A stretch of DNA of 36,256 bases from an uncultured Pseudomonadota bacterium (GCA_903921785.1 CAIXRH010000011.1:1-36256), one strand, 5' to 3'. Shown: positions 1-36,256, counted from the stretch's first letter. Translations and numbers: made by a program. Notes: generated by a model not told the origin, from the letters alone.

Positions 1-294
1 ACCCCGAGGGTGACCGCGTCACCAGGGCGGTTCCTTGGGGTACGCCGCCGCGGAGGCCAAGGAACCCCGAGGGTGACCGCGTCACCAGGGCGGTTCCTTG
101 GGGTACGCCGCCGCGGAGGCCAAGGAACCCCGAGGGTGACCGGGTCACCAGGGCCGTTCCTTGGGGTTCGCCGCCGCGGAGGCCAAGGAACCCCGAGGGT
201 GACCGCGTCACCAGGGCGGTTCCTTGGGGTTCGCCGCCGCGGAGGCCAAGGAACCCCGAGGGTGACCGCGTCACCAGGGCGGTTCCTTGGGGTT
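1..294. repeat. 63-bp tandem repeat array of nested hairpins (4.7 copies, cut by window edge)
   Basis: Units begin at 1, 64, 127, 190 and 253; the last stops after 42 bases at 294. Copies 1 and 2 are identical, copy 4 differs from them by one base, and copy 3 carries two more changes. Each unit holds a short hairpin, GGTGAC-CGC-GTCACC (9-23 in copy 1), and a longer one whose arms GGTTCCTTGG and CCAAGGAACC (29-38 and 57-66) enclose an 18-nt loop containing CCGCGG. In copy 3 the small loop reads CGG, which extends the stem to 7 bp around one base. The period is a multiple of three, so the array stays open as a 21-residue peptide repeat. The array probably continues before position 1. There are no variable spacers, so it is not CRISPR. 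Confidence 0.95.
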
Positions 295-642
295 GGGCAC
301 CGCCGGGCGCCGACGCCGCGGGGCCAGCGGCCGTCGGCCAACTTCCGTCGAGGACGCCAAACCATCAAGCCCCACCTCCCCTCGGTCGCCCAGCTCCTCG
401 CCCTCGGCCTCGGCGCGCGGCTCGCGTGGCCGCTGCTCCCCGCCTCCGTCGCGCTCGCGGTCCTCTCGGGGCCGGCTGCGGTCGCCGCGCTCAGCGTCCT
501 CGACCCCAACCACGCGGACGGCATCCACGCGGTGAAGGCCGGGGCCTCGGTGCCTTTCGCGGTCTGGGCGCTCGGCGTGCCGTGGGTGTTCCGCCCCTCG
601 CCGAAGCGCCCTACCGGATCACCTGGGGCGGCGGGCGGGTGA
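262..642 (+). CDS. Small putative membrane protein, N-terminus fused to the tandem repeat; start uncertain
   Basis: I do not recognise a family. From about base 364 the frame reads like a genuine small membrane protein. A first hydrophobic stretch (LLALGLGARLAWPLLPASVA and following) leads to a short polar loop, LDPNHADGIHAVK, and a second hydrophobic stretch (VPFAVWALGVPWVF). No ATG, GTG or TTG lies between the repeat and the first helix. The nearest standard in-frame start is the GTG in the last repeat copy (262), which would add about 34 repeat-derived basic residues. The alternative is a rare ATC start at 364, placed 9 nt after GAGGA. The 3' end overlaps the convergent macro-domain remnant. 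Possibly a gene whose own 5' end was replaced by repeat expansion. Confidence 0.4.
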   Translation: MTASPGRFLGVGHRRAPTPRGQRPSANFRRGRQTIKPHLPSVAQLLALGLGARLAWPLLPASVALAVLSGPAAVAALSVLDPNHADGIHAVKAGASVPFAVWALGVPWVFRPSPKRPTGSPGAAGG

Positions 643-1020
643 AGCGCTCCTCGGCAGACAGCGTCGCGGCCACCGAATCCCGGCGGTGTTTCGCCACGAT
701 CCAGTTGCACTGGGGGTCGGGCTCGTGGGCCACCCGCCAGGCCAGCGCCATCTGCGCGGCGGCGACCCGCGGCTCCAGCTTCCCGGTGGCGGTGCCGAGG
801 CCCGAGCACGAGGAACGGGTGTGCGTCGTCGCCGGTGGGCACGACGATCGCCGTCCCGATCGGCTGCTCGCCGAAGAACTCGGCCCGGATCCGCGCCTGC
901 ACGGCGTCCACGAGGTCCCACCCGAAGAAGCGCGAGAGCGCGAGGTCGATCCCGCCGTCCATCGGCCCGGATCTCGGGACCACGCCGATCGTATTCTTCT
1001 TCGCGACCTCCGCGCGCGCG
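611..1020 (-). pseudogene. Decayed macro-domain (ADP-ribose-binding) gene
   Basis: Read on the minus strand, one frame gives SGPMDGGIDLALSRFFGWD followed by QARIRAEFFGEQPIGTAIVV and PTGDDAHPFLV, which resembles the macro-domain family that starts ANSFGFMDGGID. Right after HPFLV (about 800-812) the sense shifts frame to GLGTATGKLEP, then RVAAAQMALAWRV. This resembles the family's C-terminal V-P-G-L-G-T-G-x-G motif and following helix. The roughly 40 residues expected between these blocks are missing, and the true N-terminus is absent too: in place of ANSFGF the frame reads NTIGVVPRSGP. Internal deletion plus frameshift, with 5' loss, argue for a pseudogene. The second frame stops at 611-613. 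Family assignment is by motif memory only. Confidence 0.6.
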
Positions 1021-1323
1021 CCCGGGCAGGAGGTCGCCGATCCGCCTCCCGTGGTCAGCGCCTTCTCCGCGTCTCTGCGTCGTTGCGTGACCTTCTCCGA
1101 GCGCGCTCCCGAGGGTGCAGACGCCGGCCACTCCGAGAGGCACCGCCGAGTCGGTCACCGGCCCTTCCCACCGAGCGCGACACCTCGACGCGCCGCGACG
1201 CCGACGTTTGTCCTGGCTCGCGACGCTGGAGGAGGGCCGGGAGGGGGAACAAAAACCAATCCGGAACGGCCATGGTCCGCACACATCCACCCGCCCGCGG
1301 CGGTCCCAACCGTCTCCCCGCCG
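1021..1323. other. Non-coding stretch between macro remnant and selB 3' end
   Basis: Apart from the short repeat at 1063-1090, I see no convincing gene here. Long open frames exist in several phases but are Arg/Pro/Gly-rich and look like GC-driven shadows. I looked for a selC tRNA (TCA anticodon loop, TTCGA T-loop) because selB is adjacent, and found none. A patch with an A run (1249-1258) could belong to a selB 3' end, but no clear terminator hairpin is visible. Confidence 0.5.
1063..1090. repeat. Short dispersed-type intergenic repeat (codes NDAETRRR on the minus strand)
   Basis: The sequence TTCTCCGCGTCTCTGCGTCG and its continuation matches, from memory, a short sequence that recurs between genes in many unrelated GC-rich environmental bacteria and gives spurious peptides such as NDAETRRR. 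It lies just upstream of the broken 5' end of the macro-domain remnant. I saw only this copy in the window, so the repeat status rests on general knowledge. Confidence 0.4.
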
Positions 1324-3132
1324 CTAAGCCCGCACCCTCCCCTCCCCCAGCCGCTTCGTCACCCCGCGTGCATCCAGCCACTCCAACAGCGGGATCGCGG
1401 TCCGGCGGCTCTGGCCGGTGAGCTCCTTGAACGCCGAAGGATCGAGCGTGGGGTGACCGTCGAACCAGGCGCGCACGGCCGCGCTGAGCCGCTCGAGGAC
1501 GCTGGCGGCGTAGATGCGCCCGGCCACGAGGTCGATCTCCCCGCGGTCCCGGATCAGGAACACCAACGCGTCCCGATCGGGACGCTCGGGCGCCGCCTCC
1601 AGGCCGTCGTAGCCGGCGGCCTCCGCCGCGGCGATCGTCGCCTTGCGCCACGCTTCCTGCGCCGCGTCGAGCTTCACCACCCAGCCGGGGAGCCGCACCC
1701 GCCCCCCCTCGAGCACCACCCGCCCCGCCCCGGCTTCCGCGTCGAGGAACGCCAGGAACGCACGATCGTCCAGGGACTTGAGCAGCCCCGCCTGCACCGC
1801 CTTGCGATTGAGCCCAGGGGTGAGCGGCTCGGCGGCGTGGCGCTCGGCGAGCGTCTGCGCCAAAACCTCGCGCATCTCCGCGACCCGACCTACCGGATAC
1901 CGGCGTTCGCCGAGGCGGACCCCGAGGAGGACGCCCGCGCGTTGCAGGCACTCGGCGTCGGTGAGGCCCGCCGCGTCCATCCGCTCCACGAAGACCTCCT
2001 TGTCGCCGGCCGCGAGGCGGTCGAGCTCCACGATCGCCTCCGCCTGCCGCTTCTTCCGCGCGACGGGCGCCCAGGGGTCCACGATCGCCCCGCCGCCCAC
2101 CGTGAGCGACGGCGACGCCCGGCGGACGACGAAGCGGTCGCCGGGGAGGCAGGGGAGCGGCTCCGAGAGGTGCAGTTGGACCCACCCCGACCAGCCGGGC
2201 TCCAGCCCCTCGGCCCCGAGGGGGACCACGCGCCCGGCAACCTCGCGGGTGCCATGAAGCACCACCACTCCAGGTTCGCCGACGAGGATCGGCGCGTCGT
2301 CAAGGTGGGTGTATCGGGCGTCGATCACCAGGGCGTCGGGCATCGAGCCGGGCGCGACGACCCAGAATCCACGTCCGACCTCCTCGATCTCCACCCCGGT
2401 GAGGTTGAGCGCCACCCGGGAGCCCGCATGGGCCTCCGCCACCGACTGGCCGTGCACCTGAACGCCCCGTACGCGAGCCCGCTCCCCGCCGGGGAGCAGC
2501 TCCACCTCGGCGCCATCCTTGAGCCGGCCGTTCCAGGCCGTGCCGGTGATCACCGTTCCGAAGCCCTTTCTCACGAAGGCGCGGTCGACGGGGAGGCGGA
2601 ACGGGCGGTCGAGCTCCCGGTGGGAGCTGGGGAGCGCGTCCAGGGCCGCGAGCAGCTCCGGGAGGCCGCGCCGGGTGACGGCGCTCGTCGCCACGATCTG
2701 CGCGTTTGGCCAGGGGGTGCCGGCGAGCACCTCCCGAAGCTCCTCCGCCGCCAATTCGAGGAGCTCGTCGTCCACCTGGTCGGCCATCGTCTGCGCGACC
2801 ACCAGATGGGGGACGCCGAGGAGGCGCAGCACGTCGAGGTGCTCGCGCGTCTGGGGCATGACGCCCTCCACGGCGCTGACGCAGAGCATCACGGCGTCCA
2901 TGCCGCTGGCGCCAGAGACCATGGTTCGCACGAGCTTTTCATGCCCGGGCACGTCCACGAGCCCGGCGATGCGGCCGCTGGGGAGCGGCAGGGGCACGAA
3001 CCCCAGCGCGATGGTGATGCCGCGCGCCTTCTCCTCGGGCAAACGGTCGAGATCGACGCCGGTGAGCGCCTTGACGAGGGTGGTCTTGCCGTGGTCGACG
3101 TGACCCGCGGTCCCCAGCACGAGGTCGGACAT
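1324..3132 (-). CDS. selB: Selenocysteine-specific elongation factor SelB
   Basis: A translational GTPase that delivers selenocysteyl-tRNA(Sec) to UGA codons marked by a SECIS hairpin. The 602-residue product is close to the usual bacterial SelB length. The G1 loop GHVDHGKT sits at residues 10-17, followed by RGITIALGF and the G3 motif DVPGHEKL. Next come EF-Tu-like barrel domains (for example RAFVRKGFGTVITGTAWNG) and a C-terminal winged-helix region ending in TGQSRRTAIPLLEWLDARGV, as expected for SECIS binding. The G4 motif is odd: where SelB normally has T/N-K-x-D, this protein reads QTMADQVD, with Met in place of the base-stacking Lys. The start ATG is 39 nt from a divergent gene. No selA, selC or selD lies in the window. 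The gene implies that the organism makes selenoproteins. Confidence 0.93.
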   Translation of the reverse strand: MSDLVLGTAGHVDHGKTTLVKALTGVDLDRLPEEKARGITIALGFVPLPLPSGRIAGLVDVPGHEKLVRTMVSGASGMDAVMLCVSAVEGVMPQTREHLDVLRLLGVPHLVVAQTMADQVDDELLELAAEELREVLAGTPWPNAQIVATSAVTRRGLPELLAALDALPSSHRELDRPFRLPVDRAFVRKGFGTVITGTAWNGRLKDGAEVELLPGGERARVRGVQVHGQSVAEAHAGSRVALNLTGVEIEEVGRGFWVVAPGSMPDALVIDARYTHLDDAPILVGEPGVVVLHGTREVAGRVVPLGAEGLEPGWSGWVQLHLSEPLPCLPGDRFVVRRASPSLTVGGGAIVDPWAPVARKKRQAEAIVELDRLAAGDKEVFVERMDAAGLTDAECLQRAGVLLGVRLGERRYPVGRVAEMREVLAQTLAERHAAEPLTPGLNRKAVQAGLLKSLDDRAFLAFLDAEAGAGRVVLEGGRVRLPGWVVKLDAAQEAWRKATIAAAEAAGYDGLEAAPERPDRDALVFLIRDRGEIDLVAGRIYAASVLERLSAAVRAWFDGHPTLDPSAFKELTGQSRRTAIPLLEWLDARGVTKRLGEGRVRA

Positions 3133-3171
3133 CCCCTGGGCTTATCCGCCGCGGCCACGCTAAGTGGGGGT

Positions 3172-3690
3172 GTGCGCGTAGCCTGCCCCGACTGCACCAA
3201 CCCGCTGGAGGCGAACCCCGGCGAGGAGGTGGTGTGCCCCGCGTGTTTCACCCGCTTCGAAGCGCCGAGCGCCGCGCAGGTGCCCCACCGCTTCGACGTG
3301 TACTTCCCCGACGGCACCGTGCTGCCTCGGCAGTCGATGTACGCGGTGCGCGAAGGGATCTACGCCGGCCGCATCCCCATCACCTCCCGCCTCCGTCCCG
3401 ACGTGGGCGCCGAGGAGCTGGTCCCCGTCTACGGGTTCCCCTGGTTCGCACAAATCTATGCGCTCCTCGGCGTGGAGCCGCCGGCGAGCGCCGGCACCCG
3501 CCGGATCGCCGGCTGGCAGGGCATCCGGAAGGGCAAGGCCGAGCCGCCGGGCAAGAAGTCATCGCCGCGGGGGAAGGCCGCGGCCGACCCGAACGCGCCG
3601 CCGAAGCCCGCTCCGCCGATCCTGCTCATCGGCGGCGTGGTGGCGATCGCGGTGCTCGGCGTCGCCATCGTCGTCTCGTTCTTGATGTGA
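3172..3690 (+). CDS. Zinc-ribbon protein with C-terminal membrane anchor
   Basis: The N-terminus has two CxxC knuckles, CPDC and CPAC, in a short zinc ribbon (residues 1-28, MJ0042-like in style). A globular part follows with DVYFPDGTVLPRQSMYAVRE and then LRPDVGAEELVPVYGFPWFA. After a Lys/Pro-rich linker the protein ends in one transmembrane helix (ILLIGGVVAIAVLGVAIVVS) and a very short tail. This suggests a tail-anchored cytoplasmic domain. The GTG start was chosen because it places the zinc ribbon at the N-terminus with a G-rich stretch just upstream. It is divergent from selB and 5 nt upstream of the lamin-tail gene, so it may head a three-gene unit. Function unknown; zinc-ribbon membrane proteins of this kind are common in myxobacteria. 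Confidence 0.8.
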   Translation: MRVACPDCTNPLEANPGEEVVCPACFTRFEAPSAAQVPHRFDVYFPDGTVLPRQSMYAVREGIYAGRIPITSRLRPDVGAEELVPVYGFPWFAQIYALLGVEPPASAGTRRIAGWQGIRKGKAEPPGKKSSPRGKAAADPNAPPKPAPPILLIGGVVAIAVLGVAIVVSFLM

Positions 3691-3695
3691 GCACA

Positions 3696-4472
3696 ATGCT
3701 GCTCTTCGCGCTGTTGTCCACCGCCCACGCTGAGTGTCGGCCCGTGATCAATGAGCTGCTCCCCGATGCCCTCGGCGCCGACTCTGGCGACGAGTGGGTG
3801 GAGCTGCTCAACGCGGGCGACAGCCCCTGCGATCTCACCGGCTGGCGGGTAGAGTCGGCGATGAACGCCTGGCGCACGGCGACCACCTTCGAGTCGCTCA
3901 CCCTCGGCGCGGGCGAGATCATCCTCCTCGGCGACGCGCCCGCCGAGATCGAGGTCGCCTTCAACCTTGGCAACGGAGACCCGAACTCCGACGCAGTGCG
4001 GCTGGTCGAACCTGACGGCACTGTGGCTGATATCGTCGTCTACGGCGGCCCCAACGACGACGGCTGGACCACCGAATCCGGCGAACCCGCCTCCCCCGTC
4101 GCGGCCCCCAACGCCGGACTCAGCCTCGGCCGCTGCCCCGACGGGTCCGACACCGACGACAACGCGGCGGACTTCGTGGTCTTCGTCGTCCCCACCCCCG
4201 ACGCGCCCAACCTCACCGACCCCTGCACCCCGACCGACACGGGGGATACCGGATCGAACGACACCGGCGACACATCTGATACATCTGATACATTCGATAC
4301 ATCTGATACGGATGATACATCGGGAGTATCGGACAGCGCCAGAACGGACGACTCGTCGGACTCCGGCGCGGCTCGTGAAGAGGTCGGGTCCTGCGGCTGC
4401 GCCGGCCGTGGTTCCGGGGCGGTGGTGGGGCTGCTGCTCGCGGGGATGGCGGCCGGGCGTCGCCGCCGGTGA
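3696..4472 (+). CDS. Secreted lamin-tail-domain protein with Asp-Thr linker and MYXO-CTERM-like anchor
   Basis: A signal peptide (MLLFALLSTAHA) precedes a lamin-tail-like beta-sandwich of about residues 14-165: VINELLPDALG, EWVELLNAGDSPCDLTGWRV, GAGEIILLGDAP and AVRLVEPDGTVADIVVYG. A linker of Asp-Thr/Asp-Ser repeats follows. The protein ends with Cys-Gly-Cys-Ala-Gly, a hydrophobic helix and four arginines. That tripartite end is the MYXO-CTERM pattern, which is thought to be cut near the Cys by a myxosortase and surface-anchored. The expected location is the outer surface. The ATG follows the upstream stop by 5 nt, and the stop overlaps the exporter's GTG start by 4 nt, so translation is probably coupled. 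Lamin-tail domains in bacteria occur in secreted, often nuclease- or adhesion-linked proteins; no catalytic domain is seen here. Confidence 0.85.
   Translation: MLLFALLSTAHAECRPVINELLPDALGADSGDEWVELLNAGDSPCDLTGWRVESAMNAWRTATTFESLTLGAGEIILLGDAPAEIEVAFNLGNGDPNSDAVRLVEPDGTVADIVVYGGPNDDGWTTESGEPASPVAAPNAGLSLGRCPDGSDTDDNAADFVVFVVPTPDAPNLTDPCTPTDTGDTGSNDTGDTSDTSDTFDTSDTDDTSGVSDSARTDDSSDSGAAREEVGSCGCAGRGSGAVVGLLLAGMAAGRRRR
4236..4365 (+). repeat. AT-leaning Asp-Thr-Ser linker repeat DNA (lamin-tail gene)
   Basis: Nine-base units of the type GATACATCT encode Asp-Thr-Ser repeats. The GAT, ACA and TCT codons here contrast with the GAC/ACC/TCG used around them. The 17-mer GACACATCTGATACATC at 4269-4285 recurs, inverted, at 23886-23902 inside the GH18-type gene. 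Confidence 0.85.
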
Positions 4473-5095
4473 TCTTCCTCGTCGGCTATGGAATCTTCCT
4501 CGCCTACGCCGGCACCGTCGTCGCGGCCGGACCGGCGGGTGTATTGGTGATGCAAGCCGGCTTCGACGCCGCCCCGCGCCGAGGGCGGTGGATTGGCCTT
4601 GGCTCGGCGGTGGGGCAGTCGCCGTACGCAGGGCTGGCGTTCTACGGGGCGAACCGCTTCGTCACCGCGCACGCCGATTTCGTGAGGACCGCGCACGGCG
4701 TGGCTGGGCTGGTGTTGTTCGCGGTGGCCGCCTGGGTGGCCAAGCGCGCGGGCAAGGTCCGACCTGCAGCGCCCGCCGCGGTGCGGGAAGGCCGTGCCTT
4801 CCTGCTCGGGCTCACTGCCACGGTCACCAACCCGGTGCCGTTGGTGACCTGGGGCATGGCGGCGACGGCGCTGACGGCCAGCGGGATCGCGGGGGGTGAA
4901 GGGCTCGCGTCGGCCCTTGGTTTTGGCGCGGCGACGATCGTTGGCGCGGCCGCGGCACACGTCACCATCACCCACACGGCCGCGGCGCTGCGGGCCTGGG
5001 GCGGCGACGAGGTGGCGAAGCGGCTGTCGTACGGGTCGGCGGCGTTGCTCGTGGGGCTCGGGAGCGCGGCGGTGTTCCAGGCTTGGCGGGGGTGA
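4469..5095 (+). CDS. LysE/ArgO-type amino-acid exporter
   Basis: A 208-residue integral membrane protein with about six hydrophobic helices. The N-terminus GIFLAYAGTVVAAGPAGVLVM corresponds to the LysE family start (usually ...PGP..L...). A second family-like block is RAFLLGLTATVTNPVPLVTW, matching the conserved F..G...N..NPK/NP region. These exporters move amino acids or small metabolites outward across the inner membrane. The start is GTG, whose bases overlap the TGA of the lamin-tail gene (GTGA), so translation is probably coupled. The substrate cannot be told from sequence. The usual Pro-Gly-Pro is Ala-Gly-Pro-Ala here, so this is a divergent member. Confidence 0.75.
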   Translation: MIFLVGYGIFLAYAGTVVAAGPAGVLVMQAGFDAAPRRGRWIGLGSAVGQSPYAGLAFYGANRFVTAHADFVRTAHGVAGLVLFAVAAWVAKRAGKVRPAAPAAVREGRAFLLGLTATVTNPVPLVTWGMAATALTASGIAGGEGLASALGFGAATIVGAAAAHVTITHTAAALRAWGGDEVAKRLSYGSAALLVGLGSAAVFQAWRG

Positions 5096-5136
5096 GGCGG
5101 ACCTCGGCCTCCGGAGCTCCGACCTGCGCCCCCTGG

Positions 5137-5388
5137 TCAGCGAGCGTGGCCCATCAACAACTGGAGTCCGCCCGCCAGCAGGACGACCAGCCCGACCGCT
5201 CCAAGTCGCCAGCTCCTACGCAGCCGGTCGAGCTCCAAGAAAACAGCACCTACCACGATGATCTTCACCACTGAAACGGCCAGGATCATCGCGCCGGACG
5301 CCCCGCGTTCGAAGAGGGCCGCCGTGACGCCGGTCAGGGCGAGGAGCACCAGCGTTGCCACGAGGGCACGTGCCCCCACCGCCGTCAC
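5137..5388 (-). CDS. Small membrane protein of the oxidase subunit IV / NorF type
   Basis: The 83-residue product has three hydrophobic helices. The central segment, AVSVVKIIVVGAVFLELDRL, has the Lys in helix two and the F-x-E-L pattern of prokaryotic cytochrome-c-oxidase subunit IV (CoxD/NorF family). The GTG start overlaps the TGA of the upstream subunit III-like gene by 4 nt. Subunits of this type do not bind metals but assist assembly or stability of the heme-copper complex. The pair order (subunit III-like, then this) is that of NorE-NorF beside nitric oxide reductase, or of the end of an oxidase operon. No catalytic subunit gene is present in the window. Confidence 0.7.
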   Translation of the reverse strand: MTAVGARALVATLVLLALTGVTAALFERGASGAMILAVSVVKIIVVGAVFLELDRLRRSWRLGAVGLVVLLAGGLQLLMGHAR

Positions 5389-5957
5389 GGATGCACCAGG
5401 TAGATCATCGGGAAGAGCAGAAGCCAGACGACGTCGACGAGGTGCCAGTACGCCGCGATGGCCTCGACCGTAAGCCGGTCGGCCGCGCCCACCGACACCC
5501 GCCAGGCGACCCACGGCAGGGCCGCGACGCCGAGCAGCACATGGAGCAGATGGAGCCCCGTGAGGAACAGGTAGTTGAACCAGAACGGGCTGGACGAGAG
5601 CGTGACGCCCACCAGCGAGGGATCGGCGTACTCCAACGCCTTGTTCACCGCGAACGCGCCGCCGCAAGCGGCGGTGGCAAGGAGCATGGCTGCCGCGCGC
5701 CGCCGCGCCTGCTCCGCGTAAGCTCCGGTGGCGGCGTAGGCGAGGCCACTGCCCACGAGCAGGAGCACCGTCCCCCGAAGGCCTGACGCGGGGTGGAGCG
5801 TGGCCTGCCCGGACGCGAAGGCGGTGGCGTCACTGCGCCAGGACCAGGCGAAGCCACCAAGAAAGAGCGCGAACGTCACGAGCTCCACGGCCATGAACAC
5901 CCAGACGGCGGTCCCCCCCGTCAACGAAGGCGACGCGCTCGGCCCATCAGCAGACAT
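5385..5957 (-). CDS. Cytochrome c oxidase subunit III-like protein (NorE-like)
   Basis: A 190-residue membrane protein with about five helices, typical of the short subunit III/NorE branch. Family features: GGTAVWVFMAVELVTFALFL near the N-terminus, then NYLFLTGLHLLHVLLGVAAL, and AIAAYWHLVDVVWLLLFPMI near the end. The H-x-x-H-V...G and YWH-x-V-D-x-V-W motifs are the classic subunit III signatures. It lies in the inner membrane and lacks metal ligands; it would pair with a heme-copper oxidase or nitric oxide reductase encoded elsewhere. A second ATG two codons upstream (5963) is an alternative start. A TTATC-N4-GATAA palindrome overlaps the start region. It is co-transcribed with the downstream subunit IV-like gene through a 4-nt overlap. 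Confidence 0.82.
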   Translation of the reverse strand: MSADGPSASPSLTGGTAVWVFMAVELVTFALFLGGFAWSWRSDATAFASGQATLHPASGLRGTVLLLVGSGLAYAATGAYAEQARRRAAAMLLATAACGGAFAVNKALEYADPSLVGVTLSSSPFWFNYLFLTGLHLLHVLLGVAALPWVAWRVSVGAADRLTVEAIAAYWHLVDVVWLLLFPMIYLVHP

Positions 5958-5970
5958 TATCATCCGATAA
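5957..5970. promoter_or_regulatory. TTATC-N4-GATAA palindrome at the start of the subunit III-like gene
   Basis: A perfect 5-4-5 inverted repeat overlaps the start codon(s) of the subunit III-like gene. Half-site length and spacing equal those of Crp/Fnr-family boxes (TTGAT-N4-ATCAA), although the bases differ. At this place a bound protein would more likely repress than activate. It could equally be chance. Confidence 0.25.
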
Positions 5971-6048
5971 CATGCCCGGGATCCGCTCCAGTCGGCCTTG
6001 GTCATCAGGTGGTCTCCAGCGCCGTACGAGGCCGGCGCCAGCGCGCGG

Positions 6049-6477
6049 CTACCGCAGCTCGGGGATGTACCCGGCGTCCGAGGGGGAACAATCAGCGCAG
6101 TCCACCGGCGCGCCGATCCCGAGCGGCGCGCCCCCGTCGACGGTGATCGTCGGTGCGTAACTCGAGCACGGCGGTGGGTTTTCAGCGCAGGAGACGAGGA
6201 GCAGGGAGACCCGCCCGTGATGGACACCATCCGCGCCCGGACCGATGTCGGTGAGCACGGGAGCGGCGTCGACCCTGGCGGCGCGACGGGTCACGTCGTT
6301 GCGGCGGACGAAGAGCCTGGCCCGGAGGGGCTGCTGGCAGACGTCCGCCGGCGGCACGGATCGGTGCGCCTCGTTGAGCCCAGTGAAGTCGTAGGTCCCG
6401 TCCGGGACGAGCAGCGCCACCGTCGCGGCCGACAGGCGTTCGCCCCTAGGCGCGCGCCGGAGCTCCCCATCATCCAC
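6049..6477 (-). CDS. Hypothetical protein, Cys-containing C-terminus; start uncertain
   Basis: No family recognised. Codon choice is strongly GC3, and the body reads as protein: VALLVPDGTYDFTGLNEAHR, PADVCQQPLRARLFVRRNDV, then LLLVSCAENPPPCSSYAPTI and PLGIGAPVDCADCSPSDAGY. The GTG at 6477 is the first standard start, but it has no properly spaced ribosome site. The same frame continues upstream as sensible sequence (APGTELAGIRWAG) right up to the TGA of the preceding gene at 6526-6528. Either the true N-terminus was lost or frameshifted, or the TGA is read through. It is the last gene of a minus-strand series headed by the transglutaminase-like lipoprotein. The paired cysteines would suit an exported protein, but no signal peptide is visible. 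Confidence 0.55.
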   Translation of the reverse strand: MDDGELRRAPRGERLSAATVALLVPDGTYDFTGLNEAHRSVPPADVCQQPLRARLFVRRNDVTRRAARVDAAPVLTDIGPGADGVHHGRVSLLLVSCAENPPPCSSYAPTITVDGGAPLGIGAPVDCADCSPSDAGYIPELR

Positions 6478-6525
6478 TCCTGCCCAACGAATCCCGGCGA
6501 GCTCGGTTCCAGGAGCGACGGCGCA

Positions 6526-6840
6526 TCAGATCGCCCGCCCGAACCAGCTCCGCGCCAACTCCTGCCACGCCGGCTGGGCCGCGTGGAGCTCGCGTACGGC
6601 CGCGAGCAGCGCCCCTACGGCGCCGATCGCCGCCGCGCGTTCGGCGTCCGTCGGGTGGACGTGAAACGTCACCGATTCGGCCGGGGCGACGCCGGGCGGC
6701 GCGTTCGACAACGTGGCCATGACCAGGGTCTTCGCGTCCGCGCCGGAGTACCCCTCGGACACGTCCCACGCCCACCGCTGCGCGGAGGTGGCCCCGACGG
6801 TGACGCCTTCGGCGTCCACCCAGACGTAGTTCACGATCAC
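6526..6840 (-). CDS. Hypothetical 104-residue protein
   Basis: I do not recognise it. The sequence starts MIVNYVWVDAEGVTVGATSA, continues through an acidic middle (WDVSEGYSGADAKTLVMATL), and ends in a predicted helical half (ERAAAIGAVGALLAAVRELH and onward, finishing SWFGRAI). There is no signal peptide or membrane segment, so it is probably cytoplasmic. The GTG start at 6840 lies 2 nt after the stop of the upstream exported-protein gene; a second GTG two codons later is also possible. Tight spacing suggests it belongs to the same transcript as the genes at 6843-8779. The next frame-mate begins straight after its TGA without a clear start. Confidence 0.6.
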   Translation of the reverse strand: MIVNYVWVDAEGVTVGATSAQRWAWDVSEGYSGADAKTLVMATLSNAPPGVAPAESVTFHVHPTDAERAAAIGAVGALLAAVRELHAAQPAWQELARSWFGRAI

Positions 6841-6842
6841 CG

Positions 6843-7319
6843 CTACTTCAATCGCCGCCCGAATCCATCGCGGGGCGTGACCGGGTCGAGCTCGGGAACC
6901 ACAGGCGAAACGCCTGGATCCGTCGCCTCAGCCGCGAGGATCGCCGCCGCGGTGTCGCGGGCGTGGTCGCCCTTGACCTGCACCACCACGTTCCCGCGGC
7001 GGGCGATGACCAGCTCATCGCCACCGACGGCCTCGTCCGCACCGCGCACCGTCGTCGTCGGGAGCATCCGCTGCACGGTGCTCGCGGTGAAGCGGAAGGA
7101 ACGGGCGCCTTCGGCCGCGTCCGCGCTCCAGGCGTGCAGCACCCAGCCGCCGGGGGCGGGCGCGCGCCAGGTGTCGGTGCCATCGATGAATTCGGGCTCG
7201 CCGAGGGAGAGGGCGGGCAGCGCCGACACGGGTACGCCCGCGAAGGTCTGGGTCTTGGTGGCGGCGACCGGCGCGCCGGCCAGGGCGGGCGCGAGGAGCA
7301 GGGTGAACAGGCTGATCAT
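6843..7319 (-). CDS. Exported hypothetical protein
   Basis: The 158-residue product begins with a signal peptide (MISLFTLLLAPALAGAPVAA). The mature part has VPVSALPALSLGEPEFIDGT, WRAPAPGGWVLHAWSADAAE and a small-domain-like stretch, GGDELVIARRGNVVVQVKGD. No known family or catalytic motif is evident. The segment looks like a periplasmic protein that scores or binds something rather than an enzyme. Its start overlaps the stop of the upstream transglutaminase-like lipoprotein gene by 4 nt (7316-7319), and the next gene starts 2 nt after its stop. The three are therefore very probably co-translated and functionally linked. Confidence 0.7.
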   Translation of the reverse strand: MISLFTLLLAPALAGAPVAATKTQTFAGVPVSALPALSLGEPEFIDGTDTWRAPAPGGWVLHAWSADAAEGARSFRFTASTVQRMLPTTTVRGADEAVGGDELVIARRGNVVVQVKGDHARDTAAAILAAEATDPGVSPVVPELDPVTPRDGFGRRLK

Positions 7320-8779
7320 TGGAGGGTCCCCTGCGCCTGATAGACGTAGCTGGCAGTGGTGGGCGGCAGCACCAGGCGTTCGAGGTACTCATCCGACGGG
7401 ACAGACTGCACCAGGCGCTCGGTGGACGGGAGCGACGTCGGGTCCTCGTCGCCATCGAGGGCCAGGGTCGCGTCCCAGATGAGGGCGTTGTCGATGTCCG
7501 TGGTGACGGCGTGGTAGCTGAAGCCGCAGCCGTAGTCGCCGAACGGGCAGTGATCGAACTCCGTGCCGCCGATCGCCAGGATGTAGTCCAGGTTGAAGTT
7601 CCACCCGATGATGGCGTAGTCGACCTCCGCGCCGAGCATATTGCCGTAGCTGACCATGATCCCCGCGCAGTCCGTGCAGTTGACCGTGAGACCGAACTTC
7701 CGGCTCAGGAACGAGGTCATCTGGAAGTTCGCCCGCGCCCAGTCGCCCTGCACGTAGACCGTGTAGGCGCTCGCCCCGGAGACGGTGTCGTAGGACAGCC
7801 CGCCGTCTTCGAACACCCACCGCACCAATGCGTCGAGCGTGGCGTCGTGGGTCGGCGTGGTGCCCTCCAGGGCCCGCAGGGCCGGATCCACCGCCGCCAC
7901 CCAGGGGTTGTACCGTTCGTCGTCGGTCTGCTCAAAGGTCGGGGGGCCGAGCAGACGGTAGGCGCGCCACGGCACCTCGATCGTCGCGACCGGCCAGGCA
8001 GTGCCGGCGTCGTCGGTAGCGCTGACGGTGGCGACCAGGGGCTCCTCGCTCACGCCCAACGTCGTGCCGAGCGGCTCGTCCTTCTGAAGGGTGACCACGG
8101 CACCGTCTGCGAGCGGGGTGTCGCCGAGGACGGTCCACCCGGGGATGGAGAGGTGCAGCGGCACGTCCCCGAGGTGCGCAGCCCCGAGGGTGCTCGTGGC
8201 GCCCAGGGTGAGCGAGACGATCGGCCGGCTGTCGTAGGGATAAGCGACCGGCTCCGCGGCGTCCGTCGCCGGAACATTGAGCCCCTCGCCGACCGCCGGC
8301 AGCACCACGACGCCGGAGGCGTCGTCGATCGCCTCCACGGTGACGAAGGGATCGTCGAGGTCCTGGGTGTGACGTTTCTGGTGCCAGTACAGGGGCACGC
8401 GGGTGGCCGTGACGCCGTCATCGTCCTCGGCGTAAGCGGCGAGCACCCCGGCCCGGACGAGCGCCACGGGGGCGGTGCGCTCCCGCTCCTCCGCGCCGAC
8501 GGCGAGCGTGTACGTTCCGGTGCCGACATATTTTCCGTCGTCGTCCTTTCCGTCCCAGCCGAGGGCGGGGAGCACCTTGCTCCGGACAACTTCGCCGTCT
8601 TCGCCGCGGATTTCGCCCGGGGCATCGGCCTTGGCGTCCTCCCCCGACAGCGTCCAGGTGAGCGCGGGCCCGGCCAGGGGATCGAACGCGGGAGCGGCGG
8701 TGAGGGTGATGTCGGGCGCAGGCGCCGAATCCCCGGTGCCGGGGGCGGAAGTACACGCGAGGGCGAGGGTGAGCAACAT
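7316..8779 (-). CDS. Transglutaminase-like lipoprotein with FlgD-type Ig repeat
   Basis: The ATG at 8779 gives MLLTLALAC, a lipoprotein signal with the lipid-accepting Cys at residue 9. Residues about 60-95 contain GWDGKDDDGKYVGTGTYTLAV, split as GWDGKDDDGKY and GTGTYTLAV, the hallmark of FlgD-like Ig domains. The C-terminal part resembles a transglutaminase-core (papain-like) fold: NCTDCAGIMVSYGNML supplies a candidate Cys (368 or 371), YHAV a His (423), and IWDATLAL an Asp (436), in the family order Cys-His-Asp. Such domains act as proteases or acyltransferases outside the cytoplasm. It is probably anchored in the outer membrane. The gene heads a minus-strand unit overlapping the next gene by 4 nt. 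The fold assignment is inferred from spacing and motifs. Confidence 0.7.
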   Translation of the reverse strand: MLLTLALACTSAPGTGDSAPAPDITLTAAPAFDPLAGPALTWTLSGEDAKADAPGEIRGEDGEVVRSKVLPALGWDGKDDDGKYVGTGTYTLAVGAEERERTAPVALVRAGVLAAYAEDDDGVTATRVPLYWHQKRHTQDLDDPFVTVEAIDDASGVVVLPAVGEGLNVPATDAAEPVAYPYDSRPIVSLTLGATSTLGAAHLGDVPLHLSIPGWTVLGDTPLADGAVVTLQKDEPLGTTLGVSEEPLVATVSATDDAGTAWPVATIEVPWRAYRLLGPPTFEQTDDERYNPWVAAVDPALRALEGTTPTHDATLDALVRWVFEDGGLSYDTVSGASAYTVYVQGDWARANFQMTSFLSRKFGLTVNCTDCAGIMVSYGNMLGAEVDYAIIGWNFNLDYILAIGGTEFDHCPFGDYGCGFSYHAVTTDIDNALIWDATLALDGDEDPTSLPSTERLVQSVPSDEYLERLVLPPTTASYVYQAQGTLQ

Positions 8780-8929
8780 GCCTGGGCAGCGTACTCGGGC
8801 CGGCGCGTGCGGGCGCGTGTGGAGGTGGTGAAGTTGCCGCATCGTCGCGGTCGGTGGGCCGCACCGGCGCCTCACACCCGCGAACGAACCCGTGACGTCG
8901 CCGTGACGTGGACGGCCTACGCTCCCCGG

Positions 8930-9559
8930 ATGCACGTCGCCGTCAGGCGCCCCGAGAACCTCTATCGGTCAGCGCAGCACGTCTTCTCCGCAATGGCCGT
9001 CCTCCTTCTGATCGAGACGCTCCTCGATCACCAGGGCGCCATCGTCGCCTCCACCGCCTTCGCGACCTTCGCGTGGACCTTGGAGATCACCCGCCGCCGG
9101 TGGCCGGCGTGGAACGCGATCCTCATGCGCACCATGGGGCTCGTGGCGCACGAGCACGAGGCCTACACCGTGAACTCCGCCACCTGGATGGGCACCGGGC
9201 TGGTGATGATCGCCCCGTTCTTCTCCCTGCCCACCTGCGCTCTGGCGCTGGTCACGCTCGGGTTCGGGGACCCCGCGGCCGGCTTCGTCGGTCGCCGTTT
9301 CGGTCGCCACAAGCTGGTGAACAACCGCTCACTGGAGGGCACGATCGCCTACGCGGCGGTGGCCTTCGCGGCGGGCGTCGCGACGCTCACGATCTGGCAC
9401 CCGACGCTCGGCATCCGCGGCGTGATCGCGGCGGCCGTGGCGGCCGTGGTCGGGGCGCTCACCGAGCTCTTCTGCCGTACGATCGACGATAACTTCGCCG
9501 TCCCGGTGATGGTGGCGACGGCCGTCGGCCTCGTGCTTCAAGGCTCCGTCGGCTGGTAG
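8930..9559 (+). CDS. Dolichol-kinase / CTP-transferase-like membrane protein
   Basis: A 209-residue membrane protein with several hydrophobic helices. The diagnostic loop is TLGFGDPAAGFVGRRFGRHK followed by LVNNRSLEGTIAY. This G-D-x-x-A-x-x-x-G-[RK]-x-x-G-[RK]...K-[ST]-x-E-G motif is shared by phosphatidate cytidylyltransferases, dolichol kinases and phytol/farnesol kinases. The enzyme probably uses CTP to phosphorylate or activate a lipid alcohol in the inner membrane; the substrate cannot be told. The start ATG at 8930 was taken because MHVAVRRPENLYRSAQHVFS gives a typical short basic leader, although no clear ribosome site precedes it. It is divergent from the transglutaminase-like gene and 32 nt upstream of the GH1 gene. 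Confidence 0.72.
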   Translation: MHVAVRRPENLYRSAQHVFSAMAVLLLIETLLDHQGAIVASTAFATFAWTLEITRRRWPAWNAILMRTMGLVAHEHEAYTVNSATWMGTGLVMIAPFFSLPTCALALVTLGFGDPAAGFVGRRFGRHKLVNNRSLEGTIAYAAVAFAAGVATLTIWHPTLGIRGVIAAAVAAVVGALTELFCRTIDDNFAVPVMVATAVGLVLQGSVGW

Positions 9560-9591
9560 CTCGCGGGCCGCTCGGCGCGATAGAGCGCCGT

Positions 9592-11109
9592 ATGTTCCTC
9601 CTGCTCTCCCTCGCCGCGTGCACCACCGAGCCTGGCGACTCGGGCGACCCCGTCGTGTACCCCTTCCCCGCGGGGTTCAAGTGGGGCGCGGCCGGCGCGG
9701 CCCACCAGATTGAGGGCGGCAACACGAACAACAACTGGTACCAGTTCGAGACGCTGCCCGCGTTCGCCGGCAAGACCGCCGAGCCCTCCGGCACCGCAGT
9801 GGATGGCTACGCCCGGTACGAAGCGGACGCCGACCTGGTGAAGGACCTCGGCGCCGGCGTCTACCGGCTCTCGATCGAGTGGTCACGCGTAGAGCCCTCG
9901 CGCGACACCTGGGACGAGGCCGAGTGGCAACACTATCGCGACGTGCTCCAGGCGCTGCGCGATCGGGGCATCGAGCCGATGGTGACCCTCCACCACTTCA
10001 CCGAGCCGATCTGGTTCTACGATCTGAGCGACGTGGACTGTGCCGCCGGGCCGAGCGACACCAACCTCTGCGGCTGGACCAACCCCGAGGCTGACGACGA
10101 ATTCGCTGAGTTTGCCGCCGAGTGTGCCGTCCGCTTCGGCGACCTGGTCGACGAGTGGAGCACCTTCAACGAGCCCGGCGGCTACCTGCTCAGCGGGTAC
10201 CTGGGCGGCGCGTTCCCCCCCGCGAAGCAGAACCTCACCAAGGATGACGTGCTGGCCAACGTCTTCCCGGTCGCCGAGGGCATGCTCAACGGAAACGCCG
10301 CGGCGTACCACGCGGTCCACGCCGCCGACACGACGGATGCCGACGGCGACGGCACCGCCGCCCGCGTCGGCTTCACCAACTCCATCCAGTGGATCGTCCC
10401 CGCGGACCCCGACAACGCCGACGACGTGGCCGCCGCCTCGCGGATCCAGGCGCTCTACGGCTACATCTTCCCCGACGCGATGGTGCTCGGCAAGCTCGAC
10501 CGCGACCTCGACGGCGTGCCCGAGGAGGACCACCCCGAGTGGGCGAACACGGTCGACCTCCTGGGGTACCAGTACTACTACCGCATGTATGTCCGGGGAA
10601 TCTATTTCCCCCCGGTCGACGCCGTGCCGTGCGATCCGAACATCCTCGACCTGCTGAGCCTCGAACCGTCCGCGATCGGCTGCCCCGAGCCCGACCCGGA
10701 CGACGTCACGCAGATGGGCTACGAACATTACTCCCCGGGCCTCGGCCTGCTCGCTCCGGCGTTGGCCGAGCGTTATCCCGGGGTGCAGCTGCGCGTCACC
10801 GAGGCTGGCATCGCGACGACCACCGGCCGCCGCCGCGCCGAGGACATCGTGCAGGAGCTCGCCGGCCTCAGCGACGCCATCGCCGCCGGCGCCCCGGTGG
10901 ACGGCTACATCCACTGGTCCCTCACCGACAACTTCGAGTGGGCCGAGGGCTTCCGACCCAAGTTCGGCCTGTACACCGTGGACCGGACCACGATGGAGCG
11001 CACCCCGACCGAGGGCGTCGCCGCGCTGCGCCAGATCATCGCCGACGGGGGCATCCGCCAGTCGCTGTGGGACGAATACGGCGGCGAGCACCTCACGCCG
11101 GGGGAGTGA
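9592..11109 (+). CDS. GH1 family beta-glycosidase lipoprotein
   Basis: A retaining beta-glucosidase/galactosidase-type TIM barrel, exported as a lipoprotein: MFLLLSLAAC puts the lipid-bearing Cys at residue 10, followed by a short EPGDSGD spacer. The GH1 landmarks are FKWGAAGAAHQIEGG near the N-terminus, YRLSIEWSRVEPS, and TLHHFTEPIWF. The acid/base motif STFNEP contains Glu194, and the nucleophile motif VTEAGIA contains Glu404 (usually TENG, here TEAG). WSLTDNFEWAEGF also matches, with KFGLYTVDR at the end. About 505 residues is slightly long for GH1 because of the leader and an acidic insertion around DPDNADDVA. Most bacterial GH1 enzymes are cytoplasmic, so a lipoprotein form is unusual. 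It converges with the propeller lipoprotein gene 10 nt downstream. Confidence 0.93.
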   Translation: MFLLLSLAACTTEPGDSGDPVVYPFPAGFKWGAAGAAHQIEGGNTNNNWYQFETLPAFAGKTAEPSGTAVDGYARYEADADLVKDLGAGVYRLSIEWSRVEPSRDTWDEAEWQHYRDVLQALRDRGIEPMVTLHHFTEPIWFYDLSDVDCAAGPSDTNLCGWTNPEADDEFAEFAAECAVRFGDLVDEWSTFNEPGGYLLSGYLGGAFPPAKQNLTKDDVLANVFPVAEGMLNGNAAAYHAVHAADTTDADGDGTAARVGFTNSIQWIVPADPDNADDVAAASRIQALYGYIFPDAMVLGKLDRDLDGVPEEDHPEWANTVDLLGYQYYYRMYVRGIYFPPVDAVPCDPNILDLLSLEPSAIGCPEPDPDDVTQMGYEHYSPGLGLLAPALAERYPGVQLRVTEAGIATTTGRRRAEDIVQELAGLSDAIAAGAPVDGYIHWSLTDNFEWAEGFRPKFGLYTVDRTTMERTPTEGVAALRQIIADGGIRQSLWDEYGGEHLTPGE

Positions 11110-11119
11110 CGGGGGAGCG

Positions 11120-12277
11120 TCAGTCCCCGCCGCTCACCCACAGCTCCACCGTCCCTCCGTTGACCACCGCCGACGGCGACCCCGCTCCTGCCCCGGCGGC
11201 GGCCGCGCCGCTGAACGTCCTGCCGTCCGCGCTCGATGCGACCTCGATGCCCGAGGCGGCGAGGGAGTACATTCGCCAGGTTCCATCGGCCAGCTGCACC
11301 ACGTCGGGAATCTGTGGTGTTCCGACGAGGACCAGCGCACCGGTGGCCGCGAAGGTGATCCCTCCGTCGGTCGAGACCATCGGGGCGCTGAACCAGCCAT
11401 AGCAGGCGTCTCGGTCGAGGCACCAGACCGCCGGGTCGGTGCCGCCGATTGGGTTCTGCCACGCCTCGGTTGGCGCGCTCCAGTTCAGCAGGTCCTCCGA
11501 CTCGGCGCGGTAGAGGTGATGGGGCCCGGGGACCTTGAACGGATCGGCCTCGTCGGCGCAGAGGTCCTCCGCCGCCACGCCGAGGAAGTAGAGGGCGTAC
11601 CGGCCGTCGGCGAGCGCGAGCACCTCGGGGTCCACCACGTAGGCGGGAACGGGGCCGGCAAAGGTGAGCGCGGCGGGGGTCCACGTGCGGCCGTCGGGCG
11701 AGGTGGAGGCGCCGAGGCCGCCGAGGCCGATCATCCCCGCCGCCATCGGCTCGTGGGCCTCGGCCATGGCGAGCGCCAGGTCGAGGTCCCCATCGACGTA
11801 GAGCGCGACGTAGCTTCCGTCGGTGAGGCGGGTGACCTCCGCGACGGATGCGGCGGAGATCGCGACGTCGCGCGCACCCGAGAACGCGAGCCCGTCGCTT
11901 GACGTGAGCGGTCCACGCACCTCGTGGACCCACGGTCCCTGGTGGCTCGGCGCCCAGTCTTCCGCGATCACCCGAAGGTCCGCGATCTCCGCTTCCGACG
12001 CTTCACCACGCACCACGTGCCCCACCAGGACGTTGAGCGGCGTCTCCACCGGGTAGGTGTCGCCGCCCTCGCAGTCGGGGCCGGGGGGAATCTCCAGGGG
12101 CGCTGTATCGCCCGAGTCGCCGCTGTCCGCGGTTTCGCTCGTATCGGGTGTATCAGACGTATCAGATGTATCACCGGTGTCCGAACCGGTGTCGCCCGAA
12201 TCCGTGGCACCCGAGTCGCGGCGCGTCGCGGTGTCGGAAGGTGCGGTGCCACATGCGGTGAGGAGGAGCACGATCAT
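11120..12277 (-). CDS. Lipoprotein with GH43/GH32-like beta-propeller and Asp-Thr linker
   Basis: The start MIVLLLTACG gives a lipobox with Cys at residue 9, then an Asp-Thr/Ser linker to about residue 60. The rest (about 320 residues) repeats propeller-blade patterns: GLAFSGARDVAI, LTDGSYVALYVDGDLDLALA, VDPEVLALADGRYALYFLGV, HHLYRAESEDLLNWSAPTEA, and IPDVVQLADGTWRMYSLAAS. The [D]P-x-[VF]...DGxYxLYF blade motif is typical of GH43/GH32/GH68 five-bladed folds. The catalytic acids of GH43 cannot be assigned with confidence, so it may be a non-catalytic binder. It shares blade style with the 1104-residue propeller protein at 29104-32418. It lies 47 nt downstream of the response-regulator gene on the same strand. 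Confidence 0.7.
   Translation of the reverse strand: MIVLLLTACGTAPSDTATRRDSGATDSGDTGSDTGDTSDTSDTPDTSETADSGDSGDTAPLEIPPGPDCEGGDTYPVETPLNVLVGHVVRGEASEAEIADLRVIAEDWAPSHQGPWVHEVRGPLTSSDGLAFSGARDVAISAASVAEVTRLTDGSYVALYVDGDLDLALAMAEAHEPMAAGMIGLGGLGASTSPDGRTWTPAALTFAGPVPAYVVDPEVLALADGRYALYFLGVAAEDLCADEADPFKVPGPHHLYRAESEDLLNWSAPTEAWQNPIGGTDPAVWCLDRDACYGWFSAPMVSTDGGITFAATGALVLVGTPQIPDVVQLADGTWRMYSLAASGIEVASSADGRTFSGAAAAGAGAGSPSAVVNGGTVELWVSGGD
12105..12238 (-). repeat. Asp-Thr-Ser linker repeat DNA (propeller lipoprotein)
   Basis: On the minus strand the linker reads GATACATCTGATACGTCTGA and onward, encoding Asp-Thr-Ser repeats. The 14-mer GATACATCTGATAC is identical to one in the lamin-tail gene linker near 4272-4290. 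GAT, ACA and TCT are rare in the surrounding genes. Confidence 0.8.
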
Positions 12278-12324
12278 CGAGACAACGTCGCCGATGACGG
12301 CGGCGCCGTCCACCCGGATCGACC

Positions 12325-14409
12325 TCAGGTGCCAGGCGTACGGCGGAGCTTCCGCGCCAGCGCGTTCGCGGCGACGTGTCCCGGCTCGGCCCGAAGCGCG
12401 CGGGCGATGCGCCGGCGCGCGGCGTCGTCGTCTCCGCGGCGATGGAGCACCATGGCCAGGAAATACTGCCCGTCTGCGTAGGCGGGATCGAGCTGCTCGG
12501 CGAGGAGCAGCAGGTCGAGCCCGTCGGTGACCCGGTCGGCGTTGGGGTAGTCGGGGTTGTGCACCCGCACCCAGCCGAGGTGGGCGAGGTTGCGCGCGCT
12601 GTCGAGGTTCTGGTCGCGGGCGGCGATGAACCGCCGATCCGCGGCGGCCCAGTCGCCAGCGGCCATCGCCGCGAGACCGGCGCGGAAAGCGTCGTCCCCG
12701 GGCTGGTCGGTCGCGGCGGGCGTCGTGTCCGCGGCGAGCTGTTCGCAAGCCGCTTCGATGCGCGAGAGGATCTCCCGGGCGAGCTCCCGGGCTTCCCCCG
12801 TCTCGCTGCGCATGATCTCGGCATACCGGGCGCGCATCCGGACGCCCGCCTGCTCCACCATCGCCGGCTCGGCGTTCTGGGGGAGGCTGAGCACCGTCCA
12901 CGGATCGCTGCCGCGGGAGATGTCCAGCTCCCGCCTCAACCGCCGGATCACCGCGCCGGGGTCGGCGACTCGGGACATCCCCGGGTGACCGCCAGCCGTT
13001 GGGAGGTGGCTTGGACCCGCCGGTGGCCGCGCGGCGGCGACCGGCGCCACGGCCGGGCGCGTCGCCGGACCGACCGGCGCCGCCACGGGACCACTCCGGG
13101 GCGCGACCGGCGCTCGAGGACGCTCGACGAGACGGGACGCCGCTTGTGCACGTGGAATTACCGACTGCGACGGCCGGGTGACCTCGTGCTCGTCCACGTG
13201 CTGGTGGAGCACCTTCGCGACGTTCTGTCGGGCGGGTCCGGCGGCGCGGGAGTCCTGGGTCACGCTGGAGCCGGGGCCGGCGGTGCGGCCGGCGTCCGAG
13301 GCGGTGCGCAAGGGAGCGAACGGGTCGCCGGTGGTGGGGCCCCGACCGGACCCGCTCACGGGGGACCGGAACGGATCCCCCGGGGGCGGCCCACCCGATG
13401 GAGCGCGCGTGGTCGCGAACGGATCCGTTCCCCGTTGGGACGTCGAAGGCGCCCCACTGGAGAGCTGGTCGGTGCGCGTGGGCGGCAGCGGCGCCGGGCG
13501 GGACGGCGGGGGCGGACCGGCGTTGGGCGCCACCATCAAGCTGAGAAACCCGAGCGCGCCGAGGGTGGCCAGCGTGGCGCTCACCTCATCGACCTCCACG
13601 CCTTGCTGGTCGCAGAGCCGCCCGAGGGCCACGGGCCCCACGAGGGCGGACATCACTCGCGCGGCGGCCGGCACCAGCGGCAGCCGACCGGCCGACTCCG
13701 TGAGCCGCGTGGGCGAGATCACCGTGGCCCGGCTCGGGCGTTCGTCGAACCCGCCTTCGGCGCGCTCCGCCTCCGACCAGATCCACGCACCGAGCGCCCG
13801 CTCGTCCCCGCTGCCCGCAACGTCGTGGGGCTGGAAGTCGAGGTCGCCGCCGTGAAGCGCCGCGCGCATCGCCCGCTCCACCTTCAGGTCGAGCGGCCCG
13901 CCGTCGGCGAGGGTGACCCGCACGAGCTCCGCGCCCGTGCCAAGGACCACGTCCCCATTGGCGCGGCGCGACCAGAGGCGGAGGATCCGCTGCGTATTGT
14001 CGAGGTCCAACCTTCCGACCAGCGCCGGCGCCACCGCAGACCGGGGCGGGGCCACGGCGAACGCCCGCACAGCCGCGGCGAGGTCCAAAACCGAGAACGG
14101 CCGCACGAACACCCGCGCCGCGCCGGCGGCCTCCGCCGTGCCGCGCACACTCTCGTCGAGCCGCGGCGCGAGCACCGCAAGGTGCACCTTCGCCCCGTGC
14201 GGATGGTCCCGAAGCTCCATCAGGAACGCGAGTGAGCGCATGTCTTGGCCGTCCACCGCCACGATCACCGCGTCAGGACGCCGGGACTGCACTGCCGACA
14301 TCCCGTCCGCGTGCTCGGCGACGGCGTGCACGTCGTGCCCGTCGTTCCCAAGCACAGAGCTCAGGATCCTCCCGAAATGCAGGTCTTCGTCGACGATGAG
14401 CAGCTTCAA
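12325..14409 (-). CDS. Hybrid response regulator: receiver, PATAN-like, Pro-rich linker, J-like helix and TPR
   Basis: The 694-residue cytoplasmic protein starts with a receiver domain: MKLLIVDEDLHFGRIL, acidic residues at 7-9, and a candidate phospho-acceptor Asp53 in VIVAVDGQD. The conserved Lys near the end of the domain is Arg (VFVRPFS), so signalling may be altered. Residues about 130-300 resemble DUF4388/PATAN modules (LDLDNTQRILRLWSRRANGD, then LVRVTLADGGPLDLKVERAM). A 160-residue Pro/Ala/Gly/Ser linker follows with DPFA/DPFR repeats. The C-terminus has a J-domain-like segment (SDPWTVLSLPQNAEPAMVEQ) and TPR helices (FRAGLAAMAAGDWAAADRRF and onward). This arrangement is typical of myxobacterial regulators acting by protein contacts. 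The start is TTG, with a TATAAT box 24 nt upstream. Confidence 0.8.
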   Translation of the reverse strand: MKLLIVDEDLHFGRILSSVLGNDGHDVHAVAEHADGMSAVQSRRPDAVIVAVDGQDMRSLAFLMELRDHPHGAKVHLAVLAPRLDESVRGTAEAAGAARVFVRPFSVLDLAAAVRAFAVAPPRSAVAPALVGRLDLDNTQRILRLWSRRANGDVVLGTGAELVRVTLADGGPLDLKVERAMRAALHGGDLDFQPHDVAGSGDERALGAWIWSEAERAEGGFDERPSRATVISPTRLTESAGRLPLVPAAARVMSALVGPVALGRLCDQQGVEVDEVSATLATLGALGFLSLMVAPNAGPPPPSRPAPLPPTRTDQLSSGAPSTSQRGTDPFATTRAPSGGPPPGDPFRSPVSGSGRGPTTGDPFAPLRTASDAGRTAGPGSSVTQDSRAAGPARQNVAKVLHQHVDEHEVTRPSQSVIPRAQAASRLVERPRAPVAPRSGPVAAPVGPATRPAVAPVAAARPPAGPSHLPTAGGHPGMSRVADPGAVIRRLRRELDISRGSDPWTVLSLPQNAEPAMVEQAGVRMRARYAEIMRSETGEARELAREILSRIEAACEQLAADTTPAATDQPGDDAFRAGLAAMAAGDWAAADRRFIAARDQNLDSARNLAHLGWVRVHNPDYPNADRVTDGLDLLLLAEQLDPAYADGQYFLAMVLHRRGDDDAARRRIARALRAEPGHVAANALARKLRRTPGT

Positions 14410-14432
14410 GACGGTTTGCGGCGCGACGCGGG

Positions 14433-14461
14433 ATTATAGAACGCGGACCCGCCGTGGGAAA
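14433..14461 (-). promoter_or_regulatory. Candidate sigma-70 promoter for the hybrid response regulator
   Basis: On the minus strand a perfect TATAAT (14438-14433) stands 17 nt after a weak TTTCCC -35 (14461-14456). Transcription would begin about 17 nt before the TTG start, leaving a short leader without a clear ribosome site. A perfect -10 in DNA this GC-rich is notable. Confidence 0.4.
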
Positions 14462-14642
14462 CTGCCTGTCCACATGACCGCCCGCCCCGACCCGCACCCG
14501 ACCGGGACGTGGAGGGAATATCCTCCATTCTCCGCCGACTATCGAGAAAGGAATCCACGGAGTCGAACCTTCCTCGGCTTCGCGCAGGTCGCCGTGGCGG
14601 CGCGGCGCGCAGCGCAGGGGACCCACCTCGGCGGCACCCCCC

Positions 14643-15206
14643 ATGGCGCATGACCCGCTGCGGATCCGCGGCCTGTACGGCATGGCCGACGCCACGTTCG
14701 GAGACCCGGTCGTGCAAGCCTTGATGCTCGCGGAGGAGGGCATCAGGCCCGTCCAACTCCGCTGCAAAGGCTGGTCCGTCGAGGCCGTGCGCGCGGCCGC
14801 GCTCGCCCTGTCCGAGGTGCCCGCCCTGGTGATCAACGACCACGCGGCGCTCGCCTTGGAACTGGGCCGGGTCGCCCACCTCGGCGACGGGGACGGCGCC
14901 GCGACCGGTCCCCACGGCCGGAGCACCCACACCCTGGAGCAGGTCCGAACCGCGGGAGATGCGCTCTACCTCGGCTTTGGCCCAGTGTTTTCAACTGGCA
15001 CCAAGGAGACGGGCTGGCCACCTCGGGGGGTGGAGCTCCTCGCCGAGGCGGTGCGCGTGGCCGGCAGGCCCGTGGTCGCCATCGGTGGGATCGAGCCCTC
15101 GAACCTGGACGCTGTCCGGGCGACAGGCGTCGCGGGGTGGGCCGTGGTGGGCGCGATCTGGCGGTCGTCCGACCCGCGCGCGGTGATCCGATCCCTGCGC
15201 GGATAG
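14643..15206 (+). CDS. thiE: Thiamine-phosphate synthase (ThiE/TenI family)
   Basis: Joins hydroxymethylpyrimidine pyrophosphate and the thiazole phosphate to give thiamine phosphate in the cytoplasm. At 187 residues it is somewhat shorter than the usual ~210, but the family motifs are in order: LYGMADATFGD, PVQLRCKGWS (the Q-L-R-x-K diphosphate-binding strand), ALVINDHAALA, VAHLGDGD (usually VHLGQxD), HGRSTHTLEQ, YLGFGPVFSTGTKETG, and PVVAIGGI. TenI homologues look similar but usually lack the intact substrate loops, so ThiE is favoured. The ATG lacks a strong ribosome site. No TPP riboswitch or other thi genes are present nearby. The next gene starts 11 nt downstream. Confidence 0.85.
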   Translation: MAHDPLRIRGLYGMADATFGDPVVQALMLAEEGIRPVQLRCKGWSVEAVRAAALALSEVPALVINDHAALALELGRVAHLGDGDGAATGPHGRSTHTLEQVRTAGDALYLGFGPVFSTGTKETGWPPRGVELLAEAVRVAGRPVVAIGGIEPSNLDAVRATGVAGWAVVGAIWRSSDPRAVIRSLRG

Positions 15207-15217
15207 AGGTCCGGGTG

Positions 15218-15682
15218 ATGGTGCTGCTCCTCCTCCCCGCCCTCGCGCTATCCGCCGTGCCGAGCGAGCAGGACCTGTTCGCCGCGCTCCTCGCCCGCAT
15301 GGACGCCGACGGTGACGGGGAGCTCAGCCGCGCGGAGTACACCCCGTTCGACGGCTCCAGCACCTTCGACGACATCGACGCCGACCGCGATGGCTCGGTC
15401 TCCGCCGCCGAGCTCGGCGCGTGGGTGAAGGTGACCCAGCCCCGCCCCCTGGACCGCCCGCCGCGGACGGTCGCCGCGATTGCCAGCGGCGAAGGCACGC
15501 CGTCGTTCGCGTCGCTGTCGGCGACGCCGCCCGTGGCGGCGGCGGGGAGCCCACCGTCTGCGACCGACGGATCGACCTCCGCCCGTTGGCTCACCCGGGT
15601 CCTGGTGCTCGGGACCATGACGATCGTCGCCGCGGTCGGCGCCTCCGTGATCTTCCGGATTCCGACCCGCCGTCGTCGCTGA
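15218..15682 (+). CDS. Exported two-EF-hand membrane-anchored protein
   Basis: A signal peptide (MVLLLLPALALSAVPS) precedes two canonical EF-hand loops: DADGDGELSRAE at residues about 28-39 and DADRDGSVSAAE at about 53-64. Both have Asp/Glu at the calcium-ligand positions, so calcium binding outside the cytoplasm is likely. A Ser/Thr/Ala/Pro-rich stretch then leads to a C-terminal transmembrane helix (VLVLGTMTIVAAVGASVIF) and RIPTRRRR, a helix-then-arginine end like that of MYXO-CTERM proteins but without the Cys. The ATG has GAGGT at good spacing; it lies 11 nt after thiE. Another EF-hand protein lies convergently at 15993-16493. Confidence 0.8.
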   Translation: MVLLLLPALALSAVPSEQDLFAALLARMDADGDGELSRAEYTPFDGSSTFDDIDADRDGSVSAAELGAWVKVTQPRPLDRPPRTVAAIASGEGTPSFASLSATPPVAAAGSPPSATDGSTSARWLTRVLVLGTMTIVAAVGASVIFRIPTRRRR

Positions 15683-15702
15683 AGCCCCGGCCCGCGGAGC
15701 GC

Positions 15703-15996
15703 CTACCTGCGCGGCGGCGCTGCACTCACCGGGGCCGGCCCCACCGCCGGCGCTTCCGCCAGCGACGGCGGCTCCCCCGGGCGCGGCGGCCGCGCACCGA
15801 CGATCGGGGGTCCGGACGGCGCGTGCGACGAGGCTGCGAAGCGCGCGGCGATCTCCGCGAGGAGCGCGGACGAGGGGTCCGGGCCGGGGAGCGTGGGCGG
15901 AGGGGCCGTCGGAGGCAGGTTGGCGCTCGCGCCGGCGGGTAGGGGTGGCGGCGATCCGGGGCCAGGGCAGCCCAGGAGCAGGCAGAGGAGGATCAC
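15703..15996 (-). CDS. Small proline-rich lipoprotein
   Basis: The 97-residue product begins MILLCLLLGC, a lipobox with lipid-accepting Cys at residue 10. The remainder is rich in Pro, Ala and Gly (PPPLPAGASANLPPTAPPPT) with one short helical segment, SSALLAEIAARFAASS. This looks like an extended outer-membrane-attached spacer or anchor. The GTG start overlaps the TGA of the EF-hand lipoprotein gene by 4 nt, so it is the last member of an overlapping four-gene series. No function can be assigned. Confidence 0.65.
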   Translation of the reverse strand: MILLCLLLGCPGPGSPPPLPAGASANLPPTAPPPTLPGPDPSSALLAEIAARFAASSHAPSGPPIVGARPPRPGEPPSLAEAPAVGPAPVSAAPPRR

Positions 15997-16493
15997 GGGA
16001 TTCCCTCCGGCCACGTCCACCCGTGCGCGCTCCAGGCAGGACGGAGCGCGGCGAACGCGGCACGGGAAGGAGCGCTGGTGAACGAGCCGCTCTCCACCGC
16101 CGCCGCTACCTGCGCCGGATCGAGGCCGGGTTCGCCGACCGAGCGCTCCGCGTCGTCCATCCAGACCAGCACCTCCCAGAGCTGCTTCGCTTCGCCCTCC
16201 GGCGTCCGGACTCCGGCGCCCGCGCGCGCGACCGGCCCCGACTCCACGGCCCCGTCGAAGTGGGTCGGCGACTGCGCCGCCACCAACGCCGAGAGCTCCG
16301 CCGCGGACAGGTCGCCGTCGCCGTCGAGGTCGGCGGAGCCCATCGGCGGGCCGTTCCAGAGATGCCCCTCGTACTCCCCGGCGTCCACCCGGCCGTCGTG
16401 ATTGGTGTCGAGCCACGCGCGGTGCCCCGCGAGCGCGCCGGCCTCGGTCCAGGAGGGGGGCGGCGCACACGCGAACATCCAGACGAGCATCAC
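15993..16493 (-). CDS. EF-hand lipoprotein
   Basis: The product begins MMLVWMFACAPPPSW, with a probable lipid-bearing Cys at residue 9. Two EF-hand loops follow: DTNHDGRVDAGE and DLDGDGDLSAAE, both with the expected acidic ligands. The C-terminal 90 residues are helical and unassigned (AKQLWEVLVWMDDAERSVGE, then PSRAAFAALRPAWSAHGWTW). It is expected to bind calcium at the cell envelope. The start is GTG (overlapping the sulfatase-like gene's stop as GTGA) or the ATG directly after it. It is overlapped at its 3' end by the proline-rich lipoprotein gene. Its EF-hand pair resembles that of the convergent gene at 15218-15682. Confidence 0.8.
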   Translation of the reverse strand: MMLVWMFACAPPPSWTEAGALAGHRAWLDTNHDGRVDAGEYEGHLWNGPPMGSADLDGDGDLSAAELSALVAAQSPTHFDGAVESGPVARAGAGVRTPEGEAKQLWEVLVWMDDAERSVGEPGLDPAQVAAAVESGSFTSAPSRAAFAALRPAWSAHGWTWPEGIP

Positions 16494-17821
16494 CGTGCCT
16501 CCACGTAGGCCCGCATCGCGGCGCGGAGGGTCGGCTCGGCGGCGGGGTCTCCCCCCAACCGGAGCGACACGCCGTCCAGCGGCGCGACGGCGAGCAGCGC
16601 GTCGAGGTGGGGATTGTCGACGCTGAGCCCCTCCGCCGTGAGCCGTGCGGTGGGTCCGCGCACGCTCAGCAGGCGGAGCGCCCCGACGCTCACCGCCGTC
16701 GATCGGGCAACCTCTTCGCCGCCTTCGATACCCCGAACCAGCGATTGACCGTCGCCGTAGAGCGCCGCATCCACCCCCGCGAGGTCAAGCAGCGTCGGCG
16801 CCACGTCGACGAGCTCTACGAGCCCGGTCAGCCGACGCCCGCCGTGCGCGCCGCCCGGGAGCCGCACCATGAGCGGTACGCGGGTGACCGCGTCGTCCAG
16901 CGTGGCGCGGTGGGCGAAGACGCCCCCTTCGCCGAGCTCCTCTCCGTGGTCCGAGAGCACGACGATCGTGATCCGGTCGAGCAGGCCCCGCGCGTCGAGC
17001 CCCGCCATGAACCTCCCGAAACAGGCGTCCTCCCACGCGACGGCGCCATCGTAGAGCGCGGCCAGATGCAAAACGTCCGCCTCCGAGAGCGGCGCCGCCG
17101 TCGGGTCCAGCTCACGCACCGCGCGTCCGTGGTCGAAGCGCGGCGACGCGGCCAGTAATTCCGGGGTGTCGGGCCGCTCGGTCCACGCGCCGCCGAGCAC
17201 GGACGACGCCCCGCCCACGGTGCGTCCGAGGCGGGCGCCGAGGCCCTGGTCGCCGGGATCGGCGAAGGCGTAGCCGAAGGGGCTCGGCCGCAGGTATCGA
17301 TCGTGGGTGTCGTACGCGTGCACGAACAGGAAGAACGGAGCTTCTCCCTGGCGGGTGTCGAGCCAGTGCAAGGCCAGGGCGCTGGTCTCCCGGAGGGACC
17401 CCCAAGACGAGGTGTCGTCCCATTGAGCGAAGCCCCGATCCAGCCCGAAGCTGCGCGAGAGATGCCCGCCTGCGACGAAGCCCGCGGTCGCCCAGCCGGC
17501 GCCGGTGAAGGCGTCGGCGAGGGTGGGCGTGGAGGCGGGGACCCGGAACGTGCCGTCCATCGCGTCGAGGCGGTCGGGGTAGCGCGACGTGAACAGCGCG
17601 GCGTGGGAGTAGAGGGTCTCGTTGCTCTGGGCGAACGCCCGGTCGAAGACCACGCTCTCCGCGGCGAACCGGTCCAGGTTGGGCGTGAGCCCGGCGGTGC
17701 TACCCCACGCGCCGAGGCGATCGGCGCGGAGCGTGTCGAGGCTGACGACGAGGATCCCGGCGCGCTGCGGCGGGGCCGCGCAGGCCCCAAGCAAGACGGC
17801 GATGGGGACCCGCCACCTCAT
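16490..17821 (-). CDS. Sulfatase-superfamily lipoprotein with Thr in place of the catalytic Cys
   Basis: An alkaline-phosphatase-superfamily hydrolase. The start MRWRVPIAVLLGACAAPP gives a lipoprotein signal (Cys14). Metal-binding elements are visible: VVSLDTLRADRLGAWG (Asp29) and VVLSDHGEELGEGGVFAHR. At the nucleophile site, true sulfatases have Cys/Ser-x-Pro-x-Arg; here the aligned segment is TLYSHAALFTSRYP, with Thr69 at that place. A formylglycine nucleophile therefore cannot form, and a Thr-type phosphotransferase or phosphodiesterase mechanism is more likely. It is probably anchored in the outer membrane or periplasm. The ATG overlaps the regulator gene's TGA (ATGA) and its own stop overlaps the EF-hand lipoprotein start. 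Substrate unknown. Confidence 0.85.
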   Translation of the reverse strand: MRWRVPIAVLLGACAAPPQRAGILVVSLDTLRADRLGAWGSTAGLTPNLDRFAAESVVFDRAFAQSNETLYSHAALFTSRYPDRLDAMDGTFRVPASTPTLADAFTGAGWATAGFVAGGHLSRSFGLDRGFAQWDDTSSWGSLRETSALALHWLDTRQGEAPFFLFVHAYDTHDRYLRPSPFGYAFADPGDQGLGARLGRTVGGASSVLGGAWTERPDTPELLAASPRFDHGRAVRELDPTAAPLSEADVLHLAALYDGAVAWEDACFGRFMAGLDARGLLDRITIVVLSDHGEELGEGGVFAHRATLDDAVTRVPLMVRLPGGAHGGRRLTGLVELVDVAPTLLDLAGVDAALYGDGQSLVRGIEGGEEVARSTAVSVGALRLLSVRGPTARLTAEGLSVDNPHLDALLAVAPLDGVSLRLGGDPAAEPTLRAAMRAYVEAR

Positions 17822-19005
17822 TCGCTGGACGCGCTCACACCCAGCCGGGAGAGGTGGGCCTGTAAGGTGTTGCGCGCCACCCCCAGCAGCCGCGCGGCGG
17901 CTTTCCGGTTTCCCTGGGTTCGCGCCAGGGTGAGGCGGAGGAGCGCACGCTCCGTGGCGTCGACGATGAGGGCGTGCAGGTCGGTGCCGCCCGCGGCGTG
18001 CCAGCCCTGGACGACCGCGGCGAGACGCGCGGCCACCATCTCCTCGTAGCCTTCGAGGTCGGCGCGGGGCGCGGGACCTTCGGGATCGAGCCGGGCGCGC
18101 AGGGTTGGCGGCAGATGCTCAGGCTGAACGACCTCCGTCGGAACCGCAGTGAGCACGTCCTGGATGAAGCGCTCCAGCTCGCGTTCGTTCTGGGGCCACG
18201 TCCACGCCTGCATCAGCACCACGAGCTTCCGCCCGAAGCGGCGGCGCGGCTGCCCGAGCCGACGCGCGCACACGTCCACGAAGTGGTGGATGAGCGGGGC
18301 GAGCACCTCGGGGCGCTCACGCAGCGGCGACAGGGTGAGCACGAGGTCCGCGGAGACGTCGACGGGAGCGCGGCTCGCGACCACCACCCGCCAGCCGGCC
18401 CGACGAGCATCCTCCGCGCGAGCACCGACCTCGGTGAGGAGATGGGCGGCCTCGAAGTATACGAAGCCCGGCTCCCCCTCGGGTCGCCACGCGGTCCCCG
18501 GGGGCACCACCACGAACGCACGACCGGGCATGGCCAACCGGTGGATCAACCGGGCGATCGGCTCCTTTCCGGTGCCACGCGGCCCGACGATGAGCACCAA
18601 CCCGCGGCCGCCTGCAGCCTTGGACACGACCTCGCCCGCCCGCTCTCCCAGCCCGGTGTAGCGTAGCCGCGTCTGGAGCTCGTCGGTGCGGCGTCGTCCC
18701 GCGGCACGGCGAAGGAGCACCCCGAGCGGCGCGGGGCGCGCCCGAACGGCGGGGATCGTGGCGACCGGCTCGTCGATCGAGCGGAGCTGGGGCCGGTGGG
18801 GCAGGGACGCGGCCAGCTCCACCAGAAGGGGCGCGACCAACCCGGGCAACGCAGGGTCGACGATCACCACCCGGGTCGCCGGATCGACGACCCGGGCGAG
18901 CAGGCCCGGCCAGTCGGCCACCGCCACCACCCCGGCCACGCCGGTCGCGAGCGCGGGGAGCCAGCGCGCGCGGACGGGCTCCCGATCGGTGGCGAGGACG
19001 AGCAC
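17818..19005 (-). CDS. NtrC-like transcription regulator with degenerate AAA+ domain and Fis HTH
   Basis: The 395-residue protein has a receiver-like N-terminus with a possible Asp50 (TRVVIVDPALPG). Its AAA+ domain keeps Walker A (GPRGTGKE, residues 141-148), but the Walker B region reads FVYFEAAHLL instead of the usual LFLDEI, losing the catalytic Glu. The GAFTGA sigma-54 contact loop is absent. LSPLRERPEVLAPLIHHFV and WTWPQNERELERFIQDVL match the sensor and arginine regions of the NtrC family. The C-terminal Fis-type HTH is intact: TQGNRKAAARLLGVARNTLQ. It probably binds DNA but does not activate sigma-54 polymerase by ATP hydrolysis. The start is GTG. Its stop overlaps the sulfatase-like gene start by 4 nt, so it may control that cassette. 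Confidence 0.82.
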   Translation of the reverse strand: MLVLATDREPVRARWLPALATGVAGVVAVADWPGLLARVVDPATRVVIVDPALPGLVAPLLVELAASLPHRPQLRSIDEPVATIPAVRARPAPLGVLLRRAAGRRRTDELQTRLRYTGLGERAGEVVSKAAGGRGLVLIVGPRGTGKEPIARLIHRLAMPGRAFVVVPPGTAWRPEGEPGFVYFEAAHLLTEVGARAEDARRAGWRVVVASRAPVDVSADLVLTLSPLRERPEVLAPLIHHFVDVCARRLGQPRRRFGRKLVVLMQAWTWPQNERELERFIQDVLTAVPTEVVQPEHLPPTLRARLDPEGPAPRADLEGYEEMVAARLAAVVQGWHAAGGTDLHALIVDATERALLRLTLARTQGNRKAAARLLGVARNTLQAHLSRLGVSASSE

Positions 19006-19031
19006 GAGCCCCGACTATCGCGGCGGGCGGC

Positions 19032-19538
19032 TCACTCCGAACAGTCGATCAACGAGGCGATGTCCCAGGCGTAGCCGGGCAGGGTGGGGCCGAGCACGAC
19101 GTTCGCGACGCTGCCGCACTGCACCGTGGGGGTCTCGGCGTAGAACGACCAGGTTCCCTCGGCCAGCAGGAAGTCGCGGACCTCGCCGGGCGCCATGGGG
19201 CTCGCGCCGTCGACCAGCACCTGGTAGTCACCGGAGACGGAGTCGGCCGCGTCGAGGAAGTCGATCGCCTCGTCGAGATTGTTGGTGACCTCGAGGTACA
19301 GGGGCTCGATCGTGGGGCCGGTATCCACCGCGGTGTCGCCAGTGTCCGCCCCGGTGTCCGCCGTGTCGTGGCCGGTTTCGCTGGTGTCGGCGCCGGTGTC
19401 CGCCGTGTCCGCGCCGGTGTCCACCGCCGAGTCCCCTCCGTCGGCGGTGTCGGCGGGCGACGCGGTGTCCCCGGCAGCCGTGCCGCATCCGGCGAGGAAG
19501 GCGGTGAGGCAGAAAGGCAGCAGCAGACGCGCAGTCAG
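19032..19538 (-). CDS. Lipoprotein with Asp-Thr-Gly linker, apparent CTG start
   Basis: The frame has a clear lipoprotein leader, LTARLLLPFCLTAFLAGCGT, then an Asp-Thr-Gly/Ala linker to about residue 75. An ~95-residue C-terminal domain follows: YLEVTNNLDEAIDFLDAADS, MAPGEVRDFLLAEGTWSFYA, and GYAWDIASLIDCSE, possibly a small beta-sandwich with a Cys pair. No ATG, GTG or TTG lies in frame between the leader and an upstream TAG. The only candidate is the CTG at 19538, which has GGAGG four bases before it. A nearby out-of-frame ATG (19555) would join this frame if the C5 run at 19538-19542 gained one base. The regulator gene starts 26 nt downstream, so this may be the first gene of that unit. 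Confidence 0.72.
   Translation of the reverse strand: MTARLLLPFCLTAFLAGCGTAAGDTASPADTADGGDSAVDTGADTADTGADTSETGHDTADTGADTGDTAVDTGPTIEPLYLEVTNNLDEAIDFLDAADSVSGDYQVLVDGASPMAPGEVRDFLLAEGTWSFYAETPTVQCGSVANVVLGPTLPGYAWDIASLIDCSE
19320..19478 (-). repeat. Asp-Thr-Gly linker repeat DNA (lipoprotein 19032-19538)
   Basis: Imperfect 9- to 12-base units encode D-T-G/A-D-T repeats on the minus strand. Unlike the linkers at 4236-4365 and 23826-23945, this one uses GC-rich codons (GAC ACC GGC), so it seems older or better adapted to the genome's codon use. Confidence 0.8.
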
Positions 19539-19631
19539 GGGGCCTCCGGGGTCATGACGAGTCTATTGCGGACCGCGCCCGGCGCATACTCGTCACGCCC
19601 CGGCAGGCCCGTCCCGCGTTACCGAAGGGAC

Positions 19632-20273
19632 GTGCAGAAGCTCCTCGACGGCATCCGCGACTTTCATCACCGGGTGCGCCCCGCCTACCGTGAACGGTTC
19701 GCCCACCTCGCGCTCGGGCAGTCCCCCGACTGTCTGTTCGTCGCCTGCTCCGACAGTCGCGTGGTGCCGAACCTCTTCGCTTCCACCGACCCCGGCGACC
19801 TCTTCGTGCTCCGAAACGTAGGCAACGTGGTCCCGCCCCACGGCGCCGCCAACGACGCGGACGGGTCCGCGGGCGCCGCCGTGGAGTTCGCCACGTTGAG
19901 CCTTCAAGTCCGCGACATCGTGGTCTGTGGACACTCCAACTGCGGCGCGATGCGCGCCCTCGCCACCGGGGAAGTTCCGGAAGGCGCGGCGAACCTCCGC
20001 CGCTGGCTCGCCAACGGCGCCCCGAGCGTGCGCCGCCTCGTCGCGGAGCCTCGGCTGGACCCTTCCCTCCCCGAGCCCGACCGGCTCTCTCAGGCCCACG
20101 TGCTCGAGCAGCTCGACCACCTCCGGAGCTACCCGGCGGTCGCCGAGCGGGTCGCCGCGGGTGAGCTCCGGCTCCACGCGTGGTGGTTCGACCTCACCCA
20201 CGCCCAGGTGCTCGCCCACAACGCGCCGGGCGGGAACTTCGTGCCGTTGGTGGACTTGCTCGAACGGAGCTGA
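19632..20273 (+). CDS. Beta-carbonic anhydrase
   Basis: Interconverts CO2 and bicarbonate in the cytoplasm. The zinc ligands of the beta class are present: CSDSRV (Cys39 with Asp41) and CGHSNCGAM (His101 and Cys104). Flanking family motifs are LALGQSPDCLFVACSDS, ASTDPGDLFVLRNVGNVVPP and the late AWWFDLTHAQVLAHN. With the GTG at 19632 the protein begins MQKLLDGIRDF, the normal start of this clade (213 residues). The upstream ATG at 19554 would add an unusual basic leader and is less likely. AAGGG precedes the GTG closely. It ends 6 nt from the convergent membrane-protein gene. Single gene, without a SulP partner in the window. Confidence 0.92.
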   Translation: MQKLLDGIRDFHHRVRPAYRERFAHLALGQSPDCLFVACSDSRVVPNLFASTDPGDLFVLRNVGNVVPPHGAANDADGSAGAAVEFATLSLQVRDIVVCGHSNCGAMRALATGEVPEGAANLRRWLANGAPSVRRLVAEPRLDPSLPEPDRLSQAHVLEQLDHLRSYPAVAERVAAGELRLHAWWFDLTHAQVLAHNAPGGNFVPLVDLLERS

Positions 20274-20279
20274 GCGCCC

Positions 20280-20738
20280 TCAGCACATCCGGAAGTCGCG
20301 GAGCACGAACGCCAGGTCCGCCCAGGCGAGCAGGTACTCCGGAACATCCAGCAGATAGCTGACGAAGACCCCCGCGACGGCGGCGCCCAGCACCCGCCCC
20401 GGCCGGGTGAGACGGCGATCGTAGAACAAGACCACGAGGCCGATCCAGATGAGCGTGCGGAGCAGGAGCTGCCCGCCGAACGCCAGCCCGAAGCCGAGGA
20501 GATTGCCGTTGTCCGCGTCCGAACCGGAGGCGAGGTTCGCGGTGAGGGTGCCGAGCGCCACGAGCACGGCGGCGCCCATCCCGCCGAGGAACGTCCGGAG
20601 GACGGCCACCCCCAACGCGCGCGTCGGCACGCCGGGGAAAACCCGCGGAACACCAAGGTTGAGCACCAGCGCGTAGCCACCGACCTTCACCACGACCAGA
20701 AGGACCAGGGTGACCGCCGTGAGGAGGAGTTCGGGCAT
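20280..20738 (-). CDS. Putative four-helix membrane protein
   Basis: I do not recognise a family. The 152-residue protein has about four hydrophobic helices: LLLTAVTLVLLVVVKVGGYA, a second around LGGMGAAVLVALGTLTANLA, a third at LLLRTLIWIGLVVLFYDRRL, and a fourth at VLGAAVAGVFVSYLLDVPEY. The C-terminus is AFVLRDFRMC. The start MPELLLTAV at 20738 is preferred because it puts the first helix at the N-terminus; a GTG at 20753 would add five residues. It is convergent with the carbonic anhydrase gene. No metal-binding or transport motif stands out. Confidence 0.7.
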   Translation of the reverse strand: MPELLLTAVTLVLLVVVKVGGYALVLNLGVPRVFPGVPTRALGVAVLRTFLGGMGAAVLVALGTLTANLASGSDADNGNLLGFGLAFGGQLLLRTLIWIGLVVLFYDRRLTRPGRVLGAAVAGVFVSYLLDVPEYLLAWADLAFVLRDFRMC

Positions 20739-20795
20739 GTGCTCACGTCGCACGGGCGCGCCGCGCCGTCCACCTCCCGACAGGCCACCCGGGGA

Positions 20796-21215
20796 TCAGC
20801 CGCCGCTGCCGCCGACGATGCGCGTACGGATCAGAACGCCACGTTTGAGCGTGCGCGTGATGGACGACTCCTCCGCCGCCTCCGCCAACCACTGGCTCTG
20901 CGCCGGGGAGAGGGGCGCCGCGACGCGGACCTGCCGGTCGATCTGCTCCCCGTCGCCGTCCCGGGTGAGCTCGAGGTCGACGTGGATGGTGCCGATCGCC
21001 CACTGTTTCCGCTCGGAGAAGCGGCGGAGCGTCATCGCGGTGCACGCGCCGAGGGCGGCCAGCAGGGTCTCCTCCGGAGAGGGCCCGGTAGCGGCGCCCC
21101 CGAGCGGCGGCGTCTCGTCGGTGAACAGCGTATGGCTCCCGACGTTCACGGTGGTGGCCCGGGCCCCACTGAGCGTGGCCTGGGCGCGCGCGACGGGGGG
21201 ACGGTAGATCGCCAT
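20796..21215 (-). CDS. OsmC-like protein lacking the second catalytic cysteine
   Basis: OsmC/Ohr proteins reduce organic peroxides with a pair of cysteines. This 139-residue protein has the family fold markers SHTLFTDETPPLGG, PSPEETLLAALGACTAMTLR (Cys58) and the long helix SPAQSQWLAEAAEESSITRT. The second helix normally carries Cys-Pro-V; here the matching place reads SSITRTL, so the resolving/catalytic pair is incomplete. Redox activity is doubtful, or needs another thiol. It starts with ATG at 21215 and lies between pirin and the membrane-protein gene on the same strand, possibly as a small stress-related group. Confidence 0.82.
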   Translation of the reverse strand: MAIYRPPVARAQATLSGARATTVNVGSHTLFTDETPPLGGAATGPSPEETLLAALGACTAMTLRRFSERKQWAIGTIHVDLELTRDGDGEQIDRQVRVAAPLSPAQSQWLAEAAEESSITRTLKRGVLIRTRIVGGSGG

Positions 21216-21278
21216 GGCCCCAGGATAACCGCGGGCATGGGGCGGCGCGGGCTGCCCGACCCCGGGTTCTCCGCTTCG

Positions 21279-21977
21279 TTAGCCGGTCGCCAGATCGAAG
21301 AGCAGCACCTCGGCGCCCGCTCCGCCTTCCAGCCGCACCGGCCCGGCGGCGAGGGCCGCAGCATCCCCCGCGGCGAGGCGCTCCCCGTTCACCCGCACGG
21401 CGCCGCGGGCAACGTGAACCCAGGCCGCACGCCCCGCGGCGAGCGCATGCTCCACCACTTCCGCTCCATCGAGCAACGCAGCGTACAACGACGCGTCCTG
21501 ATGGATGGTGACGCTGCCCTCCCGACCGTCGGACGAGGCCACGAGCCGCAGCTTCCCCCGCTTCTCCTCCGGCGGAAAGAACTTCTGCTCGTAGCCGGGC
21601 GCGTGCCCCTTACGATCAGGCAGGAGCCAGATCTGCAGGAAGTGGACCTCCTCCGCCTTGGACGCGTTCATCTCCGCGTGCATCACGCCGGTGCCGGCGC
21701 TCATGCGCTGCACCTCGCCGGGGCGGATCGTCGAGCCGTTGCCCATCGAGTCGGAGTGCCCCAGCGCTCCCTCCAGCACGTAGGACAGGATCTCCATGTC
21801 CCGATGCCCGTGGCGGCCGAAGCCGCGGCCGGCCTCGACACGGTCCTCGTTGATCACCCGGAGGGCGAGAAAGCCCATCTGATCGGGATCGTAGTAGTCG
21901 GCGAAGGAGAAGGTGTGGAAAGAACGGAGCCAGCCGTGGTCGGCGTAGCCCCGCTCGTTGGCGCGGCGGATTCGCAT
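21279..21977 (-). CDS. Pirin family (YhhW-like) bicupin
   Basis: A cytoplasmic bicupin of 232 residues. The pirin N-terminal signature is clear: GWLRSFHTFSFADYYDPDQM, then RGFGRHGHRDMEILSYVLEG, LGHSDSMGNGSTIRPGEVQR and MSAGTGVMHAEMN. These provide the metal-binding His and Glu residues of the first cupin. The E. coli relative YhhW has quercetin 2,3-dioxygenase activity; the physiological role is unknown. The second cupin (ALLDGAEVVEHALAAGRAAW and onward) lacks metal ligands, as usual. The ATG at 21977 is shared with a divergent 137-nt region before the TPM-domain gene. The OsmC-like gene follows 63 nt downstream. Confidence 0.9.
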   Translation of the reverse strand: MRIRRANERGYADHGWLRSFHTFSFADYYDPDQMGFLALRVINEDRVEAGRGFGRHGHRDMEILSYVLEGALGHSDSMGNGSTIRPGEVQRMSAGTGVMHAEMNASKAEEVHFLQIWLLPDRKGHAPGYEQKFFPPEEKRGKLRLVASSDGREGSVTIHQDASLYAALLDGAEVVEHALAAGRAAWVHVARGAVRVNGERLAAGDAAALAAGPVRLEGGAGAEVLLFDLATG

Positions 21978-22114
21978 GGGCGAAGGCTAAGCGCGGCGGA
22001 CTTCCGCGGCATGCCGCCGGGGGCAACGATGTGGTGCGTCGCGCCACCGGGGGTCGCCCGGTCCGGGGTCGCGCCGGATCTGGCCCCGCTCACGACGCGG
22101 CGATACCCTCCCCC

Positions 22115-22711
22115 ATGCTCCTCTTCTGCGCTGTTGCCCTCGCGGGTGAGCTCAAGCTCGACGACCCGACGCAGCGGCTCTCGGCGGCGGACACCGAAGC
22201 CCTCACCGAGGCGGTGCAGCCCCTCCCGTTCGCCGTGCATGCGGTCGTCGACGACAGCGCGGAGACCGAAACGAAGCTGGCCGCGGAGGCCAAGGCCCTG
22301 CGCGAAGCCGAGGGCGGGCTGGTGGTCGCGGTGGACCCTTCGCATCGCCACACCGCCGTCGAGCTCGACGCGAGCGTCGGCGTGGAGCGCGCGAACTTTG
22401 CCACGGTCCGCGCCGCAGGCGACGCCTCGTTCCGGGAGGGAGCCTGGGGCGCCGGGCTTGTGGCGATCGTGGAGGCGACCGCGGCCCGAAGGGGCGTTCG
22501 AGCGCCCGGCGCAGCCGCACACCGGGAGCCCGACCTCGTCGACGTCGTCGCGTTTTTCGCCTTCGTCGGCGCGGTGGTCTGTTTCGGCGGGGCTCTCGGG
22601 GTGGTGCACCTTCGCTCCCGCCGCGACCGCTTCCGCTCCTCCGGCAGCAGCTCCTCCTCCCACAGCCGCAGCTCCTCCGGCGACTCGGGTGGGAGCTCGG
22701 GGAGCTGGTAG
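22115..22711 (+). CDS. TPM-domain membrane protein with Ser-rich tail
   Basis: A signal-like N-terminus (MLLFCAVALAGELKLDDPTQ) is followed by a TPM (YgcG-type) domain: RLSAADTEALTEAVQPLPFA, VHAVVDDSAET, and EGGLVVAVDPSHRHTAVELD, the usual ...L....D.Giv.l....r...i..G. pattern. DASVGVERANFATVRAAGDA and FREGAWGAGLVAIVEA complete it. A transmembrane helix (LVDVVAFFAFVGAVVCFGGA) and a Ser-rich tail ending SSGDSGGSSGSW close the protein. The tail is equivalent to the G/S-rich ends of YgcG relatives. The domain would face the periplasm. TPM proteins are linked to membrane-protein quality control and acid phosphatase activity. Convergent with the GH18-type gene. Confidence 0.75.
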   Translation: MLLFCAVALAGELKLDDPTQRLSAADTEALTEAVQPLPFAVHAVVDDSAETETKLAAEAKALREAEGGLVVAVDPSHRHTAVELDASVGVERANFATVRAAGDASFREGAWGAGLVAIVEATAARRGVRAPGAAAHREPDLVDVVAFFAFVGAVVCFGGALGVVHLRSRRDRFRSSGSSSSSHSRSSSGDSGGSSGSW

Positions 22712-22744
22712 GTCTGCCGCAGCGGCCAGGACGAGGGGGGCGTT

Positions 22745-22765
22745 ACGGGGGGCCGCGCCCCCCGT
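22745..22765. terminator. Hairpin between convergent TPM and GH18-type genes
   Basis: Perfect 8-bp arms ACGGGGGG and CCCCCCGT enclose a five-base loop. The hairpin sits 33 nt after the TPM stop and 87 nt from the GH18-type stop, between converging genes. There is no U-tract, so a strict rho-independent terminator is not proven; it could also act as an mRNA-end stabiliser for both. Confidence 0.6.
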
Positions 22766-22852
22766 CCCATCCCAAGGCTTCTACGCCAGGATACGGATGT
22801 TTTCTGACGCAACGACACATCGCTGGCGTATCATCCATGTATCAGACTCGAA

Positions 22853-24055
22853 TCACTCCCCGTACCCCGCGAACTCCTGCGCAAACGCCCAGTCCGGCAC
22901 ATCCGTGAAGCCCGTGCAGTCGCCCCGCGCCCACTCCGACGCCGCCTCGCAGGGGTGGTCGCGGTTGATGGACCAGAAGCCGAGCATGCCGACGAGGTTC
23001 TCCTCGGCGAAGCTGCGTGTCTGCCCCGCGTCTTCCACATCGAACACCTCCCCCGCCACGTCGTTCTGGCCGATCATCGGGGTGGTGCCGAGCCGGGTCC
23101 ACAGCTCGGCGTCCGGGATCGTGGGCCAGATGAGCCGCAGCTGGTCGTGGGTGGACTGCAGCGCGGTGATCCCGTATTCGCCCATGTTTCCGTCCGGATC
23201 GGGCGCCTCGCCGGGGCCGTAGTCCATCGTCATCAGGTTCACGCCGTCGAGGACCACGAAGGCGTCCACCGCGCTCTGCACCACCGCCACCCCGTCGGCG
23301 GTGAGGCCGCTGGGGAGCACCGGGAGGGTGAGCCAGACATGGAGCGGGCGGCCATTCACGGCCGCCCAGGCCTGGACCAGCTTGATCGCATCGGTGCGGC
23401 GTTGCACGGACGCGGCGTCCGCGAGCCACGCGCCCTCCACGTCGAAGTCAATCGCCTGGAGGTCGAGCGCGACGATGACCCGCTCGATCTCCGTCGCGAG
23501 CGCCTCTGGCGTCGAACAAGCCGCCTCGATCGGGGTGTTCGCCGCGCCGCCGAACGACACCATCACGTCGCCCCCGCCGGCCCGGAGCGTGGCGATCTCG
23601 TCGTACAGGAAGTATTCGCCGCCATCCCCCCACGCGCTCGGACCGGTCTCCAGCGTGAAGTAGGTGCCCCAGGACGCCGTGCAATCGGTGAGTGAGGCGG
23701 CGACCAGGAAGCCCAGCGTGTATCGCCAGACGCCGTTCTCTGGTGCGATCGTGCCGAGCTTCACCGTGGGGTAGGCGGTCGCATCCACGTAGGGAGCCGT
23801 GAAGTGCCGAGGCCAGGCATCGGCCAGCGTACCGGTATCGCCGGAGTCGGATGTGTCAGCTGTATCGGATGTGTCAACCGCATCGGATGTATCAGATGTG
23901 TCAGCCGTCTCCGCCGTGTCGATCGTGCCGGTGTCGGCGGTGTCGAGGGGGTCGGAGGCGCCTGAAGGCGCGGCGTGACACTCCCCGTCGGCGTCGAGCC
24001 ACTCGTCGGCGGCACAGGGAAAGGCCCAGCAGGAGAGCAGGAGGAGCGTGACCAT
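22853..24055 (-). CDS. Secreted GH18-type chitinase-like protein with Asp-Thr linker
   Basis: The leader MVTLLLLSCWAFPCAADEWL suggests export, possibly lipidated at Cys9. An Asp-Thr/Ser linker spans about residues 36-76. The catalytic part resembles bacterial GH18 chitinases: HFTAPYVDATAYPTVKLGTI, RYTLGFLVAASLTDCTASWG, LRAGGGDVMVSFGGAANTPI, then the active-site strand AIDFDVEGAWLADAAS with Glu207 as the candidate acid. Later LMTMDYGPGE supplies the M-x-Y-D motif, and TTPMIGQND and MLGFWSINRDHPCEAASEWA match the C-terminal barrel. It should hydrolyse chitin-like or related GlcNAc polymers outside the cell. The ATG at 24055 was chosen for the signal sequence. Divergent from the peptidase gene. 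Confidence 0.85.
   Translation of the reverse strand: MVTLLLLSCWAFPCAADEWLDADGECHAAPSGASDPLDTADTGTIDTAETADTSDTSDAVDTSDTADTSDSGDTGTLADAWPRHFTAPYVDATAYPTVKLGTIAPENGVWRYTLGFLVAASLTDCTASWGTYFTLETGPSAWGDGGEYFLYDEIATLRAGGGDVMVSFGGAANTPIEAACSTPEALATEIERVIVALDLQAIDFDVEGAWLADAASVQRRTDAIKLVQAWAAVNGRPLHVWLTLPVLPSGLTADGVAVVQSAVDAFVVLDGVNLMTMDYGPGEAPDPDGNMGEYGITALQSTHDQLRLIWPTIPDAELWTRLGTTPMIGQNDVAGEVFDVEDAGQTRSFAEENLVGMLGFWSINRDHPCEAASEWARGDCTGFTDVPDWAFAQEFAGYGE
23826..23945 (-). repeat. Asp-Thr-Ser linker repeat DNA (GH18-type gene)
   Basis: Minus-strand units such as GACACATCTGATACATC (23886-23902) encode Asp-Thr-Ser repeats with AT-leaning codons. The 17-mer is identical to 4269-4285 in the lamin-tail gene. 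Confidence 0.85.
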
Positions 24056-24383
24056 CTGCGCAGCATAGCTTCGGATCGGCCCGTTGGGTGCGCCCGCGAG
24101 CGTGCTCGGTGCCCCGGTGCGTGGCCCACGACGCCCTCCCCTCCCATGGACCGGGGCCCGTGAGCCCGCCCTCGCCAGCGGGCAGCGATTGCCGACGATT
24201 GCAGGCCGTTGCAACCCACCGTACGCAGAATCAGCAATAACCCTCCTACATGGATATTTTTTGTGATACACGAAGCTGCAAGAGGCGGATTCGCCCTCCG
24301 CCTCGGCCCCATTAGGCTGTGGGGGCGGGGACTACCCTCCCGGTCCCCATCCGTCCCCCGAATTCCAAACCTTGGAGGCCACC
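24056..24383. other. Divergent intergenic region with an AT-rich island
   Basis: No gene is seen. Bases 24216-24285 are much more AT-rich than the rest of the window (for example GGATATTTTTTGTGATACAC), which makes it the likely place of promoters for the peptidase gene and perhaps the GH18-type gene. No clear -35/-10 pair can be fixed. The ribosome site GGAGG at 24374-24378, five bases before the ATG at 24384, is the best in the window. Confidence 0.45.
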
Positions 24384-25928
24384 ATGCGCCTGTCCCTGCT
24401 CTACGTGTCGCTGCTCGCCGCCTGCACCACGTCCACCGAAACCACGGATTCAACCAACGACGACTCCGCCGCGTTGCCCGACTCCGGCGACTCCGGCAAT
24501 TCCGTCGACTCTGGCGACCCCTGTGTGGACGACCCCAACGCCGAAGGCTGCGTCGTCGACACTGTGGAGTGGGAGGCCGACTGTCTCGGCGCCGGCTTCG
24601 ACTGCGCCACCGTCGCCGTTCCCGCCGATCCCTCCGACCCCGATGGCGCCACTGTGGAGCTCTTCGTAGGGGTGCACCGCCACACGTCGGGCACCTTCAA
24701 CGGCGTGCTCTTCGCCAACTTCGGCGGGCCGGGGTCCGCATCCACCGACTATCTGGCGTTCTTCGCGAACGCGTTGGGGAGGGTCGGGCAGACCTACGAC
24801 GTCGTCGCCGTGGACCCCCGCGGCACTGGCGGGAGCGAACCTCTCGAATGCGCCGGCGACGTGGACGCGATGGACGCGATGTATCAGGCGATGAACGGGA
24901 GCTCCGACCCCGCCGACATCCAGGGGATGATGGACACCATCGACGCCTTCCACACCGAGTGCCACGACGCCGCCCCCGACCTGCTCGACCACATGTCGAA
25001 CAACGTTTGGGCCGACGATCTCGACGCCGTACGCGCCGCGATGGGGTTCTCCACGATCAGCTACTACGGGGCATCGGCAGGCACCAGCCTCGGGCTCGCC
25101 TACGGGGAGCGGCACCCCGAGCGCGTCGATCGCTTCGTGCTCGACTCCATCGCGAGCCCCTACGGCGGCTGGGAGAGCCTCCACACGTACCAGACCGCCG
25201 CGTTCCCCGGGCTGGTGGAGGAGTGGGCCGCCGACTGTTCGGCGGACCCGAGCTGCCCGATCGCCGACGATCCGATCGGCGCCATGTCCCGGGTGCTCGA
25301 CCGCGCCGCCACCGATCCGCTGAAGGTGGGAGGCCGCAAGCTCGACTGGGCGACCGCGGCCTACGGGGTGGTGAGCCACTTCTACGACACCGCCTCCTGG
25401 GACACCCTGAGCCACGCCTTGTATGCGGCAGACGCCGGAAATGGACAGGTGCTCCTCAGCGCCGGCGACGGCTACCTCGGGCGCACGGACGCCGGCTACG
25501 ATCCGGGGGGCATCCTCTTCTTCGCGGTGGAATGTGCCGACACGAGCTGGTCGCCCGACGCGGAGGGGCTGTCCGCGCGCGTGGCGGAGAGCGAAGCGAC
25601 GTACGGCGCCGCGGGGGGCCTCACGCGGCTCCTCGAGCTGGAGGGGGCCTGGTGCAACGCGTGGCCCAAGCAGGCCGACGGCGTGAGCGCCGCCCCGACC
25701 GGCGCGGGCACTCCGCCCTACCTGCTGGTACAGGGCATCTACGACGCCGCGACGCCGCTCCCCGGCGGCCTCGCCGTGCAGTCGGCGCTGGTGAACGGCT
25801 CCCCGATGCTCCAGGTAAAGAGCGCCTCCCACGTGCAGTTCTTCGGTTCGGCGTGCGCCGCGGAGAACGTGCTCGACTACTTCTCCGACGGGACGTTGCC
25901 CGCCGACGGGACGGTTTGCGAGGAGTGA
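24384..25928 (+). CDS. Tripeptidyl-aminopeptidase-like alpha/beta hydrolase lipoprotein (S33 family)
   Basis: A lipoprotein leader (MRLSLLYVSLLAAC, Cys14) and a short Asp-Ser linker precede an alpha/beta-hydrolase fold of the TAP/SlpD type. Family motifs: VLFANFGGPGSASTD (oxyanion GGPG), YDVVAVDPRGTGGSEPLEC, and the nucleophile elbow YYGASAGTSLGLAYGERHPE with Ser231. The C-terminal TAP-like part holds QGIYDAATPLPGG (candidate Asp) and KSASHVQFFGSAC (His). It should cleave short peptides from free N-termini outside the cytoplasm. Many Cys pairs (CVDDPNAEGC, CSADPSC) suit an exported protein. The ATG has GGAGG at ideal distance. A strong hairpin follows the stop codon. Confidence 0.88.
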   Translation: MRLSLLYVSLLAACTTSTETTDSTNDDSAALPDSGDSGNSVDSGDPCVDDPNAEGCVVDTVEWEADCLGAGFDCATVAVPADPSDPDGATVELFVGVHRHTSGTFNGVLFANFGGPGSASTDYLAFFANALGRVGQTYDVVAVDPRGTGGSEPLECAGDVDAMDAMYQAMNGSSDPADIQGMMDTIDAFHTECHDAAPDLLDHMSNNVWADDLDAVRAAMGFSTISYYGASAGTSLGLAYGERHPERVDRFVLDSIASPYGGWESLHTYQTAAFPGLVEEWAADCSADPSCPIADDPIGAMSRVLDRAATDPLKVGGRKLDWATAAYGVVSHFYDTASWDTLSHALYAADAGNGQVLLSAGDGYLGRTDAGYDPGGILFFAVECADTSWSPDAEGLSARVAESEATYGAAGGLTRLLELEGAWCNAWPKQADGVSAAPTGAGTPPYLLVQGIYDAATPLPGGLAVQSALVNGSPMLQVKSASHVQFFGSACAAENVLDYFSDGTLPADGTVCEE

Positions 25929-25935
25929 ACGCGAC

Positions 25936-25972
25936 CGGGCGGCGGTGACGCTCGAGTCGCCGCCGCCGCCCG
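25936..25972 (+). terminator. GC-rich hairpin downstream of the peptidase gene
   Basis: Ten-base arms CGGGCGGCGG and CCGCCGCCCG enclose 17 nt, starting 8 nt after the stop codon. No U-run follows. The remaining intergenic sequence to 26202 holds no gene I can support; only a short A-rich patch near 26070-26085 stands out. Confidence 0.5.
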
Positions 25973-26202
25973 TGGCTCGCCGACCGTGGCGCGCGAGCCC
26001 GAAGGGGTTCAGGGGGCGCTGGGCCGGGAGGTGACGGCCACTCCGCGGTTCGTGGGCCCCGCACCGATCACAAGGTACAAAGGACCGTTCCGCTCACCAT
26101 CGACGGATTGCGCTGACCTCCCGGTGGTGCAGGACCGTCGCGAGCCAGGACCAACGTCGGCGCCCACGGCCGGGCGGAGGGCCAGGGTGATCGCCCCGCC
26201 CG

Positions 26203-27210
26203 CTACCGCGCTTCCCGCGCCACCCGCAGCGTCTTCCGCGCCAGCGTGGAGAGCGCCATGCCGTCGATGTCGGCGAGCGCGACCCAGCGGACGTCCTCGG
26301 CGAGGGTCGGTTCCTCCGCCAAGGAAGCGGCGAAAACCGTGGTGTCGAGGTGCAGGTGACTGAAGGTGTGCGCCACGTCCCCGCGCGCTTCGGCCGCGGC
26401 CACCGCCGCGCCGATCCGCCGCCGCAAAACCGCCGCCAACGCCGCTGCGTCCGCCCCCTCGCCGCCGGGCAGCTCCCACAACCCGCCGAGCAGCCCGCCC
26501 TCCGGACGGCGCACCAGGAGCGCCGCGCCGTCGCGGACGATCCACGCCGCCACCGCCCGCGACCGCGGCACCGCCTTCTTCTCTTTGGCCGCCGGATACC
26601 GCTCGGGCGCCCCCACCCCGCCGCAGCCCTCCCGCACCGGGCACACCAGGCACTTCGGCCCCCGCGGCGTGCACACCGTGGCCCCGAGCTCCATCAGCGC
26701 CTGATTGTAGGCGCCCGCCTGTCCCGAGGGGAGCAGCGACTCGGCCGTGGACCACAACCACGCCTTCGCCGGACGTTCCTCCGCGTACCACCGCGCCAAG
26801 ACCCGCTCGACGTTGCCGTCCACCACCGGGGCGTCCACCCCGAACGCGATCGAGGCGATCGCCCCCGCCGTGTAGGGCCCGACCCCCGGGAGCGCGCGTA
26901 GACCCTCGATCGTGCGCGGGAAGCCGCCCTGCGCCACCACCGCCTGCGCCGCCTTCTGGAGGTTGCGCGCCCGGGAATAGTAGCCGAGGCCGCTCCACAG
27001 CTCGAGCACCCGCTCGGTCGGGGCGGCGGCGAGCGCGGCCTCCGTGGGGAACTCCGCCAGGAAGCGGGCGAAGTAGGGGAGCACGGTGTCGATGCGCGTC
27101 TGCTGACACATCAGCTCGCTCACCAACGTGCGGTAGGCGGAGACCTCCAGCCGCCACGGCAGCGGCCGTTGGGCGGCGGTGTACCAGTCGAGGAGCGCGG
27201 CGACGTTCAT
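26203..27210 (-). CDS. mutY: A/G-specific adenine glycosylase MutY
   Basis: Removes adenine mispaired with 8-oxoguanine. The 335-residue protein shows YRTLVSELMCQQTRIDTVLP (catalytic Glu32), the helix-hairpin-helix LPGVGPYTAGAI, and VDGNVERVLAR with the conserved Asp131. The 4Fe-4S ligands C-x6-C-x2-C-x5-C are at 180, 187, 190 and 196 in CTPRGPKCLVCPVREGC. The C-terminal NUDIX-like recognition domain begins around AWIVRDGAALLVRRPEGGLL and carries FSHLHLDTTVF, the MutY oxoG-reading motif. ATG start at 27210, 31 nt after the stop of the upstream propeller lipoprotein, so it may share a transcript with it and with ppdK. Confidence 0.95.
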   Translation of the reverse strand: MNVAALLDWYTAAQRPLPWRLEVSAYRTLVSELMCQQTRIDTVLPYFARFLAEFPTEAALAAAPTERVLELWSGLGYYSRARNLQKAAQAVVAQGGFPRTIEGLRALPGVGPYTAGAIASIAFGVDAPVVDGNVERVLARWYAEERPAKAWLWSTAESLLPSGQAGAYNQALMELGATVCTPRGPKCLVCPVREGCGGVGAPERYPAAKEKKAVPRSRAVAAWIVRDGAALLVRRPEGGLLGGLWELPGGEGADAAALAAVLRRRIGAAVAAAEARGDVAHTFSHLHLDTTVFAASLAEEPTLAEDVRWVALADIDGMALSTLARKTLRVAREAR

Positions 27211-27241
27211 GACGTGGCGCCCCGGCGGACCCCGGCCGCCG

Positions 27242-29107
27242 CTACTCCCAGGCGAGCTCCGCCTTGCCGGCTTCGTCGAGGAGCACGCGCGCCGCGATGT
27301 CGGTGTTCTCCATCGGGAGGATCGCGTACTCCTTGCGGGTGAGGTCGTCCCAACCGCCGCCGCTGGGCCCCGTGAGCACGTCGAACGCCAGCGGGCGCGA
27401 GGGCGCTTCCCAGGTGCGGTCGGTGCCGTCCAGCGCGCTGTTCTCGTTCTTGTCCGTGAACGACCAGGTGACCAGCCCGCGATCGATGGCGAACTCGAAG
27501 TTGTCCCCGTCGGTGGCCGGCGCCGAGCCGGACTGGATGAGGAAGCTCACCGCGCCGTTGTCGGACACGTAGCGCTGATCCGAGAACGCCGGGTTCACCT
27601 GCACGCCGGAGATGGTCCCCTCCACCTTCCAGCTCACCGCGGCGCTGTCGTAGGTGACGGTCCACGTCTCGCCGCGGGCCACCCCGCCGCACGGCGACAC
27701 GGTGATCTGCTCGTCGGTGGCGTCGTCGATCGCGAGCGCGGCGTTGCTGACGGGCCCCATGTCGTTGAGCTGCGCCCAGTCCAGCGTGGTGGTGGAGTCG
27801 AGCGTGGGGTTCGGGCCGTGGGGGCCACGCTCGGTGATCACCGCGCAGCCGCTCTGCCCGTCGAGCAGGAACATGAAGCCGTCCTGCGTACTCACCGCGA
27901 CCGCCGGCACGCGCGCGAGCGCGCCCCAGGTGGTCGGGTGGGGGTACACCACGCTGTCCACCGTCGCGGCGAGTCCGGCGACGGGCGAGCCGAGATCGAT
28001 GCCCTGCACCGCCACGTCCGCGGGGTTGGGATCGTGCCATGCGCCGACGGTGAGATCGTAGACATCGACCCGGTTGAAGGCGACGGGGGCCACGAACAGG
28101 TTCTCGAACGGGGCGCCGTCCGCGCCCTCGCCGGCCTGCCACGCCACGTCGAGCACCGGGCCGGCGGTGGCGATGGAGCTGAGCACGGCGGTGGACGCGT
28201 CCCCCGCGGTGGGGAAGTCGATCACATAGACCACGGGCGACTTCGCGTCGGCCACGTAGATCGTGCCCGAGTCGGAGCGGGCCATACGCCAGGGATGGGC
28301 ATCGGCGGGGAGGGCCACGCTGCCGAGCCAGGCGCCGGTCCACGGGTCGATGAGGCCGAGGAGCGGGGTGGCGGAGTCGATGCCCACGTAGAGCCGAGCG
28401 CCATCCGACAAGAGCGCCATCGGGCGCCCGTCGAAGCTCCACTCGCTCACCTGGGCGTCGGTCGTCACCTCGAAGCGGTCCCCCGCGGTGGCGGAGCCAC
28501 TGATGGTGAAGCCGATCTCGCCGAAGTCGCTGGTGTAGGGCTCCCCTTCCACCGGGACCTCGTTCTGGGTGCCAGAGTGGCTGCCCTTGGCCCACCACCG
28601 GGTGCCGTCGTACTCGATGGACCAGGTCTCGCTGGTGGTGAAGCCGGCGCGCACCGAGAGGTCCTTCATCGCGGCGTCGTCGTTGCTGCCATCGGCGTCC
28701 ACGAAGGTGGCCTCGCCCACGGTGGGCACGACCTCCTCGGGGTTTTTGTCGCCGTCCACGCCGGTGATGTACGGAGCCTGCACCAGCACGCTGCCGGTGA
28801 CGTCCAGCGACCAGACCATCACCTTGCCTTCGGAGGCGAAGGCCTCGACGTCGCGAAGCTGCCGGGTGCGGCCGGTGGCGATGGGGGAAGCCCGGAGGAA
28901 GGACGCCATGGGATCGTCGGAGAGGATCCGTCCTTCCACGAGGTCGAGCGGCACGATGGTTCCGCTGCGGCTGTTGCTCACGAAGCCCACCGCCCCCGCG
29001 AACGGGAGATCGGCGCTCTCGGGGAGCCACGCCGCGCCGGCCGGACCGTCGAAGTGGATGGGGATGCCGGAGACATCCGTGCAGCCGAGGAGGAGCAGGG
29101 CGATCAT
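27242..29107 (-). CDS. Beta-propeller lipoprotein with duplicated ~70-residue domain
   Basis: MIALLLLGC gives a lipobox (Cys9). The 621-residue protein mixes propeller-like stretches (GAVGFVSNSRSGTIVPLDLV, ALLSDGARLYVGIDSATPLL, RMARSDSGTIYVADAKSPVV) with two copies of a separate module at residues 160-227 and 480-551. Both copies follow E-T-W-[ST]-[IV]-x-Y-D, then W, S-G-x-Q, Y-x-S-D-x-G, S-G-S-A, G-D-x-F-E and end in W-S-F. I do not recognise the module. The protein is probably outer-membrane attached. The ATG overlaps the stop of the 1104-residue propeller gene (ATGA), and mutY begins 31 nt after its own stop. Confidence 0.8.
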   Translation of the reverse strand: MIALLLLGCTDVSGIPIHFDGPAGAAWLPESADLPFAGAVGFVSNSRSGTIVPLDLVEGRILSDDPMASFLRASPIATGRTRQLRDVEAFASEGKVMVWSLDVTGSVLVQAPYITGVDGDKNPEEVVPTVGEATFVDADGSNDDAAMKDLSVRAGFTTSETWSIEYDGTRWWAKGSHSGTQNEVPVEGEPYTSDFGEIGFTISGSATAGDRFEVTTDAQVSEWSFDGRPMALLSDGARLYVGIDSATPLLGLIDPWTGAWLGSVALPADAHPWRMARSDSGTIYVADAKSPVVYVIDFPTAGDASTAVLSSIATAGPVLDVAWQAGEGADGAPFENLFVAPVAFNRVDVYDLTVGAWHDPNPADVAVQGIDLGSPVAGLAATVDSVVYPHPTTWGALARVPAVAVSTQDGFMFLLDGQSGCAVITERGPHGPNPTLDSTTTLDWAQLNDMGPVSNAALAIDDATDEQITVSPCGGVARGETWTVTYDSAAVSWKVEGTISGVQVNPAFSDQRYVSDNGAVSFLIQSGSAPATDGDNFEFAIDRGLVTWSFTDKNENSALDGTDRTWEAPSRPLAFDVLTGPSGGGWDDLTRKEYAILPMENTDIAARVLLDEAGKAELAWE

Positions 29108-32100
29108 TGGTTGACCACCCAGGTGAGCGGCTGGAGGAAGGTGTCGCTGGCGGGGTCGGAATCGACGACCACGAGCGTGGACTGCACGTTGCCGTCGACC
29201 TCGCCTTCGTAGTTGGCGACCACGAGCCGGGTGCCGTCGGGGGAGATCGCGAGGGCATACGGGTTCTCCCCTACGCCTTGCACCTCGCCGACCAGGAGCC
29301 CAAGCGGCCCCAGCGTGACGTCGTACACGCTCACGCTGTTGTTGTTGAAGTTGGTGACGAAGAGGTGTTTGCCGTCGGGGTGCATGACCAGCTGCCCCGG
29401 CCCCACGGCGCCCTGGGTGTTGACCCCTTCGTCGCGCTCGAAGGAGCGCGGGAGGGGAAGGAGCCCGCGGACCCGATCCCGCAGCTCGTCGGAGTCGGCG
29501 TCGTCCTCCACGTCGTCGGCCTTGATGACCAGGACCGACTCGGGCTCGTCCATCAGCCCGTAGATCGTGCCGTCCTGGTTCACCACCATGTCGCGCACGC
29601 CGGAGTCGATGCCCGTGCTGGTCTGCACCAAGAGCACGGCCTCGGCGCCGAGGTAGTTCAGGTCGGTCCAGGTGGAGGTGCTGTCGTCGCGTACGTCGAG
29701 CGCGACGACCTCCGGCCAGAGGTTGCTGCCGACGTAGAGCATGCCGGCGTCGGCGTCGAGCGCGAGGGTGTCCGCGCCCGAGTAGTAGCCGTACGGGGTG
29801 TACGCGGCCGTGGGCAGGTCGAGGTCGATGGCGTCGCCGTCGTTGGGCGGCACCACCGTGAACCCCCAGGTGTCGGCCAGGGTGGGGTAGTACAGCTCCC
29901 GATGGAGGCGATCGGCCTCGCGGGCGTTGGCGAGGCCCACCCGGGCGACCTCGGCGTCCGTGCCGGCGTAGAGGATCGACCAGCCCGCGCTGCCCGCCGT
30001 GACCACGGGGCGCTCCAGCCCCTCCCCACCGAGCGCGCCGGTCGCCACTTCGAGCACCGGGCGGGGGGCGCCCTCGGCGTCCTCCGAGGTGGACCACTTG
30101 AGCGTGCCGACCTTCCGCTCGGCGTAACCAAGCTGCCAGACGTCTCCGTTGAAGCCCGAGTACCACATCCGCTCGGTGTCGCCGTCGAGGACGACGTAGG
30201 GGTCCTTGACCCCCGAGTCGTCCCAGGTGCCCGGCGTCTCGGGATCGAACTGCCAGGCGTAGGTCGCGCCGGGGACGGGCGTGAAGGTGGCGCCTTCATC
30301 CGTGCTCGCGAGCACCCCGATGTTCCAGCTCTCGCCGTCGGCCGAGCCGGCGTACCAGAGCTGCCAGGTGCCGTCGTCGAGCACCTCCAGCGAGCCCGGG
30401 ACGACCGAGACCGCTTCCCAGTCGCCGGTGCCCACGTAGACGGGCTCCGCTTCGCGGGTCCAGGTGACCCCATCAGCGCTGGTGGCGCGCCCGATCGAGG
30501 TGACCGCTCCATCGCTCCCAGCGTAGAACATCACCCAGCCGGCCGCGCCCGACGCGACCACGGCGTCGTGCACCGAGTCGATGTCGAAGGCGTTCTTCTC
30601 GGTGGAGGGCGCGAGCGCCACGCCCGCGATGGACAACGTGCCGCCGACGAGGGTGCCCTGGCCGATGCCGGCGTCGCCCAGGTCGGCCCACACGTCGTCA
30701 CCGACGCGGCTGGTGACCCGGAGCGCCGTGGCCGCGGCCGCGCTGACGTCCTCGGGCCCGGCGAGCTGACCTGCCGCGATCAGCAGACTCCAACCTTCGT
30801 CGGAGCGGTAGTAGCCGGCGCCAGGAGGCACCGCGTAGTCGAAGCCCGCGCCGCTCAGATCGGTGAGCTTGAACGCCGACTCGTTGATCGCCTGGACGGC
30901 GGCGCCGTCCTCCGGGTGGCTGCCCGGCTCGGCGGTGAGGAGCACGCCGGCGTCGGTCCAGGTGTAGCCGTCGGGGGAGGTCGCGTCGGCAAAACCGAGG
31001 CCGTCCGCCGAGAGGTGGATGCAGTGGTACCGCCCGGACCAGTAGGTGACGGTGGGGGCAGGCAGGCCGGCGGTGACGGCGTCTTCGGGCGTCCAGCTCG
31101 AGAGGTCGTCGCTCCACGCGGTGCGCAGCTCCACGGCGCCGGAGTCGTCCGTGGCCGAGTACCACATGCGCCAACGCCCGATCTCCTGGTCCCAGAGGAC
31201 CGAGGGGTCGGAGAGGGCGTGGGTGTCGTCGGTGAGGACGGCGTCCTTCCGCTTGAAGTCGCTGCCCGTCGGGGAGGTGGCGCGGCCGATCCAGGTGTGG
31301 CCGCTCCCGGCCGCGTAATAGAGGTGGTTCACCCCGGCGTCGTCGCGAACCAAGAAGGGGTCGGCGAGCGCGACTTCGTCCTCCTCGGGGGCGAGGAGCT
31401 CGGGGTAGAGGCCCCAGTGTTCGCCGTCGCCGGCGTCCTTCGCCGTGCGAATAGAGCCTTGATCCACGAAGATCAGCTTCTGGGTGACCCCGTAGTCGCC
31501 GTCGTCGCCGTCCGTCCAGTACCAGGCGGGGTCCCGCACGGTGGTGCCGTCGGTGAGGTCGCTCAGATCGACGTCGTAGTCGATGCCGCTGCGCACCCAG
31601 GTGCCCTCGCCGTTGCCGGTGGTGCGGTAGAGGCCGAGGTCGTTCGCGGTCCACACCCGCACCGAGGCGGCGCTCCAGCTCACGTCCCAGTGGTTGGGGA
31701 TGGTGGTGAGCGGGGAATCGAGCGCGGTGAGCCGGGCGAAGGACGCGTGGGAGCCGGAGGCGTCGACGTCCACGAACGGGTCGGCTTCCAAGCGACCGTC
31801 GCCGCCCGGTGGCACCAACCGCGTGGGCCGGGAGGCCATGTCGATGGTGCTGACGGTGTGGGAGGTGCGGTTCACCGTCCACGCCCGATCCGTCGTGTCG
31901 TCGTAGACGATCTCGTTCGGGTCGTAGCCGACCGGGAGCGCAGCGCCGTCCTCGGCGGTGCCGAGCTCGGTGTTCAAGGACGGCGCGCGAGGGTTGTTCA
32001 CGTCCACGAACCAGACGTTGTCCATCGCCTCGCGAGTGCGGAAGCCCTCGCTGCTGCGGTTGGTCACCAGCAGGGTCTCGTAGGGGGCGGCGTAGGCCAT

Positions 32101-32414
32101 CGCCCCGTTGAACGAGGGGAGCGGGACCGCGTGGGGGTCCAGATCGGTGACCAGGTTGCGCCCGGCGCCCTCGTCGAGCTTGTCGAGATCGACGGTGAGC
32201 AGGCTTCCACCGGTGAAGTCGAGGAACGGGTTGGCGTTGGAGACCGCCAAGACGTGCCCGTCATCGAGGAACTGCAGCGCGGCCGGACCGGCGAGGCAGG
32301 TGCCGATGCCGATCTGGCCGTACTCGTACACGCCGTCCGGGTAGTCGGCGCACGGCCCCACATCGGGCAGCGGGGCCGACACGACGCAGGCGAAGAACGA
32401 GAGGAGGAGTATGC

Positions 32415-32418
<4 letters not shown>
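29104..32418 (-). CDS. Large multi-propeller lipoprotein/secreted protein (1104 residues)
   Basis: MSILLLSFFACVVSAPLP suggests a lipoprotein or secreted leader (Cys11, atypical lipobox). The middle (about residues 330-830) repeats GH43/GH32-like blades: NHLYYAAGSGHTWIGRATSP, GRWRMWYSATDDSGAVELRT, WVMFYAGSDGAVTSIGRATS, WQLWYAGSADGESWNIGVLA and ERMWYSGFNGDVWQLGYAER. The N- and C-terminal parts are YVTN/lactonase-like: VLAVSNANPFLDFTGGSLLT, DTLALDADAGMLYVGSNLWP, HPDGKHLFVTNFNNNSVSVY and NPYALAISPDGTRLVVANYE. It seems to hold at least two propellers. No catalytic triad can be assigned, so it may bind glycans or proteins. The GTG start overlaps the ppdK stop by 4 nt, and its stop overlaps the next lipoprotein start. 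Confidence 0.8.
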
Positions 32419-35054
<2,636 letters not shown>

Positions 35055-35138
35055 GGTACCGGACCTCAGGTTTCGGGCGGCGGGGCCTAACCGGAGCCGC
35101 GCCGCCGTGCTTGTCAGGAAGGGTCGGTATCTGGTCGC

Positions 35139-36179
35139 TCAGGCGGCCAGCGCCGCGGCGACGGGGAGGATCACGGCGCGCAGCCCCTCCGCCGCCGCCA
35201 AACACAGCTCCTCGTCGGCGACCGCACCCCAGACCGCGAGGTTCGGGGGGAGTGGCTCGGGGTCGCTGGGGACGGGGGGCCATGCCGCCGCGAAGGCGGC
35301 GGCGGAGGCCCTCCGGACGGGGAGGCCACCGGCGTCGATCGCCCAGCGGAGGGTGCGCCAGCCGAGCTCGACGTGCCGCCGCTCGTCGCGCGTGAGCGCG
35401 GCGAGGACGCGGCGCACCGCGGGGTCCGTCGCGGCGACGAGCATCCGCTCGGCGGCGAAGAGCGACATCGTCTCTTCGAGGCACACTTCGCGGACGACGC
35501 GCGCCGCCAGCGCGGGCAGATCGCTCGCGAGCTCCACGGCGGCGCCCAGCGGAAGGGGGCCGGGGCCGATGGACACGCCGGCGATCCGGCTCGCCAGGGT
35601 GAAGGCGTGGCGGGCGTGGCGGGCTTCGTCGAGCGCGGCTCTCTGGGTGGCGGCCAGGAGCGCGTCCGGCGCGCCGAGGGCGAGGAGCTCGAGCGAGGCC
35701 CGGTGGAACGCCGCGATCGAGCTGTGTTCGTGGGCGCCGACGCTCGCCCAGAAGCGCGCGAGCCGCCCGCGGAGCGGGGCGGGGAGCGCCGACACGTCCG
35801 GGGCCGGCAAGGTGGCGTCGAACCAGCGCGAGCGGCCGAGCGGAGCGAGGACGGGGGCGGCTTCGCGCAGCAGAGGACGCCCATGGGCGCAGCCGCAGCC
35901 GACGCCGCCGGGCGGGTCGCAATCCGAGCGAACCACCTCGTAGCAACACTGATCGCCGTTGAGGTTGCCTGGTCCGGAGAGCTCCAGGGCGCACCCGTCC
36001 TTCGAGGCGTTCACGGTGGACCCTTCGGGGCAGCTCCCGCCCGAGCCGAGGGGCGCGCAGTAGGTTGATCCCACCGGGGTCCCGCCGGAGTCGGCGCTGT
36101 CGAGGGCGTGGGCGATCACCGGGGTGGTCAGCGCGCCGACGACGAGGAGGAGGCGGCGGCGGAGATCGGCGGGGTCCAT
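35139..36179 (-). CDS. Exported ferritin-like diiron domain protein
   Basis: A Tat/Sec-like leader (RRRLLLVVGALTTPVIAHA) precedes a Cys-rich segment (residues 40-100: YCAPLGSGGSCPEGS, KDGCALELSG, GDQCCYEVV, GVGCGCAHG), which may be disulfide-linked. The rest is a four-helix ferritin-like bundle. Candidate iron ligands are Glu151 (GAHEHSSIAAFHRASLE), Glu185 and His188 (DEARHARHAF), Glu235/236 (EVCLEETMSLF) and Glu266/His269 (DERRHVELGW). This E, E-x-x-H, E, E-x-x-H order is the diiron signature. It may oxidise or store iron, or act as an oxygenase, in the periplasm. ATG at 36179; ppdK starts 84 nt downstream. Function not assigned. Confidence 0.8.
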   Translation of the reverse strand: MDPADLRRRLLLVVGALTTPVIAHALDSADSGGTPVGSTYCAPLGSGGSCPEGSTVNASKDGCALELSGPGNLNGDQCCYEVVRSDCDPPGGVGCGCAHGRPLLREAAPVLAPLGRSRWFDATLPAPDVSALPAPLRGRLARFWASVGAHEHSSIAAFHRASLELLALGAPDALLAATQRAALDEARHARHAFTLASRIAGVSIGPGPLPLGAAVELASDLPALAARVVREVCLEETMSLFAAERMLVAATDPAVRRVLAALTRDERRHVELGWRTLRWAIDAGGLPVRRASAAAFAAAWPPVPSDPEPLPPNLAVWGAVADEELCLAAAEGLRAVILPVAAALAA

Positions 36180-36256
36180 GGCGGGATTGTAGCCGAGGCG
36201 GGGACGGACGCCGAAGGTGGGCGCGCCGGCTCCCTCCGGTCGCCGTCGGCCTCCCT

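Follow-up and report, generated by a model that had tools for sequence, protein, structure and literature searches.

The DNA analysed here, referred to as the window (36,256 nt), is part of contig C11 in a genome of 7.48 Mb and 362 contigs. The host is probably a lake-dwelling, uncultured relative of the myxobacteria, and we infer its placement in the Myxococcota. Four minus-strand ORFs were confirmed (17818-19005, 16490-17821, 15993-16493 and 15703-15996). As the initial annotation had described, they are joined by three 4-nt overlaps, at 17818-17821 (REG/SULF), 16490-16493 (SULF/EF1) and 15993-15996 (EF1/PRO), and a DTG-linker lipoprotein gene does lie 26 nt upstream of the regulator. Three of the ORFs gave Pfam matches: 16490-17821 encodes a sulfatase domain, 15993-16493 has EF-hands, and 17818-19005 combines an AAA lid with a Fis HTH. 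The features of the region are as follows.

14643-15206, plus strand: ThiE-like gene, left border of the putative inserted block, outside the module (thiE and REG are neighbours in nine same-genus genomes)
15215-15682, plus strand: EF2, EF-hand protein with a Pro-rich linker, C-terminal hydrophobic helix and Arg tail, convergent to the module (PF13202, alignment)
15703-15996, minus strand: PRO, short Pro-rich lipoprotein with a conserved core and a weak coding score (homologues after EF1)
15993-16493, minus strand: EF1, lipoprotein of 166 aa, EF-hand pair plus conserved C-terminal three-helix domain (PF13202, alignment, model, profile search)
16296-16331, minus strand: EF1 EF-hand loop 2, DLDGDGDLSAAE (sequence, alignment)
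16374-16409, minus strand: EF1 EF-hand loop 1, DTNHDGRVDAGE (sequence, alignment)
16490-17821, minus strand: SULF, sulfatase-fold (alkaline phosphatase superfamily) lipoprotein of 443 aa (PF00884, model, structural matches, orthologues)
17615-17617, minus strand: codon of Thr69, the predicted nucleophile, in the motif NETLYSH (aligned with Cys of solved sulfatases)
17818-19005, minus strand: REG, AAA+/Fis protein without GAFTGA, right border of the putative inserted block, outside the module (Pfam, position in relatives)
19032-19538, minus strand: DTG-repeat lipoprotein, outside the module (few weak relatives; not upstream of REG in relatives)

Lipoprotein status was judged by eye from the lipobox pattern. 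The start of the DTG gene is probably the CTG at 19538, given a GGAGG motif and the open frame. PRO scored weakly as coding, and its call rests on conservation. EF2, a recurrent neighbour of the module, was absent from the cassette as initially drawn. Elsewhere in the window, a predicted minus-strand protein (1324-3132) resembles the selenocysteine translation factor SelB, which hints at selenoprotein use. Exact 4-nt overlaps turned out to be commonplace: of the neighbouring genes that run in the same direction, 115 of 387 pairs across the loci read and 6 of 17 within the window overlap in this way, so we rejected them as a special sign.

Fold and nucleophile of SULF, and its EF-hand neighbours

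SULF scored 117.9 bits against PF00884 (cut-off 25), and its predicted structure (pLDDT 86, pTM 0.89) gave matches along almost the whole chain to sulfatases, phosphonate monoester hydrolases and the periplasmic domain of YejM (Foldseek E 1e-23; Z up to 36 over residues 18-443). Profile and fold both place the protein in the alkaline phosphatase superfamily. When SULF was aligned to solved sulfatases, T69 fell at the position of the formylglycine Cys and H73 at that of the following Arg. Of 107 sulfatase-fold homologues, 63 have Thr as nucleophile, 41 Ser and 1 Cys, and 98 have His in place of the Arg of C-x-P-S-R. D29, D291 and H292 are near-invariant across the same set, and the T69 position is Thr or Ser. 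SULF thus has the nucleophile and metal-ligand residues of the superfamily, with a predicted metal site. Because Cys occurs in only one homologue, the group does not consist of formylglycine sulfatases; with T69-x-x-S-H73 in place of C/S-x-P/A-x-R, assignment of SULF to the formylglycine-dependent enzymes was rejected. Assignment to LtaS- or EptA-type phospho-transferases failed as well, as SULF scored 20.5 bits against the LtaS NCBIfam equivalog (cut-off 970) and 18.7 against that of EptA (cut-off 660). Across the host genome (G000), PF00884 gave 43 matches, two pairs of which may represent split genes. The genome has undergone a large expansion of sulfatase-fold genes, and EF-hand pairing is confined to a small subset of them.

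Both EF-hand proteins exceeded the PF13202 cut-off of 25.9 bits (29.2 for EF1, 38.5 for EF2). Each has a pair of canonical 12-residue Ca2+ loops, both of which are kept in the alignments, and EF1 and EF2 are predicted on this basis to bind Ca2+. In the EF1 model, the EF-hand pair leads through a disordered linker to three more helices. Its profile matched calmodulin and calcineurin B across the EF region; a fold search of EF1 gave no PDB match at E <= 0.001 and only weak EF-hand matches. Run over the whole genome, PF13202 gave 2 matches, both under the cut-off, the model being too short to inform.

Conservation of the SULF-EF1 pair

In 20 related loci from the same genus, family and order, EF1 comes after SULF, in most cases with the 4-nt overlap seen in the window, and a second SULF-EF1-PRO copy lies on contig C351 of the host genome. 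PRO homologues come after EF1 in five loci (L039, L040, L041, L042 and L045), while L047 has PRO fused onto the C-terminus of EF1. A convergent EF2 accompanies the module in L040, L041, L042, L043, L046 and L047. Judged from gene order, then, the conserved unit is SULF-EF1-PRO facing a convergent EF2. The block is intact at new sites, with outside neighbours that differ in almost every genome. The initial annotation had described a Thr-nucleophile hydrolase with a calcium-binding partner, and this part of it held: the order of the two genes is conserved well beyond close strains.

It is the partnership with EF-hand genes, not the overlaps, that goes beyond chance: 59 of 107 related sulfatase-fold genes, nearly all of them from the host's order, adjoin an EF-hand gene, compared with 39 of the 520 other genes in their loci, a background that is inflated because the loci were centred on sulfatase-fold genes. 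The scoring of adjacency combined a PROSITE-style pattern with a home-made gene caller, and these overlook some cases picked up by the EF1 profile. In a sample of 284 genomes from the phylum, that profile matched 22, every one in the host's order, and it gave 7 EF1-type matches in the host genome. No EF-hand neighbour was found for the sulfatase-fold genes of L072-L100, which come from Planctomycetota, Acidobacteria and others. In at least four proteins, a single ORF encodes an EF-hand pair on the N-terminal side of the sulfatase domain (L071 of UBA796, L173, L174 and L181). Distances between SULF proteins and between EF1 proteins correlate at 0.79 (permutation maximum 0.24), a value for which linkage alone could account.

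The side on which the EF-hand gene lies follows the nucleophile. Thr-type enzymes have an EF-hand gene downstream in 40 of 63 cases, two of them with one on both sides, and Ser-type enzymes have it upstream or fused in 14 of 41. One Thr gene and two Ser genes are exceptions. Across these loci, nucleophile type predicts the side of the EF-hand gene, which defines two subtypes by sequence and layout. No EF-hand neighbour was detected for roughly one in three Thr-type genes and more than half of the Ser-type genes, in part through a detection limit, since the EF1 profile places EF1 next to some of these; the EF partner may accordingly be dispensable. EF2 lies directly upstream of a same-strand Ser-type gene in L040, L043, L046 and L047, and is the partner type usual for the Ser-nucleophile sister enzymes. 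It has no sulfatase-fold gene of its own in the window, and likewise stands alone beside the module in L041 and L042. Elsewhere in the host genome, a Ser-type gene occurs with its EF-hand gene on contig C250 (locus L183).

The thiE-REG junction and other genomic neighbours

REG was matched in each of the 10 same-genus relatives and across much of the order, and is usually single-copy. In nine same-genus genomes it is convergent with thiE, and eight of these show an overlap of 20-50 bp between the two 3' ends. The five same-genus genomes with a SULF orthologue (G003, G004, G005, G006 and G009) carry REG on a different contig, and the gene upstream of SULF in relatives is mostly divergent. In no relative examined was REG or the DTG lipoprotein found adjoining SULF, and the latter has weak relatives in only 2 of 23 relatives and does not lie upstream of REG outside the window. 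Both were rejected as members of the cassette in which they had initially been placed. The expectation that gene order would be conserved outside close strains therefore stood for SULF-EF1(-PRO) and was refuted for the link to the regulator.

Only in the host genome does the module separate the two genes: the window has the end of thiE at 15206 and that of REG at 17818, and the 2611 bp between them hold EF2, PRO, EF1, SULF and nothing else. The simplest reading is that the module was inserted as a block at the thiE-REG junction. Since the module would have entered in this way, the SULF/REG overlap appears incidental, and on this gene-order evidence REG is a chance neighbour. The case illustrates how an insertion can produce a 4-nt translational overlap that misleads operon inference.

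REG itself (L229-L247 in relatives) is conserved; it is an AAA+/Fis protein whose AAA+ domain is shortened, and its gene adjoins thiE and, in many genomes, a LysM-motif gene. It matched PF00158 only over residues 125-159 and under the cut-off, and GAFTGA was not found in the AAA+ domain of the window protein or of 18 orthologues. REG does not qualify as a sigma-54 activator of the NtrC family, and the lack of GAFTGA in all 19 aligned sequences makes it unlikely to activate sigma-54 promoters in the usual way.

Other neighbours bear on function. MBOAT acyltransferases with a partner gene lie near paralogous units in L047, L052, L160, L163, L164 and L170, the calls (DltB-like) having been profile-tested in L047, L052 and L164. 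Sulfotransferase-family and arginine-deiminase-family genes lie beside Thr-type paralogues in L055 (2167-5567), L140, L157 and L172; these calls were profile-tested in L055 and are BLAST clusters in the other three. Counts of BLAST clusters are upper bounds because some loci are the same contig twice (L047 = L061, L042 = L062, L157 = L069). Proteins weakly similar to GDSL/SGNH esterases also occur near paralogous units. Taken together, the recurrent neighbours fit work on the envelope or on extracellular polymers, in keeping with the surface modification envisaged initially.

Several further observations concern these loci. The sulfotransferase and arginine-deiminase neighbours point to a possible sulfated or otherwise modified surface product. 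In L163, L164, L170 and L160, an MBOAT gene recurs beside sulfatase-fold genes together with its partner and two membrane proteins, one HTTM-like and one small. In L071 (5613-11506), which is partly masked, a further EF-hand gene and the genes of an MBOAT-like membrane protein and an AMP-binding enzyme precede the EF-hand/sulfatase fusion. Related MAGs in public databases go under the labels Deltaproteobacteria, Pseudomonadota, uncultured proteobacterium and, in some cases, Klebsiella pneumoniae; those with the last title that carry genes of this lineage are probably mislabelled (L061, L068 and L082; CAMAXZ010000063.1, CAMAWH010000109.1 and CAMAWH010000013.1).

Proposed mechanism and comparison with known systems

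Pairing, co-inheritance, fusions, fold, nucleophile type and insertion geometry were all read from sequence here. We give about an even chance to the reading that SULF is a phosphoester-type hydrolase or transferase with EF1 as its Ca2+-binding subunit. The functional unit would be SULF-EF1(-PRO). SULF, anchored in the envelope and equipped with a Thr nucleophile and a predicted metal site, would act by hydrolysis or transfer on a phosphoester-type group, or less likely a sulfoester, of an envelope or exopolysaccharide polymer. EF1 would be its cognate Ca2+-binding subunit, made in matched amount through translational coupling and kept next to SULF by a lipid anchor of its own. With Ca2+ bound, the EF-hand pair would then stabilise SULF or switch it on. 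Physical complex, calcium switching, reaction, substrate and envelope location are all things that we infer. More tentatively, and with the balance somewhat against it, the lineage may possess a class, specific to it, of two-subunit calcium-gated envelope phosphodiesterases or transferases, with a dedicated EF-hand subunit for each of the Thr and Ser subtypes, through which external Ca2+ would drive remodelling of surface polymers.

The closest rival, which we regard as rather improbable, makes EF1 a calcium-dependent tether instead of a regulator, with EF-hands that bridge Ca2+ and an acidic surface polymer and so hold a constitutively active SULF at its substrate. Lipoprotein signals on both proteins, the disordered linker that sets the EF-hands of EF1 apart from its helical domain, and a weak Pfam similarity of EF1 to dockerin would suit such a role, but the N-terminal EF-hand/enzyme fusions and the strict co-inheritance fit a subunit at least equally well. 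That SULF is instead a true sulfatase of sulfated surface glycans, for which EF1 supplies or buffers the active-site calcium, seems unlikely. The PF00884 match, the carbohydrate sulfatases among its closest solved relatives, the sulfotransferase genes near four distinct paralogue loci and the FGE-domain proteins encoded in the host genome are consistent with this idea; the loss of the formylglycine motif, with its Cys and Arg almost entirely replaced among the homologues, argues against it.

We think it very improbable that the four-gene cassette with REG forms a working regulated operon, as initially proposed. The REG/SULF overlap would permit a shared transcript in the host genome now, but the separate contigs, the conserved thiE neighbour of REG and the mostly divergent gene upstream of SULF in relatives all point the other way. 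Slightly less probable again is that the SULF-EF1 pairing is functionally meaningless, nothing more than a relic of old linkage. Neighbouring genes share history, and many sulfatase-fold paralogues have no EF-hand partner (43 PF00884 matches against 7 of the EF1 type), yet the block stays intact at new sites while its outside neighbours change almost everywhere, and fusions have arisen independently. The reading of EF1 as a Ca2+-binding subunit of SULF is the one we prefer.

Many genes annotated as sulfatases lack the sulfatase nucleophile, and our data suggest that the SULF group should not be so annotated. For this group, gene order, fusions and nucleophile-linked layout define a concrete, testable enzyme-subunit pair. 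To our knowledge, separate EF-hand subunits of bacterial enzymes have rarely been described. Our literature search found no account of the SULF-EF1 gene pair, only parallels.

Calcineurin and calmodulin-type subunits offer an analogy in how they work: there, too, a separate EF-hand protein adjoins an ester hydrolase. EF1, however, is a bacterial lipoprotein with one EF-hand pair and a three-helix domain, and the enzyme is unrelated. LtaS and EptA use a Thr nucleophile. Enzymes of the LtaS/EptA/YejM type share a sulfatase-like periplasmic domain with SULF (that of YejM matches at Z about 31), but SULF has no membrane-spanning domain and falls far under the NCBIfam cut-offs. Formylglycine S1 sulfatases and phosphonate monoester hydrolases resemble SULF in whole-chain fold (Z about 30-36) and differ in having C-x-P-S-R where the SULF group has (T/S)-x-x-S-H.

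The NPP ectonucleotide pyrophosphatases/phosphodiesterases belong to the same superfamily and share the Thr nucleophile (PMC6052110). An EF-hand-like Ca2+ site is important in NPP1 and NPP3, a precedent for Ca2+ support of a Thr-nucleophile enzyme; the corresponding site is dispensable for activity in NPP2, which counts against it (PMC6052110). In these enzymes, unlike SULF-EF1, the Ca2+ loop belongs to a nuclease-like domain of the same chain, with no separate EF-hand subunit, and the active site holds two zinc ions (PMC6052110). Also comparable in composition are the EF-hand/sulfatase fusion proteins reported in Verrucomicrobiae (PMC7016017). Both systems combine an EF-hand dyad with a sulfatase domain, and fusions occur here too. 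Here, however, the two parts are mostly encoded by overlapping genes and made as two lipoproteins, in another phylum and in layouts tied to Thr or Ser. An association of EF-hands with sulfatase domains has thus been reported before, and the separate-gene lipoprotein pair with its two layouts appears to be the new variant.
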